Source: Acetobacter thailandicus
GTDB taxonomy: Bacteria; Pseudomonadota; Alphaproteobacteria; Acetobacterales; Acetobacteraceae
Reading direction: 5' to 3'
DNA: 64,000 bases
Assembly (NCBI RefSeq): GCF_011516655.1
Contig: NZ_WOSV01000009.1
Location: 1-64,000 of the forward strand
The notes under the pieces are model-generated. The model searched no databases and had not been told where the DNA came from. It worked only from the letters and a program-made list of their open reading frames with translations. Positions 1 to 64,000 of the stretch are shown piece after piece; position 1 is the first letter of the stretch, and each line of letters starts with the position of its first letter. The translations under genes were made by a program, and so were the position numbers.

Positions 1-72
1 AAAACCCCGGAAGCCTCAGCCTCCAGAGCCTCATCCGCTCTCGATGAGCCAGCTTCTACAGCCTCATACTAA
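1..72 (+). CDS. possible C-terminal end of a gene entering from the left (partial)
   Basis: Frame 1 is open from the window edge to a TAA at 70-72 and would encode a 23-residue Ala/Ser/Glu-rich tail ending in TASY. A second frame (from base 2 to a TAA at 95-97) is also open, so the reading frame is not certain. If real, it is the end of a plus-strand gene converging on the epimerase at 199. No function can be given. Confidence 0.3.
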   Translation, partial: KTPEASASRASSALDEPASTASY

Positions 73-141
73 CCCTGTCAACACACCCCAAAATTAACCC
101 AAAAACCCAGGAAAAACCTGGTGAAAACAACTCAAACACAC

Positions 142-166
142 CTCAATTCCACTCAATTCCACTCAA
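142..166. repeat. 10-bp tandem repeat in an A/C-skewed spacer
   Basis: The unit ctcaattcca occurs twice head to tail (142-151, 152-161) and a third partial copy (ctcaa) follows. The whole spacer from about 73 to 198 is strongly A+C rich on the plus strand (G+T rich on the minus strand), with two A8 runs each preceded by ctc. A short ccagg-A5-cctgg hairpin lies at about 108-122. No gene is evident here. Confidence 0.6.
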
Positions 167-198
167 AAAAAAGCAAAAATCCTCAAAAAAAATCAAAA

Positions 199-1164
199 TT
201 AATCCTCATATGCTCTGAACCACTGCGTAAAGGCCGAAAGTCCTTCCTCAAATGACACCTCAGAGCGCCATCCGGTCAGTTCATGAAGGCGTTCAACGCA
301 AGCCCAGGTCTTTTCAACATCAGCCTGCGGGCGCGGCAGCAATCTCAGGTGAGCCTTACACCCCAGTCCTTTCTCCAGCAGATGCACCATATGCCGCACA
401 GATTCGGGATGATCACTGCCAACGTTGAGAATCCGCGCTGTGCCATGAGCTGGCGGTCTGACAAGCACGAGTAATACGGCACGAACAGCATCACTGATGT
501 AGGTAAAGTCACGTGCAAGGCTATCGCCTTCATACAACGTTACCTCGTCACCCAGCGTCATCGCCCTGGCAAAACTGTAATACGCCATATCAGGTCGGCC
601 CCACGGCCCGTAGATAGTGAAAAAGCGCAGCCCGGTCTGTGGCAGGCCGTAAAGATGAGAGTAAGACTCGGCAGTGAGTTCACCACTGCGTTTTGTCACA
701 GCATAAAACGAGCCTGGAACATCGACTCTGTCTGTTTCACGAAAAGGCAGTTGCGTATTGCGCCCGTAAACGGACGAAGAAGATGCATACACCAGGTGCT
801 TAAGCCGGGGCAGCCTGCGTGCAAACTCGAGCACAGCTACATGACCCTGCACATTGGAATGCACAAAAGCCTCAGGGTTACACACCGAGTACCGCACGCC
901 GGCCTGCGCAGCCAGATGCACAATACCGGTAATGCGCGCGCTGACATCAGAAAGGGCATTTTCTGCCAGCAGATCACACAAATCCATCCGGAAGAAGGTG
1001 AAGTTTTTTTTCTGCCTGAGCTGATCAAGACGATTCTGCTTCAGACGGGGGTCATAATACGCATTGAGGTTATCGATACCGATAACCTCAGCCCCCTCTT
1101 TTAACAGAGCCAGACAGGTATGATACCCAACAAACCCGGCTGCCCCGGTTACCAGAATCGTCAC
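199..1164 (-). CDS. NAD-dependent epimerase, probable UDP-glucuronate 4-epimerase
   Basis: Short-chain dehydrogenase/epimerase of 321 residues. The Rossmann glycine motif TGAAGFVG is at residues 6-13, and the catalytic Y154-x3-K158 pair follows a Ser-rich strand (YASSSSVYG). The segments VGYHTCLALL, DNLNAYYDPRLK and RFFTIYGPWGRPDMA are typical of the UDP-glucuronate 4-epimerase branch, which makes UDP-galacturonate for capsule, LPS or exopolysaccharide. Length fits the family. It is the last of three minus-strand genes but is separated from the DUF192 gene by about 80 bp, so co-transcription is not certain. Exact substrate is inferred: UDP-glucose 4-epimerase or dTDP-glucose dehydratase relatives share the fold. 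Confidence 0.88.
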   Translation of the reverse strand: MTILVTGAAGFVGYHTCLALLKEGAEVIGIDNLNAYYDPRLKQNRLDQLRQKKNFTFFRMDLCDLLAENALSDVSARITGIVHLAAQAGVRYSVCNPEAFVHSNVQGHVAVLEFARRLPRLKHLVYASSSSVYGRNTQLPFRETDRVDVPGSFYAVTKRSGELTAESYSHLYGLPQTGLRFFTIYGPWGRPDMAYYSFARAMTLGDEVTLYEGDSLARDFTYISDAVRAVLLVLVRPPAHGTARILNVGSDHPESVRHMVHLLEKGLGCKAHLRLLPRPQADVEKTWACVERLHELTGWRSEVSFEEGLSAFTQWFRAYED

Positions 1165-1244
1165 GCTTCTACCTCGTCAAACAGGTTGGAATGGTATCTG
1201 CCTGCATCAGCCACACTTACTGCCACATACATCAGGCTTATTAT

Positions 1245-1772
1245 TCAGGACTTTTTCTTCAGAGCTGCGGCGTCAACTTTATCGCCCACAACAATACCAA
1301 GGCGAGCCGTAACACCGCCGGCCAGTTCAAGTGTAGCCACTGCGGGCCCATGACTGCTGATATGCGCCAGGCTCTGAGGCACAGTATTTTCTGCGATGGC
1401 CTGAATACGATTATCTGCACCGATAAAAACAATATCGAGCGGAACAAGCGTATTTTTCATCCACATATCGCTCTGTTGCGGATAGCTCCACACGAAAAGC
1501 ATACCCTCGTTATCAGGAATATGCGTACGAAACATTTCGCCAACCTGCTGCTGCCTGGGTGTACGGGCTATCTCAGCAGAGAAAATATGTGCTTCACCAC
1601 TGGCTGACGTGATCGTCAGTTTTTCAACAGGCAGTTTAGGCTGTGCCTGAACTGGCTCAGGCAGCTCCTGCTCCTGTGCAGAAACATACAGCGGAGCTGC
1701 GGTGACCATAGCAGCACACAGGCCTGCTGCCAGAACATACCGTATACCGGTTTTTACATTAACACTCATCAC
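1245..1772 (-). CDS. exported DUF192 protein
   Basis: A 175-residue protein with an N-terminal signal peptide (hydrophobic segment about residues 12-30, likely cleavage after VSA at 32). The DUF192 core follows: EIARTPRQQQVGEMFR, a DNEGMLFVW stretch, then MWMKNT-LVPLDIVFI, which is the family signature. DUF192 proteins are small periplasmic or secreted beta-rich domains of unknown biochemical role. It starts 5 bp from the stop of the metallo-hydrolase gene at 1778 and is probably translated from the same mRNA. Family assignment is firm; function is not known. Confidence 0.85.
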   Translation of the reverse strand: MMSVNVKTGIRYVLAAGLCAAMVTAAPLYVSAQEQELPEPVQAQPKLPVEKLTITSASGEAHIFSAEIARTPRQQQVGEMFRTHIPDNEGMLFVWSYPQQSDMWMKNTLVPLDIVFIGADNRIQAIAENTVPQSLAHISSHGPAVATLELAGGVTARLGIVVGDKVDAAALKKKS

Positions 1773-1777
1773 ATGCC

Positions 1778-2452
1778 TCAGCCTGCATTAAAGAAAGGAT
1801 TACCGCTACGCTCGGAACCCACAGTGGTGTGCCCTCCGTGCCCGGGAACAACGATATAGCCATCATCCAGAGAGAACAGCTTTTCACGAATAGAATTTAA
1901 AAGAAGGGACTCGTCAGCATAAGCAAAGTCAGTACGACCCACTGCCCCTTTGAAGAGAGTATCTCCTGCAAATACGATTTTTGCAGCATGATCGATAAAG
2001 ACAACATGCCCAGGCGTATGGCCAGGTACATGAAGCACATGAAGCTTACGCCCGATCAGATCGAGCACCTGCCCGTCCTCACTATACTCATCAGCTGTCG
2101 CATTCTCCAGCTCACTCAGACCAAAATGTCCGGCCTGCTTCTCGATAGAGGACAAAAGAAATTCATCGCGCTTATCAGGGCCGATAACGACCGGCGCTTT
2201 ACCCTGACGTTCTGCCAGAATACGACACAGCGGCGCCACACCACCTGCATGATCAAGGTGCCCATGAGTGAGAATAATCGCTGAAACAGTAAGATTATTT
2301 TGCCCCAGGAACTGAGCCAGAACATCTGCATCACCGCCAGGATCAACAACGACAGCCTCAGCTGTCTCAGGGTTCCACAATACAGAGCAGTTTTGCCGAA
2401 AAGGGGTGACGGGAACAACCCGCACCTGCAAACCATCAAAGGTGAAATGCAC
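1778..2452 (-). CDS. metallo-beta-lactamase fold hydrolase, glyoxalase II-like
   Basis: 224 residues. The metal-binding motif H63-G-H65-L-D67-H68 is intact. A second histidine sits in HVPGHTPGHVVF, an aspartate in FAGDTLF, and the last histidine in VPGHGGHTTVG. Short length without the glyoxalase II C-terminal substrate domain places it with the YcbL-like group of hydroxyacylglutathione hydrolase relatives. Expected activity is thioester hydrolysis in the cytosol with two metal ions; the true substrate is not shown. It is the first gene of a minus-strand pair with the DUF192 gene and is divergent from xdhC. Confidence 0.87.
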   Translation of the reverse strand: MHFTFDGLQVRVVPVTPFRQNCSVLWNPETAEAVVVDPGGDADVLAQFLGQNNLTVSAIILTHGHLDHAGGVAPLCRILAERQGKAPVVIGPDKRDEFLLSSIEKQAGHFGLSELENATADEYSEDGQVLDLIGRKLHVLHVPGHTPGHVVFIDHAAKIVFAGDTLFKGAVGRTDFAYADESLLLNSIREKLFSLDDGYIVVPGHGGHTTVGSERSGNPFFNAG

Positions 2453-2603
2453 GTCTCTTAACTCCTACTTCTTCAGGCGCTGCTCACGCAAAACAAAACG
2501 TCACGGCTACAGTCCACTTAAAACCTTAAGTCATACTATCACGAGAGCAGGCACATAAAAACTGAGCGAAAAAACAACTTCCTTTTAACAGCACTGGTCT
2601 ATG

Positions 2604-2638
2604 CTTCGATAGAAGCCTACACTCCTCTCAAGTATAGT
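2604..2638 (+). promoter_or_regulatory. candidate -10 and small dyad upstream of xdhC
   Basis: In the divergent spacer 2453-2667 a TATAGT hexamer at 2633-2638 lies 30 bp before the ATG chosen for the xdhC-like gene, and a CTTC-gata-GAAG dyad lies at 2604-2615. No good -35 hexamer is present at 17 bp. A transcription start near 2645 would rule out the TTG at 2641 as a start codon. Confidence 0.3.
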
Positions 2639-2667
2639 CTTTGTTATGTCAGGTTTTATTAGTCGTT

Positions 2668-3762
2668 ATGACCAGCTCTCCCCTTCCGACCCGAACCCTT
2701 ATTGATCATGCACTGCACTGGTGTGATGCAGGCGATAAGGTTGTGATTGCAACCGTCACCGGTACATGGGGCAGCTCTCCCCGGCCAGCGGGCAGCGTAA
2801 TGGTCATGAGCGAAAGCGGTCGGATAGAGGGTTCTGTCAGCGGCGGCTGTGTTGAAACAGACGTCATTACCGCCGCACAGGAACTTATGAATGGTGCCCC
2901 GCCACGTATTATCTCTTATGGTGTCAGCTCAGAGCGCGCATGGGAGGTCGGGCTGGCCTGTGGTGGTAAACTCGAAGTTTTACTTGAAGCCGTTAAAAAC
3001 GCCGCCTGCCCGTGGGGCAGATTACCTGAAGCCATTTTACGCACGGCGCAGACTGCACAGAACCGGCGTGAGAGCGTTGTTCTGATCAGAACCATGGATG
3101 GCTTACACCACACTTTACTGACGGAGGAGCAGCTCGCCGGGGGGGACACACCCGATATTCCTGTTCCTGTTAGCCGCCTGGCCCTGCAAAGCCTTAAAGA
3201 GGGACGCAGCAAAGCCCTTGAAAGCGAAAACAAAACACCGGCATGGTTTGTGCAGCCACTGCCGCCGCCTTTGCGCCTTCTTATTGTCGGAGCAGTACAT
3301 ATTGCGCAGCATCTTGCTCTGCTGGCCCGCATGTCAGGGCTGGCTCCGGTTGTTATCGACCCCCGGACACCGCTCGCGACCGAAGAACGCTTCCCCGGCC
3401 TTATACCCGGCACAACCCTGATTACAGAATGGCCGGATGAGGTACTGCATAAGCTAAAACCTGACAGTATGACAGCTATTGTCACCCTGACACATGATGC
3501 CAAACTGGATGACCCGACACTGGAGGTCGCACTGCGCAGCTCTGCTTTCTATATTGGTGCTCTGGGCTCACGTAAAACCCAGGCGAGCCGGATTAAACGA
3601 CTACATGAAGCAGGCTTTTCTGAACATTCACTGAAGCGCATTCACGGTCCGGTTGGTCTGGCCATTGGCGCGACTGGTGCTGAGGAAATTGCTATCTCGA
3701 TTCTGGCGGAAATTATTGCCGTACGGCGTAATGCCTCCCTGGCGGAAGCACCAGGCTGGTAA
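2668..3762 (+). CDS. xdhC: XdhC/CoxI family molybdenum-hydroxylase maturation protein
   Basis: About 364 residues. The N-terminal XdhC_CoxI domain carries GTWGSSPRPAG, GSVSGGCVE and GLACGGKLEV, and the C-terminal half is a Rossmann-like XdhC_C domain (GAVHIAQHLA, then IGALGSRKT and GLAIGA). XdhC-type proteins bind molybdopterin cofactor and help insert its sulfurated form into xanthine dehydrogenase or aldehyde dehydrogenase of the xanthine oxidase family. The ATG at 2668 is preferred over a TTG at 2641, because the extra nine residues are not part of the family. Its TAA overlaps the ATG of the mocA-like gene by one base. No molybdenum hydroxylase subunits lie beside it. Confidence 0.85.
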   Translation: MTSSPLPTRTLIDHALHWCDAGDKVVIATVTGTWGSSPRPAGSVMVMSESGRIEGSVSGGCVETDVITAAQELMNGAPPRIISYGVSSERAWEVGLACGGKLEVLLEAVKNAACPWGRLPEAILRTAQTAQNRRESVVLIRTMDGLHHTLLTEEQLAGGDTPDIPVPVSRLALQSLKEGRSKALESENKTPAWFVQPLPPPLRLLIVGAVHIAQHLALLARMSGLAPVVIDPRTPLATEERFPGLIPGTTLITEWPDEVLHKLKPDSMTAIVTLTHDAKLDDPTLEVALRSSAFYIGALGSRKTQASRIKRLHEAGFSEHSLKRIHGPVGLAIGATGAEEIAISILAEIIAVRRNASLAEAPGW

Positions 3763-4376
3763 TGTCGCGCCTCAATATCACGCTTATTCTGGCCGCAGGC
3801 TATTCCCGCCGCACCGCGCCCTGCCATAAGCTTCTGGCAACTAATGCTGCCGGGCAAACAATGCTGGGCTGTACGATCAATACGGCCCTGGACAGCATAA
3901 CTGACCGGGTTGTGGTGGTAGTGCCACCACAACGCCCCGACTTAAAGAATATTGTCACGCAGGCTTCGGCTTTATCAGACCGCATAGAATTATGTGTCTC
4001 ACATAATACAGCACTGGGCCTGTCAGCCTCTTTACGAGCCGGGATAGAAGGCGCTGAAAAATACCAGGCACACTCTGCGCTGATCTGCCTGGGAGATATG
4101 CCACTTGTGCCCGTAACATTACTCAACACATTAATAGCAACGCAGCATGTGCCCTCCCCGCCCCCCGCAGCGGCCCCTTTGCTGCATGGCCGCCCTGGTA
4201 ACCCGGTAATATGGCGCGCCGATCAGTTCTCTGCCCTTAAACAGGCAGAAGGAGATAAAGGCGGACGCGACCTTCTCAGGCAGCTTGGGGCAGCTCTGCA
4301 TCTCATCGAATCTGACCCTGCCCTTCTGACTGATTTTGATACACCTGAACGCCTGCAACAATTCGCCCGACTATAA
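3762..4376 (+). CDS. mocA: MobA-like NTP transferase, probable molybdenum cofactor cytidylyltransferase
   Basis: 204 residues with the nucleotidyltransferase signature LAAGYSRR-x4-HK near the N-terminus, a metal-binding GDMP at about 110-113, and GRPGNPV in the second half. MocA joins CTP to molybdopterin to give the dinucleotide cofactor used by xanthine dehydrogenase-type enzymes in many proteobacteria; MobA would use GTP. Direct coupling to the XdhC gene through a TAATG overlap favours the MocA role. The usual glycine after the second arginine of the signature is replaced (RRTAPCHK), a mild departure. Confidence 0.75.
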   Translation: MSRLNITLILAAGYSRRTAPCHKLLATNAAGQTMLGCTINTALDSITDRVVVVVPPQRPDLKNIVTQASALSDRIELCVSHNTALGLSASLRAGIEGAEKYQAHSALICLGDMPLVPVTLLNTLIATQHVPSPPPAAAPLLHGRPGNPVIWRADQFSALKQAEGDKGGRDLLRQLGAALHLIESDPALLTDFDTPERLQQFARL

Positions 4377-4489
4377 GCATTTCATCTGTTGACCATCTGG
4401 CAGATCCGTCTGAACAATAACGGCAGAAGCTGGCAGACATAACGTTACCAGCCCGTTAGCCACAGCCTTTTTCGGAGTACAATAAAAGA

Positions 4490-4840
4490 ATGAGTAGAAT
4501 TCTGCGCACAAACCCCTCTCCTGTCCTTTCTACAGCAGTAGAGTATCATGGTTTTGTGTTCACACAGGGTGTTGTTGCACGTGACCTGAGCCAGGATATT
4601 GATGGGCAGACACGCGATGTGCTGGCACAGCTTGATGAATTACTTGAACACCACGGAACAGATAACACACGTCTGCTGCAGGCTCAGATCTGGCTCAAAG
4701 ACATTAACGACCGCGATGCTCTGAACAAACACTGGACAGCATGGCTGCCAGAAAATCAGGCTCCTGCACGTGCCTGTGTTCAGGCTGTGCTGGCAGACCC
4801 ACGTATGCTGGTCGAAATTATGCTGGTTACCACTAAATAA
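4490..4840 (+). CDS. RidA/YjgF/UK114 family protein
   Basis: 116 residues, the usual length of the family, which forms trimers with active sites between subunits. The C-terminal segment ARACVQAVLADPRMLVEI contains the conserved arginine that contacts the substrate carboxylate in active RidA-type imine deaminases, and resembles the YoaB-like subgroup. Expected role is hydrolysis of reactive enamine/imine intermediates made by PLP enzymes. It is 113 bp downstream of mocA, so it may be independent. Subgroup placement is inference. Confidence 0.82.
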   Translation: MSRILRTNPSPVLSTAVEYHGFVFTQGVVARDLSQDIDGQTRDVLAQLDELLEHHGTDNTRLLQAQIWLKDINDRDALNKHWTAWLPENQAPARACVQAVLADPRMLVEIMLVTTK

Positions 4841-4856
4841 AACACTCTTATTTTGT

Positions 4857-4916
4857 GACGGTCAGGCCACACAAGCTGTGATAATTTCGCAACTCTCCTG
4901 ACGAATCCTGGCCGTC
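4857..4916 (+). other. inverted repeat downstream of ridA-like gene
   Basis: GACGGTCAGG (4857-4866) pairs with CCTGGCCGTC (4907-4916) with one G-U, enclosing a smaller CACA/TGTG stem. There is no U-run, so this is not a typical intrinsic terminator. It lies within the 324-bp gap 4841-5164, which otherwise holds the 4980-5005 dyad and an AT-rich promoter-like stretch. Confidence 0.35.
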
Positions 4917-4979
4917 ATTCTGTATGCTCGCTCCGACAAAAAAGAACCCTCATTTTTTATAATTTTGCAGATTTTATCA

Positions 4980-5005
4980 TTTTATAGGAAATTTTTCCTA
5001 TAAAA
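4980..5005. promoter_or_regulatory. perfect 12-bp dyad upstream of the CHAP gene
   Basis: TTTTATAGGAAA at 4980-4991 and TTTCCTATAAAA at 4994-5005 are exact inverted copies around a two-base centre. A possible -35 (TTGCTA, 5012-5017) follows just downstream, so this is placed like an operator for the secreted CHAP-domain gene at 5165. It could also fold as an AT-rich hairpin in RNA. Confidence 0.5.
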
Positions 5006-5164
5006 CATTTTTTGCTATCCTTTTTATGACAAATCGATAAAAGCATGTTTATTGCTCTGCTTTCAGTGCTTGCCCGATATGCACAGAATGTCAGATAACT
5101 CCTCTTACAGTTGTTTCAGACAACAGACCTAAGAACAGATTTAATATGAACGAGGTAAGGCGAC

Positions 5165-6007
5165 ATGCGAAAAAAACAGTCAGGCTCTCTTATACTCAAA
5201 GTAGCCGCTGTTTCTCTGCTGTCCTTATCTGCCACCCTGCAGCCTGCATGGGCTAAGAGAGTCTCTCATTCTGTTACAAATCATCACAGAATAAACAGAG
5301 CTTCTCTGCATTACAGCCATGCCCGCAGACATCACTATGCAGGTGGTGGCCACGTTATTCAGTGTGTTGCCTACGCAAAAACTGCATCTGATGTTGTTAT
5401 TCGCGGTAATGCACGGGACTGGTGGTACAAAGCCGCCGGAGTTTATGAGCGTGGCTCAGCACCCCGCGAAGGTGGTGTACTAAACTTCCGCCCGATACGC
5501 CGCATGCCTCTGGGACATGTTGCTGTTGTACGACAGATCATTAACAGCCGTACTATTATGGTCGATCAGTCACACTGGGCGCAGAACGGCATTGCTCACA
5601 ATACACCCGTTATTGATGTTTCACCCAACAATGACTGGTCAGCTGTTCGCGTTGCACTGAACAATCATTCCGGTAGTTTTGGTTCAATTTACCCGACATA
5701 TGGCTTCATTTACGGGCACGACAATCACAACACCTCAGCGCCTCAGCACCACCAGAATCCTGAAAATGCACGCAGTGCCGTTATGATGGCCTGGGCGAAG
5801 AAAATACAGAATAACCCGAACCTGGCTACCCAGCTTGCTGAGGCTCCGGAAAATGCTCAGCCTGTTGACGGTCTGCACTCAGCCACATCAGATACTGTCA
5901 GCAATGACCAGAACCTCCCGTCAGGGACAAAACAGAAACCTGCTATCAGACACGTTCGGTCAGGTATACATCACAGACCAGGCGTAAGACATACCAGCCA
6001 CAGATAA
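5165..6007 (+). CDS. secreted CHAP-domain protein, probable peptidoglycan hydrolase
   Basis: 280 residues. A Sec signal peptide ends near AWA (residue 30). A CHAP cysteine-peptidase/amidase domain follows: catalytic Cys67 in QCVAYAK, His118 in GHVAVV, and the VDQSHWA strand. CHAP enzymes cut amide bonds in peptidoglycan peptides or between peptide and glycan. Regions flanking the domain are rich in His and Arg (residues 34-63 and the last 25), which could bind metal or the cell wall. The ATG follows a GAGG/AAGG Shine-Dalgarno. The gene stands alone between a dyad upstream and an intrinsic terminator downstream. Confidence 0.8.
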   Translation: MRKKQSGSLILKVAAVSLLSLSATLQPAWAKRVSHSVTNHHRINRASLHYSHARRHHYAGGGHVIQCVAYAKTASDVVIRGNARDWWYKAAGVYERGSAPREGGVLNFRPIRRMPLGHVAVVRQIINSRTIMVDQSHWAQNGIAHNTPVIDVSPNNDWSAVRVALNNHSGSFGSIYPTYGFIYGHDNHNTSAPQHHQNPENARSAVMMAWAKKIQNNPNLATQLAEAPENAQPVDGLHSATSDTVSNDQNLPSGTKQKPAIRHVRSGIHHRPGVRHTSHR

Positions 6008-6035
6008 GGCAAAAACTCATTTTAGTTTCAGATTA

Positions 6036-6066
6036 AACGCATCAGGTTATTACTGGTGCGTTTTTT
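6036..6066 (+). terminator. intrinsic terminator of the CHAP gene
   Basis: Ten-base stem AACGCATCAG / CTGGTGCGTT with one G-U pair, seven-base loop, followed directly by T6. Confidence 0.85.
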
Positions 6067-6112
6067 GTTATGAAGATTTTATAATTCTAAAATTATTTTC
6101 ATAAATCTATAC

Positions 6113-6136
6113 TGACCTTAGCCAACAATAAGGTCA
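6113..6136 (+). promoter_or_regulatory. dyad overlapping the ribosome binding site of the alpha/beta hydrolase
   Basis: TGACCTTA (6113-6120) and TAAGGTCA (6129-6136) are perfect inverted copies around eight bases. The right arm contains the Shine-Dalgarno AAGG (6130-6133) and the first base of the ATG at 6136. It could be a DNA operator or an mRNA hairpin that hides the ribosome binding site. Confidence 0.5.
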
Positions 6137-7083
6137 TGAAAATGCGAAAATTATCCCGCGCTATTCTGAAGTTAGGTGCTTATTATTTATTACTGACATT
6201 TCCTGTTGCCGCGCATACAGAAAATATTTCTCATCAGTCGCAATCTGCTGCGTTTTCTTCGTCACATTTTACCATAACAGACGAAGGAACAACGCAAAAA
6301 CCTGATATTATTTTTATACCAGGGCTAAGCGAAGGACGTGATATATGGGCAAACGAAGCCCTGCGACTTTCATCTGATTATCACCTTCATATGCTACAAA
6401 TTAACGGCTTCGCCGGGCAAAAATTCCCTCACAATACATCCCGTTTCTTTCTGTTACCCTCAGTTGTTAAGCAGCTCCACAACTACATTACGACCCGCCA
6501 TATGCACCCCGTGCTCATCGGGCACTCACTCGGCGGGCTGATTGCTTTGATGCTGTCTCAGCAATACCCACAGGATGTCTCCAAAATCATAGTTGTCGAT
6601 ACACTACCCTTTTATGGTAATTTATATGGCCCTCAGGCGACTGTTGAAAATACAAAAAAGATCGCTCTGGCAACACGTGATAATATTGTGCATCAAAACC
6701 CTGAGCAGGCGAAACAAGCCCAAAAACAGATTGCTCAGATGCTGGCTTTAAGTCCGGCAGGGCAACAATACGTTCTGATAAATACGCAAACCAGTGATCC
6801 CGCGATTGTTGCACAGGCTTTGTATGAAGACGCACAAACAGACCTGCGCCCACAAATTTTATCTAACAAAGTCAAAACCCTTGTTCTCTATGCCTATGAC
6901 CCGACACTGTACGGAAAGACAGATCAAAAAACACCTGCCGGGGATTATATGGAGACAATTTTCAAAGCCGGTTACAAAAATATGCCTGATGTCACGCTGG
7001 TGCGTATCGATAATTCGCGTCATCTGATTATGTTCGATCAGCCCGAAGCCATGCATAAGGCCATCGAAGATTTTCTCAGATAA
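6136..7083 (+). CDS. exported alpha/beta hydrolase
   Basis: 315 residues with an N-terminal hydrophobic export signal (about residues 10-26, VAA-H). The alpha/beta hydrolase fold shows an oxyanion segment IFIPGLSEGRDIW, the nucleophile elbow GHSLGG with Ser131, and a likely catalytic His near residue 297 in DNSRHLIMFDQP. Family members are esterases, lipases or related hydrolases; substrate cannot be told. A second ATG at 6142 has better spacing (8 bases) from the AAGG Shine-Dalgarno than the first (2 bases), so the protein may begin two residues later. A dyad covers the ribosome binding site. Confidence 0.82.
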   Translation: MKMRKLSRAILKLGAYYLLLTFPVAAHTENISHQSQSAAFSSSHFTITDEGTTQKPDIIFIPGLSEGRDIWANEALRLSSDYHLHMLQINGFAGQKFPHNTSRFFLLPSVVKQLHNYITTRHMHPVLIGHSLGGLIALMLSQQYPQDVSKIIVVDTLPFYGNLYGPQATVENTKKIALATRDNIVHQNPEQAKQAQKQIAQMLALSPAGQQYVLINTQTSDPAIVAQALYEDAQTDLRPQILSNKVKTLVLYAYDPTLYGKTDQKTPAGDYMETIFKAGYKNMPDVTLVRIDNSRHLIMFDQPEAMHKAIEDFLR

Positions 7084-7092
7084 AATACCCAT

Positions 7093-7115
7093 AAAAAAGG
7101 GGCCATAAGGCCCCT
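7093..7115 (-). terminator. intrinsic terminator of the gcv operon
   Basis: On the minus strand AGGGGCC-ttat-GGCCCCT is followed by T6. It lies about 25 bp past the gcvP stop. The plus-strand reading has no U-run. Confidence 0.85.
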
Positions 7116-7141
7116 CCGTTACTGATAATAACTTCCTGGTA

Positions 7142-10060
7142 TTATTCCATATACTCCGAAATATCAGGGCAGGTGCACACCAGGTTACGGTCACCATGAG
7201 CGTTATCAATACGCCCGACAGGCGGCCAGTATTTTGTTGTAAACGCGACACCCTCCGGGAAGGCCCCTTGCCTGCGTGGATAGGCACGATCCCACTCGTC
7301 TGCCGTTACGACATCAGACGTATGCGGTGCATGACGGAGAGCTGACTGCTCAGCGCTCAGTCTGCCCGCTTCAACCGCACCAATTTCTGCTCTGATACCC
7401 AGCATTGCGTCACAAAAGCGATCGAGCTCTGCTTTCCCTTCCGATTCGGTTGGTTCGATCATAAAGGTACCCGCAACAGGAAAACTGACTGTTGGCGCAT
7501 GAAAGCCATAATCGACCAGCCGCTTGGCAATATCATCAACGCTCACGCCCGTCTGATCTTTGATCGGACGAAGATCAAGAATACATTCGTGCGCCACACG
7601 GTTATGAGACCCGCGATAAAGCACCGGATAAACTTCTGACAAACGGCTGACGATATAGTTAGCATTCAGCACAGCAACCTGCGTTGCCCGTGTCAGACCT
7701 GCATCCCCCATCAGACGGATATAAGCCCATGAAATTGGCAGAATAGATGCAGAACCAAATGGTGCGGCACTCACTGCCAGCGAGGTCTCAGTCGCTGCCG
7801 GGTTACCTGGCAGAAAGTCCTTCAGATGTGCTTTTACGCCAATTGGCCCCATGCCTGGGCCACCGCCACCATGCGGAATACAGAATGTTTTATGCAGGTT
7901 AAAATGGCTGACATCACCGCCATAATCACCGGGGCGTGCCAGGCCAACCTGCGCATTCATATTGGCGCCATCGACATACACCTGTCCGCCTGCTTCATGC
8001 ACCAGGTCACAGATCTCGCGGATGTTCTGTTCAAAAACACCATGCGTAGAAGGATAGGTAATCATGAAAACGGAGAGATCAGCGGCGTGTACCTGAACTT
8101 TCTCACGCATATCAGCCAGATCGATATTGCCGCCGGCATCACACTTAACCACAACGACTTTCATGCCAGCCATCTGGGCTGATGCCGGGTTAGTACCATG
8201 AGCAGATGCCGGAATGAGGCAGATATTACGATTCTCCTGTCCGCGATGACGATGATATGCGCTAATGGCCAGCAGACCAGCATACTCACCCTGCGCACCT
8301 GAGTTCGGCTGGAATGAGACTGCATCATATCCGCTGACAGCACACAGCCAGCGCTCAAGATCATCAAACAGTGCCTGATAGCCTGTAGTCTGCTCAGCCG
8401 GAGCAAACGGATGAATGGCACTAAAACCAGGCCATGTGATCGGCAGCATTTCGACCGTAGCATTCAGCTTCATTGTACACGAACCAAGAGGGATCATAGT
8501 ACGGTCAAGCGCCAGGTCTTTATCGGCCAGACGGCGCAGATAGCGCAGCATATCAGTCTCAGACTGACAGGAGCGAAACACAGGCTGCGTCATAAAAGCA
8601 GATGTACGGTTCAGCGTATCCGGCAGAGCAGAACCTGCTGCGCTGAGCCCCCGTGCCATGCTCTCAACCTGTCCGGCAGTTTTCTCAAAGACTGTCCAGA
8701 CCGCATACACAATCTCAGCAGTCGTGGTCTCATCAAGGCTGATACCAAGACGTCCCCCGCCTGCATCACGCAGATTGATGCCCGCAGCACGTGCTTTGAC
8801 CAGAATATCCTGCGCAGCAGCGCCAGCCTGAACGGTAATCGTGTCAAAGAAGTGAGACGTTTCAACCGTCGCCCCAAGTGCCTTAAGACCTGCTGCCAGA
8901 GTTGCTGTCAGACCATGTACACGACGGGCAATTGCCTTCAGCCCTTCAGGGCCATGATAGACACCATACATACCGGCAATAATGGCCAGAAGCACCTGTG
9001 CTGTGCAGATATTCGAAGTCGCTTTTTCACGACGAATATGCTGCTCACGTGTCTGAAGAGCCAGGCGATAGGCCGGGTTACCGGCACTATCCACCGACAC
9101 ACCGACAAGACGACCGGGCAGGTTACGCTTATGGGCATCACGCACAGCAATATAAGCCGCGTGCGGACCACCAAACCCCATAGGCACACCAAAACGCTGG
9201 CTTGAGCCGACAGCAATATCGGCTCCCAGTTCACCAGGCGAGGTCAGCAGCGTTAAAGCCAGCAGGTCAGCAGCGACGGCAACAATACCACCAGCCTGAT
9301 GCACAGCATCAGCAAACGGACGCAGGTCTTTCAGGACACCAGATGTACCAGGATACTGAAAAAGAGCACCAAAAATATCAGAGGCAACAAGGTCTGTAGC
9401 AGGGTTACCCACAACAATGGTAATACCGAGGGGCTCTGCACGGGTTTTTAAAACAGTCAGTGTCTGCGGATGACACTCAGCATCGACAAAGAACGCAGAA
9501 GCTTTTGACCTTGCAACACGGTGCGCAAGAGACATAGCCTCAGCTGCAGCTGTTGCTTCATCAAGCAATGACGCGTTGGCAATATCCAGCCCTGTCAGCT
9601 CGGTAATCATCGTCTGAAAATTGAGAAGAGCTTCAAGACGCCCCTGACTGATTTCAGGCTGATAGGGCGTATAAGCTGTGTACCAGGCCGGGTTTTCAAG
9701 AATGTTACGCTGGATGACAGCAGGCAGAACCGTGCCGTAATAACCCTGACCGATGAGAGACGTCATCACCTGGTTCTGGCTGGCCAGTCTGCGCAAATGG
9801 GCCAGAACTTCCTCTTCCGTCCAGCCTTCGCCAATCCCCATCGGGGCTGACAGGCGAATCTCATCAGGCACAGTCTGCTTCATCAGCTCATCAAGCGAAG
9901 AGGCTCCAACTGTTTTAAGCATAACAGCAACATCATCGGCCGAAGGACCAATATGACGCGGCATAAAAGAACCTGCCGCAGGTTTAAGGCCATCAAAAAC
10001 TGACAAGCCTGCTACCGGAGAAGCAGAACAACGATCTGATGCAGAATCAGGGGTGAGCAT
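7142..10060 (-). CDS. gcvP: glycine dehydrogenase (decarboxylating), P-protein
   Basis: P-protein of the glycine cleavage system: a PLP enzyme that decarboxylates glycine and passes the aminomethyl group to lipoyl-GcvH. Both halves of the family are in one chain of about 972 residues. N-terminal landmarks are FMPRHIGPS and LIGQGYYGT; the PLP lysine is about residue 724 in HFNLHKTF, followed by a glycine loop ([13 protein letters not shown]). The ATG at 10060 has an AGGA Shine-Dalgarno about 10 bases upstream and is preferred over an extended start at 10111. Third gene after gcvT and gcvH, but a terminator-like hairpin stands before it. Confidence 0.96.
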
Positions 10061-10158
10061 GCAGGGGTGATCCTGAAAAATAAAACTGACACAGCAGTTC
10101 AGACGAAACATTCAGGCAAACAGCGCGTTTTTGCAGACTGTCGGCCCGCAATCAGAAT

Positions 10159-10208
10159 AAAAAAGCCTTACAGCCTCTGTTTGCTGCCTCACAGAAGCAG
10201 AAGCTGTA
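10159..10208 (-). terminator. intrinsic terminator-like hairpin between gcvH and gcvP
   Basis: On the minus strand TACAGCTTCTG pairs with CAGAGGCTGTA (11 bp, one G-U) around an 18-base loop; AGGC then T6 follow. It begins only 11 bp past the gcvH stop and lies about 100 bp before the gcvP start, so it should lower gcvP expression relative to gcvT-gcvH unless gcvP has its own promoter. Confidence 0.65.
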
Positions 10209-10218
10209 AAAACGTAGC

Positions 10219-10584
10219 TTAACCAATAAAAGCAGCGTACGCGTCGGCATCCATCAGGGCAGAAAGCTGCTCCGGATTGCTGATACGCAGTTTCAGGATC
10301 CAGCCTTCGCCCTCCGGGTCAGAGCTGACACGTGCAGGGTCATCAGAAAGCGCAGCATTGCCTTCAAGGATTTCGCCATCAACAGGTGCGTAAATGTCTG
10401 ACGCAGCCTTAACGGATTCAACAACAGCCACAGCATCGCCAGCACTGGCGACAGTTCCGGTCTGGTGCACTTCAACGAACACCAGTTCACCAAGCTCATC
10501 AGCCGCGTGGCGGGTAATACCAACAACAGCTGAATCGCCATCTACACGCAGCCATTCATGCTCTTTTGTGAAATATAACGTCAT
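10219..10584 (-). CDS. gcvH: glycine cleavage system H protein
   Basis: 121 residues. Lipoyl-carrier protein that shuttles the aminomethyl intermediate from GcvP to GcvT and is re-oxidised by the L protein. The lipoylated lysine is K59 in VESVKAASDIYAP; the preceding LGELVFVEVHQTG segment is typical. Length is slightly below the common 125-130. It follows gcvT by about 50 bp without a terminator between them, so the two are co-transcribed. Confidence 0.96.
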   Translation of the reverse strand: MTLYFTKEHEWLRVDGDSAVVGITRHAADELGELVFVEVHQTGTVASAGDAVAVVESVKAASDIYAPVDGEILEGNAALSDDPARVSSDPEGEGWILKLRISNPEQLSALMDADAYAAFIG

Positions 10585-10634
10585 GTCAGACTTTTCCTTA
10601 ATAATCAGAATAAAAAATCAGAAAAAACCGGTGC

Positions 10635-11768
10635 TCAGCGCTTAAAACCAGCTGGCACAAATGGCAGAGCCGCAACGGTGACAGGCACAGCACGACCGCG
10701 CAGCTCTGCAAAAAGAGATGTCTTCAACGCGGTATAAGCACTATCGACATAACCCATCGCAACAGGTGCCCCGACAGTGGGACCAAAAGCGCCAGATGCA
10801 ATGTGTCCGACCTGCTGTGTTAATGCTTCATCCGCATACAGCTTTGTGCCATGACGTACAGGCGCCCGCCCCTCAGGGCTCAGGCCAACACGACGGCGGC
10901 CTACACCCTGTTCAAGCTGCCTGAGAATAATATCAGCACCAGGGAAACCGCCTTCACGTTTACCACCTGCACGACGTGACTTCTGAACCGACCACTCAAG
11001 AGAAGCTTCAACCAGTGTTGTTGTCTCATCAATATCAACACCATACAGGCACAGACCACCTTCAAGACGCAGGCTGTCACGTGCACCGAGGCCGATGAGC
11101 TTCACTGAAGGGTGCTCAAGCAGTTTACGGGCAACACGCTCAACATCAGAAGAGGGAACAGAAATTTCAAATCCGTCCTCCCCCGTGTAGCCTGAGCGGG
11201 AGATAATGCAGGGCGCGCCATCAACATCAAAAGCCCGTACATCCATAAATACCATATCTTTAACGTCAGGTACCAGAGCAGCCAGCACCAGCTCTGCTTC
11301 AGGCCCCTGAAGAGCAAGAAGCGAGCGGTCTGACAATGGCTCCGTCACACACTCTGTCAGCTCCGCTGTCAGGCGGGCAATATCGGCCTCTTTACAGGCG
11401 GCATTCACTACAAGAAGCAGTTCATCATCAAGGCGGGTGACCATCAGATCGTCGAACATGCCGCCTGTCTGCGTTGTAAACTGGGTATAACGCTGCCGCC
11501 CGTTTTTAAGTGCGAGAATATCTGCCGGCACGAGGCGCTCAAGGGCCAGGGCGGCCGTATCAACATCGCCAGAGCGTGCGCGCAGACGCACCTGCCCCAT
11601 GTGAGACACATCAAACAACCCGGCATGCTGCCGTGTGTGACGATGCTCAGCCATAATACCGTCAGCATACTGCAAAGGCATTGCGTACCCTGCGAAGGGA
11701 ACCATTTTGCCGCCAGCATCCACATGCAAATTATAAAGAGGAGTATGGAGAAGAGAATCTGTGCTCAT
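10635..11768 (-). CDS. gcvT: aminomethyltransferase, glycine cleavage T protein
   Basis: About 377 residues. Transfers the methylene carbon from aminomethyl-GcvH to tetrahydrofolate, releasing ammonia. Landmarks are LHTPLYNLHVDAGGKMVPFAGY at the N-terminus, FDVSHMGQ, SRSGYTGEDGFEI and GLGARDSLRLEGGLCLYG. The ATG at 11768 (MSTDSL) matches the family N-terminus, while a start at 11807 would add 13 residues not expected in the family. First gene after the glycine riboswitch, hence expressed when glycine is abundant. Confidence 0.95.
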   Translation of the reverse strand: MSTDSLLHTPLYNLHVDAGGKMVPFAGYAMPLQYADGIMAEHRHTRQHAGLFDVSHMGQVRLRARSGDVDTAALALERLVPADILALKNGRQRYTQFTTQTGGMFDDLMVTRLDDELLLVVNAACKEADIARLTAELTECVTEPLSDRSLLALQGPEAELVLAALVPDVKDMVFMDVRAFDVDGAPCIISRSGYTGEDGFEISVPSSDVERVARKLLEHPSVKLIGLGARDSLRLEGGLCLYGVDIDETTTLVEASLEWSVQKSRRAGGKREGGFPGADIILRQLEQGVGRRRVGLSPEGRAPVRHGTKLYADEALTQQVGHIASGAFGPTVGAPVAMGYVDSAYTALKTSLFAELRGRAVPVTVAALPFVPAGFKR

Positions 11769-11879
11769 GCACGCTGCCTTATGACAAAAGACACGGCAAC
11801 CCTGCACATTGTTAACTCTGAAAACAGACAGAAAAACAACTCACGGGGCTCCGGATCAGGATAATACCGTCCACTGCCC

Positions 11880-12032
11880 CTTCTGTCTTTTTGCCTGAGA
11901 TCGCTATCCCGTCGGCGGGTGAGTTAACACCTCTCTTCAGAAGTTTACTGCACAGGGTCCTTTTGCCTGAGAGTTTCCGGGGCGGTTGCTCCTTCGGCGC
12001 CGGCCTTACAGCCGGTCTCTCCCTCTGTGCAG
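11880..12032 (-). promoter_or_regulatory. tandem glycine riboswitch
   Basis: Two glycine aptamers lie in the gcvT leader. Aptamer 1 (about 12032 to 11948) has a P1 stem CTGCACAG/CTGTGCAG and the conserved GGAGAGACC, GCGCCGAAGGAGCAA and CTCTCAGGCAAAAGGAC blocks. Aptamer 2 (about 11943 to 11880) has P1 CTTCTG/CAGAAG with GAAGAGAGG, ACGGGATAGCG and ATCTCAGGCAAAAAGAC. The roughly 110 bases between aptamer 2 and the gcvT ATG must hold the expression platform. In this family glycine binding usually turns on gcv genes. Confidence 0.95.
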
Positions 12033-12077
12033 CTAAACTGGTGACATCATTACGCTAACAAGTCAATCGTGACCTGC

Positions 12078-12959
12078 TTACTTTACCTTTTTGTCAGCAC
12101 CTGGCAGGTGGCGCGCAATGTAAGGTGGCAGATTAAACGCACCAACATGAATTTCAGGTGTCCAGTAATCCGTTTTACCCGCAATGCCAGCCTGAACTGC
12201 GCGAGCCCGCACTTCCTCTGCATTCTGCTGCGCAGGGTTTTTGCCTTTTGAAGCAATACCAAGTGTCATAAAGCCACCGACATAAGTCGGCACAGCAGCA
12301 ACATAAGCTGATACATGAGGGAAGAACTGTGCACGACGCGCACTGGTTTCATGCAGCTCATCAGCCTGCATGAACGGCACACCGCACTGATTTACAATCA
12401 GCCCCTCGGCTGAAAGGATACGGGCACAGTTTTCGTAGAATTCGTCAGTAAACAGAACTTCGCCAACACCAATAGGGTCAGTGCTGTCAACAATGATCAC
12501 ATCGAACGAGCCATCAGCAGCACGCTTCACATAGTCAATGCCATCACCCACAATTACTTCAGCGCGCGGGTTGTTCCATGCATCACCGGCAATACCTGGC
12601 AGATATTTCTTTGAAAGCTCAATAACGCTGCCATCAATCTCAACCATGACTGCTTTTTCAACACCTGGGTGTTCAAGCACACGACGCAGCACACCGCCAT
12701 CACCCGCACCGATGATCAGAACACGACGTGGCTCAGCATGGGTAAACAGTGGCACGTGTGTCAGCATTTCCTGATAAACAAACTCATCACGCTCAGTAAT
12801 CTGCACAACGCCATCAAGCAGAAGAACGCGCCCGTGAGAATCACTCTCGAAAACAACGATATCCTGAAAGTCACTTTTTACGCGGGCCAGTTCTTTAACC
12901 ACGCGAAAACGCTGACCCCAGTTATCGTACAGGGTTTCTTCTATCCATTGCTGTGTCAT
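12078..12959 (-). CDS. speE: spermidine synthase
   Basis: About 293 residues. Aminopropyltransferase that adds the aminopropyl group of decarboxylated S-adenosylmethionine to putrescine. The nucleotide-binding GAGDGG motif is in VLIIGAGDGGVLR, and the catalytic DSTDPIG loop is present. The ATG at 12959 (MTQQWIEETLYDNWGQRF) matches the family N-terminus; a start at 13013 would begin inside the upstream hairpin. A TATAAA hexamer ends about seven bases before the ATG, so a leaderless transcript is conceivable. It follows speD, which supplies the co-substrate, but an intrinsic terminator separates them. Confidence 0.95.
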   Translation of the reverse strand: MTQQWIEETLYDNWGQRFRVVKELARVKSDFQDIVVFESDSHGRVLLLDGVVQITERDEFVYQEMLTHVPLFTHAEPRRVLIIGAGDGGVLRRVLEHPGVEKAVMVEIDGSVIELSKKYLPGIAGDAWNNPRAEVIVGDGIDYVKRAADGSFDVIIVDSTDPIGVGEVLFTDEFYENCARILSAEGLIVNQCGVPFMQADELHETSARRAQFFPHVSAYVAAVPTYVGGFMTLGIASKGKNPAQQNAEEVRARAVQAGIAGKTDYWTPEIHVGAFNLPPYIARHLPGADKKVK

Positions 12960-12979
12960 GTATTTTATACCCGGTTCAT

Positions 12980-13025
12980 AAAAACGAAGCCAGGACGCGC
13001 CACTTTCTGGCATGTCCCGGCTTCG
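12980..13025 (-). terminator. strong intrinsic terminator between speD and speE
   Basis: On the minus strand CGAAGCCGGGAC pairs with GTCCTGGCTTCG (12 positions, one G-U), an inner GCCA/TGGC stem extends it, and T5 follows at 12984-12980. It lies 34 bp after the speD stop and 20 bp before the speE ATG. It should limit readthrough from speD to speE. Confidence 0.8.
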
Positions 13026-13058
13026 GGCAGACTATCAGAAAAAAGAAAGTGACTGTGC

Positions 13059-13526
13059 TTACTTAACAGTAACGCGACCGCGACGCTGCTCATCCACTTC
13101 AATACGTTTTGCCTGGAAGAGACGCTGCATCACAGGAATAGCCAGATGCGGGTCACAAACACCACACATAAAAATATCCACAGCGGCGAAGTTACGCTCA
13201 GGCCATGTGTGGATAGAGATGTGGCTCTCTGCCAGAACGATCACACCTGACACACCACCATTGGGCGTGAAGTGATGAAAGTGACTGTGCAGAATAGTTG
13301 CACCCGCAGCAACAGCGGCTTCGCACAATGTACGATCGATCTGTGCCGGGTCATCGAGATTGGTAGCATCCCAAAGATCAATAAGCAGATGCGTGCCTGC
13401 AAATTTTTCGCCATCCCTTTCAACGAAATAATCTTTACGATCTTCGTCAAACGATGCGGGAAGAGTAGCTGTCTGGTTATCGCTCGGGAGTTCCGAGACC
13501 ATCCCCAGTTGAGCAAGTGCGTTCAT
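13059..13526 (-). CDS. speD: S-adenosylmethionine decarboxylase proenzyme, class 1B
   Basis: 155 residues. Makes decarboxylated S-adenosylmethionine, the aminopropyl donor for SpeE. The self-cleavage site is E100-S101 in VLAESHISIHTWPE; S101 becomes the pyruvoyl cofactor. A catalytic Cys follows in DIFMCGVC. The N-terminus is about 30 residues longer than the shortest class 1B enzymes. The ATG at 13526 has an AGGGG Shine-Dalgarno seven bases upstream and is preferred over 13583. The leader 13527-13668 is GC-rich near the gene, with a GGGCC-tctt-GGCCC hairpin, and AT-rich further upstream. Confidence 0.94.
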   Translation of the reverse strand: MNALAQLGMVSELPSDNQTATLPASFDEDRKDYFVERDGEKFAGTHLLIDLWDATNLDDPAQIDRTLCEAAVAAGATILHSHFHHFTPNGGVSGVIVLAESHISIHTWPERNFAAVDIFMCGVCDPHLAIPVMQRLFQAKRIEVDEQRRGRVTVK

Positions 13527-13668
13527 TGACGTACCCCTAAACCAGTAGATAGCCTGTTGGGCTGAATTGCCCCCTTGGGCCAAGAGGCCCCGTAACTAGG
13601 TCCTTATGCCTCCCTGGCGCAAGTGTTTTTTTAATATTTCACAAAAATAAATAAAAAATTAAAATATA

Positions 13669-16035
13669 TCAGTGTGATGGCGGGCGAATCATTGCACCTT
13701 TAAACTGGCGTTCGAGAAGGAGATCCGCCTCATGCCCCATGGTCCGCCCGGAAAGGAAATTTTTAAGACGCTGCAGGGTATCTGTATCATGTGCTGAGAC
13801 AGCATCAGCCGTAAGACGCGCCGCCAGACTTTGCTGCGCATCAGTCAATGCCCCTGACTGAGGTAACTTCCGAGTCGCCAGACGACCGATAACCAGCACG
13901 GCATCAGGCCACTGATAGCTGGCCTCATACAGCTGACCACGCAAATCAAGCCCCTCATCTGTTTCATCATGAGCAAGCAGAGCCAGAGCCTGATCTGCTT
14001 TGCCTTTCTTTTTTGCCAGCAGGGCCAGATCATACGTTTTACGGGCTGCCAGAGCCGGAGAAAGGAACTGAGCCGGCATGCTCTCCAGCAACTGACCAGC
14101 CTCATCTGTCATCCCCTGAAGCAGAGCAGCGCGTGCCATCAGTTCTTTCGCCTGACTACGCTGTTCAGGTGCTGGGAACAGTACCATCGCCTGACTGAAA
14201 ATATGCTGCGCTCGCGAAACATTATCAAGCGCCATCAGTAACTGACCATACCCCATCAGTATCTCTGCTTTTTCTGGCCCGTCAGTCAAAAAAGGTAAAT
14301 TCTGCCCTGACAGTGCAACTGTATCAGAAATCTGATTTTTCTGCGCAGAGGTAAGCTTTGTTGTATGTTTAATCAGATCAAGCTTCTCAAAAATCATTTT
14401 TCTGATGAGCTCGCGATACGCCTGCTCAAGTATATCCTGCGGAATCTCAGGTCCGGGCAACAGAAACGAAAGCATCATCATTGCTGATCTGTACTGCCTG
14501 AGCTGCATCAGGGCAGAAGAAAGCCCCAGATATAAAATCTGCCGCGATGATGCCGGTGCGATTCCTGCTTCATCTTCATCTTTCTGAAGACTGATATAAT
14601 CCTGCACAATTTCATCAGGATAAGCGTGCCCCAGCACCTGCCGTAACCTGATTTGCATGACATGCCCGACAGAAGCCACTCCCCCGGAAGAGGAAGACGC
14701 CATCTGATCGAAGATAACCCGGGCAGCATCGCCTTTCTTCTCACGCATGAGTATCAGCCCGCGTGCCAGAGCATACACCGGCGTATCAGGCAGATTACCA
14801 AGCTGTTTTACTTCGCCATTAGTACCATATCGTATTATAGCTGCCGCCACGGAAGGCAAAATCAGATCGCGTAAAGTGTCAGGATATTGTTTAATTTTAC
14901 TGATATTATCTGCGAGGTCGGGTAAGGTTTCCCAGCTTTTTTTACCAGCCTGCAGGCCATAAAAAGCACGCCAGAGAGTCATATCCGGCATCCCGATCCA
15001 CCTGGTGTCCGCCAGAATTTCTGCGTCTTTTATTTTCCCGCTTAACAGAGCCACAACACCACTCAGGGCAAGGTTTTGCGGCGAATTTATAACTGCTTCG
15101 GCACCGCTTTTCTGAGCCTGTGATAGCAGCTCCTGTGCAGCTGGAAGATCCCCCGCAGCCAGAGCGGCTCGTACGGCATCAAACAATAAGGAGGGCTTCT
15201 CCTGACCTGAACTCTGCCCTGCTTTATCGACAGCTTCCTTCTGACGATTCTTCAAATTCTGAGGTGTCGTATTCTGCAGCCCCTGGAAAATTAAATCCTG
15301 GTTCTGCGCGGTGTTATTAGCGTGAAAGACGAGAGCTCCCCCGACCGGGAGGCGCGTTGACTGAGCAGAAGATAAAACACCCCCTGCATGTGAGAGAGAA
15401 AAAATAAGGCAGTCAGCATCAGCAATTACCACCACGCCTTCAAGAGAGGCACGCACGCGATAACCAGGACCGCTGAAGGGAACTGTCACGCCACCAGATG
15501 CCGCTTTTGATGTCATCAACAACAACCGGGCACCTGTAGCAGGGTCAGGAAAAGAAACCACATGACCAGGCTGCGCCAGAGGGAACTCAAGCGCACCAGG
15601 CCTTACAACCGGCATCAGCCCGGATTTTGAAGAGGCATGCCCGGCGACAAGCTGCCAGCCTCTCGAATCGCGTCGTATGCTCAGCTCAGGATGGGAAGGC
15701 AAATGGAACCGGATCAGCGTAGCATGATCAAGAGTGACAATACTCTGATCAGTAAAAGGCCCTGAGATTTTCCTGATACCATCCAGACTCAGCCCGATGC
15801 GATCAGCCACAATAATAAAATCATCACCAGACCAGAATGCTGCAAGACCTGTCTGATCATCACATGGGATCAGAATAAAAGAATCATTCGGTTTTTGCGT
15901 CAGTGTCTCCTGCATCACTGCCACAGGGGGTAATTTATGCAGACCGTCGACTCCCTGTGCTACAGCCGCATCACTTATAGACGACACCGCAATAACCGCA
16001 GCTGCGGCTAATCCTGTTTTATAAAAATATCGCAC
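13669..16035 (-). CDS. large exported protein with helical repeats, function unknown
   Basis: 788 residues with a signal peptide ending near AVAQ (residues 1-26). Residues about 50-260 look beta-rich (many short hydrophobic strands, for example GYRVRASLEGVVVIAD). From about 285 on the sequence is alpha-helical with TPR-like pairs such as RAALAAGDLPAAQELLSQA and RAALLQGMTDEAGQLLES. No catalytic motif is visible. I do not recognise a named family; a periplasmic scaffold is a reasonable guess from architecture only. It stands alone: 142 bp before speD's start, with a long AT-rich region upstream. Confidence 0.7.
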   Translation of the reverse strand: MRYFYKTGLAAAAVIAVSSISDAAVAQGVDGLHKLPPVAVMQETLTQKPNDSFILIPCDDQTGLAAFWSGDDFIIVADRIGLSLDGIRKISGPFTDQSIVTLDHATLIRFHLPSHPELSIRRDSRGWQLVAGHASSKSGLMPVVRPGALEFPLAQPGHVVSFPDPATGARLLLMTSKAASGGVTVPFSGPGYRVRASLEGVVVIADADCLIFSLSHAGGVLSSAQSTRLPVGGALVFHANNTAQNQDLIFQGLQNTTPQNLKNRQKEAVDKAGQSSGQEKPSLLFDAVRAALAAGDLPAAQELLSQAQKSGAEAVINSPQNLALSGVVALLSGKIKDAEILADTRWIGMPDMTLWRAFYGLQAGKKSWETLPDLADNISKIKQYPDTLRDLILPSVAAAIIRYGTNGEVKQLGNLPDTPVYALARGLILMREKKGDAARVIFDQMASSSSGGVASVGHVMQIRLRQVLGHAYPDEIVQDYISLQKDEDEAGIAPASSRQILYLGLSSALMQLRQYRSAMMMLSFLLPGPEIPQDILEQAYRELIRKMIFEKLDLIKHTTKLTSAQKNQISDTVALSGQNLPFLTDGPEKAEILMGYGQLLMALDNVSRAQHIFSQAMVLFPAPEQRSQAKELMARAALLQGMTDEAGQLLESMPAQFLSPALAARKTYDLALLAKKKGKADQALALLAHDETDEGLDLRGQLYEASYQWPDAVLVIGRLATRKLPQSGALTDAQQSLAARLTADAVSAHDTDTLQRLKNFLSGRTMGHEADLLLERQFKGAMIRPPSH

Positions 16036-16309
16036 AGAACTCTTAATTCTTTCAGGTCATAATAATTTAAAAAATTTCAGAAATTCCATGCAAATATATT
16101 ATGCAGGAACGTATTACCCATGTTTTACGGGTCCATTACCACTTTCGATGTTATTATAATAGCAGGATAAAAAGGCCATTTCATACTATTTTAAAGAATA
16201 TTTTTATCATGTTCTGCAATTACTAACTGAACACATAAGATTATACAGAAAACACATATTCAGACAAACAGAGGTCCGAAAACGTAAATTCATCCCATAT
16301 GTGACAGAT

Positions 16310-16450
16310 GCATCCACACAACATATTATCTGTGGATAACTGTGTGCATAAACTCTTTAATTTTTCTGCTTAAACATGAATAAAAAAGAAAAAATCCAGT
16401 AAAACTGCCGTTTTTTCACGATGAAAAATTATCTTGCTTTTTGTGGAAAA
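16310..16450 (-). other. DnaA-box cluster in a 440-bp AT-rich intergenic region (origin candidate)
   Basis: Three 9-mers match the DnaA-box consensus TTWTNCACA on the minus strand: TTATCCACA (16331-16339), TTATGCACA (16343-16351) and TTTTCCACA (16442-16450). Looser plus-strand relatives are GCATCCACA (16310-16318) and TTATACAGA (16241-16249). The surrounding gap 16036-16474 is very AT-rich and contains no gene, only the upstream region of the repeat-protein gene. A minus-strand TATAAT lies at 16153-16158. This could be a replication origin, or merely a DnaA-regulated promoter. Confidence 0.4.
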
Positions 16451-16474
16451 TATTTTTTTATAGATGGGGGATAA

Positions 16475-16550
16475 TGGTGAGCCGGGAGGGACTCGAACCC
16501 TCGACCATTCGATTAAAAGTCGAATGCTCTACCAACTGAGCTACCGGCTC
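16475..16550 (-). tRNA. tRNA-Lys (anticodon UUU)
   Basis: Full cloverleaf on the minus strand: acceptor GAGCCGG/CCGGCTC, D-arm TAGCTCAGTTGGTAGAGCA, anticodon loop CTTTTAA giving UUU, and T-arm GAGGGTTCGAGTCCCTC. The 3' CCA is encoded (16475-16477). Confidence 0.97.
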
Positions 16551-16608
16551 TCACCAAAGAGAAACACTTTTTAACCCTCTGAGAAGGCGGTGTGTTTCGT
16601 TGAAACGC

Positions 16609-16637
16609 TGTCTAAACGCATCATGCCCCCCCGTCAA
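16609..16637 (-). promoter_or_regulatory. candidate promoter of tRNA-Lys
   Basis: On the minus strand TTGACG (16637-16632), a 17-base spacer and TAGACA (16614-16609) precede the tRNA by about 60 bp. Candidate promoters before tRNA-Thr and the atp operon have the same TTGNNN-17-TAG form. Confidence 0.5.
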
Positions 16638-16688
16638 GGCGCCTGGGGCATTTTTAACAGAATTAAATGAAAAAATTGCACCAGGAAC

Positions 16689-16731
16689 AAAAAAAGGGAA
16701 GGCACCACAGATATGGCACCTTCCCTTTTTT
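16689..16731. terminator. bidirectional intrinsic terminator next to the cyclophilin gene
   Basis: GGGAAGG (16696-16702) pairs with CCTTCCC (16719-16725), with a short inner stem, flanked by A7 on the left and T6 on the right. It terminates the minus-strand cyclophilin gene and could act in both directions. Confidence 0.75.
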
Positions 16732-16739
16732 ATATAAAA

Positions 16740-17231
16740 TCAGGCAGCGTCAGAGGAGGACGCACGCATCTTCGTAATACGATCCGGGTCTTTCACCTGA
16801 CCGGACATGCCACTACCAGGCTTGATTTTATCAATAAACTCCATACCTTCGATAACTTCTCCAACGATCGTGTAATCACCATCAAGGTGTGGAGAAGGTT
16901 CAAACATAATGAAGAACTGACTGTTCGCGCTATTTGGATTCGCCGAACGTGCCATGCCCACTGTACCACGCAGGAACTTAGCTTCGTTCGTAAACTCTGC
17001 TTTCAGGTCAGGCAGATCACTCCCGCCCATACCAGTACCTGTAGGGTCACCACCCTGGGCCATAAAGCCAGGAATAACACGATGGAACGGGACATTGTCG
17101 TAAAAGCCCTGCTCTGAAAGAGTCAGCAGACGCTCAGCAGCCAGAGGCGCCAGATCAGAGCGGAGCTGGATAACAACGCGACCGGCAGGTACGTCCATAT
17201 AGAGTTTGTTTTTATCAGAGTCAGATGACAT
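16740..17231 (-). CDS. cytoplasmic peptidyl-prolyl cis-trans isomerase (cyclophilin)
   Basis: 163 residues with no signal peptide. The cyclophilin core is clear: FHRVIPGFMAQGGDPTGTGMGG holds the catalytic Arg and the Phe/Met/Gln that line the proline pocket, and NSQFFIMF and HLDGDYTIVGEV follow. It catalyses proline cis-trans isomerisation during protein folding. It is 28 bp downstream of coaD on the same strand and ends at a terminator, so it is probably the last gene of a gyrA-coaD-ppi transcript. PpiB is the nearest classical name, but I leave the symbol open. Confidence 0.92.
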   Translation of the reverse strand: MSSDSDKNKLYMDVPAGRVVIQLRSDLAPLAAERLLTLSEQGFYDNVPFHRVIPGFMAQGGDPTGTGMGGSDLPDLKAEFTNEAKFLRGTVGMARSANPNSANSQFFIMFEPSPHLDGDYTIVGEVIEGMEFIDKIKPGSGMSGQVKDPDRITKMRASSSDAA

Positions 17232-17259
17232 TCTTTTTTCCTCAGACCGCTTTGAGCAC

Positions 17260-17799
17260 TTAACGATCTTTTGCTTGTTTTGCCTTACTCGCCTGTAAAC
17301 AGGCCAGCAGACGCTCCTGCGTATATGGGGTCACAAAATGCGAAATATCACCCCCATAACGCGCAACCTCTTTTGTAAAACTTGATGAGATAAACTGAGT
17401 TCGCTCAGACGCCATAAGAAAAACTGTCTCAATTGACGAATCCAGACGACGATTAACCCCTGTCATCTGAATCTCATAGTCAAAGTCAGTCAGTGCCCGC
17501 AGCCCGCGAATAATAACAGAAGCTCCATGCTGCTTCACCGCATCAACCAGCAAGCAATCGAACGAAACAACGCGAATATCGCACTCCGTCTGCTCAACAA
17601 CCGGAAGAATCACCTGCTCCATACAGTCTAACCGGTCGGCCAGGGGCATAAGCGGGTTTTTACGAGTATTTTCTGCAACACCAATAATCAGCTTATCAAC
17701 AAGTCGCGCAGCACGGGTAATAACGTCAAAATGGCCGGCTGTTACCGGGTCAAACGTACCGGCATAAAAGCCGGTACGCCGCGCCAGAGTCGTTGTCAC
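17260..17799 (-). CDS. coaD: phosphopantetheine adenylyltransferase
   Basis: 179 residues. Penultimate step of coenzyme A synthesis: transfer of AMP from ATP to 4'-phosphopantetheine. The nucleotidyltransferase motif is FDPVTAGH near residue 20; [12 protein letters not shown] and ISSSFTKE are the other family marks. The start is a GTG at 17797-17799 that overlaps the gyrA stop (GTGA), which implies translational coupling to gyrA. Lengths of 160-170 are more usual; the extra residues are at the C-terminus. Confidence 0.94.
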
Positions 17800-20621
17800 C
17801 CTTCCTGCCCTGCGGCATCAGAGTCCGGAGCCGAAGACACCGGGGCAGAGGAGGCTTCGTCAGAACTCTCGCTTTCCTCATTACCATCATCAATCACGGG
17901 GAACACACTGGTAACACGCTCATTCTCATTGAGACGGAACAATGTCACACCACTGGCCTGACGCGCCATAACGCGTACCTGATCAACCGGCACACGAATT
18001 AAACGTCCTGCATCTGTCACGAGCATCACGTCTGTGCCGTTAAGCACCTGCAGTGTTGCTGCCACTTCGCTCCCGCGCTTGTTCGCCGAGAAGGTCATAT
18101 TCGTGAAACCCTGACCTCCACGACCGCTAACACGGTAATCGTAAGCTGAAGAACGACGACCAAAACCACCATCGCTCACGGTCAGCAAAATTTCTTCCGC
18201 CTCTTCCAGCTCGGCAAACCGCTCTGGCGTGAGAAGGTTCAGAGACTGAGAACCTTCCTCTTCCTCCTCTTTATCCTGAACGACAAGGTCTGCATCCTCC
18301 TCATCAGTCAGTTCAGCTGCATTCTCAGCACGGCGTTTCGCATTCGCCATACGCAGATAAGCCGAACGTTCTTCAACCGATGCCTCGACATGATTCAGCA
18401 CTGAAAGACTGATAACCCTGTCATTTTTACCCAGCTTAATACCGCGTACGCCTGAAGAGCCGCGACCGGCAAATACGCGTACAGTTTCATCCGTAATCTG
18501 GAAACGGATGCAACGTGCATTACGGGTCGCCAGGAAGACATCCTGCCCTTCGCGACAGGTTGCAACACCAATCAGGCTGTCTCCCTCATCCAGCTTCATA
18601 GCAATCAGGCCGGAGACACGAATATTACGGAAATCGCTAAGACGGTTACGGCGTACACCACCACTCGCTGTTGCAAAAACAAGGTGCAGGGCTTCCCACA
18701 GCTCCTCGTCATGCGGCAAAGGCAGTACGGCCGTAATCGTATCAGTACCAAGGTCAGGCAACAGGTTAACCAGCGCACGGCCTTTGGCTGTGGGGCTGGC
18801 TTCCGGCAAACGCCAGACCTTCTCACGATAGGCTTTTCCTCCCGATGAGAAGAACATAACCCACTGATGTGTATGAGCGTTAAACGAACGCACAACAATA
18901 TCGTCACCACGTGTGCCAGCACCGGTACGGCCACGGCCACCACGGTTTTGCGCACGGAAGACGTCAAGCGGTGTACGTTTAATAAAGCCATCACGCGTGA
19001 TCGTTACAACCATCTGACCAGGCTCAATCAGACTTTCATCATCCTGATCACCTGCATAGTCAGAAATTTCGGTTGCACGCGGTGTTGCCACTTCAGCCCG
19101 GGCCAGCATCAGCTCATCGTGAAGGACTTCCATACGACGCACGTGGCTGCCGATAATCTCGAGCAGCTCGTTAATGCGAATGGCCACATCAGAAAGCTCT
19201 TTCTGAATTCTTTCACGTTCAAGGCCTGTAAGACGCTGCAGACGCAGCTCAAGAATGCCGCGTGCCTGAGCCTCTGTCAGCCAGACTTTACCGTCAACAA
19301 TCTGGTTGCCATCATCATGAATCAGCTCAAGTAGCGGAGCCACTTCACTGGCATCCCACCGGGCCTCCATCAGAGCAGCACGGGCCGCAGCTGCATCGGG
19401 CGCACCACGAATCAGAGCGATAACCGCATCAATATTGGCAACCGCAATCACCAGGCCAACCAGAATATGCCCGCGATCACGTGCTTTATTCAGCTCAAAG
19501 CGCGAACGACGCAGAATAACTTCTTCGCGGAAAGCAATAAAAGCTGTGAGAACATCTTTCAGGCCCATCAGGCGCGGCTGACCACCATCAAGCGCGAGCA
19601 TATTCACGCCAAAAGAGGTCTGAAGCTGCGTGAAACGATAGAGCTGATTCAGCACAACCTCAGGGGTCGCATCACGCTTCACCTCGATAACCACGCGCAT
19701 ACCTGAACGGTCAGATTCATCGCGGATATCTGCCACACCCTCAACCTGCTTATTGCGTACAAGCTCTGCAATACGCTCCTGCAGGGTAGCCTTATTCACC
19801 TGATACGGGATTTCGGTAATAATGATCGCTTTACGATCTTTCCGAATTTCTTCAATCTCCGCACGGGCACGGATAATCACAGCGCCGCGTCCGGTCGCAA
19901 AGGCGTTACGAATACCAGAGCGCCCGAGAATAATACCACCGGTCGGGAAGTCAGGACCGGGGATGTAGGTCATCAGCTCTTCCAGCTCCATAGCCGGATT
20001 AGTGATCAGCGCAAGGGTCGCATCAATAACTTCAGCCGGATTATGAGGCGGAATATTGGTTGCCATACCAACAGCAATACCCGTCGCACCATTAATCAGC
20101 AGGTTCGGGAAAGCCGCTGGCAGAACTGTTGGTTCCTGCTCGCTTTCATCATAGTTTGGCTGAAAATCAACCGTATCACGGTCAATATCTTCAAGCAGAA
20201 ATGTTGAAGCACGGGCAAGACGCGCTTCGGTGTAACGCATAGCGGCCGGGCTGTCGCCATCAACCGAACCAAAATTCCCCTGCCCGTCAATCAGCCGGAC
20301 ACGCATCGACCATGACTGCGCCATACGCACCATGGCATCATAAATAGAGGAGTCTCCATGCGGGTGATATTTACCCATAACCTCACCCACTGCACGGGCA
20401 GACTTACGGTAAGGCTTATCATGGGTAAAGCCACTCTCATGCATCGCGTAGAGAATACGACGGTGCACAGGCTTAAGGCCATCTCGCACATCAGGAAGTG
20501 CGCGGCTCACAATTACCGACATCGCATAAGCGAGGTAGGAGGAGCGCATTTCCTCCTCAATCGTGACTGGCAAGAGAGCAGAAGGCTCGGGTGATCCCGG
20601 GTGATCAGGGGTATCGGTCAA
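17796..20621 (-). CDS. gyrA: DNA gyrase subunit A
   Basis: 941 residues. Subunit that breaks and rejoins DNA in gyrase. The catalytic tyrosine is Y130 in [10 protein letters not shown]. The quinolone-determining segment [17 protein letters not shown] keeps Ser and Asp at the two classical resistance positions (S91, D95 here), so it looks quinolone-sensitive. The GyrA box [10 protein letters not shown] opens the C-terminal beta-pinwheel, which is interrupted by a strongly acidic insertion ([20 protein letters not shown]) and ends in a Glu/Ser-rich tail. The start is TTG: upstream GGATG serves as Shine-Dalgarno, and the next ATG would remove needed N-terminal residues. Confidence 0.97.
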
Positions 20622-20874
20622 GGTTTCATCCGTTCTGTCATGCCGCGTACCCGAGCAGCCAGGTACGCCTGAAGTAAATACATATCAGGCAATTCGCCAG
20701 GCAAGGCCGGGCGCCTGCTTAAACACCTGACAGGCAATGGACAATTTTTAGCACAAAATTATGCCCGAACCTAGGGCAGGCATTTGTTTTCTGTTTTTTC
20801 CTCTACACCGAGAAAGAAGCACTGTATGCTACGGAACGTTGGCTCATTTTTACAAACCAGCGAGAAAACACACT

Positions 20875-21060
20875 ATGCGTCTCCTTATAGCTCTTATCCT
20901 GCCATGGCTGTTATTTTTCACAATCAAACGCCCATTTGCAGGAATCATCTGCCTCATTTTGCATCTGACCATCATCGGCTGGGTGCCGGCAGCAATCTGG
21001 GCCGTTTATGCTCTGAATCAGTATGAAACAGACCAGAAACTTGCTCGCCTGGGTCGATGA
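20875..21060 (+). CDS. small Pmp3/YqaE-like membrane protein
   Basis: 61 residues, mostly two hydrophobic helices: LLIALILPWLLFFTI and GIICLILHLTIIGWVPAAIWAVY, followed by a short charged tail. The ILPW...LTIIGWVPAAIWA pattern fits the Pmp3/YqaE family of small stress-related membrane proteins. The ATG at 20875 gives the family-like N-terminus; an in-frame ATG at 20761 would add 38 residues of no known type. It is the only plus-strand gene between gyrA and the nitronate monooxygenase gene and ends at a bidirectional terminator. Confidence 0.7.
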   Translation: MRLLIALILPWLLFFTIKRPFAGIICLILHLTIIGWVPAAIWAVYALNQYETDQKLARLGR

Positions 21061-21078
21061 CCTGCAATAAGGTGATAT

Positions 21079-21110
21079 AAAAAAAGCAGCCCTGACAGGC
21101 TGCTTTTTTA
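21079..21110. terminator. bidirectional intrinsic terminator
   Basis: AGCAGCC/GGCTGCT stem with six-base loop, flanked by A7 and T6-7. It serves the Pmp3-like gene (plus) and the nitronate monooxygenase-like gene (minus). Confidence 0.85.
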
Positions 21111-21131
21111 ACATTTATATATCAGAAACCA

Positions 21132-22550
21132 TCATCTCCCGCTGACAATTCTGTCAACGAGCTGCTGGACTGTTGGCACAAAACCATTTTCATAAAATGG
21201 ATCTGAGCCAAAACGCCAGGCATTTGTACCACCAAACATCAGATTATGATCCATAACAGCAGGACCATCAGCTACTGATGCATGGGCCGCATTTTGCAAT
21301 GTTTTCTGAATACAGAAAGAACGCGGATCAGCTTTACGGCCTGTAGAATAAGAAGGCCCGCGCTGGCTCCAGTTTGAGAATTTACATTCAGACAGACAAC
21401 CCATACAGGCAACCTGATCAGCAACAATCTCACGCGCCTGGTCAGGTGTCACAAAGACAAGTGTTGAATCCGGGGTACGCAGTGCCTCTGTAAAGCCCTG
21501 CTGTTCCCAGCTCTGCATACGGGCGGCATCTTCTGCTGAGACAAAAATCTCACGCCTGCGCGCACCAATACCATAAGCCGTATTATAAACGTCAGTCTGC
21601 TCAGACGAAATACTAACCTGACGTTCTGAACGTGCTCTCAGATCCTGCAGGAAGCTGTTATTAACCGCTGAGGAGTAAAATCCTGTCGGAGAAAAACGAT
21701 TAAGATAAACGTCACCCTTTTTAAGAGTGAGCAACCGTTTTTTCCACGCATCAGGAATCGGGCTTTCCTGGGTCAGAAGCGGACGCGTACCAAACTGGAA
21801 GACAACAGGCCCCAGCTCAGGGTTATCAATCCAGTCCTGCCACTCTTCTAACCACCATACCCCGCCAGCCATGATAACCGGCACATGATCAAGGCCAAAA
21901 CTACGCATAAGCTTACGCAGGGCAGCTACACGCTGGTATGGTTCTTCCGGGCTAAGTGGGTTTTCAGTATTAGAAAGCCCGTTATGCCCGCCGGCACGCC
22001 AGGGATCTTCATACACAACGCCACCCAGCATGTCTGAAGCTTTGCTGTAAGAGCGCTTCCATAACGCATTAAATGCGCGTGCAGATGACACGATGGGGTA
22101 GTAGTACACCCCATGCTGTGCAGCGATCTCTGACAAACGATAGGGCATGCCCGCACCACAGGTCACACCATGAATGAGACCTTTAGCGCCTGACAGAACA
22201 CCTTCTATAACATGCTCCGCCCCACCCATTTCCCACAGGATGTTTGCGTGGATACGTCCTTTTCCACCTGCCATCTCGTGAGCAATACGTGCCTGCGCAA
22301 TACCGCCACGAACAGCATATTCTATCAGCTCTTCATGACGTTCACGCCGGGTGCGGCCATGGTAAATCTGGGGAATAATATTCCCCTCTTCATCATAACT
22401 ATCTGCGTTCACAAGTGAAATCGTACCCGCACCGCCGGCCGCAGCCCAGGCCCCGGCCGAAGCTCCGGTAGAAACTGAAACACCTTTACCACCTTCAATC
22501 AGTGGCAAAATTTCAGCTCCACCTATACGAACTGCATTGATCGACTTCAT
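21132..22550 (-). CDS. nitronate monooxygenase family FMN protein with C-terminal cysteine cluster
   Basis: About 472 residues. The first part is an FMN-binding TIM barrel of the 2-nitropropane dioxygenase/nitronate monooxygenase type (GGKGVSVSTGASAGAWAAAG, VTCGAGMP, VIMAGGVWW, VVFQFGTRPLLT). The C-terminal part adds four cysteines, C382-x2-C385-x3-C389 and C413, which suggest a metal or Fe-S site absent from the classical enzyme. The ATG at 22550 has an AGGA six bases upstream, and the 15-residue extension to 22595 has no support. Substrate is unknown; family members oxidise nitronates or act as NAD(P)H:quinone reductases. Downstream of pnp by 61 bp. Confidence 0.8.
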   Translation of the reverse strand: MKSINAVRIGGAEILPLIEGGKGVSVSTGASAGAWAAAGGAGTISLVNADSYDEEGNIIPQIYHGRTRRERHEELIEYAVRGGIAQARIAHEMAGGKGRIHANILWEMGGAEHVIEGVLSGAKGLIHGVTCGAGMPYRLSEIAAQHGVYYYPIVSSARAFNALWKRSYSKASDMLGGVVYEDPWRAGGHNGLSNTENPLSPEEPYQRVAALRKLMRSFGLDHVPVIMAGGVWWLEEWQDWIDNPELGPVVFQFGTRPLLTQESPIPDAWKKRLLTLKKGDVYLNRFSPTGFYSSAVNNSFLQDLRARSERQVSISSEQTDVYNTAYGIGARRREIFVSAEDAARMQSWEQQGFTEALRTPDSTLVFVTPDQAREIVADQVACMGCLSECKFSNWSQRGPSYSTGRKADPRSFCIQKTLQNAAHASVADGPAVMDHNLMFGGTNAWRFGSDPFYENGFVPTVQQLVDRIVSGR

Positions 22551-22611
22551 TCTTATCCTATCGTCGTTATGTCTGTCAGGATCAGCTGCTACCAAACCTC
22601 AGAGAAGAGGT

Positions 22612-24771
22612 TTATTCAGCATCCCGGCGCGGCGCACGACCAGGCTTTTCGCCTGCGATGTCTGTAATATCAGCACCGGTCTCCTGATTAACAACACGCA
22701 TCGAAAGCTTAACTTTACCGCGGTCATCAAACCCGATCACTTTTACCTTCACAGCATCTCCCTGCTTAACAACATCGGTGGTTTTACCCACACGACCCTG
22801 TGTCAGCTCAGAGATATGCACTAACCCGTCCCGTGCACCAAGGAAGTTTACAAAAGCTCCGAAATCAGCTGTCTTTACGACTTTACCATCATAAATACGA
22901 CCAATTTCCGGCTCAGCGACAATACCATTAATACGCTCAATCGCTTTATTCGCCTGCTCTTCAGACATCGCAGCGATAGTAATAGTACCATCATCTCCGA
23001 TATCGACCTTCGCACCCGAATATTCAACAATCTCACGAATAACTTTACCACCGGAACCAATCACATCACGAATTTTTTCGCGTGGAACGCTCATAGTGGT
23101 GATTTTTGGTGCTGTGGTAGAAACGCCTGAACGGCCTTCTGTCAGTGCGCGGCTCATTTCACCCAGAATATGCATTCTGCCATCACGAGCCTGTTCAAGA
23201 GCGATCTTCATGATCTCAGGTGTGATTGAGGTGATTTTAATGTCCATCTGCAGAGCTGTAACACCCTGATCAGTTCCGGCCACTTTAAAGTCCATATCGC
23301 CAAGATGATCTTCATCACCCAGAATGTCTGACAGAACAGCAAAATTTTTGCCTTCTTTAATCAGACCCATAGCAATACCAGCAACAGGGCGCTTCAGCGG
23401 CACACCGGCATCCATCAGAGCCAGCGAGCTGCCACACACTGTAGCCATGGAAGAAGAACCATTGCTTTCTGTGATCTCAGAAACAACACGCAGCGTATAA
23501 GGGAATTCTTTACGTGTTGGCAGCAGTGGATGCAGTGCACGCCATGCCAGCTTACCATGCCCGATTTCACGACGACCAGGAGAGCCAACGCGACCACACT
23601 CACCAACAGAGTATGGAGGGAAGTTATAATGCAGCAGGAAGTTTGTGCGATATTCGCCTTCAAGTGCGTCAATCACCTGCTCATCCTGAGCTGTACCAAG
23701 CGTGGTTACAACCAGAGCCTGAGTTTCACCGCGGGTAAACAGAGAAGAACCGTGAGCGCGTGGCAGAATACCAACTTCTGAAACGATCGGACGCACAGTC
23801 ACCAGGTCGCGGCCGTCAATACGCAGGCCTGTTTTCAGCACAGCGGTACGTACAACGTCAGCCTCAAGGTCTTTAAGCATTGGTTTAGCGGCGTCAACAT
23901 CGAGATCTTCAGCTGTCAGCTTCTCAAGAATTGCTTCTTTCGCTGCACCAATTTTCTCATAACGCGCCTGCTTTTGCTTTTCTTTATAAGCTTCAGCAAA
24001 AAGCTTACGACCTACTTTATCAACACGCGTACGCAGTTTCTGCGCTTCTTTTGATTCTTCAGGCAGATCCCACGGTGCTTTTGCAGCATGCTCAGCCAGA
24101 GAAATAATTGCATCAAGCACTGGCTGGAACGCTTTATGGCCAAAAGTAACGGCTTCAAGCATTACTTCTTCAGACAGTTCAGAAGCTTCTGATTCTACCA
24201 TCAGAACGCCGTCGGCTGTACCTGCAACAACGAGATCAAGATCGGTATCTTTCATCTGCTCAAGAGTAGGGTTGAGCAGGAATGCACCATCTTTATATGC
24301 AACGCGTGCACCAGCAACCGGCCCGAAGAACGGAATACCAGACAATGTGAGTGCTGCTGAGCAGCCGATCAGCGCAGCGATGGAAGGGTCATTTTCCATA
24401 TCATGCGTGAGAACAGTCGCAATGACCTGCACTTCATTACGGAAGTTTTCAGGGAACAGCGGACGGATCGGACGGTCAATAAGGCGGGAAACCAGAGTTT
24501 CATTCTCTGACGGACGACCTTCACGCTTAAAGAAACCACCAGGAATTTTGCCCGCAGCATAGGCTTTTTCCTGATAATTAACAGTCAGAGGAAAGAAGTC
24601 CTGACCGGCTTTAACTGATTTTGCCCCAACAGCAGTACACAGTACAACAGTCTCGCCGTAGGTTACGACAACTGCACCATCAGCCTGCCGGGCAATTTTG
24701 CCGGTTTCAAGAATCAGAGGGCGACCGCCCCACTCAATTTCTTTACGAAAATATTTAAAATCAATGCTCAT
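22612..24771 (-). CDS. pnp: polyribonucleotide nucleotidyltransferase (PNPase)
   Basis: 719 residues, normal length. Phosphorolytic 3'-to-5' exoribonuclease of the RNA degradosome. Two RNase PH-like domains (first: [14 protein letters not shown] and [12 protein letters not shown]; second: [37 protein letters not shown]) are followed by a KH domain ([15 protein letters not shown], about 560-620) and an S1 domain ([18 protein letters not shown], about 620-695). It follows truB and rpsO on the same strand, the common arrangement, with a hairpin leader where RNase III autocontrol usually acts. Confidence 0.97.
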
Positions 24772-24996
24772 TCAGCTCTGCTTTCGTTTTCAGTACCATC
24801 AGATTACAAAAAAACAGGTCAAACAGAAACTAACATAAACAGACAGCATCTCGGACGGCATGGAGACTGGCATGATTGCCCAGGCACCATGTGGTCGGAA
24901 ACGCTGTGGTCCGGAAACTTCTGTTATCCCTCTTTATATCTGCAATCAGACTGACTGGTAATAAATCAAAAATAACACAAACAATGCGACAAGATT

Positions 24997-25026
24997 GTGA
25001 GGAAACGCAGCGATGCGCTCCCTCAC
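24997..25026 (-). promoter_or_regulatory. rpsO-pnp intergenic hairpin
   Basis: On the minus strand GTGAGG...CCTCAC closes a hairpin with an inner CGCA-tcgc-TGCG stem, 10 bases past the rpsO stop. No U-run follows directly. Position suggests rpsO 3'-end protection or an RNase III site for pnp autoregulation. Further along the 264-bp spacer, the minus strand also has a near-duplicate GTTTCCGGACCACA / GTTTCCGACCACA. Confidence 0.5.
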
Positions 25027-25035
25027 GCTCAGCTT

Positions 25036-25308
25036 TTAGCGGCGCAGACCCAGACGGGCAATCAGTGCCTGGTAACGGGCAACGCTTTTACCGCGCAGAT
25101 AGTCAAGAAGGCTACGACGGCGACCAACCAGAATCAGCAGACCACGGCGAGAGTGGAAGTCTTTCGCATGTTCTTTAAGATGTTCGGTCAGGTTGTTAAT
25201 CCGCTCGGTCAGGATCGCGACCTGAACTTCAGGTGAACCCGTATCACCAGGTGAGGTCTGGTATTCGCTTATTAGTGCTGAGCGGCGTTCTGCAGTAATC
25301 GACATCAC
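25036..25308 (-). CDS. rpsO: 30S ribosomal protein S15
   Basis: 90 residues, standard length. The core [23 protein letters not shown] and the N-terminal [19 protein letters not shown] are diagnostic. S15 binds 16S rRNA helices 20-22 and nucleates the 30S platform. It lies between truB (18 bp upstream) and pnp. Confidence 0.97.
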
Positions 25309-25326
25309 ATATCTCCATTCAAAAAA

Positions 25327-26241
25327 TCAGAAAATGCGTACCGGGCGCAGCAATCCGTCTCGCAGACGGCACAGTCCCAGCACACGCTCCCCCGTCATTG
25401 CCCGAATGGGTTCACCTTCACCAACCTCGGGGACACGCCCTTCAAGATCGGCAAGGCTCAGAGCCCGCCCATACAATACAGAGGCTGCTTCATCCTCAGT
25501 CAGGGCCAGCGCCGGGATGTCGGCCAGCACGGTCGCAACCGGATAAAGCAGCTCCGGAGCAGTAGAGGATTTCTCATCATTTGTCACGAGCTTGTCGAGC
25601 GTTATTGCATCAGCTTCAGTAAAAGGACCGACCCTCAGCCGCCGAAGGGCCGTAATATACCCCACTGTACCGCAGGCGAGCGCCACATCACGCGCCAGAG
25701 CACGCATATAAACACCCTTCCCGGACTCGACTTCAAATATAGCCGTATCCCGATCTACACGCTCAATCAGTTCGAATCTGTCCACCCGTGCCGGGCGTGG
25801 CGGCAATTCGGGAGGCCTGCCTGCACGCGCCATATCATAAGAGCGCTGGCCACCAACTTTAAGAGCTGAAAATACCGGAGGCACCTGCATAATATCGCCG
25901 GTCAGCGCCGGCAGAGCCGCCCGCAGCTCATCATCATCCGGACGAATAGCAGAATACCCCGTAACCGCACCTTCTGCGTCATCGCTGTCACGCGATTCAC
26001 CCATTCTCAGGGTAAAGCGGTATACTTTTCTGCCATCCATTATATACGGTACTGTTTTTGTTGCCTTACCAAAGGCAATCGGCAACAGACCGGTTGCCAG
26101 TGGATCAAGAGTACCTCCGTGACCAGCCTTACGGGCATCAAGCAGATAACGGGCACGCCCGACAACCTGTGTCGATGTCATACCTGAGGGTTTATCAATC
26201 ACCAGCCAGCCATCAACTGGCATACCACGCTTGCGCCCCAT
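25327..26241 (-). CDS. truB: tRNA pseudouridine(55) synthase
   Basis: 304 residues. Converts U55 of the tRNA T-loop to pseudouridine. The catalytic aspartate is D46 in HGGTLDPLATG; WLVIDKPSGMTS, YRFTLRMGESRDSDD and GVYMRALARD are other family marks. The ATG at 26241 is preceded by a G-rich Shine-Dalgarno (GAGGGGGG). First gene of the truB-rpsO-pnp block and divergent from the Mla-type transporter genes, with a 147-bp spacer. Confidence 0.96.
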   Translation of the reverse strand: MGRKRGMPVDGWLVIDKPSGMTSTQVVGRARYLLDARKAGHGGTLDPLATGLLPIAFGKATKTVPYIMDGRKVYRFTLRMGESRDSDDAEGAVTGYSAIRPDDDELRAALPALTGDIMQVPPVFSALKVGGQRSYDMARAGRPPELPPRPARVDRFELIERVDRDTAIFEVESGKGVYMRALARDVALACGTVGYITALRRLRVGPFTEADAITLDKLVTNDEKSSTAPELLYPVATVLADIPALALTEDEAASVLYGRALSLADLEGRVPEVGEGEPIRAMTGERVLGLCRLRDGLLRPVRIF

Positions 26242-26388
26242 GCATTCCCCCCTCAGTTCGCACTCAATATCCTGCCTGGATATTTTCTGCCCTGTTATGG
26301 CAGAAAGCAGCCACTAGCGGAGCACACCCACTCCCGCAATAAAAAATTAATTACGTCATCCCAGGAAAAAATATCTTTAAAGAGCTTA

Positions 26389-27651
26389 ATGTTATCTGCT
26401 GCTGAATTATGGAAAAAAATTCACATTTTCATGATACGGGCTGGTCATGTTAGTTTTTCTGCCTTAATGTCGTCACATATCATGACCAACGCACAGCCCC
26501 CATTGCCTTCAGAGGCCCGCACCGCACCGCCAGGAGGACCAGAATGGTCTCTTGATGTGCATGACACGACGATGGTCCTGTATGTTGGCGGAAACTGGAA
26601 TAGCAGAAGCGATGATATTCCTGTTTTTGACACTGAGCATCTGAACGGGGGAACACCCTGTAAAAGCTGTGTCATTGATACGCAGGCTCTGGGCAGATGG
26701 GACTCCGGCTTCATCTCTTTCCTGTGGGATGTAAAACAAAAAGTAGCCGCAGCGCAGCTTGAACTGGACGATTCAGCCCTGCCCCCGGCAGCAAGAAATC
26801 TTCTTTCTCTGCTCCCGCAAAAAGCGGTGGAAGTAGCGGCCGATTATAAGAAGCCTCTGCCTTTCTTCGAAAAAGTCGGTGACAAAACACTTCAGACCCT
26901 TGAAGAGACTGGCACTCTCACAGATCTGGGCATTCAGACTGTTAAAGGAACCCTTCAGGCTCTGCGCGGCAAAAGCCGGATGCGGGTGAAAGACCTGGCT
27001 ACAGATATCTGGAATGCCGGCCCCTCAGCCCTTCTGATTGTCGGAATTGTTAATTTTCTTATTGGCGCTATTCTGGCTTTTGTCGGGCTGATCGAATTGC
27101 GCCGCTTCGCAGCAGAGATATATGTTGCGAACCTGGTTGGCATCGCATGTGCCCGTGAAATTTCTGCCATTATGACCGCCATTATTATGGCTGGCCGCAC
27201 CGGCGGCGCTTACGCGGCGCGCATTTCGACAATGCAGGCCAATGAAGAGATTGACGCTCTGCAGGTCTTTGGCATTCCTGTCTCCACCTACATTCTGCTG
27301 CCTTCCATCCTCTCACTGTCTGTGATGATGCCTGTACTCTACGTGTACGGTACGCTTATCGCTATTCTGGGTGGTTTCGTCGTGTCTATGACCATGATGA
27401 GCACCTCAGCCATTGGCTACTGGGTCACCACCATAAACGGTGTCTCCTTACATGAATTCGTGTTTGGATTTGTAAAGGCGTTTTTCTTTGCAGGCTATAT
27501 TGGCCTGACCTCATGCCGGGTTGGTCTTAAAGCCGGGCGCAGCGCAGCAGATGTTGGTATTGCAGCAACCCGGGCTGTCGTGATTGGCATTGTCGGTATT
27601 ATCGCTATGGATGCCGTATTTGCTGTCATTGCCAAAGTGCTGGACTTCTGA
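26389..27651 (+). CDS. mlaE: MlaE-family ABC transporter permease with N-terminal STAS-like domain
   Basis: Up to 420 residues. Residues about 50-125 (WSLDVHDTTMVLYVGGNW, CVIDTQALGRWDSGFISFL) form a STAS-like domain fused ahead of the permease. The MlaE permease follows with GIVNFLIGAILAFVG, the EFGP-like coupling region IACAREISAIMTAIIMAGRTGGAYAA and several membrane helices. It is the membrane part of an MCE phospholipid transporter. Start is uncertain: the ATG at 26389 has a weak AAAGAG, while those at 26467 or 26482 have no clear Shine-Dalgarno but would drop a hydrophobic N-terminal stretch. Heads a four-gene operon. Confidence 0.88.
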   Translation: MLSAAELWKKIHIFMIRAGHVSFSALMSSHIMTNAQPPLPSEARTAPPGGPEWSLDVHDTTMVLYVGGNWNSRSDDIPVFDTEHLNGGTPCKSCVIDTQALGRWDSGFISFLWDVKQKVAAAQLELDDSALPPAARNLLSLLPQKAVEVAADYKKPLPFFEKVGDKTLQTLEETGTLTDLGIQTVKGTLQALRGKSRMRVKDLATDIWNAGPSALLIVGIVNFLIGAILAFVGLIELRRFAAEIYVANLVGIACAREISAIMTAIIMAGRTGGAYAARISTMQANEEIDALQVFGIPVSTYILLPSILSLSVMMPVLYVYGTLIAILGGFVVSMTMMSTSAIGYWVTTINGVSLHEFVFGFVKAFFFAGYIGLTSCRVGLKAGRSAADVGIAATRAVVIGIVGIIAMDAVFAVIAKVLDF

Positions 27652-27653
27652 CC

Positions 27654-28436
27654 ATGACACACGATGAAACACTTATTTCAGTCCGTGATCTGAAAATTGC
27701 TTTTGGCCCTAAGCTTATTCAGCAAAATATTTCCTTCGACCTGAGGCGTGGGTCTATTTTTGCCGTTATGGGCGGGTCAGGCTGCGGCAAAAGTACGCTG
27801 CTGAAAAGTATGATCGGATTGTTACGCCCTGCATCCGGGCAGATTCTGCTGGGTGGCGAGGATTACTGGGCACAGAACGAGCAAAGACGCACAGAGCTTA
27901 ACCACCGCTTTGGCGTGTTGTTTCAGAGTGGGGCACTGTGGAGCTCAATGACAATCGGTGAAAACGTCGCCCTGCCTATGGAGATGTTCACCTCTTTCTC
28001 TGCAGACATGATCCATCGCCTGGTTAAGCTGAAACTCGGTCTGGTCGGTATGGAGCATGCCATCAACCTGATGCCTTCTGAAATCTCGGGTGGTATGCGC
28101 AAACGCGCAGGGCTTGCCCGTGCCATTGCCCTCGACCCCGATATCCTGTTTTTTGATGAACCATCGGCTGGGCTTGACCCCATTACCTCTGCCAGGCTGG
28201 ATGAACTGATCCTGACTCTCCGTGACGGGCTTGGCGCAACGATTGTTATCGTCAGTCACGAACTCCCAAGCCTGTTTAAGCTTGCGGATGATGGTATTTT
28301 TCTTGATGCCCAGGCGCGCGAACCTATAGCGCATGGTGCACCTCGTGCTCTGCGCGACCACAACACAAACCCGACGGTCGTTTCTTTTATGAACCGTGCA
28401 GCAGACCTCTCATCTGCCCCCCAAACAAGAGGCTAA
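27654..28436 (+). CDS. mlaF: MlaF-like ABC transporter ATP-binding protein
   Basis: 260 residues. Walker A GGSGCGKST, ABC signature EISGGMRKRAGLARA, Walker B ILFFDEPSAGLDP and switch HEL are intact. It powers lipid movement between inner membrane and MCE protein with the permease just upstream (two bases between stop and ATG). The GGMRKR form of the signature is typical of the Mla/Mce ATPase group. The permease and the MCE gene seven bases downstream make the assignment firm. Confidence 0.93.
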   Translation: MTHDETLISVRDLKIAFGPKLIQQNISFDLRRGSIFAVMGGSGCGKSTLLKSMIGLLRPASGQILLGGEDYWAQNEQRRTELNHRFGVLFQSGALWSSMTIGENVALPMEMFTSFSADMIHRLVKLKLGLVGMEHAINLMPSEISGGMRKRAGLARAIALDPDILFFDEPSAGLDPITSARLDELILTLRDGLGATIVIVSHELPSLFKLADDGIFLDAQAREPIAHGAPRALRDHNTNPTVVSFMNRAADLSSAPQTRG

Positions 28437-28442
28437 TCGACT

Positions 28443-29399
28443 ATGGCTGATACACATCACCGTAAAACTTTGCTTGGCGTCTTTGTCACCGGCGGTGCAG
28501 CACTGGGGCTGGGCATTATCATTTCATTTGGCCATATGAGACTGTTCACGCCGACCCGTGAAGCCGTTGTAATTTTTCAGAGTTCAATTAACGGACTTAG
28601 CCTTGGCGCTCCGGTAACTTTTCGCGGGGTTAAAGTCGGTTCTGTTCAGAACATCAAGCTCTCTTTTGATCCGCAGGATTATAAAGCCTATATTCCGGTG
28701 ACTATCACGCTTGACCCCGACCAGGTTCATGTTGTTGACGGCTCAAACAAGAACTCCCCCGTTGACGTCAACAAACTCATTGCCAATGGCCTGCATGCTG
28801 AACTGAACATGCAAAGTTTTGTAACAGGCCAGTACAATATTAATCTTGATTTTGATAAAAATGCGCCCAGAAATCTGCATCCGCGCATTGCAACATTGCC
28901 GGAAATTCCTGTTCGCCTTTCTGATGTTGAAAAACTCAGAACCTCACTTGGTCAGATACCCTTTAATAAAATTGCTGACCGTGCAGACAATACGCTTGCG
29001 TCAGCCAATTTACTCCTGGCCAGCCTGAATAAAGATCTTCCTCCTCTTATTTCAAGCCTGAAAACAACATCTGATGACTCGCATCAGACATTAACGGTTA
29101 CCACCGAGGCGATACGCAACCTGCAAACAAAGCTGGATGCGACATTAATCCATCTTGATACCCTGCTTGAAACCAGTAACTCTCAGCTCAATTCCCGTGG
29201 TGAAGACCTGCACAAAACACTGGTCTCTGCCACAAAGACGCTCGATTCATTGCAGGGTATGCTCTCGCCTCGTTCTGTTGACCGCGCCAACATGGATGCC
29301 GCCTTACGCGACATCGCCGCCGCCGCGGCGTCACTCCGTGGCTTTGCTGGCGATGTTGAACGTAATCCGCAACTCCTTCTGATGGGACGCCGCAAATGA
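28443..29399 (+). CDS. MCE (MlaD-like) family lipid-binding protein
   Basis: 318 residues. One N-terminal membrane helix (about 9-31) anchors a single MCE domain: VIFQSSINGLSLGAPVTFRGVKVGSV and GLHAELNMQSFVTGQ are characteristic. After it comes a long helical, Asn/Leu-rich C-terminal part, as in the YrbD/PqiB-type longer proteins, likely forming a hexameric tunnel or needle in the periplasm. Its TGA overlaps the ATG of the lipoprotein gene by four bases. No mlaB or mlaC homologue is in the operon. Confidence 0.9.
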   Translation: MADTHHRKTLLGVFVTGGAALGLGIIISFGHMRLFTPTREAVVIFQSSINGLSLGAPVTFRGVKVGSVQNIKLSFDPQDYKAYIPVTITLDPDQVHVVDGSNKNSPVDVNKLIANGLHAELNMQSFVTGQYNINLDFDKNAPRNLHPRIATLPEIPVRLSDVEKLRTSLGQIPFNKIADRADNTLASANLLLASLNKDLPPLISSLKTTSDDSHQTLTVTTEAIRNLQTKLDATLIHLDTLLETSNSQLNSRGEDLHKTLVSATKTLDSLQGMLSPRSVDRANMDAALRDIAAAAASLRGFAGDVERNPQLLLMGRRK

Positions 29400-29989
29400 C
29401 ATTCCAGATCCGTCGCCTTGCTCTGCCTGCTATGGGTGTGTCGCTGCTGCTGGCCGGCTGCGCCTCCTCAGCTCCGCCATTGAGTTTTTATACACTGGGC
29501 ACACCCAACGGGCCTGCGGCAGCATCTCTGCCATCTTTATCAGCGCATACACCAACCGTTCAGATCGCGCGGGTTGTTCTGCCTGATTATATGGACACGC
29601 AGGATATGGTGCTGCGTGATCAGGAAAAAATAGTCCGCAGCGATAAAGGGCGCTGGGCTACAAGGCTTTCGGTCGGCGTTACCGATTTGATTACAAATCA
29701 GATCGCTCTCTCCCACCCTGACGAACTTATTACAGATCAGCCCGTCCCTGAAGCTGCCACCTGGCGGGTACAGATTAATATATCACGCTTTGATATTGAT
29801 ACGCATGGCCAGGCTATACTCGACGCTAACTGGAGTGTACTGCCTGCAGATATGAAGCAGCCCATTGTGAAGCAAAGAGCGCACATTGTAACTTCAGGTT
29901 CAGTCAGTTCAGATGCAAATGTCGCAAGCCTGATGCGTAAGCTGGTTGTTATCCTGGCGGGTCAGATTAATAGCTCCCTGCCCTCATAA
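29396..29989 (+). CDS. ABC-type transport auxiliary lipoprotein (PqiC/ABC_trans_aux family)
   Basis: 197 residues. Lipoprotein signal with lipobox LLAGC (acylated Cys22). The family pattern PPLSFYTLG, VVLPDYMDTQDMVLRD and WATRLSVGVTDLITNQIA follows. In MCE systems this lipoprotein sits at the outer membrane end and contacts the MCE tunnel. It is the last gene of the operon, translationally coupled to the MCE gene (ATGA overlap). A related lipoprotein gene ends the pqi operon at 49542. Confidence 0.87.
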   Translation: MTFQIRRLALPAMGVSLLLAGCASSAPPLSFYTLGTPNGPAAASLPSLSAHTPTVQIARVVLPDYMDTQDMVLRDQEKIVRSDKGRWATRLSVGVTDLITNQIALSHPDELITDQPVPEAATWRVQINISRFDIDTHGQAILDANWSVLPADMKQPIVKQRAHIVTSGSVSSDANVASLMRKLVVILAGQINSSLPS

Positions 29990-29995
29990 AATTTG

Positions 29996-30030
29996 AAAAA
30001 CCTGATATCTGATACAACACAGATATCAGG
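29996..30030 (-). terminator. intrinsic terminator of the six-gene secretion/glycosyltransferase block
   Basis: On the minus strand CCTGATATCTG / CAGATATCAGG is a perfect 11-bp stem with eight-base loop, followed by T5. It lies seven bases past the stop of the GT4 gene. The plus-strand reading has no U-run, so it mainly serves the minus strand. Confidence 0.85.
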
Positions 30031-30037
30031 CAAAACC

Positions 30038-31459
30038 TCACGCAGGTTTAAGAGGCGCTTTACGTCCCTTCATGTTGCGTGGCATTCTGACAGATGTTTT
30101 TTTACTCGCAGCGGCACTGGCTGACGCCACCTTCCGTGTTGTCTTCCCCCTGACTGGCGCTTTAACTGCATGAGATTTTTTTGATGCAGGTTCCTGAGAA
30201 ATAACCTCAGGTTTATCTTTTTTCAGACGGCTCGCATTATCTGTAATGATGTGATCGATCAGTTTTTTATATTCTGCAATAGAATGCTCTATATTCAGAG
30301 AATGCTCAGCCTCAGCCCGCGCCCCTTTACGAATAGTACGGGCCAGCACTTTGTCATTAAGTACCCTGACGATACCATCAGCAATTGCTTCAGGCTCATG
30401 GAAAGGTACCAGAACACCTGTCTCTCCATCCCTGATAAGTTCTCTGACCGGGGCTGTATCACTCCCGACAATTGCACAACCAGCAGCCATCGCCTCACGC
30501 AGAGACCATGATACCACAAACGGGTAAGTCAGATAAACATGAGCATCAGAGCGTTTGATAAGTGTCAGGAAAGTCTCGTACTGCACCTTGCCAAGAAAAT
30601 GCACACGAGAGAGGTCTGTCTGCCCCTCAAGCTCACGTAGCATAATCTCACGCCAGCAGCCTGCTGGCAGCTTCGCCCCGTAACTGATCTCATCACCACC
30701 TACCAGCAACACCCTGACATCTGGTTCCTGCTCAAGCAGGCTGGGAAGTGCACGCATAAACACATGAAAACCACGATAAGGCTCAAGGCCACGAGCGACG
30801 TAAGTAACAAGCTTATCTTTTGGTTTGATCGTTATATCACCAAAAACGACGTCTTTTCGGGCAAGTGTTTTATCAGCTTTACACTTTTCAAGATTAACAC
30901 CCTCTTTTAGCACATGAATTTTTTTCTGTGCCCAATCAGGATACGTACTTAGCTGAAAAAGAGTAGGTGTCTGTCCATAACCGGGGTTGTTAAGTGCCAG
31001 CAGATTAATTGCATTCTTTGCCCGCACCAGCGACCTGAAAGCCTGATCCATAGGAAACTCAGGATCAAAATCGACATCAAACCCGGGGCCTGAATGATAA
31101 TAAAATTCGAAATAACCCAGTACAGGTACATCAGGATAAACATCCTGCATGTTCAGCAATTCACCCCAGCCATGGTGGCCGATAATAATATCTGGTGTGA
31201 AACCAAGCTGCCTGAGTGTCACAGCCGCAGCAGCGACTGCTTCAGCACGGATCATACCAGCTTCAAGTTCTTTTACGCCTGAATGAGCGCCTTCAGCGAC
31301 AGGACGGGGCATACGGTAACGAACCCGCCGGACACCGGAGATAACATTATCATTATCTTCACTGATAAAAACAATTTCATGCTTCTCCTCGCGTGCAAGG
31401 TGCCTCACGAGATGTAAATACTGACCAGGAAAATTCTGGTGTACAAAAAGATACTTCAA
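30038..31459 (-). CDS. family 4 glycosyltransferase with lysine-rich C-terminal tail
   Basis: 473 residues. The N-terminus MKYLFVHQNFPGQYLHLVRHL is typical of the Glyco_trans_4_3 domain. The GT-B C-terminal domain has VTYVARGLEPYRGF and the donor-binding E-x7-E region SLREAMAAGCAIVGSDTAPVREL. Residues about 411-473 form a separate tail rich in Lys, Arg, Ala and Ser (KKSHAVKAPVRGKTTRK, MKGRKAPLKPA), like histone H1 or AlgP tails and not part of a GT4 fold. The neighbouring gene has a similar tail. Acceptor and donor sugars are unknown. Last gene of the block. Confidence 0.85.
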   Translation of the reverse strand: MKYLFVHQNFPGQYLHLVRHLAREEKHEIVFISEDNDNVISGVRRVRYRMPRPVAEGAHSGVKELEAGMIRAEAVAAAAVTLRQLGFTPDIIIGHHGWGELLNMQDVYPDVPVLGYFEFYYHSGPGFDVDFDPEFPMDQAFRSLVRAKNAINLLALNNPGYGQTPTLFQLSTYPDWAQKKIHVLKEGVNLEKCKADKTLARKDVVFGDITIKPKDKLVTYVARGLEPYRGFHVFMRALPSLLEQEPDVRVLLVGGDEISYGAKLPAGCWREIMLRELEGQTDLSRVHFLGKVQYETFLTLIKRSDAHVYLTYPFVVSWSLREAMAAGCAIVGSDTAPVRELIRDGETGVLVPFHEPEAIADGIVRVLNDKVLARTIRKGARAEAEHSLNIEHSIAEYKKLIDHIITDNASRLKKDKPEVISQEPASKKSHAVKAPVRGKTTRKVASASAAASKKTSVRMPRNMKGRKAPLKPA

Positions 31460-31528
31460 GAAAAATACCTATAATATTTATTTTAATAATAAATGAAAAA
31501 CCCGGCCATACAGCCGGGTCATTATAGT

Positions 31529-32749
31529 TTATCGGCGAGAAGCAGGTTTACGTCCACGGGTTGTTTTACGTGGAACGGAAACAGGCTTTTCTGCTTTCGG
31601 GGCAGCTGGCCTGCCGCGACGTGCTGGTACGGCTGGCACCGCTTTCACCGCCACAGCTTTCACGGCCACAGCTTTCGCTTTTCGGGCAGAGGTTTTACGC
31701 TTTTTAGGCGTTATAATTTCTTCTTCTTCAATAACCTCTGTAACCGGAGAATCGCCTTCTTCTTCGATAAACAGATCAAAATCATCTGCCTCGAAGATAT
31801 CACCGTCCTCTTCGTCGAGCAGCACAGCCAGTTCAGCTTCAGCCTCTGCTTTTGCCTTAGCCGAAGCCTTCAGGCTTTTAGCTTTTTTGCCAGCACTGCC
31901 ACGGGGAATAATTTCAAGTAAAAAAGCCTCAAGCGGAGCAAGAGATGCTGCTTCAACGGGCTCATCACCAGAAACTGGTCCGATCTCTGTACCATCTGTA
32001 AAGGTTGCTGTAATACGGCATTCAAATTTTTTCGCCGCCTGACCTTTGAGACGTACACACAAACCAAGGATAGGAAGCGCCATACCACGGCTGCCACAAT
32101 ACTGCCCGCCGGCAACCCATGGTGACAACCAGCCTTTGCCCAGAACAGCCTGATATTCAATATCAGCCGGAGCGATCAGCGAAGCGGGAGCCACACCAAA
32201 ACCTTCAATCCAGGCACGACTGCCCGGCTTACCCATCCATTCACCAAGGCGCGCGGCAACATCACCCCGGCGCTGAATATGCGCACCTATTTCAACTTCA
32301 TCCTGTTTCACTGAGGCCTCAGCCTCCTGTGAGACAACAGCACCTTTAGCAGCCTGACCCTTTGTTGCTGCTGAAGCAACCAGCGGTGCTGCCGATGCGT
32401 CAGACTGCGCGCTGAGCTGAACGACCTGAAGACGGGGCGCTTCGTGCGGCGAACCATCTTCCTGATAAATTGTAACCATGACCTGAGCCGGACCCTGATG
32501 CACCCTGATCAGAGCTGCACCATTAACTGTGCTCATCCAGCCTTCACTATCAAACGTCAGAATTTCGACATTTGCTGTGTTTTTCACAGGTGGCTGCGAA
32601 ATGCGTACACCAGGCAGGCCAGAGGCTGACGGAGGCTGTTGCCCTGGTGTAGAATACACACAGAACAGGCCCGTCTGAAGAGTCATCAGAGATCCTGAGA
32701 CTTTTAAATCCGAAATTTTCTGCTGCGCCGACGCCTGGTTACTAGACAT
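31529..32749 (-). CDS. protein with ChW-like motif, acidic block and histone-like basic tail; unknown function
   Basis: 406 residues, no signal peptide or membrane helix. Residues 20-100 appear beta-rich. Residues 197-235 (IEYQAVLGKGWLSPWV, GQYCGSRGMALPILGLCVRL) resemble the ChW repeat known from clostridial surface proteins: Y...G-GW..W...G...G..G....RL. Residues 286-305 are Lys/Ala-rich, 310-345 are strongly acidic (LDEEDGDIFEADD, EEEEI), and 346-406 are very basic with VAVKA repeats and an AT-hook-like RRGRP (377-381). The charge pattern suggests binding to a polyanion or self-association. No known family is claimed. Within the six-gene block. Confidence 0.7.
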   Translation of the reverse strand: MSSNQASAQQKISDLKVSGSLMTLQTGLFCVYSTPGQQPPSASGLPGVRISQPPVKNTANVEILTFDSEGWMSTVNGAALIRVHQGPAQVMVTIYQEDGSPHEAPRLQVVQLSAQSDASAAPLVASAATKGQAAKGAVVSQEAEASVKQDEVEIGAHIQRRGDVAARLGEWMGKPGSRAWIEGFGVAPASLIAPADIEYQAVLGKGWLSPWVAGGQYCGSRGMALPILGLCVRLKGQAAKKFECRITATFTDGTEIGPVSGDEPVEAASLAPLEAFLLEIIPRGSAGKKAKSLKASAKAKAEAEAELAVLLDEEDGDIFEADDFDLFIEEEGDSPVTEVIEEEEIITPKKRKTSARKAKAVAVKAVAVKAVPAVPARRGRPAAPKAEKPVSVPRKTTRGRKPASRR

Positions 32750-32847
32750 AAATCCTCATTCAATCAGGAATTTTTTTTAAAACTTACAAAAATAAGTTTA
32801 AATATCAGTGAATAAAGAAGCGAATGCTCCTGTGATCTCATCTCGTT

Positions 32848-35800
32848 CTATTTATTGCCTATATTTATGCTTTTTATCAACATCTCATTAAGCTCTGCAC
32901 CTCTGAGATGCGGATTAATCACAACGCCCTGCCCTGTAGCACGAATGCGTTCAGCAGGCGCACCATGATCGAATGCAATAACAGACAACCCTGCTTTCCA
33001 GGCAAGCTCCAGTGTAAAACACCATGTTTCTGGCCAGACTGATGGTAAAAATGCAGCATCTGCCTGTATAGATTCCAGTAATGTGACTGCATCACCCTCT
33101 TTGTACCGACCGGTAATGTAAACCCGACCAGTATTCAGCAAAGGAGTATCATCAGGGGTATGCCCGACCAGAACAAATTCAAGTGGCAAATCCCGGAGAG
33201 CTGCATCAAGAGCAGCCTGATACAGCACATCATACCCTTTTTCCCGGCCAACCGCGCCCACAATACATAGCCGTAAACGCCGGGATTCTGCCTGCCTGGG
33301 TGTTTTTAAAAAACCATCGGCAGGAACATAATGTCCTGCCGTTGCCTGTTTGCCACGACCTGGCAACTCTGCTCTCTTTACTCTCTTCTCAGCAGGTCTT
33401 ACCACACAGGTGATTTCGGGAAAATGTTTCAACATTCTCTGCGCAGTATCACGAGACGGTACATATACAGTATCTGCCATACTGAGAACCGATGCAGAGC
33501 GCTGTACATATACTGCAACACTAATATCTTCTTCTATATTATTGCCGCCAGTAGAAATACAACGCTCGCACCCTGAAAGATCCGGCTCGCCACAATAGTT
33601 TCCAGATGGGTCAAGCAACGAGATACGCTGACAAAACCACATATAGTCATGCACAAACACATCACAGGAGCAGCATAATTCATTTGCAAGGTGTGCAATT
33701 GACGGATGGTGACCAAGCAGATGATGCAGCTCTACCTTCTGAACATTTTCATGCTGTAAAAGATCGAGCAGCCCGGCATGCTCATCAGGCAACGTAAAAG
33801 CCAAAGACGGAAAATCCTCAGGGGCAGTACTATCTTCAATAAGGCATCCTTTTTTTGATGGCCTGAGAATTAAAACCCGAAAAGAACGCTTCCTGTAACT
33901 GGCGGCCCGCTCCTGAATAACCCGCTCAACTCCTCCGCCGTGATGATGCGTAACCAGTAAAACTGTTTTTTTACACACGCGGGCAGCCACCCCACGTGCG
34001 CGAAAACGCACCTGATCAAAACGCCGGCGCGCCTCAGACAGCGGATCACGCCTGATCCAGTCTGTCACCAGAGCATGATACCCAGGGTGCAGATCCTCAA
34101 GAGTATCAGCATTGCGTGCCATCAGATCTGCCCGGGCACTGCCGAATGAGACAGCCCCTGTATGTGCGACAAATACTCCTGGTGCGGCTTTATGCTTCCA
34201 CCCCAGAGCACGGGCACGCATACAAAAATCATTTTCTTCGCCATATCCCTGGGCGAAAACATCTTCGCGCAACAGTCCTGTCTGCTTCAGGCAATCATGA
34301 CGTATATAAAGGCAAAATCCGTGACCTGTCGGGATGTCATATGACACCCCTTTATTGGCTACCAGTGCTGCAGCCATGAAAACCCTTGTCTGCATTGCAT
34401 CAGGTTCAGCGTTTTCTCTCTCATGCGACGGGTATGACAAAATACTGGCATCGTTTGAAAATGGTGTCACCGTACCTGTCTGCTGATCACGGTAAGCAAT
34501 CCGCCTCAGTTCTGCCAGCCAGCCCTCCGCGACGCATGTATCACTATTGAGCAAAATAACATCATGGCCCGCTAAAGCCCTCAGGCCCTTATTAACTGTA
34601 CCGGGAAAACCAAGGTTACGCTCATTCTGATGACAGGAGAAATTATACTTCTCGCAAAAAGCCTTAACGAAATCGGTCAGCTCCCTCTCGGGGGAAGCAT
34701 CATTGATAACCAGAACCTGAATTTTTATACCCTGAGTTGTCTTTCTGACAGCTTCAAGACAGCGCCTGGTACACGTCAGGTCACGAAATACAGGAATAAT
34801 AATGGCAAGAGGTGCTCGCCGCCCTGAAACCTCCGGTGCGGGAATATTGTTTGTCAGGACCGGAACGGGAAGAAAGCTTTCAGCCACACCCTTATCAGAC
34901 GAAGAAAAAACCTCTGATGCAGTAAGGCGCATGCCGGCAAGGTACCTGGCAACCGCAACCGCACTCCGGGCCTTCTGCCCTGGGAAAAGCGGGCTGCCTG
35001 CCAGGTCGCGGCCATTTTCATCCCTGACACTTATAAAACCTGCAGGCAGCTCATGCTGCGAAAGTGAAAAATGACGGTACATGGCGCCCGGACGTTGAGC
35101 CCCGCCTGTTTCGTCAAGAACTGTTGCATGAACATGCTGCAGAGTTTTACCGCTCTGCACATCAATCACTTTGAGCACAGGCTCTCTTTGCGAGTCATAA
35201 GGAAACCAGGCCCAGCCTCTGAGACCTTCTGCCTCTTCTTCAACAAAACCCTCGCATTTTATAATATGCCCTGGCCTGAAATCATTACCAAAGAAATGAT
35301 CACCACCGGAAAATATAACTGAGACAACCTCAGCATGCTGCCAGCCTTCGGGACAAAACCATTCTTTCCCTCTTCGGCATACAGGCTGAACCGTATTGTC
35401 ATAACATACACTGACAGGCTTTAACGGAAAACGGCTCCCCCACCTGATCTGACCATTACCCTCAAGCCCGCACCAGCCTGCGGCCCCATTAAGGTGGTAA
35501 ATTTTGCTGACAAAATCAGCGATATCTGCATTACAGGAAAAATGAGACAACAAATGCTCTGCAGCGGCTAACGCACCCGCGACGTCCTGCAATTCAAGGC
35601 GCAAACCTGAAAGCAGCATCCACCCTTCTTTAAAATCACACTCTGACAATAACGCAGAAAGAAGTATTTCTGCTTCAGACAGATCTCCTGTCATCTGGCG
35701 TGCAAGCACCAGGGCAAACATGACATGCTGGCTTTCAGGAGCCTGCCTGTTAGCATATTCAAGAAGGTCTCTGGCGGTGGCGTAGTCACGCTCTGCCCAG

Positions 35801-35916
35801 GCTTTAAGACCACTATAATAGGTTTTCTGCGCCTGCTGACTGGCAATGACCGCACGGGACCGGGCGCTCAGTGTCACATCCTGCCAGATCAGTGCTGCTC
35901 CGGAAGACCCGCTCAT
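32848..35916 (-). CDS. large two-glycosyltransferase protein with N-terminal TPRs
   Basis: 1022 residues in four parts. Residues about 25-145 are TPR-like helices. Residues about 150-330 form a beta region including GLRGWAWFPYDSQREPVL, a motif seen ahead of some glycosyltransferases. Residues about 370-620 are a GT2 domain: AIIIPVFRDLTCTRRCLEAV, the DxD-type NSDT at 457-460, GYGEENDFCMRARALGW. Residues about 650-1020 are a GT4-like domain starting at VLLVTHHHGGGVERVIQERA, with LCIVGAVGREKGYDVL. Two transferase centres in one chain suggest successive addition of two sugars. Substrate is unknown. No export signal, so it acts in the cytosol. Confidence 0.83.
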   Translation of the reverse strand: MSGSSGAALIWQDVTLSARSRAVIASQQAQKTYYSGLKAWAERDYATARDLLEYANRQAPESQHVMFALVLARQMTGDLSEAEILLSALLSECDFKEGWMLLSGLRLELQDVAGALAAAEHLLSHFSCNADIADFVSKIYHLNGAAGWCGLEGNGQIRWGSRFPLKPVSVCYDNTVQPVCRRGKEWFCPEGWQHAEVVSVIFSGGDHFFGNDFRPGHIIKCEGFVEEEAEGLRGWAWFPYDSQREPVLKVIDVQSGKTLQHVHATVLDETGGAQRPGAMYRHFSLSQHELPAGFISVRDENGRDLAGSPLFPGQKARSAVAVARYLAGMRLTASEVFSSSDKGVAESFLPVPVLTNNIPAPEVSGRRAPLAIIIPVFRDLTCTRRCLEAVRKTTQGIKIQVLVINDASPERELTDFVKAFCEKYNFSCHQNERNLGFPGTVNKGLRALAGHDVILLNSDTCVAEGWLAELRRIAYRDQQTGTVTPFSNDASILSYPSHERENAEPDAMQTRVFMAAALVANKGVSYDIPTGHGFCLYIRHDCLKQTGLLREDVFAQGYGEENDFCMRARALGWKHKAAPGVFVAHTGAVSFGSARADLMARNADTLEDLHPGYHALVTDWIRRDPLSEARRRFDQVRFRARGVAARVCKKTVLLVTHHHGGGVERVIQERAASYRKRSFRVLILRPSKKGCLIEDSTAPEDFPSLAFTLPDEHAGLLDLLQHENVQKVELHHLLGHHPSIAHLANELCCSCDVFVHDYMWFCQRISLLDPSGNYCGEPDLSGCERCISTGGNNIEEDISVAVYVQRSASVLSMADTVYVPSRDTAQRMLKHFPEITCVVRPAEKRVKRAELPGRGKQATAGHYVPADGFLKTPRQAESRRLRLCIVGAVGREKGYDVLYQAALDAALRDLPLEFVLVGHTPDDTPLLNTGRVYITGRYKEGDAVTLLESIQADAAFLPSVWPETWCFTLELAWKAGLSVIAFDHGAPAERIRATGQGVVINPHLRGAELNEMLIKSINIGNK

Positions 35917-35966
35917 AAGAAAAACCTGGCTTTTCTGATACTCAAATAAAGAGACCGGGCTGCTGC

Positions 35967-37781
35967 TCAGCCGTCATGACTGGCGGCAGGAACACGGGTC
36001 TCAGCCTCAGCAGCCTCAAGGTTTGCAAGCTCAGCCGCTGCTTCAGAGATGCCCTGGGCTGCTGCCTTTTTATACCATATTTTTGCCTGTTCTGTATCCT
36101 GCTCACCAGCGCGGCCGGCAGCAAGGTAACGTCCCATCATCAACTGTGCAGGAGGGTTATTTTTCTCCGCTGCTTTCCTGAACCACTGCTGCGCAGCGAC
36201 AAGGTCCTCAGGCACATCGTGCCCGCCGCCGTACATTGCACCAAGCGAGAACATTCCCCACACGTGCCCCTGGGCCGCTGCTTTTTTATATAACTCCAGT
36301 GCTTGCTGGTGGTCCATTGGCCCACCAGTGCCATTCACCAGAAGATCAGCATAAGCAACCTGGGCATCTGTCATACCAGCCTCGGCAGCTTTTCTGAGCC
36401 AGGCGCGACCTGCTTCAGGGTTCTTATCCGTGCCACGTCCATGCAGAGTAAGAATACCATACCAGTACTGTGCATTAACAATTTTATCAGCTGCAATACG
36501 CAGCCATCTGAGTGCCTCTGCATCACTCTTATAGCTTTGCTCTGTGCCTACCCCCTGAATAAGACACACGGCCAGATTAAAAGCTGACAAAGCATCACCC
36601 TGTTCAGCCTTTGTACGATATACCTGAATAAGGTCAGCGCTTATATCGGAAGAAGCCTGCCCCTGAAGCAGCATATTGCTCAGATCAATGGTTGCGTGAT
36701 TGTGCCCCTGCTCGACTGCGAGCCTGAACCAGCGCTCAGCTTCACGCTCATCCCTGGCAACACCAACGCCCTCTTTAAACAGGGTCCCCAGCGTATAGCT
36801 GGCAGCTGCATGACCGGCTTTTGCTGCCTGCTGATACCACGAAACAGCCTCGACATAATTCGGAGGCAAATCACCACCGCGACCGTACAGATCGCCCAGA
36901 GTAGCCGCCGCCTCTGCATCACCGCCTAATGCTGCACGCCTGAGCCAGGTCTCTCCGCGCACGACATCACGTTCCATACCGTGGCTACCAGCCATTAAGG
37001 CTACACCCAAACGAGCCTGAGCTTTTGGAACACCCTGCTCGGCAGCTTTACTGTAATATGAAAAAGCGGCACCTTCATCAGCAGAGCAGCCACCCATGCC
37101 ATGCTCATACATCACACCCATCAGATATAATGCTGTAGATAAACCAGCATCAGCAGCCTTTCTCAGGTGCTGCGCTGCGACAATATAATCATCCTGAGAA
37201 GAGGCTGTCCCCAGTGTCAGCAGCCCCAGCCCAAGGTGGCCCTGAGCATTTCCCGCTTCAGCAGCCTTACGATACCAGTTTCGGCCTTCTTCAGGATTTC
37301 TGACATCCTCAGGCCCGTTACACAGCACATAACCATAAATTGCCTGGCCATCGACATCACCGAGCTCAGCCGACAATTTAGCCCAGACCGCGGCCCGGTG
37401 AAAATTAGGCTCACCTTTTTCAACAAGAGGCGAGCTCGCACCAAAAAGAGCACCTGAGCTGCCCTGATCTTCAATACTGGCCGGCAAACCGTTCAGATAC
37501 AATGTTGCCATCGTAAAACCAGCTTTAGGCCAGCCTTTACGTGCAGCCTGGCGCATCCAGCGTACCCCCTCCGGCAGGTTGGGTGGCACCCCGTTACCTG
37601 TCAGATAAGCATCGGCAACAAGAAACTGCGCTTCAGGGATATCTTCACGAGCAAGCAGAGAAAGCTGCGAAAAACCCTTAATGGCTGTTTCGGAGGCAGC
37701 CATCAGAGCCTTTGCTCCCTCAAGACGGGCCTCGGCAGACCCATCGCGTCCGACCATCCGTTTGATTAAGCTTACGACCAT
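35967..37781 (-). CDS. Sel1-like repeat protein
   Basis: 604 residues made almost wholly of Sel1-like (SLR) helical repeats of about 36 residues, for example AQFLVADAYLTGNGV...EGVRWMRQAARKG and AASYTLGTLFKEGVGV...EAERWFRLAVEQG; I estimate about fifteen. No signal peptide is seen. SLR proteins serve as protein-protein adaptors. It sits between the type I secretion genes and the glycosyltransferase genes, so a scaffold linking substrate modification to secretion is possible; that is inference. Confidence 0.85.
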   Translation of the reverse strand: MVVSLIKRMVGRDGSAEARLEGAKALMAASETAIKGFSQLSLLAREDIPEAQFLVADAYLTGNGVPPNLPEGVRWMRQAARKGWPKAGFTMATLYLNGLPASIEDQGSSGALFGASSPLVEKGEPNFHRAAVWAKLSAELGDVDGQAIYGYVLCNGPEDVRNPEEGRNWYRKAAEAGNAQGHLGLGLLTLGTASSQDDYIVAAQHLRKAADAGLSTALYLMGVMYEHGMGGCSADEGAAFSYYSKAAEQGVPKAQARLGVALMAGSHGMERDVVRGETWLRRAALGGDAEAAATLGDLYGRGGDLPPNYVEAVSWYQQAAKAGHAAASYTLGTLFKEGVGVARDEREAERWFRLAVEQGHNHATIDLSNMLLQGQASSDISADLIQVYRTKAEQGDALSAFNLAVCLIQGVGTEQSYKSDAEALRWLRIAADKIVNAQYWYGILTLHGRGTDKNPEAGRAWLRKAAEAGMTDAQVAYADLLVNGTGGPMDHQQALELYKKAAAQGHVWGMFSLGAMYGGGHDVPEDLVAAQQWFRKAAEKNNPPAQLMMGRYLAAGRAGEQDTEQAKIWYKKAAAQGISEAAAELANLEAAEAETRVPAASHDG

Positions 37782-37824
37782 AATGACTACCCTTATATTG
37801 TATGCCTGAACCGCAACTCTTCTT

Positions 37825-39285
37825 TTACGGCTCGCGCATTCCCTGGTTCATAAGCGGCATGATCGTATTAAGCATATACTGCATAATCGTTCTCTTACCG
37901 ACCTTAATATCCGCTGTTATTGGCATACCAGGCTGAGGATGGAAGAAACTCGGAACGCCATGTAAAGTGTATTTATCAATTCTCATATGAACCCTGAAAA
38001 ACGCCTGGTTTTTCGGATCAAGTGAGACACCGACCTGCTGCGCATCCTCATCCTGAACGAAGGAGTCCGCACTAATCGTTCTGACAACAGCCTCTGCACC
38101 GCCATACTGCTGGAAAGGGAAGGTTTCAAATTTAACCAGAGCTTTGTCACCCAGCTTTACAAAACCAACGTCTTTACCGGACAGAACAGTCTCAACCTCA
38201 AGCCCCTTACCAACCGGAATCAGGGTCATCATACGCTGCCCGGCAGAGAGAACACCGCCGACAGACACTCTGGCCAGACTAAGAATAATTGAGTCCTCAG
38301 GGGCCCTCATAATCACAAGCTGACTGTGAAGAAGTGCTTTACGATATGATGCTTTTGATTCAGCCAGATGATGTTCAGCAGTATTCAGATCGCGATAAAC
38401 CTCAGCCTTCCAGTTCTGAATATAACTCTCTTTTTCTGAAGTCTGTGCCGCAAGTTTATTGCTGGTTGATGCCGCCTGCTGCTGTGCAGCGATCTGCGAG
38501 CGCTCAATATCCATCAGGGCATTCTGGGCACTCAGCGTTGAAAGCTTACTGCCAACCTGATCTTTCTGCAGCTGCATACGCATAGAGTGCACATCTGCTG
38601 CGACTTTACTTTGCGCTGCATACATAGCTGCACTTGCCTGATACCCTTTCATATCATGCTGAAGGCTGGCGATCATTTTATCATAATTAGTAATCTTGGC
38701 ATTATACTCACCCTGACGGCGAATAAAGGCTTCAGCCTGCTGAGCTGATACAAGATTCTGAGCTGTAGCCGTATACGTCCTGCCATCAGCCTCAGCCAGC
38801 AGACGATCTACCTCAGCCTGGTACTGATCTGTCTGGGCACGCATATTATCAATATCAGCACCGGTTGTTGTCGGATCAAGCTCAGCTAATATTTCGCCTT
38901 TACGAACGTAATCACCTTCACGCACCTTAATAGAACGTACAATTGACGCATCAAGAGGCTGAATAACTATTGGTGTTTCCGTTGAAATCAGCCGTCCTGA
39001 CGTTGAAACCACTTTATCAAGCGGAAAAACAACCATAACTGTCAGGGTCGAGAGCATCAGTGCACCGATCAGCCAGATCATATACTGTGCTGATGCCGTT
39101 GGCGGCATGTTAACCAGAGCCGCAGTAGGCGAATGAAACTCAAGCAGGCCTATAGGCAGGTCACCAGGAGCGTAGGGGTCATCTGCCTGCCGGATAAAAG
39201 CTGTCGCTGTTTCATCTGGCATCTCATACTGAACAGGTTCCTGTGACTGAGGCTGCCCTGCGGGAATAATATCCTTCTCGCTCAT
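37825..39285 (-). CDS. HlyD-family type I secretion periplasmic adaptor
   Basis: 486 residues: about 65 cytosolic residues, one membrane helix (68-88), a lipoyl/barrel hybrid start (RSIKVREGDYVRKGEILAELDPT), a long alpha-helical hairpin (about 160-330, Gln/Ala-rich), then the C-terminal beta part ending in IDKYTLHGVPSFFHPQPGMPITADIKVGKRTIMQYML, a classical HlyD signature. It bridges the inner membrane ABC protein and an outer membrane TolC-type channel. The ABC gene ends three bases upstream of its ATG. No tolC-like gene is in the window. Confidence 0.93.
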   Translation of the reverse strand: MSEKDIIPAGQPQSQEPVQYEMPDETATAFIRQADDPYAPGDLPIGLLEFHSPTAALVNMPPTASAQYMIWLIGALMLSTLTVMVVFPLDKVVSTSGRLISTETPIVIQPLDASIVRSIKVREGDYVRKGEILAELDPTTTGADIDNMRAQTDQYQAEVDRLLAEADGRTYTATAQNLVSAQQAEAFIRRQGEYNAKITNYDKMIASLQHDMKGYQASAAMYAAQSKVAADVHSMRMQLQKDQVGSKLSTLSAQNALMDIERSQIAAQQQAASTSNKLAAQTSEKESYIQNWKAEVYRDLNTAEHHLAESKASYRKALLHSQLVIMRAPEDSIILSLARVSVGGVLSAGQRMMTLIPVGKGLEVETVLSGKDVGFVKLGDKALVKFETFPFQQYGGAEAVVRTISADSFVQDEDAQQVGVSLDPKNQAFFRVHMRIDKYTLHGVPSFFHPQPGMPITADIKVGKRTIMQYMLNTIMPLMNQGMREP

Positions 39286-39288
39286 GGC

Positions 39289-41538
39289 TTATTCTCCTTC
39301 CGCGATAAGGGAGGTATCACCCACGGCACTACCATGTGTATGACGGTTCTGCTGCATCCAGAGCGTACGATAAATATCACACCGCTCAAGCAAAACATCA
39401 TGAGGCGCTATATCAACGACAGACCCCTTATCCATCACACAAATCTGGTCACAGTTCACAAGCGATGACAAACGGTGCGACACAATGACCATCGTGCGCC
39501 CTTTGCCTATACGTTCCAGGTTGGCATTCACCAGTGCTTCACTCTCAGGGTCGAGAGCTGATGTTGCCTCGTCGAGAATCATCAGTTTCGGATCGGTGAT
39601 GACTGCACGGGCAATAGCAAGACGCTGACGCTGCCCACCGGAAATATTAGTCGAGCCCTCTTCAATAAAGGTCTCATACCCTGCAGGCATACGCTCAATA
39701 AACTCCTCAGCGCCAGCCATACGTGCTGCACGCATAACATCATCAATCGTATAGCCCGGACGACCCGCCGTAATATTTTCACGGATTGTACCACGAAACA
39801 GAAAGTTATCCTGCAACACAACACCGAAGGAACGACGCAGATGGGTAAGGTTAATTTCCCGCAGGTCAATACCGTCAAGGCGCAGATAACCCGTATAAGA
39901 ACGGCTGACACCCTGCAGCAGACGGGTTATGGTTGATTTACCTGAACCACTTCGCCCGACCAGACCCAGCATAGTGCCGGCAGGAATCTGAAAGTTCACA
40001 TCTTTAAGCGCCAGACTTGTCGCGCCGGGATAGGTAAAGTTAACGCCATCAAAAACAAGAGCGCCTTTAATAGCCGGACGCATTCCTGTTGTCAGCGCAA
40101 CTGTCTCTGACGGCTGATTCAGGACCGAAGCCGCATCGCCTAAGGAGGTCATAACTTCCGTATAATCATCCATCAGCTTGGCCAGGCCAACAAGCGGAGA
40201 GGCAACACGACCACCCAGCATCATAAACGCAACAAGCGCACCAACACCTACTGTACCGGGACTTGTCAGCGTGAGATAAGCGCCAACAATAAGAATGCCG
40301 CGACTAATAAACAAATCCAGCGGCATCACCAGCGTTTGTGGCCAGTTCATCATACGTCCGGCAGCAAGCTTCCAGCGCACAACGCGGGCTGTCATTTCAT
40401 CCCACACATGCTTACGGCTGTTTTCAAGAGCCAGCGTTTTGAGAGTACGAATACCAGCGACAGTCTCATAAAGAATCGCAGAACGATCACGTTCAGCAAG
40501 CAGCTGATGCTGCATGACTTTAGTAACAGGGCCGGTAAACAACACTACAATGAGCCCGATAAAACCAGCGGCACCTATTGTCATCCAGGCCAGTGTCGAA
40601 CTTAAGAAGAACAGAAACGGTAAAATTACAACAAGAGTAAACAAATCCAGAAAAGTGGACATAAGCCTGCCGGTCAAAAAGTCACGCACTTTATAAATAG
40701 CCATGACACGACCAAGAAGGTTACCCGCCTGCTGCCGCTCAAAATACTCAAGAGGTAACGACACAAGACGATTAAAAATATTAAGAGATAAACGTGAATC
40801 AACACGGGTTGTCAGAACGAGGGAAACCTCACGCCGTGCATAAGACAAAAGAATTTCATAAACTGAAAACACGACGATCATACCGGTAATCGCCACCAGA
40901 GTAGACATCGAGTGATAATTAATAACTTTATCAATAATCTGCATCACGATAAGCGGCGGAAAAATCTGCAGCACACTTAATGTCATTGACGACAGTGCAA
41001 TATCACGCAGGGATTTCTTCTCACGCAACACCATCTTGGTAAACCAGGCGAAACTGATTGGCGCATCAGCCTCTGACTGCCCCTCTCGTGCTTTCACCAG
41101 AACGATCTCACCTGTCCAGATACGGCTCAGGCGCAGCTCGTCAACTGGTACCGGGGGTGTCTCTTCCCCCTTCAGGGGATCACGCAGCCAGACAACACCG
41201 CGGTCGGGCGTTGTATTGACCATAATGGCCGCTGATCCATCTTTAAAAAGCAGAACAATAGGGGGCGAATTCGACATTCTGACAAGGTAGCGCCACTTGA
41301 TCTGCATCCCCTTGGCGGCAGCACCCTGCTCTTTCAGCCAGCGGCACAACGTTGCAGGAGACGGGCTGACCTCACCTGGCTCTGCCGCAAAATCCCGTAT
41401 ATCAAGCTCAAGCCCATGAAACCGCGCCGCTGCAATAACAGCACGCAACCGGATAATAGCGGGTGATACGCGTTCTTCACCCATATCAGTATGTGACTGA
41501 GAGCCAGAGACTTCCGGAACATTGTCAGAATGATTCAC
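39289..41538 (-). CDS. type I secretion ABC transporter with C39-like domain
   Basis: About 749 residues: C39-like domain (about 25-155), six-helix ABC exporter membrane domain, and an ATPase domain with GRSGSGKST, NISGGQRQRLAIARA and LMILDEATSAL. The C39-like part (SPAIIRLRAVIAAARFHGLELDIRD) lacks the catalytic Cys of bacteriocin-processing exporters, as in HlyB, so the substrate should be a protein with an uncleaved C-terminal signal (RTX type). The GTG at 41538 has AAGGG seven bases upstream; an upstream GTG at 41598 has no Shine-Dalgarno. First gene of the block. Confidence 0.92.
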   Translation of the reverse strand: MNHSDNVPEVSGSQSHTDMGEERVSPAIIRLRAVIAAARFHGLELDIRDFAAEPGEVSPSPATLCRWLKEQGAAAKGMQIKWRYLVRMSNSPPIVLLFKDGSAAIMVNTTPDRGVVWLRDPLKGEETPPVPVDELRLSRIWTGEIVLVKAREGQSEADAPISFAWFTKMVLREKKSLRDIALSSMTLSVLQIFPPLIVMQIIDKVINYHSMSTLVAITGMIVVFSVYEILLSYARREVSLVLTTRVDSRLSLNIFNRLVSLPLEYFERQQAGNLLGRVMAIYKVRDFLTGRLMSTFLDLFTLVVILPFLFFLSSTLAWMTIGAAGFIGLIVVLFTGPVTKVMQHQLLAERDRSAILYETVAGIRTLKTLALENSRKHVWDEMTARVVRWKLAAGRMMNWPQTLVMPLDLFISRGILIVGAYLTLTSPGTVGVGALVAFMMLGGRVASPLVGLAKLMDDYTEVMTSLGDAASVLNQPSETVALTTGMRPAIKGALVFDGVNFTYPGATSLALKDVNFQIPAGTMLGLVGRSGSGKSTITRLLQGVSRSYTGYLRLDGIDLREINLTHLRRSFGVVLQDNFLFRGTIRENITAGRPGYTIDDVMRAARMAGAEEFIERMPAGYETFIEEGSTNISGGQRQRLAIARAVITDPKLMILDEATSALDPESEALVNANLERIGKGRTMVIVSHRLSSLVNCDQICVMDKGSVVDIAPHDVLLERCDIYRTLWMQQNRHTHGSAVGDTSLIAEGE

Positions 41539-42033
41539 GAACAACCCTTTTGATAAAACGCAAACATTTCGTGTCGTTAAAAACTTTTTGTCACACAATC
41601 AGAGAGAATATAACTCTTTGAAAAAAATAATAATCAGAAATCAGGTGTTTTTTTGTGCAACAGAGCTTTGACACCTAACTGAACCACATTGAAAAATCAC
41701 TCAAAAATTTTCACAAACTATCCTTAAGTCCGTACATTCCTGACACAACGCGGCTTTGCACAACCATATCGCACACCTCGTTTATGACATTTTTTTCACA
41801 AATAAGAAATACTTGTGTAAAAAAACAACATTGCCCCGTTGCACGATCGCGAAATATTTTCGCCAGAAGCTGGTCTATATCAAACGGATTAACACAACAT
41901 GCACATGTGCGCCCGTGCCTTACCAGAGGACCATACCAGACACGGCTTTCTGCCCAGCTCTGCAGCAGATCAGAATGTAGCGTAAAATTGATAAATACTG
42001 CGGCACTCTGATTCCGCTGAGCCGGAACATTCT

Positions 42034-42118
42034 CCTCTGCCACGACGAACAGAGGCACTCGCCTGTCCTCTTCCCCTCTCCACCGCAGCCTTGCGGTGGA
42101 CAGAGACGCCTGTCTCTG
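42034..42118 (+). promoter_or_regulatory. structured 5' leader of metH
   Basis: The metH leader folds into CCTCTG/CAGAGG (42034-42055), CCACCGCA-gcct-TGCGGTGG (42080-42099) and CAGAGAC-gcct-GTCTCTG (42101-42118). The CAGAGG arm can instead pair downstream (AGAGG 42051-42055 with CCTCT 42067-42071), a switch-like alternative. I find no cobalamin, SAM-II or SAH riboswitch consensus. The rest of the gap 41539-42179 is AT-rich up to about 41870 and holds no credible gene. No Shine-Dalgarno precedes metH. Confidence 0.5.
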
Positions 42119-42179
42119 AAATAAGGTAGCGTCACGCAGCGCTGCTGCCTGCCCGTCCCCTCCCTCCTCTTTTCGCTCC

Positions 42180-45100
42180 ATGGATGCCATGCCCTCTCGT
42201 CTCTCTCTCTCTGATGCCCTGCGTGAACACGTCCTGCTCTGCGATGGTGGAATGGGCTCGCGTATTCAGATGCTCGATCTGGACCTGACACGCGATTACT
42301 GGGGACAGGAAAACTGTACTGAAATTCTTACTCTGTCACGCCCTGAACTGATTCGTGAAATCCATCGCGGTTATTACGAAGCCGGTGCTGATATGGTCGA
42401 GACCAATACATTTGGCGGCTCTCCGATAACATTAAGCGAGTTCGGACTGACAGACAAAGCCCGCGAGATCAATCGTAATTCTGCCATTCTGGCACGTGAG
42501 GCCGCTGAAAGCTTCTCTGATGGCCGCCACCGCTATGTTCTGGGCGCTGTAGGCCCTGGCACAAAACTTCCCTCTCTGGGTAACGTTGATTACGACACTC
42601 TTGAAGCCGCACTGACTGAGCAGGGACGCGGCCTGATTGAAGGCGGTGTCGATGCGTTTCTGATAGAAACCTGCCAGGACACCCTTCAGATCAAAGCGGC
42701 TGTCAACGCCATGAAAGCTGCCCGTGCAGAAATGGGCGTACATCTGCCTATCTTTGTGCAGGTAACCGTTGAGGCAACAGGTACTCTGCTGGTTGGCCCT
42801 GACATCGCCGCCGCAGCCACGGTTATTCACAGCCTGGACGTTGACCTGATGGGCCTTAACTGCGCCACAGGCCCGCAGGAAATGGCAGAGCACGTGCACT
42901 GGCTTTCCGAAAACTGGCCACGCCTGATCTCTGTACAGCCTAATGCAGGCCTGCCTGAACTGATTGATGGTCAGACACATTACCCTCTCTCCCCCGAGGA
43001 GATGGCCGCATGGGTAGAACGCTTTATTAACGAAGACGGCCTCAACCTTATTGGCGGCTGCTGTGGCACATCGACACCTCATATCGCGGCTCTTGACGCC
43101 ATGCTGCGCCGCCGCGCAGAGGGCACTGGCCACCACCGCCCGGCCCCTGCCAGACGCACATCTGTGTGGGTTCCTTCAGTCGCCAGTCTGTATAACCAGG
43201 TACCACTGAGACAGGAAAACGCCTATTTCTCTATTGGCGAGCGCTGCAATGCCAACGGGTCTAAAAAATGGCGTGAACTTCAGGAATCTCACGACTGGGA
43301 CGGCTGCGTCTCGCTTGGTCGCGAGCAGACCAAAGAAGGCTCAAACGCCCTCGACATCTGTACCGCTTTTGTCGGGCGTAATGAAACAGCAGAAATGAAT
43401 GAAGTGATCAGGCGCTTCACCTCATCAGTTAACGCCCCTCTGGTCATTGACTCAACCGAAACACCCGTGATCGAAGCCGCCCTGAAGCTGCATGGTGGCA
43501 AACCCATCATCAACTCCATCAATTTTGAAGACGGAGACGGCCCGGCAGCAGACCGCATGGCCCTCGCCCGTAAATTCGGTGCCGCAGTCGTTGCTCTGAC
43601 CATTGATGAAGAAGGGATGGCCCGCAAACCAGAAGACAAACTGCGTATCGCAAAGCGCCTGATCGAATTTGCCTGCGATCAGTACGGACTGCCGCAGTCT
43701 GACCTGATGATCGACCCGCTGACCTTCACCATCGCCACCGGTGCTGAAGATGACCGTAAGCTTGGGGTGTGGACACTTGAAGGCATTAAACTGATCCGTG
43801 ACAACTTCCCGGATGTGCAGATTGTTCTTGGTCTCTCCAATATTTCCTTCGGTCTGAATCCGGCAGCACGTGCCGTACTCAACTCTGTTTATCTCGACCA
43901 TGCAGTCAAGGCCGGTATGACGGCTGCCATTGTGCATGTCTCAAAAATCCGCCCGCTGCACATGATAGCGCCAGAAGAAGTCAAAGTTGCAGAAGATCTG
44001 ATCTTTGACCGCCGCACAGCAGATTATGACCCGCTGCAAACTCTGCTTGCCATGTTTGCGGACCGGAAGGCATCTGAAGCCGTCAAGCGTAAAAAAGCAG
44101 ACACCGCGCAGGAGCGACTCAAAGACCGCATTGTTGACGGTGACCGAAAAGGCCTGGAAGCAGACCTTGAAGAAGCCATGACAGAAATGTCACCACTCGA
44201 CATCATCAACACAGTACTGCTTGACGGTATGAAAGTGGTTGGTGAGCTGTTTGGCGCAGGCAAAATGCAGCTGCCTTTTGTGCTTCAGTCTGCCGAAACT
44301 ATGAAGGCTGCTGTTGCCTGGCTTGAACCTCATATGGATCGGGCTGAAGGCCAGCAGCGCGGCACAATCGTCCTGGCAACGGTTAAGGGTGATGTACACG
44401 ATATTGGCAAAAACCTGGTTGATATCATTCTGACCAATAACGGCTACCGCGTAGTGAACCTGGGTATTAAAGTGCCCGTAGCTGACATGATCGAGGCTGC
44501 AAAACGCGAAAAAGCCGATGCCATTGGCATGTCAGGTCTGCTGGTTAAATCAACAGTGATTATGCGTGAAAACCTCGAAGAAATCACCCGTGGCGGGCTC
44601 GACGTTCCCGTTCTTCTTGGAGGGGCGGCACTGACCCGCAACTATGTTGAAGAAGACTGCGTAGCCTCCTACAACCCTTCAGGGCGGGTCGCTTATGCCC
44701 GTGATGCGTTTGATGGCCTCACGTTAATGGACCAGATTACGCAAAACCGCTTTGATGACTATCTCTCCGCTATCAGCAAGCGTCGTGAGGGCAAAGCAAA
44801 ACGTCAGGCTGCCCGTACACCTGAAGACAGCATTACACGCGGTTATGGTCCGGTCGACCGCGAAGCCGCCCGCGCCAGACGCACCAGGCTGACACAGGAT
44901 GAGGCTGTACTGACCCCGCCCTTCTGGGGTAATAAAATCCTCTCTGTTCCGACAGAGGCGGTTATTCCTTTCCTCAATGAGCGCTCACTCTACCAGTTCC
45001 AGTGGGGGTTCAGAAAGCAGGGCCGTTCGCTCGATGAGTTTATGGTATGGGCGAAACAGGAGCTTCGACCTGTGCTCAGACGGATGCTCGACATCGCCGC

Positions 45101-45695
45101 GGCAGATAATATACTCACACCGCAGGCGTCATACGGCTACTGGAAAGCCGCAGGCGATGGTAATGACCTCGTTTTATTTGATGAAGATGGCATAACGGAA
45201 GCCGCACGCTTTACTCTGCCTCGTCAGCCACGTGAAGATGGTGAATGTATTGCTGACTTTGTGCGTGATATTTCTGACGCACAGCGTGACGTTGTCGCCC
45301 TGCAGGTTGTTACCGTGGGGCAGAAAGCCTCTGACATTGCCCGCGACTGGTTTGAAGAGAACCGCTACCAGGATTATCTCTACCTGCACGGTCTCTCAGT
45401 TGAAATTGCTGAAGCTATGGCGGAATATACCCACAAGCGCATTCGTTCAGAACTTGGCTTTGCCATTGAAGACGACCGTAATATGGAAAAACTGCTTCAG
45501 CAGGGCTATCGTGGGTCACGCTATTCTTTCGGCTACCCGGCCTGCCCGCGCCTGGAAGATCAGCACCCTATTCTCAAGCTGCTGAATGCACCTGATATTG
45601 GGGTATCTCTGACAGACGGTGATCAGCTTCACCCGGAACAATCAACATCTGCGCTTGTTATTATGAACAAACATGCGAGATACTTCACTATCTGA
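42180..45695 (+). CDS. metH: cobalamin-dependent methionine synthase
   Basis: 1171 residues with all four modules. Homocysteine domain (about 1-320) with zinc ligands C228 (LNCATGP), C294 and C295 (GGCCGTSTPH). Methyltetrahydrofolate domain (about 340-640; ERCNANGSKKW, LDICTAFVGRNE). Cobalamin domain (about 650-890) with the lower ligand H740 in DVHDIGKN. S-adenosylmethionine reactivation domain (about 910-1171; ELGFAIEDDRNMEKLLQQGYRGSRYSFGYPACP). It methylates homocysteine with methyl-THF. The ATG at 42180 and one at 42189 are both possible; neither has a Shine-Dalgarno, as the preceding 30 bases are pyrimidine-rich. Confidence 0.96.
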   Translation: MDAMPSRLSLSDALREHVLLCDGGMGSRIQMLDLDLTRDYWGQENCTEILTLSRPELIREIHRGYYEAGADMVETNTFGGSPITLSEFGLTDKAREINRNSAILAREAAESFSDGRHRYVLGAVGPGTKLPSLGNVDYDTLEAALTEQGRGLIEGGVDAFLIETCQDTLQIKAAVNAMKAARAEMGVHLPIFVQVTVEATGTLLVGPDIAAAATVIHSLDVDLMGLNCATGPQEMAEHVHWLSENWPRLISVQPNAGLPELIDGQTHYPLSPEEMAAWVERFINEDGLNLIGGCCGTSTPHIAALDAMLRRRAEGTGHHRPAPARRTSVWVPSVASLYNQVPLRQENAYFSIGERCNANGSKKWRELQESHDWDGCVSLGREQTKEGSNALDICTAFVGRNETAEMNEVIRRFTSSVNAPLVIDSTETPVIEAALKLHGGKPIINSINFEDGDGPAADRMALARKFGAAVVALTIDEEGMARKPEDKLRIAKRLIEFACDQYGLPQSDLMIDPLTFTIATGAEDDRKLGVWTLEGIKLIRDNFPDVQIVLGLSNISFGLNPAARAVLNSVYLDHAVKAGMTAAIVHVSKIRPLHMIAPEEVKVAEDLIFDRRTADYDPLQTLLAMFADRKASEAVKRKKADTAQERLKDRIVDGDRKGLEADLEEAMTEMSPLDIINTVLLDGMKVVGELFGAGKMQLPFVLQSAETMKAAVAWLEPHMDRAEGQQRGTIVLATVKGDVHDIGKNLVDIILTNNGYRVVNLGIKVPVADMIEAAKREKADAIGMSGLLVKSTVIMRENLEEITRGGLDVPVLLGGAALTRNYVEEDCVASYNPSGRVAYARDAFDGLTLMDQITQNRFDDYLSAISKRREGKAKRQAARTPEDSITRGYGPVDREAARARRTRLTQDEAVLTPPFWGNKILSVPTEAVIPFLNERSLYQFQWGFRKQGRSLDEFMVWAKQELRPVLRRMLDIAAADNILTPQASYGYWKAAGDGNDLVLFDEDGITEAARFTLPRQPREDGECIADFVRDISDAQRDVVALQVVTVGQKASDIARDWFEENRYQDYLYLHGLSVEIAEAMAEYTHKRIRSELGFAIEDDRNMEKLLQQGYRGSRYSFGYPACPRLEDQHPILKLLNAPDIGVSLTDGDQLHPEQSTSALVIMNKHARYFTI

Positions 45696-45711
45696 GACTA
45701 TCAGCCTGGAT

Positions 45712-45754
45712 TTTTTCTTATAAAAACCCGGGCTGACGGTTTTTATAAGAAAAA
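45712..45754 (+). promoter_or_regulatory. perfect 17-bp hairpin upstream of the Na/Pi transporter
   Basis: The arms 45712-45728 and 45738-45754 are exact inverted copies (TTTTTCTTATAAAAACC and its reverse complement) around the loop cgggctgac. The right arm ends in A5 and directly touches the AAGGA Shine-Dalgarno of the next gene. No U-run follows, so it is not a standard terminator for metH. Confidence 0.7.
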
Positions 45755-45768
45755 GGAACGCCCATAAC

Positions 45769-47421
45769 GTGGCTCTGCTAACGCTTATTAATCTGGCCGG
45801 AAGTATCGCGCTGCTGTTATGGGGCGTACATATGGTGCAGACCGGCGTACAGCGAGCCTGCGGTGCACGCCTTAACAGCCTGCTGGCCCGTATGCTGGGC
45901 AATCGCTTTCAGGCATTTCTGACAGGTCTTGGCATAACAGCTATCCTTCAGTCTTCAACCGCAACAGGGCTGATGATTACAGGCCTGGCAGGACGTGGCC
46001 AGCTTGAGCTGGCACCGGCTCTGGCTGTTATGCTGGGTGCCAATGTTGGCACCACACTCATTGTTCAGCTCCTTTCGTTTGATGTCTCCTCCATCGCGCC
46101 GGCATTTGTATTAACCGGAGTCATGCTGTTTCGCCGCAGTCAGGGCGCATGGCGCGATTCAGGCCGTGCTTTTATTGGCCTGGGACTGATCCTGATCTCA
46201 CTGCGACAGTTTCTGGTTCTGCTTGGACCATATACTCATAAAGCAGAGTTTACGGCGGTTCTGGCCTCTATGGGCTCACATGATATTGCCGCTATTCTGC
46301 TGGGAGCTGTCATTACCTGGCTCAGCCATTCTTCTGTTGCCACGGTTATGCTGGTTTCAACCTTTGCAACCAGCAACACCATCACCCCGGAAACAGCTCT
46401 GGCCCTTATTCTGGGTGCCAATATCGGTACCTCCATTAACCCCGTAATGGAAGGGAACCGTACCAGCCCTATTGCCCGCCGTATTTCTATGGGTAACCTG
46501 CTGGTGCGTATCGTCGGGGCATGTATGCTGCTGCCGGTTCTGCCATGGATCAGCACCCTGATTACACGCCTCGAGCCTGATGCCGCCCGCCAGGTAGCCA
46601 ACTTCCATACTCTGTTTAATGTTGGCCTCGCGGTTATTATGCTACCCGCCCTGAAAATATATACCAGATTAATGGAAAAACTCATCCCGGACATTCCGGA
46701 TGACAAAAAACAATCTCCAGGCACTCCACGCTATCTGGATACACTCCTCCTTGATAAGGCGCCTCAGCTGGCCATTGGCAGTGCCGCCCGCGAAGCCATG
46801 CGGCTGTGTGACCTTCTTGTAACCATGCTCGCGACTATGGGCGAAGGTATGAACACGACTGACCCGTCCCGTGCAGCGTCAGCCCGCCCTTTAGGTAACG
46901 CCATTGAAGATCTGGGCGCGTCTATCCGTTCTTATCTGGCCGGGCTCGACCCCGAAACTGCCAGTGAACCGGAAATGGAGGCCGCTGAGGAAATTCTGGC
47001 ATTCTGTAATCAGCTCCTGCATGCTGAAGACATTGTAGAACGCAGCCTTGTGCCTATGGTACAAAAAATGGCGCGCCAGCGTATTTCTTTGCCTCCGTCA
47101 CTTCAGGTGCCCGTGCAGAAAATGATGGATCAGCTCGCACGCAACCTGAATATCTGCGCGACTGTTCTGCTACGACAAAACACTTCGGAGACCAACCCAC
47201 TGGCAGGCCAGAAGGATTTTTTCCGAACACTTGAATCAACAGCAACTGCTGCCTATTTTGAGCGCCTGCGCAAACAACCCGGAGACAGCAATTCATCAGC
47301 TGAATATAACCTGCGGGAGGAAGTGGTGACCTATCAGCTCACCCTTTTACGTGACCTTCGCCGTGTCAATACGCATATTGTTGCCGCAGCGTCTTACTCA
47401 CTCCCTACAGGAGAAGACTGA
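45769..47421 (+). CDS. Na/Pi-cotransporter family protein
   Basis: 550 residues. The membrane half has the inverted repeat typical of the NptA/YjbB group: QSSTATG in the first repeat and LSHSSVATV in the second, plus MLGANVGTT and ILGANIGTSINP. The C-terminal part (about 335-545) is PhoU-like and helical. Likely phosphate transport driven by sodium, or phosphate export as for YjbB. The start is GTG at 45769, 11 bases from an AAGGA Shine-Dalgarno that abuts a 17-bp hairpin. It is followed by cvpA after two bases. Confidence 0.86.
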   Translation: MALLTLINLAGSIALLLWGVHMVQTGVQRACGARLNSLLARMLGNRFQAFLTGLGITAILQSSTATGLMITGLAGRGQLELAPALAVMLGANVGTTLIVQLLSFDVSSIAPAFVLTGVMLFRRSQGAWRDSGRAFIGLGLILISLRQFLVLLGPYTHKAEFTAVLASMGSHDIAAILLGAVITWLSHSSVATVMLVSTFATSNTITPETALALILGANIGTSINPVMEGNRTSPIARRISMGNLLVRIVGACMLLPVLPWISTLITRLEPDAARQVANFHTLFNVGLAVIMLPALKIYTRLMEKLIPDIPDDKKQSPGTPRYLDTLLLDKAPQLAIGSAAREAMRLCDLLVTMLATMGEGMNTTDPSRAASARPLGNAIEDLGASIRSYLAGLDPETASEPEMEAAEEILAFCNQLLHAEDIVERSLVPMVQKMARQRISLPPSLQVPVQKMMDQLARNLNICATVLLRQNTSETNPLAGQKDFFRTLESTATAAYFERLRKQPGDSNSSAEYNLREEVVTYQLTLLRDLRRVNTHIVAAASYSLPTGED

Positions 47422-47423
47422 AC

Positions 47424-47948
47424 GTGGCTGCGATCGATATTATCGCGCTTGTCCTCGTTACTTTATCTGTGCTGCATGGCCTTATACGGGGCTTTGCCAG
47501 GCAGGCACTTGGCATAGGGGGGTGGGTTATCGCTCTGCTACTGGCCTGCCGTTACTATACTAACCTGATTCCCTGGACCCGCTCCTTCATCCACGACCAT
47601 ACTGTGGCAGATATTACCGCCTTTATTTCACTGATGCTCGTGCTGCTTGTCGTGGCTTCATTCGCCTCTTCCCTGATCGTGCGGGTGATTCATCAATCAG
47701 CCCTTCAGGGGCTCGACCACACACTGGGTGCCCTTTTTGGACTTGCGCGCGGGGTCCTTCTGGTTTTATTGCTTTTTGTGTCTGCACAGTGGCTTTTACC
47801 CCCGGAAGATATCCATGATATTGAAAATAAAGGGAAATTTACACCCTATATCCGGATGGGAGTCGCTTACATTCAGCCTTTTATGCCTGATTTTACGACA
47901 AAAGGGGTTGCGCCAGATCGCACAGCAGGTCATGACGCCACCTTATAG
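47424..47948 (+). CDS. cvpA: CvpA family membrane protein
   Basis: 174 residues with four hydrophobic segments (about 5-25, 28-48, 62-88, 100-122). The family opening DIIALVLVTLSVLHGLIRGFARQALGIGGW is clear. CvpA is named from colicin V production and is frequently encoded just before purF, as here (45 bp). Its molecular function is still unclear; roles in envelope stress and bile tolerance have been reported for enteric homologues. The start is GTG. Confidence 0.9.
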   Translation: MAAIDIIALVLVTLSVLHGLIRGFARQALGIGGWVIALLLACRYYTNLIPWTRSFIHDHTVADITAFISLMLVLLVVASFASSLIVRVIHQSALQGLDHTLGALFGLARGVLLVLLLFVSAQWLLPPEDIHDIENKGKFTPYIRMGVAYIQPFMPDFTTKGVAPDRTAGHDATL

Positions 47949-47993
47949 CTCATTTGGCACTTTTTCGGCTTTCTGCGGAGACCCTTCTTACTC

Positions 47994-49469
47994 ATGAATG
48001 CCCCCGGTTCCTTACCCCCCGTACCATCAGCACATGATGATGATCATCTGCACGAAGAATGTGCTGTTTTTGGCATCTGGAACGCCAGAAATGCTGCCGC
48101 TCTGACTACTCTTGGCCTGCATGCTCTCCAGCACCGTGGCCAGGAAGCAGCTGGTATCGTCTCATGCGATGACAACTCTGAATTCTACTCCCACCGCGGA
48201 CTGGGACTCGTCAGCGACGTTTTCAGTGACCCGCGCGTTATGGCAACACTTAAAGGCAACCGTGCCATCGGGCACAACCGCTACGCCACAACAGGCGCAA
48301 CACTGCTACGCAATGTGCAGCCCTTATTTGCTGAGTTCGCCTTTGGTGGCCTGGCTGTTGCCCACAATGGCAACCTGACAAACTCAGAAACACTGCGTAA
48401 AGAACTGATCCTGCGCGGATGCCTCTTTCAGTCCACCATGGATACAGAGGTCTTTGTTCATCTGATCGCGACCTCTCTCTATGCAACTGTTGAAGACCGC
48501 CTGATTGACGCTCTAAAACGTGTTACCGGTGCTTACTCACTGGTTGTTCTGTCAGGTGATGCCCTGATCGGTGCCCGCGACCCTATGGGCGTTCGCCCGC
48601 TGGTTCTGGGGCGCCTGAGCGGTACAGATGGTGATGGCGACAGCTGGGTTCTGGCATCTGAAACCTGTGGTCTTGATATTATCGGCGCAGAGTTCGTCAG
48701 AGATATCGAACCAGGCGAGCTTGTCATTATTGATAATGATGGCGTGCGCTCTCTGCGCCCGTTTGGTCAGACCAAACCCCATTTTTGTATCTTTGAATAT
48801 ATCTACTTTGCACGTCCCGATTCTGTCCTTGAGGGGTTGCCGGTTTATGCGGTCAGAAAGCAGATCGGTCAGGAACTTGCCCGCGAAAGTGGCGTTGAGG
48901 CAGATATCGTTGTGCCTGTACCGGATTCAGGTGTGCCTTCTGCCATGGGGTATGCTGAAGCCAGCGGCATTCCTTTCGAGCTGGGTATTATCCGCAATCA
49001 CTATGTTGGCCGTACCTTCATTGAACCCACTGACCAGATCAGAAACCTGGGCGTTAAAATGAAGCATTCGACAAACCGCCCTGCTCTGAATGGTAAGCGC
49101 GTTATTCTGGTCGATGATTCAATTGTACGCGGCACAACCTCACGTAAAATCGTCGACATGGTACGGGCTGCCGGCGCGAAAGAAGTGCACATGCGCATTT
49201 CCTCTCCGCCAACTCAGCACTCCTGCTTTTATGGTATCGATACCCCTGAGCGCAGCCAGCTGCTCGCCGCACAGCACGACCTGAAGAAAATGGCTGAACT
49301 GATTGGCGTTGACAGCCTTGCCTTTATCTCTCAGGACGGCCTCTACCGTGCTATGGGCTATGAAAGCCGTGAATCCTGCCGCGATCGTTATTGCGATGCG
49401 TGCTTTACCGGTGACTACCCTATTCCGCTCATTGACCATGATAAAGAATTTGGTACAGGCACTGCCTGA
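47994..49469 (+). CDS. purF: amidophosphoribosyltransferase
   Basis: 491 residues. First committed step of purine synthesis: PRPP plus glutamine to phosphoribosylamine. A 22-residue propeptide precedes the catalytic C23 of the glutaminase domain (EECAVFGIW). The PRPP loop is VILVDDSIVRGTTS. Cysteines in THSCFYGID-like context (TQHSCFYGID) and CRDRYCDAC match the B. subtilis type, which carries a 4Fe-4S cluster and is processed at the propeptide. Follows cvpA and ends at a strong terminator. Confidence 0.95.
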   Translation: MNAPGSLPPVPSAHDDDHLHEECAVFGIWNARNAAALTTLGLHALQHRGQEAAGIVSCDDNSEFYSHRGLGLVSDVFSDPRVMATLKGNRAIGHNRYATTGATLLRNVQPLFAEFAFGGLAVAHNGNLTNSETLRKELILRGCLFQSTMDTEVFVHLIATSLYATVEDRLIDALKRVTGAYSLVVLSGDALIGARDPMGVRPLVLGRLSGTDGDGDSWVLASETCGLDIIGAEFVRDIEPGELVIIDNDGVRSLRPFGQTKPHFCIFEYIYFARPDSVLEGLPVYAVRKQIGQELARESGVEADIVVPVPDSGVPSAMGYAEASGIPFELGIIRNHYVGRTFIEPTDQIRNLGVKMKHSTNRPALNGKRVILVDDSIVRGTTSRKIVDMVRAAGAKEVHMRISSPPTQHSCFYGIDTPERSQLLAAQHDLKKMAELIGVDSLAFISQDGLYRAMGYESRESCRDRYCDACFTGDYPIPLIDHDKEFGTGTA

Positions 49470-49482
49470 GGCAAAGCCAGAC

Positions 49483-49518
49483 AAAAAAAGGAGCTTCCGT
49501 AAGGAAGCTCCTTTTTTT
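49483..49518. terminator. bidirectional intrinsic terminator after purF
   Basis: AGGAGCTTCC-gtaa-GGAAGCTCCT, a perfect 10-bp stem, with A7 on the left and T7 on the right. It serves purF (plus) and the pqi operon (minus). Confidence 0.92.
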
Positions 49519-49541
49519 ATAACCAGCCTAAAGCTTTTTAT

Positions 49542-50201
49542 TTACTGAGACGTAACCTGCCGGGAGGCCTGATCTGCCTGCAACATTCTCAGCTGAGTTG
49601 CCGCTGTATCAGATAACTGCCCCAGCAGCAGACTCATATCCTGAATCAAAGCAGCTGAAGAAGACGGAGCCTTCCCCTCAAGAGTCAGACGCTGCATATA
49701 AAAAGGCTGATTTGTATCAATTGCACGCACTGACAAAATCGCTTCAAGCTGCGTACGACCTGACGGCCCCCGACTGAAGTGAGTGACCGAAAGCTCGACA
49801 TAAGCATCCGGCTGCGTTGAAACAGCATCATTCTCAGCAAAAACAGCCGAGCCGGGCAAACGCTGTGCAATATCACCTGCCAGAGCATGACTTATCTGAG
49901 CAGAGAGAGAGTCACTCCAGGCATCATTCTGAGAAAGTGTCAGTCGATAACCTGAATCAGCCGTTACAATACGATCCCGATCCAGGCCAGAGGCAATGGT
50001 AGGAAGCCGCACTTCGACATAACGCGGACCACCTGATAAGGGCTGCCCGGGTGTAACGGCAAGCGTATAAAATGCCGGATTGGCACCTGAAGAGCAGGCT
50101 GTAAGTGATGTTGCCATAACACTCAGCGCTGCAAAACCAGATAAAAAAGAACGGCGCCCAGAAAAAGAACGGGCAGACCGAAGAGCAAAAAGCATTTTCA
50201 T
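49542..50201 (-). CDS. pqiC: PqiC-family lipoprotein
   Basis: 219 residues. Lipoprotein signal with lipobox SLTAC (C36) preceded by an Arg-rich N-terminus. The ABC_trans_aux/PqiC pattern NPAFYTLAV, VEVRLPTIASGLDRDRIVTAD, DAWSDSLSAQISHALAGDIAQRLP follows. PqiC is an outer membrane lipoprotein that joins the PqiB tunnel in lipid transport between membranes. It is three bases downstream of pqiB. Last gene of pqiABC and ends at the bidirectional terminator. Confidence 0.88.
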   Translation of the reverse strand: MKMLFALRSARSFSGRRSFLSGFAALSVMATSLTACSSGANPAFYTLAVTPGQPLSGGPRYVEVRLPTIASGLDRDRIVTADSGYRLTLSQNDAWSDSLSAQISHALAGDIAQRLPGSAVFAENDAVSTQPDAYVELSVTHFSRGPSGRTQLEAILSVRAIDTNQPFYMQRLTLEGKAPSSSAALIQDMSLLLGQLSDTAATQLRMLQADQASRQVTSQ

Positions 50202-50204
50202 GGC

Positions 50205-51908
50205 TTAACGTCCTGATATCAGCGCAGAAGGATGATTTGTCAGAAAATCAGCCAGGAAACGCATAGAACGGGCGGTCTGACTCAACTGAAGAATCATGGT
50301 TTGCATATTACGATAGAAGTCTGTGTTCTTACCATAACTGCCCATAAGCTTGTTGGCATTCGCGATTGTCTGCTCAAGCTGCTTCGTCATGGCAGGCAGG
50401 CTTTGCATCAGTGGTGCAGTACCTTTACGCAGTTCGGTGCTCATGACCTGCAGATTCTGTAATGACGCTCTCAGACTGGTCAGGCTTTGACGCACATCCG
50501 GGCTGACCAGTGTCTGATCAGCATGAGCCAGAAGATTGCTTGCGTTCACACCAAGCTGCTCAAACGGTACACCAGCAAGACGTGCTGCCACTGTGGAGAG
50601 AGATTCCATAATGCCATTCATACCACCAGGCTGGCCAGGAATAACGAGGGTCGTGCCGTCCATCTCCACCTGAGCAGGCTGAGCATTTTTAACGAAATTG
50701 AGCGAGATCATACTTTCGCCAGTAAGAAAACTCACACTGTCAACAGAAGCACGCAGCCCGTGCTGAACCAGAGTTCTGAAAATATCTGTTAATGCACCAT
50801 GCTTAAGCTTATTAGCGTCAAGAACACGCTCCGGCTGAATCTGCATACCAACACGAACGCGAGGCTGATCAGTCTTCGCATTCATCTCAAATTTCACGCT
50901 GGTCACATTACCTATCTGCAGGCCGAACATGCTCACTTTGCTGCCAACAGTCAGACCCTGCACTGAAGATGTCAGGTAAGTCACAAGCGGCACACGCTCA
51001 TGATAACCGGCTGTTTCAGCATCTTCCCTGCTCTCATACAGCTTAAACAACGTATTCTCAGGCGCGTCGTACTGCGTCACGGTGTCATATTTAAGCGGCA
51101 GGCCAAAAGCGACCCCCCCTGAGAACAACGCCTGCAACGACTGCAACTGCACCTTGAGACCACCAGCACCAAAACCAACAGTGACACCCGACACGTTCCA
51201 GAAACGCGTGTCTGTGTGCAGATATCTGTCATAAGGCTGACGAATAAACAGCTCAATAAGTACTGGCCCAATCCCGCCAGGAGGCATGGTGTAACCCAGC
51301 ACCTCACCAACAACCATATCACGGAAGAAAACCGGTGCTCCCGTACCAATAGACCCGATTGAAGAGGCAAGCAGATAATATGTCTGACCTGGCTGGTCAG
51401 AGGTTATACCTGGCGGTGATTCGAGGCCGCGAAAATGAGTAACATGCCATAGATCTTTCTCACCTGGCGTTACCAGCCCCGGGTCGAACGCGATATAGGC
51501 ACCTGATAAAAGGGTCTCAAGACCTGTAATACTGGCCCCGTTAATACGCGGACGAACCACCCAGAACCTGGCGCGGTTTGTCAGCATATAGCTTGTGCCT
51601 GCATTCATACGAATACGAACCTCAACATGGCTCATATCATCGACAAGCATAATTTTCTCGACAGTACCGAGCACAACTGACTTATTTTTAACCTGCGTCT
51701 GACCACTGGTCAGACCATCAGCAGTGTCAAAAATCACCGTCACTTCGGGCCCGTTATTGGCAAAACTACGCCAGACCAGAAAACCTGCAATGAAAATAGA
51801 GAGAACAGGAATGATCCAGATAATTGAAAACCGGATACGACGCAGGGCAGAATCAGGCATAGCATCATCCTGATCCGGTGAGTTGTTATGTGTATTCTGC
51901 TTATTCAC
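50205..51908 (-). CDS. pqiB: PqiB, multi-MCE-domain protein
   Basis: 567 residues: one N-terminal membrane helix (about 28-48) and three MCE domains (starting near PEVTVIFDTADGLTSGQTQVKNKSV, near PGQTYYLLASSIGSIGTGAPVFFRD, and near RVPLVTYLTSSVQGLTVGSKVSM), then a helical C-terminus. PqiB hexamers stack MCE rings into a periplasm-spanning tube. The start is GTG at 51906-51908, overlapping the pqiA stop (GTGA), so the two are translationally coupled. Confidence 0.92.
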   Translation of the reverse strand: MNKQNTHNNSPDQDDAMPDSALRRIRFSIIWIIPVLSIFIAGFLVWRSFANNGPEVTVIFDTADGLTSGQTQVKNKSVVLGTVEKIMLVDDMSHVEVRIRMNAGTSYMLTNRARFWVVRPRINGASITGLETLLSGAYIAFDPGLVTPGEKDLWHVTHFRGLESPPGITSDQPGQTYYLLASSIGSIGTGAPVFFRDMVVGEVLGYTMPPGGIGPVLIELFIRQPYDRYLHTDTRFWNVSGVTVGFGAGGLKVQLQSLQALFSGGVAFGLPLKYDTVTQYDAPENTLFKLYESREDAETAGYHERVPLVTYLTSSVQGLTVGSKVSMFGLQIGNVTSVKFEMNAKTDQPRVRVGMQIQPERVLDANKLKHGALTDIFRTLVQHGLRASVDSVSFLTGESMISLNFVKNAQPAQVEMDGTTLVIPGQPGGMNGIMESLSTVAARLAGVPFEQLGVNASNLLAHADQTLVSPDVRQSLTSLRASLQNLQVMSTELRKGTAPLMQSLPAMTKQLEQTIANANKLMGSYGKNTDFYRNMQTMILQLSQTARSMRFLADFLTNHPSALISGR

Positions 51909-53386
51909 GCCTCGTCGGGCTCCATATTAGCTGAATAAAATTTCTCATCGCGAACCATAAGCGCCTTCTGAGAAGGCTGAAGTACACGCGAACTCCGGTC
52001 ACCTTTGTTTTTTTGAGCAGCATCCCACATCAGGCGCGGATCAAAAGTATGGGCCGCAAAAATTGTCAGCACAACAACTGCGGCAAAACACACCATGCCA
52101 CCATCCGCCGAGATGCTGGCAAGGTGACTAAACCTGACAACAGCAACGAGGATAGAGACCATAAAAACATCAATCATAGACCAGCGGCCAACAACATCGA
52201 TAACTCTGAAGAGCTTTGACCTCAGAACCAGCCCTTTGGCTGAATGACGATATATTGTCACAACCATAACGGAAAGCCCAACCACTTTAAGCACCGGCAC
52301 AGTAACGCTGGCAAATAACACCAGGATGGAAAGGGGTATCATATCACTCTGCCAGAGCTCTATTGCGCCCTGAATGATTGTATGACCCGAACCATTACCC
52401 AGACTGATCACTGTCATGACCGGATAAATATTTGCTGGCAAATAAAAAACAATCGCTGAAATCAGCAATGCTGTTGTGCGATGCAGACTGTTGGCCTTTC
52501 TTTGCCTGACCACATGCGAACATCGCGGGCAATGCCCTTCAGGATTGCTCGGATGTACATCGTGATCAAAAGCAAGGACCAGACCACAACTCAGACAGGA
52601 AACTCTGCGGGAAAAAGGATGCGTCTCGACTGAACACTGGTCAGCAGTAATCGTTTCAACAGGAACGCGGCTCCCGTTCATCATATGCATAAAAGAGTCA
52701 ATTTTACGCTTACGCCATATCATTTCCATATCAAGCGTTGCATCTGTGGCTGCCATAGACACCATCAGAGCAGCAACCAGGTAAAGCGCCGGACCCACTT
52801 CAACAAAGGCCAGATCAACAAGCTTAGTGTAAGCAACAAATACACCAAGAATATAAACCTCAACCATCGACCATGGGCGTAAGATTTCATACCATTTCAG
52901 GAGGTATGGCACCCATGATGGCAGCTGAGGGCGCAGGGCTGTTGTCAGAATGAGCCCCATCAGGGCAATCACCACGCCAGGAGCCAGCACCGTTACCAGA
53001 CCGACCAGAATACCGGCCTCGCCCCAGCCTTCATGTAAAAGCTCTATAGGGCCTGTAACCATATCTACAGTTCTCTGACGGCCATACAGGTCAAGCGTCA
53101 TAAGCGTAGAAAATAACATCGCAATATAAAGAGCAGCAGAACTAATGCAAAAAGCCAGAGGTGTCGCGATCGGAGCAGTCCTGTTACGGCGATCAAGTAA
53201 CTGGTTGCAGCGCGAACAACGGGCCTGTGTCCCTTCTTTAAGCTCTGGCAGCTTCTGATGCAGGCCGCAGCAGGGACACTCCATCACGTCCTGCACTACG
53301 TAAACCCGGCGCGACGTATCAACCGGTCCGGCCTGCTGGTACGCAGCCACATCCCGCTGCAAAGTCTGAAAAAGAGACATTTTCAT
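51905..53386 (-). CDS. pqiA: PqiA, paraquat-inducible membrane protein
   Basis: 493 residues in two PqiA repeats. Each repeat opens with a zinc-ribbon-like pair: CPCCG...CSRC near residues 37-60 and CLSCG...CPRC near 260-290, followed by membrane helices (about eight in all). Inner membrane partner of PqiB; thought to deliver lipids to the MCE tube. Two ATGs (53386 and 53380) are possible and neither has a clear Shine-Dalgarno. First gene of pqiABC. Confidence 0.9.
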   Translation of the reverse strand: MKMSLFQTLQRDVAAYQQAGPVDTSRRVYVVQDVMECPCCGLHQKLPELKEGTQARCSRCNQLLDRRNRTAPIATPLAFCISSAALYIAMLFSTLMTLDLYGRQRTVDMVTGPIELLHEGWGEAGILVGLVTVLAPGVVIALMGLILTTALRPQLPSWVPYLLKWYEILRPWSMVEVYILGVFVAYTKLVDLAFVEVGPALYLVAALMVSMAATDATLDMEMIWRKRKIDSFMHMMNGSRVPVETITADQCSVETHPFSRRVSCLSCGLVLAFDHDVHPSNPEGHCPRCSHVVRQRKANSLHRTTALLISAIVFYLPANIYPVMTVISLGNGSGHTIIQGAIELWQSDMIPLSILVLFASVTVPVLKVVGLSVMVVTIYRHSAKGLVLRSKLFRVIDVVGRWSMIDVFMVSILVAVVRFSHLASISADGGMVCFAAVVVLTIFAAHTFDPRLMWDAAQKNKGDRSSRVLQPSQKALMVRDEKFYSANMEPDEA

Positions 53387-53504
53387 GATTACGAGACTTT
53401 AACGCAAAAAAAATTCTGACGTAACAGAATAAATGAATAACGCTTCATCTTTTAACCTGGCCCTTTTTGTACAGAGTTTTTTCTGCAGTCGTGCTCATTC
53501 CTGG

Positions 53505-53533
53505 TTGCGTTTCCTATATGAGCATGATAGTCA
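53505..53533 (+). promoter_or_regulatory. candidate promoter of tRNA-Thr
   Basis: TTGCGT (53505-53510), 17-base spacer and TAGTCA (53528-53533), about 20 bp before the tRNA. Same TTGNNN-17-TAG form as the tRNA-Lys and atp candidates. Confidence 0.45.
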
Positions 53534-53552
53534 GCGGTCGAAAATAAGTTAT

Positions 53553-53628
53553 GCCCGCTTAGCTCAGTTGGTAGAGCACGTCATTCGTAATGATGGGGCC
53601 GGTGGTTCGAATCCGCCAGCGGGCACCA
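53553..53628 (+). tRNA. tRNA-Thr (anticodon CGU)
   Basis: Cloverleaf: acceptor GCCCGCT/AGCGGGC, D-arm TAGCTCAGTTGGTAGAGCA, anticodon stem CGTCA/TGATG with loop TTCGTAA (CGU), T-arm GGTGGTTCGAATCCGCC, encoded CCA at 53626-53628. Confidence 0.97.
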
Positions 53629-53671
53629 TTTTCACTCCCTGATAAAATTACTAATAACCAGAGTTTAGCGC

Positions 53672-55405
53672 TCAGTTGCTCTGTTGTGCCAGAAAATACA
53701 GACTAATCGCAAGATGGTGGCCATTCGAATAATTCAACCCTGTTACCATCCCGCGTGACAGCAGGTCCGCCTTATCATCACCAAGAGCTGTTACAAAAGC
53801 CTCACGATCTCTCTGCGCAACAAGCGCAACCGTACAGGCTTTATCATTATGCATCAGGCGTGCTGCGGCCTGTGCACCAAGCAGCTTCACCTTCCCTCCC
53901 AGCAAAAATACAAGACTGGGCTCAGAAAAAGAAACTGAAATCACCTGTGTTTTATCACCGCAAGGACGGTACGTTTCAGCAAGAGCTGCGAGGCGGGGTG
54001 CCAGCCATATACTGTGCAACTTTGGCACAACAACCGTAAACAAACCGGCATAAAGCAGCAGTGCGCAGGTCGCACTGGTCACAAAAGCCTTAATAAGCTC
54101 AGAGCGTACCAGCATAACTGCTGAAATAATAACCAGAGGACCACACCCTCCTGCCAGAATGAATGCTGGCAGCGAGAGCTGCCCCTCCAGACGCCACAGA
54201 AGAACCGGACCGGCGACCGACAAAGCAAGCCCTGTTATCGTCCATAATCCGCCATACACACAAAGAGCAACACGAGCCCAGAGTGCTTTTGGCCAGTTTC
54301 TCCAGACCGGGTCACCCTGTGCCAGAGCTCCGGCCGTGAGAACAGCAAGTGCCGGATAGGTCGGCAAAACATAATGGGGGAGTTTGGTTGCAATAGCTTC
54401 AAACACAAGCCAGTGGGGAATGATCCAGCATAAAAGATAGCGGACTGCCGGGGTTAAACGGTTACGCCACACCACAGGTAACGCTGCGACCACAAAAAAC
54501 GACCCTGGCCAGAACGCCAGCAAAAACACAAGAAGATGATAACCTGGAGGTAAACCATGAGCCTGCTGCCCTGAAGCAACCTTACCCAGGAAATTCGTAC
54601 CAACTGCATTACTAAAAAATGCACCGTGGCTCACTACGCCAATAGCAACACACCATGGCAAAACAATAACCAGTGAAACTATCCAGCCCCAGCCGGGTCG
54701 CAATCTACGCCAGATATCAGCCTTACGCTCTGTCAGACAAAAAGCTGCAACCGTACCAAGTGTAGGAATGAGAATGACAGGACCTTTGAGCATCAGCCCA
54801 AGACCTGCCGCCCCCCAGAATAACAGAGCAGTTTTAATGGGTGTAACACGCCTGGCCTCGCGATCAAGCAAAACCCGTACAAGGGCAACCTGCGCCAGCA
54901 TAACAGAAAATAAGAGCGTGGAATCTATGGTCCCCATACGACTTTCAGCCGTAACGAGCACCGAAGCCATGAGCATAGCAGCTGCAAAAAAACCAGCTGA
55001 AGCGCCAAAAAGCACCGAAGCCATCCAGGCTGTTATCGCCACTGATGCAGACATGGCAAGCAGAGAGGGGACACGATACGCCCACACAGCACGGTCGTGC
55101 AGTGTACCACTCAGAGCAACTGAAGCCGCCTCGAGCCAGTAAATACCAGCCGGCTGAAGATATCGCGGCTTATCCTGAAAGCGCACATCAACAAAGTTGC
55201 CACTTTCGAGCATCTGCGCTGTGGCCTCCATATATCGTGGTTCATCACGATCAAACGGAGGCGTCGAGGCACGCCCGGGCAAAAATACCAGGAATGCAAA
55301 AATACCAATAAAAACAAGAGACCAGATAGACAGCCGGGACTTACCCTGGAAATGTCTCAACATTCCCGAACCGATTTTGGCAGTCTGGTGCGGTTGCGCA
55401 GCCAC
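53672..55405 (-). CDS. ArnT-like family 39 glycosyltransferase
   Basis: 577 residues, about twelve membrane helices. The first periplasmic loop has DRDEPRYMEA, matching the acidic catalytic motif of PMT/ArnT enzymes, and LQPAGIYWLEA and SRMGTIDSTLLF follow. It should move a sugar from undecaprenyl phosphate to lipid A or another envelope acceptor. The GTG at 55405 has GGGG upstream, while an ATG at 55363 would start 14 residues later; both overlap the end of the GT2 gene. Works with that GT2, which would make the polyprenyl-phosphate sugar donor. Confidence 0.87.
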   Translation of the reverse strand: MAAQPHQTAKIGSGMLRHFQGKSRLSIWSLVFIGIFAFLVFLPGRASTPPFDRDEPRYMEATAQMLESGNFVDVRFQDKPRYLQPAGIYWLEAASVALSGTLHDRAVWAYRVPSLLAMSASVAITAWMASVLFGASAGFFAAAMLMASVLVTAESRMGTIDSTLLFSVMLAQVALVRVLLDREARRVTPIKTALLFWGAAGLGLMLKGPVILIPTLGTVAAFCLTERKADIWRRLRPGWGWIVSLVIVLPWCVAIGVVSHGAFFSNAVGTNFLGKVASGQQAHGLPPGYHLLVFLLAFWPGSFFVVAALPVVWRNRLTPAVRYLLCWIIPHWLVFEAIATKLPHYVLPTYPALAVLTAGALAQGDPVWRNWPKALWARVALCVYGGLWTITGLALSVAGPVLLWRLEGQLSLPAFILAGGCGPLVIISAVMLVRSELIKAFVTSATCALLLYAGLFTVVVPKLHSIWLAPRLAALAETYRPCGDKTQVISVSFSEPSLVFLLGGKVKLLGAQAAARLMHNDKACTVALVAQRDREAFVTALGDDKADLLSRGMVTGLNYSNGHHLAISLYFLAQQSN

Positions 55406-56121
55406 ATAACCCCAAGCAGGTCACGCACGCCAACAATCGCCCTGTTAAGGTTTGTATATTTGGACTGACCATGCAACCTGGGACGATGCCCCACAGAGTG
55501 ACACAGCAGCGGCACACCATAGGAATTGAGCAGAGCCGGTAAAAACCTGTGAAGCCCCTCAAACTGTGGCAGACGCAAAAAAACATCGCGCTGAAACAGT
55601 TTCATAGGCGCACCGGTGTCAGGGCAGTCATCATTCAGCAGCCGGCGGCGCAGCCCGTTAGCAAAACGTGTTGCCAGCACACGCGACAGACCGTCACGAC
55701 GACGACGACGCACCCCCACAACTAAAGGGGGTGTGCCACTGGCTAACTGTGCCAGACGAAGCATTTCTATAAATTCGTGTGGATCATCCTGGCCATCACC
55801 GTCAAGCGTGGCAACCCACTCCCCCCGTGCAGCAGTAATGCCTGTACGCAGAGCAGCCGATTTCCCGCAACAACGTTCGTGACAGAGAATACGCAGCGTA
55901 GGCAATTGCTCATCACGCAGCTTTTGAAGAACAGCCACTGTGTCATCGCGGCTGCCATCATCAACAAAGATAATTTCTGTTTCAGGCAGGCTGCGACAGG
56001 CGTCAGCCAGCTCCTGACAAACAAAAGAGAGGTTATCGCTCTCGTTAAGAACAGCGATAACAAAGCTCAGAACCGGTACTGTATCAGACCGGGAAGAAGA
56101 GTGGATGCTCAAACCGGGCAA
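55357..56121 (-). CDS. GT2 polyprenyl-phosphate glycosyltransferase (DPM1/ArnC-like)
   Basis: 254 residues. The GT-A fold shows LSFVIAVLNESDNL, FVDDGSRDDT and the metal-binding TLDGDGQDDP, then DTGAPMKLFQRDVF and HRFLPALL as in dolichyl-phosphate mannose synthase relatives. No C-terminal membrane helices, unlike ArnC. It likely transfers a sugar from a nucleotide donor to undecaprenyl phosphate. It overlaps the GT39 gene downstream and starts 13 bp after atpF, so it probably shares the atp transcript. Confidence 0.87.
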   Translation of the reverse strand: MPGLSIHSSSRSDTVPVLSFVIAVLNESDNLSFVCQELADACRSLPETEIIFVDDGSRDDTVAVLQKLRDEQLPTLRILCHERCCGKSAALRTGITAARGEWVATLDGDGQDDPHEFIEMLRLAQLASGTPPLVVGVRRRRRDGLSRVLATRFANGLRRRLLNDDCPDTGAPMKLFQRDVFLRLPQFEGLHRFLPALLNSYGVPLLCHSVGHRPRLHGQSKYTNLNRAIVGVRDLLGVMWLRNRTRLPKSVREC

Positions 56122-56134
56122 CAGCGCAGTTTAC

Positions 56135-56638
56135 TTACGCTGCTGGTCGGGCCAGAGCTGCTGGCAGATCGGAAATAGCACGATCAACCAGTGCTGAAGC
56201 TCCATCTTCTTTAAGCGATTCAGCAATAACCTGACGGCTGGCTTTTATCGCAACATCAATAGCAGCCTGACGCACCTCACGGGTTGCTGCACGCTCAACA
56301 GCACTGATACGGTCACGAGCACTCTGCTCATGCTGTTTCACTGCGGCTTCAGCGTCTTTACGTGCCTGTTCTGCTACTTCAGCAGCATGACGCAGTGACT
56401 GCTCAACCATTGTTTTGGCTTCAGCAAGTGCCTGCTCACGGTCACGGGTCGCATCTTCAAGCATCTGTTCAGCCTCACGACGCAGACGGGCTGCTTCGTC
56501 AAGGTCCTGACGGATACGCTCTGCACGGCTATCGAGAATAGTCACGATAGGGGTCCAGAGTTTGCGACCAAAAAATACGAAAAATAAAACGAAGGATACG
56601 GCTACCCAAAAGCCTGCTTCGTGAAAAATGCCATTCAT
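56135..56638 (-). CDS. atpF: F0 ATP synthase subunit b
   Basis: 167 residues: N-terminal membrane helix (about 8-26, FWVAVSFVLFFVFFGRKLW) and a long charged helix that dimerises with b' to form the peripheral stalk. ILDSRAERIRQDLDEAARLR is typical. Last F0 gene of the operon, 25 bp after the b' gene. Confidence 0.93.
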   Translation of the reverse strand: MNGIFHEAGFWVAVSFVLFFVFFGRKLWTPIVTILDSRAERIRQDLDEAARLRREAEQMLEDATRDREQALAEAKTMVEQSLRHAAEVAEQARKDAEAAVKQHEQSARDRISAVERAATREVRQAAIDVAIKASRQVIAESLKEDGASALVDRAISDLPAALARPAA

Positions 56639-56663
56639 GACGGTTCTTCCTCCCGAAGAGTAA

Positions 56664-57263
56664 TCAGGCTACCCGTTCAGCCACTACGTTTTCAACTTTT
56701 GTGGCAACCAGAGCCGGCGCAGGCCGAACACCAGTGACACGACTGACCAGCTCCTGAGTTGTCTCAACAGCAATATCTGTCAGTGCGGCAAAAGCACGCT
56801 GCTTTTCAGCAGCAACCTTGCTCTCTGCTTCAGCAATCTCAGCAGCAAGACGCTCTTTAATTTCCTGAATTTTTGCTTCAGTGTTACGCTTTTCATCGTC
56901 AAGCGCTTTTTGCAGGTTAGCCTTCGCCTCAGCCATAGCCGTTTTACGGGCATGCTGAAGTTCGGCTACCGCATTATCGGCATCATGCTTTGCAGCACGT
57001 GCGACTTCAAGATCACCCGAAATACGGGCACTACGATCTTCAAGAACGCGACCAACACGTGGCAGCATTACCCGGCTGAGCACCAGATAAAACACCAGGA
57101 AGATAAATGCCCCCCAGATTACCTGACCGGTAACCAGAGGGTTTTTAAAGTCAAGCTGAGGCATTCCTGCGGCGTGAGCACAGGGTGCCGCCACGACGAG
57201 AAGGGACACGCCGGCAGCAAAAGAGAATATGCCGGCACGAACAGTCTTTATCATGACACCCAC
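56664..57263 (-). CDS. atpG: F0 ATP synthase subunit b'
   Basis: 199 residues. Second b-type stalk subunit as in alphaproteobacteria and phototrophs. An extra N-terminal hydrophobic stretch (about 10-32, ending AHA) looks like a signal peptide and precedes the true membrane helix (about 48-66, VIWGAFIFLVFYLVLSRVMLP). A long coiled coil follows. The GTG start at 57263 has GGAG eight bases upstream; an ATG three codons in is the alternative. Sits between atpE and atpF. The symbol atpG is used for b' in some genomes and for gamma in others. Confidence 0.9.
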   Translation of the reverse strand: MGVMIKTVRAGIFSFAAGVSLLVVAAPCAHAAGMPQLDFKNPLVTGQVIWGAFIFLVFYLVLSRVMLPRVGRVLEDRSARISGDLEVARAAKHDADNAVAELQHARKTAMAEAKANLQKALDDEKRNTEAKIQEIKERLAAEIAEAESKVAAEKQRAFAALTDIAVETTQELVSRVTGVRPAPALVATKVENVVAERVA

Positions 57264-57291
57264 AGGAATCTCTCCTTTTTCCGTCTTCTGA

Positions 57292-57516
57292 TCAGACGAA
57301 AAGAATCAGGAACGCAATAAGCAGAGCAAAAAGCGCAATCGCTTCTGTCAGTGCAAAGCCGAGCATACCCAGGCCGAACACGTGCGGACGAGAAGCCGGG
57401 TTGCGAGCAATGCTGCTTACCAGAGTTGAAAAGATGTTGCCGAGGCCGATACCAACGCCGGCAAGGGCGATTACGGCGATACCTGCACCGATTTCCCGGG
57501 CTGCAGCGATGTCCAT
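57292..57516 (-). CDS. atpE: F0 ATP synthase subunit c
   Basis: 74 residues, two membrane helices. The proton-carrying carboxylate is E58 in [15 protein letters not shown]; the polar loop is [10 protein letters not shown]. No sodium-binding signature is apparent, so proton coupling is expected. The ATG at 57516 has AGGAAG about nine bases upstream; the longer version to 57549 has no support. Forms the rotor ring in the inner membrane. Confidence 0.95.
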
Positions 57517-57568
57517 ATCAGTCACTTCCTTGTTAAAAGTACAGTTCAAACGAAACGGGCAAAGCAGC

Positions 57569-58318
57569 TCAGTGAGCCACGGCCTCCCGCAGGTAGATGC
57601 AGGTCAGAATGGCAAACACATAGGCCTGCAACACACCAACCAGCAACTCAAGAGCCACAAGCGCTACGTTAATAGCGATTGGCCCAATCGCAAACACGTC
57701 ACCTACCACACCAAAACCGGCGAGCATAATGACAAAGCTTGCGAAAATCTCAAACATGACGTGTCCGGCAACCATGTTAGCGAACAGTCGGATAGAAAGA
57801 CTTACAGGGCGTGACAGAAAAGAAAGGATCTCGATAGGGATCAGCAGGGGCGCAAGTGCCAGGCTGGCACCAGCAGGCATGAAATGCGCAAAAAAGCGAA
57901 TTCCCTGAACTTTCAGTGAGACCACGACTGTAAGGACAAATACCATCATAGCCAAGGCAAATGTTACCGCAATATGGCTTGTGAAGGTATAAGAGAAAGG
58001 CAGCAGACCGAGATAGTTACCGGCCAGAATAAAGAAGAAAAGCGTAAAAATAAACGGGAAAAAGGAAGCACCTTCAGGCCCGATTGTATCAATCGCCATA
58101 TTACGAATAAATTCGTAACACACTTCTGCTGCGGCCTGAAAACGACCAGGCACAACGGCTGCGGGACGCATACCGAAATAAAGAAAAGCCAGAACCAGCA
58201 CTACGGCCAGCATCATGTAGACAGGCGACTGACTGAAGTGCAGTGCGTCACCAAGGCCACCAAAAACCGAATGAAGTTCAAACTGACCAAGGACGTCGAT
58301 ACTGGAACCGCCTGCCAA
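57569..58318 (-). CDS. atpB: F0 ATP synthase subunit a
   Basis: 249 residues, five to six membrane helices. The essential arginine that faces the c ring is in [35 protein letters not shown] is another family mark. The start is TTG at 58318 with AGGAG eight bases upstream. Second gene of the operon after atpI. Confidence 0.95.
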
Positions 58319-58377
58319 AACCGCTCTCCTACCTCTAACTAAACCAGAAACTCTTTTCTGGCATCGAGTCGTTTAAC

Positions 58378-58680
58378 TCAGACCGGGGGTGGCTTGACCA
58401 GCCGCCAGACATTGAGCACACCAGCTCCGCCTCCGAGCAGCGCAAAGATAATGAGAAAAATCGCACGGGTATGAAGCCACTTATCAAGCCCCCACCCGAT
58501 ACAGACACCAACAATCAGAGCTGAAATCATCTCTGTTCCGGCACGAAGCGCCAGAGTTGCAAGAGACTGCCCGTCTTTATCGTCTGCACTTTCCTTCGTA
58601 TCATCCTCTGTTTTCAGCCCGGAGCGACGCTCAGCTGCCTTCAGACGAGATAAAAAAGAATCGTTTTTATCCTCACTCAT
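58378..58680 (-). CDS. atpI: AtpI/Atp1-like ATP synthase accessory protein
   Basis: 100 residues: an N-terminal charged stretch, then two membrane helices (about 46-68 and 74-94; GTEMISALIVGVCIGWGLDKWL and FLIIFALLGGGAGVLNVWR), the AtpZ/AtpI-like pattern. Assists c-ring assembly or ion supply in related bacteria. The ATG at 58680 has GGAGG eight bases upstream; an upstream GTG lies inside that Shine-Dalgarno. First gene of the F0 operon. Confidence 0.88.
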   Translation of the reverse strand: MSEDKNDSFLSRLKAAERRSGLKTEDDTKESADDKDGQSLATLALRAGTEMISALIVGVCIGWGLDKWLHTRAIFLIIFALLGGGAGVLNVWRLVKPPPV

Positions 58681-58710
58681 ACTTCGCACCTCCGGAACAG
58701 GTGCAGGCGC

Positions 58711-58739
58711 TTGCTAACGAGGTTACTATGCCCTGTCAA
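58711..58739 (-). promoter_or_regulatory. candidate promoter of the F0 operon
   Basis: On the minus strand a perfect TTGACA (58739-58734), 17-base spacer and TAGCAA (58716-58711). Transcription would begin near 58704, giving a leader of about 24 bases that contains the GGAGG of atpI. Confidence 0.55.
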
Positions 58740-58798
58740 GGAAGCTCTGACACCCAAAGCAGGAAAACTGGTTTTTTTTATAAAAAGCGTCTTTCCGG

Positions 58799-59737
58799 TC
58801 ACTCTTTATTCTCAGCACCAACCTGCCCCACAAGCCCGTTTGCATAATCACGGGCTTCAAAGGGACGCAGATCTTCAGCCTGCTCACCCACCCCTACGGC
58901 ATGCACAGGCAAACCGAACGTATCTGCAAGGGCAACAACAATGCCGCCACGTGCTGAACCATCAAGTTTTGTTACGACCAGACCTGTCACGTTGACCAGC
59001 TCACGGAAGACCCTGACCTGCTCAATCGCATTCTGACCGGTTGTCGCATCAAGAACCAGTAATACTGTATGGGGCGCACTTTCATCGAATTTGCGCATAA
59101 CGCGGATAATTTTGGCTAGTTCTTCCATCAGAGCGCTTTTGTTGTGAAGACGCCCGGCCGTATCAACAAACAGCAGGTCAGCCTGCTCAGCCTTACCGCG
59201 CTTGAGTGCCTCAAACGCAAGGCCTGCCGCATCACAGTTAGGCGGGCCGGCAATGACCGGACAATTGGTACGCTGCCCCCATACCTGCAACTGCTCGACA
59301 GCAGCAGCACGGAATGTGTCGCCGGCAACCATCATAATTTTTTTGCCCTGATCGCTGTAAAAACGGGCCATTTTGCCGATTGTTGTCGTTTTACCGGTGC
59401 CATTCACCCCGACAACCAGCACAACATGCGGCTTGTTAGACGGATCAGGCTCAAACGGCTTAGCAACCGGCTCAAGAATAGTCGCAATTTCTTCTGCTAA
59501 AGCAGTGCGAATCTCTTCATCTGTCACCTCAGAGCCAAAGCGCGAGTGGCGGAATGATTCAATCACACGCTCAGCGACAGCCGGCCCCAGATCGGCCGTA
59601 ATCAGGATATCTTCCAGCTCTTCAAGAGCGGCGTCATCAAGCTTGCGCTTTGTAAAAACAGATGTCAGCCCGTCGCCCAGCTTTTGTGTAGAGCGCGAAA
59701 GCCCCTGTTTAAGGCGTGAAAAAAAACCTAGCGCCAT
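58799..59737 (-). CDS. ftsY: signal recognition particle receptor FtsY
   Basis: 312 residues, NG domains only; the long acidic N-terminal A domain of E. coli FtsY is absent, as in many alphaproteobacteria. Four-helix N domain (about 1-100), then the GTPase domain with GVNGTGKTTT, DTFRAAAVEQL, DTAGR and TKLDGSARGG. It docks SRP-ribosome complexes at the inner membrane. The ATG at 59737 has AGAGGA seven bases upstream. It follows the mtaB stop by one base. Confidence 0.96.
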   Translation of the reverse strand: MALGFFSRLKQGLSRSTQKLGDGLTSVFTKRKLDDAALEELEDILITADLGPAVAERVIESFRHSRFGSEVTDEEIRTALAEEIATILEPVAKPFEPDPSNKPHVVLVVGVNGTGKTTTIGKMARFYSDQGKKIMMVAGDTFRAAAVEQLQVWGQRTNCPVIAGPPNCDAAGLAFEALKRGKAEQADLLFVDTAGRLHNKSALMEELAKIIRVMRKFDESAPHTVLLVLDATTGQNAIEQVRVFRELVNVTGLVVTKLDGSARGGIVVALADTFGLPVHAVGVGEQAEDLRPFEARDYANGLVGQVGAENKE

Positions 59738-59738
59738 C

Positions 59739-60989
59739 TCAAATCCTCTCTGCCAGCAAACCTGTCGCGCTGGCTTCAATTACTCTCATATCTATAATCT
59801 CGCCCGCCTGGGCATCAGCTTCTTCAGCCTTCAGACGTACAGGAGCAAACTGCTCACTATGACCCGACTGAGGGGTTTCCATTAACACCCTCACATTCTG
59901 CCCAACAAAGCCCTCAAAATAGACTTTTGCCGCCTCAGCCCCCACGTCGCGCAAACATGCGGCCCGTGCCTTACGCTCAGGCACATTTACAGCCCTCATT
60001 CTGGCCGCAGGCGTTCCAGGACGTTCGCTGTACGGGAAAACATGCAGATAAGGGATGCTCTGCTCAGCCAGAAAAGCCCGCGTTTCTTCAAACAGGGCAT
60101 CATCTTCGGTCGGGAAACCCGCAATAACATCTGCGCCAATACCAATCCCGGGACGCAGGCTACGCGCGCGCGCGATCACACGGGCTGCATCTTCAGCCAG
60201 GTGACGGCGTTTCATCCGCTTCAGGATCAGGTCAGAACCAGCCTGGAGTGACAAATGAAGATAAGGCATAAAGCGCGGCTCTTCAGCCAGAAGACGCCAG
60301 ATATCCTCATCAATTTCGACCGGGTCAACAGATGACAGGCGCAAACGCTCAAGCTGCGGGACCAGGGCCAGCACACGCCGACACAACTGCCCCAGCAGCG
60401 GCTTACCTGGCAGGTCACCACCCCATGAGGTCATATCAACACCAGTTAGCACGATCTCACGGTATCCCGCATCAACAAGCGCTCTAACCTGTTCAACTAC
60501 TACCCCGACCGGTGCTGAGCGTGATGGCCCGCGCCCGAACGGAATAATGCAGAACGTGCAGCGATGGTCACACCCCTGCTGCACCTGAACAAAAGCCCTG
60601 GTGCGACCGGCAAATTCTGTAACAAGATGAGCGGCTGTCTCTTTCGCTGCCATAATGTCAGAAACTGCGCGGGCCTCCTGCATGGCAGAGGCGGACCAGC
60701 TCTCAGCTTTTAGTTTCTCTTCGTTGCCCAGCACCCTGACCACACCTGGCAAAGCAGCCCAGCGATCAGGGTCAATCTGTGCGGCACATCCCGTCACGAC
60801 AATGCGCGCGCCGGGCTTATCACGATGCGCACGCCGGATAGCCTGCCGCGCCTGCCGTTCGGCCTCACCGGTCACTGCACAGGTATTAACAATAATAACG
60901 TCCTCAAGCGGGGCAGCATGCTCACGCATCACCTCGCTCTCCCACGTATTGAGACGACATCCAAAAGTCAGGATTTCAGGTTTTGTCAT
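59739..60989 (-). CDS. mtaB: tRNA t6A37 methylthiotransferase MtaB
   Basis: 416 residues. Radical SAM methylthiotransferase that converts t6A37 to ms2t6A in tRNAs reading ANN codons. The N-terminal cluster ligands are C11, C37 and C68; the radical SAM CxxxCxxC is C140-C144-C147 (GCDHRCTFC). [17 protein letters not shown] and a C-terminal TRAM-like part fit MtaB more than MiaB or RimO. Its ATG overlaps the dapF stop (ATGA). Confidence 0.93.
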
Positions 60990-61804
60990 GACGGATACGC
61001 AGCGAGATCCACTGTTCCTTCAAAAGCCACAGTCGCCGGGCCTGTCATAAGCACATGGTTATTGCTGCCCCACTCAATACGCAGCACACCGCCATCAAGC
61101 TCAACCTGACAGGTACGCTCTGCAAGACCACGCCTGACAGCATTCACAACCGCCGCACAGGCGCCAGAGCCGCAGGCTTCGGTAACCCCCGTACCACGCT
61201 CATGCACTTTAAGGCGCATTTTTGTCCGGCTTTCCATTCTGGCAAAGCCAATATTAGCCCGTTCAGGAAAGAGCGGGTCGTGCTCGAGGCTGTGCCCCTG
61301 GTCAAGCAACGAGAAATCTTCCACAAAAAAAGTGGCATGCGGGTTGCCCATTGATACAGCCGCCGGGTCACCTGGTAACGGCAGGTGCAATGTATCATGC
61401 TCTGCAGCCAGGGGAACATCCTGCCACTGCTCACGCGGCTGCCCCATATCAACAGTAACTTCCCCATACTCACCAACATAAGCAGAGAGCAGGCCAGCCT
61501 TAGTCTGCAACGTTGAATGACGCTTGCCATTCTCATGCCAGAGCAGACTGGCTACACATCGTGAAGCATTGCCGCAGGCTCCGGCCTCTGATCCGTCAGG
61601 GTTAAAGAAGCGCACCAGCACATCTGCCTCTCTGGTGAGCGACAAAGTCACCAGCTGGTCGCAGCCTATACCGCGCCTGCGATGAGCCAGAGCGGCGATA
61701 CGAACCGGTGTCAGAGCCAGAGAATTTGCGCGTTCATCAAAAATGACAAAATCATTTCCCAGGCCATGCATCTTACGAAAGGAAGTCAACAGTGGGCGTC
61801 TCAT
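60986..61804 (-). CDS. dapF: diaminopimelate epimerase
   Basis: 272 residues. Interconverts LL- and meso-diaminopimelate for lysine and peptidoglycan. The two catalytic cysteines are C77 (GACGNASRC) and C211 ([10 protein letters not shown]). The N-terminal [13 protein letters not shown] is diagnostic. First gene of the dapF-mtaB-ftsY operon, coupled to mtaB by a four-base overlap. Confidence 0.96.
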
Positions 61805-61875
61805 AAGCCAGATTGCCTGTCAGAATTTTTCAAAAAATGGGTAAACTCAGCCTGCTTGTGCCAGAAATCTCTGAT

Positions 61876-62280
61876 CTACACAAAACGCCCCGGCGCACCA
61901 CGCTGAAGAACCTCTATACTATATCCGTCAGGATCTTTGAGAAAAAAGAAAGTACCAACGACCCGGCCCTTATTTTCCAGAGTTTTAACCGGAGTGACCG
62001 CAAAACCAGCCAGCGTCAGACGGGCATGTTCTGCCTCTGTATCTTCGACTGAGACGGCCAGATGACCATACCCTTTGCCCAAATCATAAGGTTCGGTCCG
62101 CCCATGATTCACTGTCAGCTCGAGCTCAAATGTCTGCTCGCCATTTGATAAATAAATCAGTGTGAAATCATCAAAAACAATTTTATCTGCAATTTTAAGA
62201 CCCAGAGCCTCCTCATAAAAAGCAACAGAACGGGCCTCATCAAGCACTCGAATCATAGAATGAATCATCTGCGCCATCAT
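61876..62280 (-). CDS. VOC family protein, lactoylglutathione lyase-like
   Basis: 134 residues with two betaalphabetabetabeta units: MIHSMIRVLDEARSVAFYEEALGLK and GYGHLAVSVEDTEAEHARL. Metal-ligand positions of glyoxalase I appear kept: His near the N-terminus, Glu in TFELEL, His in GYGHLAV and Glu in YSIEVLQ. Probably converts the glutathione-methylglyoxal adduct to lactoylglutathione. The glyoxalase II-like gene at 1778 is not linked. Two adjacent ATGs are possible; the second has the better distance from AGGAG. Confidence 0.86.
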   Translation of the reverse strand: MMAQMIHSMIRVLDEARSVAFYEEALGLKIADKIVFDDFTLIYLSNGEQTFELELTVNHGRTEPYDLGKGYGHLAVSVEDTEAEHARLTLAGFAVTPVKTLENKGRVVGTFFFLKDPDGYSIEVLQRGAPGRFV

Positions 62281-62435
62281 CTTACTCCTTCATAACATGG
62301 CAGGTATGTCCGTGCCTGTAATTACACACACGGAACATAAAATTATATTTGAGACAATCTGTTCTTTACTCAAGAGCGCCTGAGATGCTTTACAGTTCTT
62401 AAATTTTTATTAATAAAGTTTATTCGTGTCAAACA

Positions 62436-64000
62436 ATGATATTTTCTCGTTTTCTGCACCACACCAGCCCTTTCCTGCTCACCAGCACATTGCTGGCAAC
62501 AGTTAGCATATCCTCTCTCATCACCAGCACCTCAGCACTTGCTGCAGCAGGGAACAGCGCTTCTCTCGATGCGCTTGAAAAGCAGATGGCACGCATCCAG
62601 GCCCAGCAGATGGAGCTGCAGAAAACGCTTATCAGCATGCAAAAACAAATTGCAGCTCAGCGCGCGGCCTTATCTCCCAAAGGTCATAAAACCGCTACAA
62701 ATCATACTATAACCGCCCGTTCAACCACACCTGCTACCAATAGATATGAATGGGCGGACAGTAATGAAGGGCCCTCCGGTAAGCCGCGCACGGCAACGGC
62801 TATGAACACCAGGCCACCACGTCACCTGCGTAATGGCGACACCTCAGAAGCGCAGCCCGTCTTTGACGATACGAATGCCAGGCCTGAAGTTGATGCCGTG
62901 ATTGGTCACCGCGATGAAGATGTCATTGCCCATCTGGCAGACAACGCCGTTGGCCCCCACCCGCGTGAAACTGTTGGTGCTCAGGCTACTGGTGCCCTTG
63001 GTGACCATGGCGTGTTTCACATGGGGCCGGTTGCGATCATCCTCGGTGGCTTTCTTGATGCCTCAGCCGTATATGAAAACCGTCACATTCCAAGTGGTAC
63101 GTTTAACTACTGGCAGGATATGCCTTACCCCAACGAGCCACGCTATCACACGAACAATTTTGATGGCAGCGCGCGATACAGCCGTATCTCTCTGATGGCG
63201 CGAGGCAATGTAAACTCCCACTCTACCATTTCGGGTTTTTATGAAATGGATTTTGGTGCCGGCGCGTCTACAACAGATGCCTATGAAAGTAACAGCTACG
63301 CTTTTCGTATGCGCCAGCTTTACCTGGCGTATGATAACAGCAAAACAAACTTCCATTTTCTGGCAGGCCAGGCGTGGAGCCTCCTGACACCCGGACGCGT
63401 TGGTATTACCCCCCGCCAGGAAAGTCTGCCTGAGACCATCGAATCCTCAATGCTGGCTGGCCAGACATGGACCAGACAGCTTCAGCTACGCTTCGTAAAA
63501 GATTTTTTTCAACATCGTCTCTGGCTGGGCCTCTCTCTTGAAAATCCGGCAACATTATATGACACAACCGGCTTTCAGAATAACAACGGCACGGTTACCC
63601 TCCCCAACGGCAGTGTGGCGACCATCAGCAGCAACGGCACAGGTCTGACAAACGATGCCCCGTTCTCTAACGAAATTGCTCCTGATGTCATCGCCAAGAT
63701 AGCGTGGGATCCGTCATGGGGACATTATGAGGCAGAAGGCATCGTAAAATTTCCGCATAACCGGGTCTCATCCCTCGGGCAGGGGCACAATAATACGGTT
63801 GTTGCGGGCGGCGGCGGCGGTTCAATGATTCTGCCTCTCATCCCTCATACACTTGAGATGCGCATGGCAGGACTGGCAGGTGTGGGAATCGGTCGTTATG
63901 GCTCAGTTCTGCTTCCAGACGCGACACTCAGGGCAAATGGCAGCCCCGCCCCTCTTTTTTCTGCTCAGACAACCGCAGGTCTTATCGCACATCCTAATCC
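62436..64000 (+). CDS. outer membrane porin-like protein (partial, runs off the window)
   Basis: Frame open from ATG 62436 to the window end (521 codons, no stop). Signal peptide about 1-37 (SALA-AAG). A short coiled coil follows (LDALEKQMARIQAQQMELQ, about 43-75), as at the N-terminus of trimeric DcaP/porin-type proteins. Then a low-complexity linker (about 76-190), then a beta-barrel-like part: GFLDASAVYENR, ARYSRISLMARGN, AFRMRQLYLAYDN, FHFLAGQAWSLLTPG, DVIAKIAWDP, alternating aromatic strands. Likely a carbohydrate- or diffusion-porin of acetic acid bacteria; the exact family is not certain. No strong Shine-Dalgarno. Divergent from the VOC gene. Confidence 0.75.
   Translation, partial: MIFSRFLHHTSPFLLTSTLLATVSISSLITSTSALAAAGNSASLDALEKQMARIQAQQMELQKTLISMQKQIAAQRAALSPKGHKTATNHTITARSTTPATNRYEWADSNEGPSGKPRTATAMNTRPPRHLRNGDTSEAQPVFDDTNARPEVDAVIGHRDEDVIAHLADNAVGPHPRETVGAQATGALGDHGVFHMGPVAIILGGFLDASAVYENRHIPSGTFNYWQDMPYPNEPRYHTNNFDGSARYSRISLMARGNVNSHSTISGFYEMDFGAGASTTDAYESNSYAFRMRQLYLAYDNSKTNFHFLAGQAWSLLTPGRVGITPRQESLPETIESSMLAGQTWTRQLQLRFVKDFFQHRLWLGLSLENPATLYDTTGFQNNNGTVTLPNGSVATISSNGTGLTNDAPFSNEIAPDVIAKIAWDPSWGHYEAEGIVKFPHNRVSSLGQGHNNTVVAGGGGGSMILPLIPHTLEMRMAGLAGVGIGRYGSVLLPDATLRANGSPAPLFSAQTTAGLIAHPN

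What the first reader, a model, noticed from the sequence alone, without database searches (positions are those of the whole stretch)
30038..32749. Two adjacent proteins share histone-H1-like Lys/Arg/Ala tails
The GT4 (residues about 411-473) and its neighbour (346-406) both end in disordered basic tails. The neighbour's tail has VAVKA repeats and an AT-hook-like RRGRP and is preceded by an acidic block. Such tails are not expected on a glycosyltransferase. They may bind an acidic polysaccharide, nucleic acid, or the acidic block of the partner.
Basis: partly seen in the sequence, partly recalled or inferred. Interest (0 to 1): 0.65.

Follow-up and report, generated by a model that had tools for sequence, protein, structure and literature searches.

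The report
Charged tails on a glycosylation-secretion protein pair
Two neighbouring acetic-acid-bacterium proteins, a sugar-transferring enzyme and its partner, carry real and evolutionarily conserved floppy positively charged tails, and they sit in a gene cluster that most likely decorates and exports an acidic surface protein.

Summary
The GT4 (30038-31459, -) and its neighbour (31529-32749, -) have the two most basic C-termini of 361 sampled ORF products of this genome (+14 and +20 in the last 60 residues). The tails resemble each other only in composition. The neighbour is a ChW-domain protein matched in 200 of 299 Acetobacteraceae genomes; its basic tail is kept in 56 of 60 fetched loci, whereas the GT4 tail is a later gain (14 of 60). 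Within the genus, the neighbour's acidic block co-evolves in length with the GT4 tail (33 genomes; phylogeny-corrected r=0.57, p=0.0006); charges covary only weakly (p=0.08). The neighbour's tail alone carries a recurrent AT-hook-like RGR[K/P]. Both genes belong to a conserved six-gene cluster: HlyB-like ABC transporter, HlyD, Sel1, GT2-GT4, ChW, GT4. An unlinked RTX protein (pI about 4) is present in exactly the same 24 of 37 congeners, so it is the likely cargo. Best reading: the tails are electrostatic connectors of a cytoplasmic glycosylation module feeding a type I secretion system. The GT4 tail docks on the partner's acidic helix; what the partner's own tail binds (cargo, membrane or nucleic acid) is open.

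The parts
30038..31459 (-). GT4 glycosyltransferase (PF12000 + PF00534), 473 aa, TTG start
   Evidence: nearest solved structures by sequence PimA/MshA, by fold MshA/BshA
30041..30214 (-). GT4 disordered basic tail, residues 416-473, K-rich
   Evidence: pLDDT below 50; net charge rank 2 of 361
31529..32749 (-). ChW-domain partner protein, 406 aa, no signal-peptide-like start (by inspection only)
   Evidence: PF07538 26.2 bits over cut-off 22; 8 of 8 members of A1 match
31715..31894 (-). helix and acidic block of the partner, residues about 286-345
   Evidence: length covaries with the GT4 tail
31532..31714 (-). basic tail of the partner, residues 346-406, with RRGRP and RGRKP
32848..35916 (-). 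GT2-GT4 fused glycosyltransferase with TPR, same cluster
35967..37781 (-). Sel1-repeat protein, same cluster
37825..39285 (-). HlyD-type type I secretion adaptor
   Evidence: TIGR01843 320 bits over cut-off 209
39289..41598 (-). HlyB-like type I secretion ABC transporter
   Evidence: best of 189 models TIGR01846, 532 bits, below its cut-off of 726

Best explanation
The two proteins are cytoplasmic subunits of a glycosylation module that serves a type I secretion system of Acetobacteraceae. The module probably glycosylates an acidic, Ser/Thr/Asn/Gly-rich RTX protein before it is exported in one step. The tails are flexible electrostatic connectors. (1) In this genus the lysine-rich GT4 tail docks on the acidic helix/block of the ChW partner and holds the enzyme in the complex. 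(2) The older, widespread basic tail of the ChW partner holds a second anionic surface, most likely the unfolded acidic RTX cargo or the anionic inner membrane at the transporter. Shown: tails, their conservation, the gene cluster, co-occurrence with the RTX gene, length co-evolution of block and GT4 tail. Inferred: that the six genes are one transcript, that the GTs act on the RTX protein, that the complex exists, and both docking steps.
For: Six-gene cluster complete and in order in 9 of 12 relatives inspected: L060, L062-L066, L167-L169; of the other three, L061's Sel1 frame was not seen and L067 and L068 are cut by contig ends. A GT4 gene beside ChW in 60 of 60 fetched loci from 51 genera; these loci were chosen as ChW matches. 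RTX gene present in the same 24 of 37 genus genomes and absent from the same 13; 90 of 93 family genomes with an RTX match also have ChW. RTX proteins have pI 4.05-4.55 in 32 of 32, and a relative of the downstream GT lies beside them in 30 of 32. In the 14-kb stretch of G009 only a broken ABC gene and a GT4 without its first 47 residues remain, and that genome has no ChW or RTX match. Acidic-block length vs GT4-tail length: Spearman 0.85, phylogenetic contrasts r=0.57, p=0.0006, 33 genomes; control lengths (own basic tail, inter-domain linker) do not covary.
Against: The charge (rather than length) covariation of block and GT4 tail is weak after correction (r=0.31, p=0.08) and vanishes when only the 29 genomes with a block are kept (r=0.16, p=0.40; length there r=0.40, p=0.03). 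The block's charge also covaries with the partner's own basic tail (r=0.51, p=0.003), so intramolecular balancing is as compatible. RTX charge does not covary with tail charge (Spearman -0.17, p=0.43, n=25). In most of the fetched loci the GT4 has no tail (36 of 60 have at most 8 residues beyond the core), so a GT4 tail is not essential. Three family genomes have an RTX match without ChW (G064, G185, G302). No sugar transfer, complex or export was tested.
Confidence: 0.42

Rival explanations
1. Membrane tether: both tails mainly bind the anionic inner membrane, keeping soluble glycosyltransferases next to the transporter; the acidic block only tunes or masks the tails.
For: Membrane-associated GTs are described as binding bilayers through amphipathic helices together with lysine/arginine contacts, charge-dependently for DGD2, and PimA changes structure with anionic phospholipids (PMC12022483, passages read). 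PimA is the best solved relative of this GT4 by sequence. Composition-only conservation of most tails fits a non-specific anionic surface. The block covaries with its own basic tail.
Against: Does not by itself explain why the partner's acidic block tracks the GT4 tail length, nor the recurrent RGR[K/P] in the ChW tail.
Confidence: 0.25
2. Nucleic-acid binding: the ChW tail is an AT-hook/histone-H1-like DNA or RNA binder, and the module is attached to the nucleoid or to its own mRNA.
For: RGR[K/P] in 17 of 24 genus ChW tails against 0.66 expected in shuffles, and in 5 of 57 tails from other genera against 0.52 (g26, g66 twice, g72, g97); its position in the tail differs between clades. AlgP, a DNA-binding and polyphosphate-granule protein, has a histone-H1-like KPAA tail (PMC9239181, abstract). 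The name AT-hook is recalled.
Against: No Pfam AT-hook match in any of 8 members up to E=10 (HMMER drops most weak matches). 52 of 57 tails outside the genus lack the motif, as do all 22 GT4 tails. Shuffles do not correct for common descent. A glycosylation/secretion cluster gives no reason for DNA binding.
Confidence: 0.13
3. Polyphosphate- or condensate-forming tails: H1-like tails gather the enzymes into polyphosphate- or RTX-rich droplets.
For: AlgP precedent (PMC9239181, abstract and section headings only); the ChW tail of the genus is an acidic-basic diblock in 20 of 24.
Against: Nothing in the locus or in the co-occurrence data points to polyphosphate; not tested.
Confidence: 0.07
4. 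Neutral low-complexity extensions that drift by slippage, with no selected function.
For: Length and sequence vary strongly; short in-frame repeats (VAVKA). GT4 tails are gained or lost repeatedly on the tree.
Against: Positive charge kept in 56 of 60 ChW tails over 51 genera. RR within the last five residues in 27 of 57 tails outside the genus against 2.8 expected in shuffles. Seven other GT4s of the genome lack such tails.
Confidence: 0.13

Closest known systems
GT4 (GT-B) glycosyltransferases of the PimA/MshA/BshA type
   Same: Domains, and sequence and fold of residues 1-414
   Different: 58-residue disordered basic tail; gene lies in a type I secretion cluster
HlyB/HlyD type I secretion systems with RTX cargo
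   Same: HlyB-like ABC transporter, HlyD adaptor over its cut-off, RTX-repeat cargo candidate over the Pfam cut-off
   Different: Cluster carries GT2-GT4, GT4, Sel1 and ChW genes; the presumed cargo gene is unlinked; the ABC score is below the TIGR01846 cut-off
ChW (clostridial hydrophobic W) proteins
   Same: One ChW repeat over the Pfam cut-off; ChW is described as a predicted surface-anchoring or protein-protein interaction domain, 1-12 copies per protein (PMC5817068, passages)
   Different: Clustered with glycosyltransferases and a type I exporter; no signal peptide seen by inspection; acidic-basic tail
AlgP / histone H1-like bacterial tails
   Same: Lys/Ala/Pro-rich C-terminal tail (PMC9239181 abstract)
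   Different: Different cores (not compared by tool); tails of about 60 rather than 154 residues; RGR[K/P] and C-terminal RR

Membership tests
GT4 glycosyltransferase family | GT-B fold with PF12000/PF00534 domains over cut-off | tested here: met
   181.6 and 79.5 bits; fold matches
GT4 glycosyltransferase family | retaining sugar transfer activity | not testable with these tools
   no assay
ChW proteins | ChW repeat over the Pfam gathering score | tested here: met
   26.2 vs 22 bits; 8 of 8 members match at E <= 10, best 6.9e-7
ChW proteins | exported, surface-bound protein | tested here: inconclusive
   start of the protein shows no signal peptide by inspection; no predictor was on hand
Type I secretion system | HlyD adaptor over curated cut-off | tested here: met
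   TIGR01843 320.2 vs 208.65 bits
HlyB subfamily (TIGR01846) of type I secretion ABC transporters | score over curated cut-off | tested here: not met
   531.7 vs 725.55 bits, though it is the best of 189 models; called HlyB-like, not HlyB
Type I secretion system | RTX cargo | tested here: inconclusive
   RTX protein co-occurs exactly in the genus and has PF00353 over cut-off; export not tested
AT-hook proteins | RGRP-like core in a basic/proline-rich stretch, Pfam AT_hook | tested here: inconclusive
   core motif enriched over shuffles, no Pfam match
Histone H1-like tail proteins | lysine-alanine repeats such as AKK/KKA | tested here: not met
   AKK and KKA not enriched over shuffles in either tail; KPAA was not tested

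The most novel reading that the evidence does not exclude
A cytoplasmic glycosylation-secretion complex widespread in Acetobacteraceae in which an interchangeable polycationic arm, usually on the ChW subunit but moved to or duplicated on the GT4 in some lineages, recruits the unfolded acidic RTX cargo, with an acidic helix on the ChW subunit acting as dock or competitor for the GT4 arm. In four loci of genera g92, g120 and g122 the ChW tail is only 2-15 residues and the GT4 carries a +6 to +16 tail instead (post hoc: 4 of 7 loci with short ChW tails against 10 of 53 others, Fisher p=0.045, two clades). Against it: the other 3 of 7 short ChW tails have no basic GT4 tail, and the general complementarity test was not significant.
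Probability: 0.2. Interest if true: 0.72.

Novelty: new variant of a known kind. Interest (0 to 1): 0.5.

Why it matters
If right, it ties together three facts in acetic acid bacteria and their relatives: a type I secretion cluster with its own glycosyltransferases, an RTX protein encoded elsewhere, and disordered charged tails that co-evolve between partners. It would give a tractable case of glycosylation coupled to one-step export, with electrostatic arms as assembly code. My library searches for type I secretion with glycosyltransferases plus RTX, S-layer, adhesin, Acetobacter or Acetobacteraceae returned 0, 1, 4 and 0 papers, none of which describes this system as far as titles and the starts of abstracts show; the library holds open-licence papers only.

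Tried and rejected
Tail duplication: local alignments of one tail to the other equal shuffles, rejected. General complementarity of the two tails over 60 loci: not significant at four thresholds. RTX charge against tail charge: no correlation. Structure of the ChW protein: 8 sequences only, model too poor for a fold search, so none was run. PDB profile search for ChW: one match at E=0.49, not used. Literature search for 'hydrophobic W' with Acetobacter: 18 papers, 10 listed, unrelated by title; a search on lysine-rich tails and glycosyltransferases led only to AlgP as relevant. The contrast analysis was repeated after adding eight genomes; the length correlation fell from r=0.77 to 0.57 and the charge one from p=0.03 to 0.08 (tree rebuilt and minimum branch length raised from 0.0001 to 0.001). 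Rows dropped: G008 (contig end) and G010 (GT4 hit in three pieces) from the pair analyses; G009 has no ChW; L015 was left out of the family table. The split of the ChW tail into acidic and basic parts uses my own rule (last 10-residue window with at least four D/E).

Full report
Observation. The window lies in an Acetobacter-like genome: the named relatives found are seven Acetobacter and two Gluconacetobacter loci. The GT4 and its neighbour are at the stated places. Among 361 ORF-called proteins of at least 120 aa from the window and 20 other stretches of the genome, they rank first (neighbour, +20) and second (GT4, +14) by net charge of the last 60 residues, and are the only two with charge at least +12 and few hydrophobic residues. 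Seven other GT4s and four large glycosyltransferases of the genome have no such tail. AlphaFold gives a reasonable GT-B core (mean pLDDT 74 overall) and a structureless GT4 tail from residue 416. The ChW model is poor (mean pLDDT 47).

The two tails are not copies of each other: local alignment scores equal shuffled ones. Pooled over the genus, ChW basic tails have K/R 0.88 and GT4 tails 1.59. RGR[K/P] occurs in 17 of 24 ChW tails of the genus (0.66 expected in shuffles) and in 0 of 22 GT4 tails. AKK and KKA, recalled as typical of histone H1, are not enriched.

What the neighbour is. It has one ChW repeat over the Pfam cut-off, and 8 of 8 aligned members match the family. It is found in 35 of 49 genomes of the genus, 200 of 299 genomes of the family (74 of 102 genera) and 0 of 24 genomes of other families of the class. 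In the order search all 105 matches are in this family; 25 unmatched genomes were not listed. Two proteins of the same genome with weak O-fucosyltransferase similarity end in a stretch related to the partner's second domain. Their ChW and O-FucT scores are below the Pfam cut-offs, or absent, so this is a lead only.

Tail evolution. In 60 fetched loci from 51 genera, all chosen as ChW matches, a GT4 gene is beside ChW in 60. The ChW basic part has net charge at least +4 in 56 of 60, the GT4 tail in 14 of 60; 36 of 60 GT4s end within 8 residues of the core. So the ChW tail is probably the older one, and the GT4 tail was gained in this genus and some other lineages. In the two Gluconacetobacter loci the GT4 has only 13-16 residues beyond the core.

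Co-evolution. In 25 genomes of the genus, acidic-block length and GT4 tail length had Spearman 0.88 and phylogenetic-contrast r=0.77 (p=7.5e-6); charges r=0.43 (p=0.034). With eight more genomes (33 in all): length r=0.57 (p=0.0006), charge r=0.31 (p=0.08). Restricted to the 29 genomes with a block: length r=0.40 (p=0.03), charge r=0.16 (p=0.40). Controls: own basic-tail length r=-0.17, linker length r=-0.23, neither significant. But the block's charge also follows the charge of its own basic tail (r=0.51, p=0.003). The four genomes without a block (G003, G019, G020, G031; two places on the tree) have the four shortest GT4 tails, 5 to 31 residues.

Surroundings. Six genes in one direction: HlyB-like ABC transporter, HlyD, Sel1, GT2-GT4, ChW, GT4. 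I infer an operon; transcription was not examined. All six lie in this order in 9 of 12 relatives inspected: named loci L060, L062, L063, L064, L065, L066, and L167 (g78), L168 (g66), L169 (g100, only the C-terminal part of GT2-GT4 aligned). In L062, L065 and L066 my ORF picker preferred another frame over ChW, which was then read. In L061 the Sel1 frame was not seen and not followed up; L067 and L068 are cut by contig ends. The outgroup GT4 of G058 (44% identical) lies beside genes unrelated to the cluster.

Cargo. The genome has an RTX protein of 470 aa at another place, between two large glycosyltransferases. In the 37 genomes of the genus examined in both searches it is present in exactly the 24 that have ChW and absent from the 13 that do not. 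In 299 family genomes 93 have a match and 90 of these have ChW (chance 3e-16 by the hypergeometric, which ignores relatedness); G064, G185 and G302 have RTX without ChW. 110 genomes have ChW without an RTX match; RTX detection is limited by divergence, so absence there means little. In 32 fetched RTX genes the pI is 4.05-4.55, and a downstream-GT relative is beside 30. RTX charge does not covary with tail charge. In genome G009 a 14-kb stretch keeps only a broken transporter gene and a GT4 lacking its first 47 residues, and the genome has no ChW or RTX match: the module and its presumed cargo appear to have been lost together.

Mechanism. Because nucleotide sugars are cytoplasmic and type I export is one step (established knowledge), the enzymes must act before export if the RTX protein is their acceptor. 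Basic arms on the enzyme pair could hold an acidic unfolded cargo and each other. Supported by data: partner docking in this genus (length co-evolution). Only plausible: cargo or membrane binding by the ChW tail. Membrane binding is a serious rival, since membrane-associated GT-B enzymes use basic elements for it (PMC12022483, passages). Nucleic-acid binding is kept open by the recurrent RGR[K/P].

Verdict. Real, conserved and unusual; likely a new variant of type I secretion with built-in glycosylation. The tails' ligand is not decided.

Noticed in passing
L072 6526-7938 (G000:C1:484526-485938): Acidic 470-aa RTX protein between two large glycosyltransferase genes, co-occurring with the T1SS cluster of the window; candidate cargo.
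   Followed up: yes
L170 (G009:C142) 5292-8049: Decayed cluster: broken ABC transporter gene running into a GT4 lacking its first 47 residues, interior genes gone; this genome also lacks an RTX match.
   Followed up: partly
L026, L029 (G000:C4:54127 and C2:213692): Two proteins with weak O-fucosyltransferase similarity whose C-terminal part resembles the ChW partner's second domain.
   Followed up: partly
L112 (genus g38): GT4 orthologue with a 267-residue Ser/Pro/Glu/Lys-rich tail of nearly neutral charge, unlike the other 59 fetched loci.
   Followed up: no
L066, L124, L141, L160: ChW tails share a longer motif around GRGRKAPGSR followed by LLKAR, seen in genus g66 and g97 and in Gluconacetobacter.
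   Followed up: no
window 30038-31459: The GT4 begins with TTG in the window; many relatives also read Leu or Val at the aligned start.
   Followed up: no
L138, L150, L153, L164: Genera g92, g120, g122: ChW tail very short and the basic tail is on the GT4 instead.
   Followed up: partly
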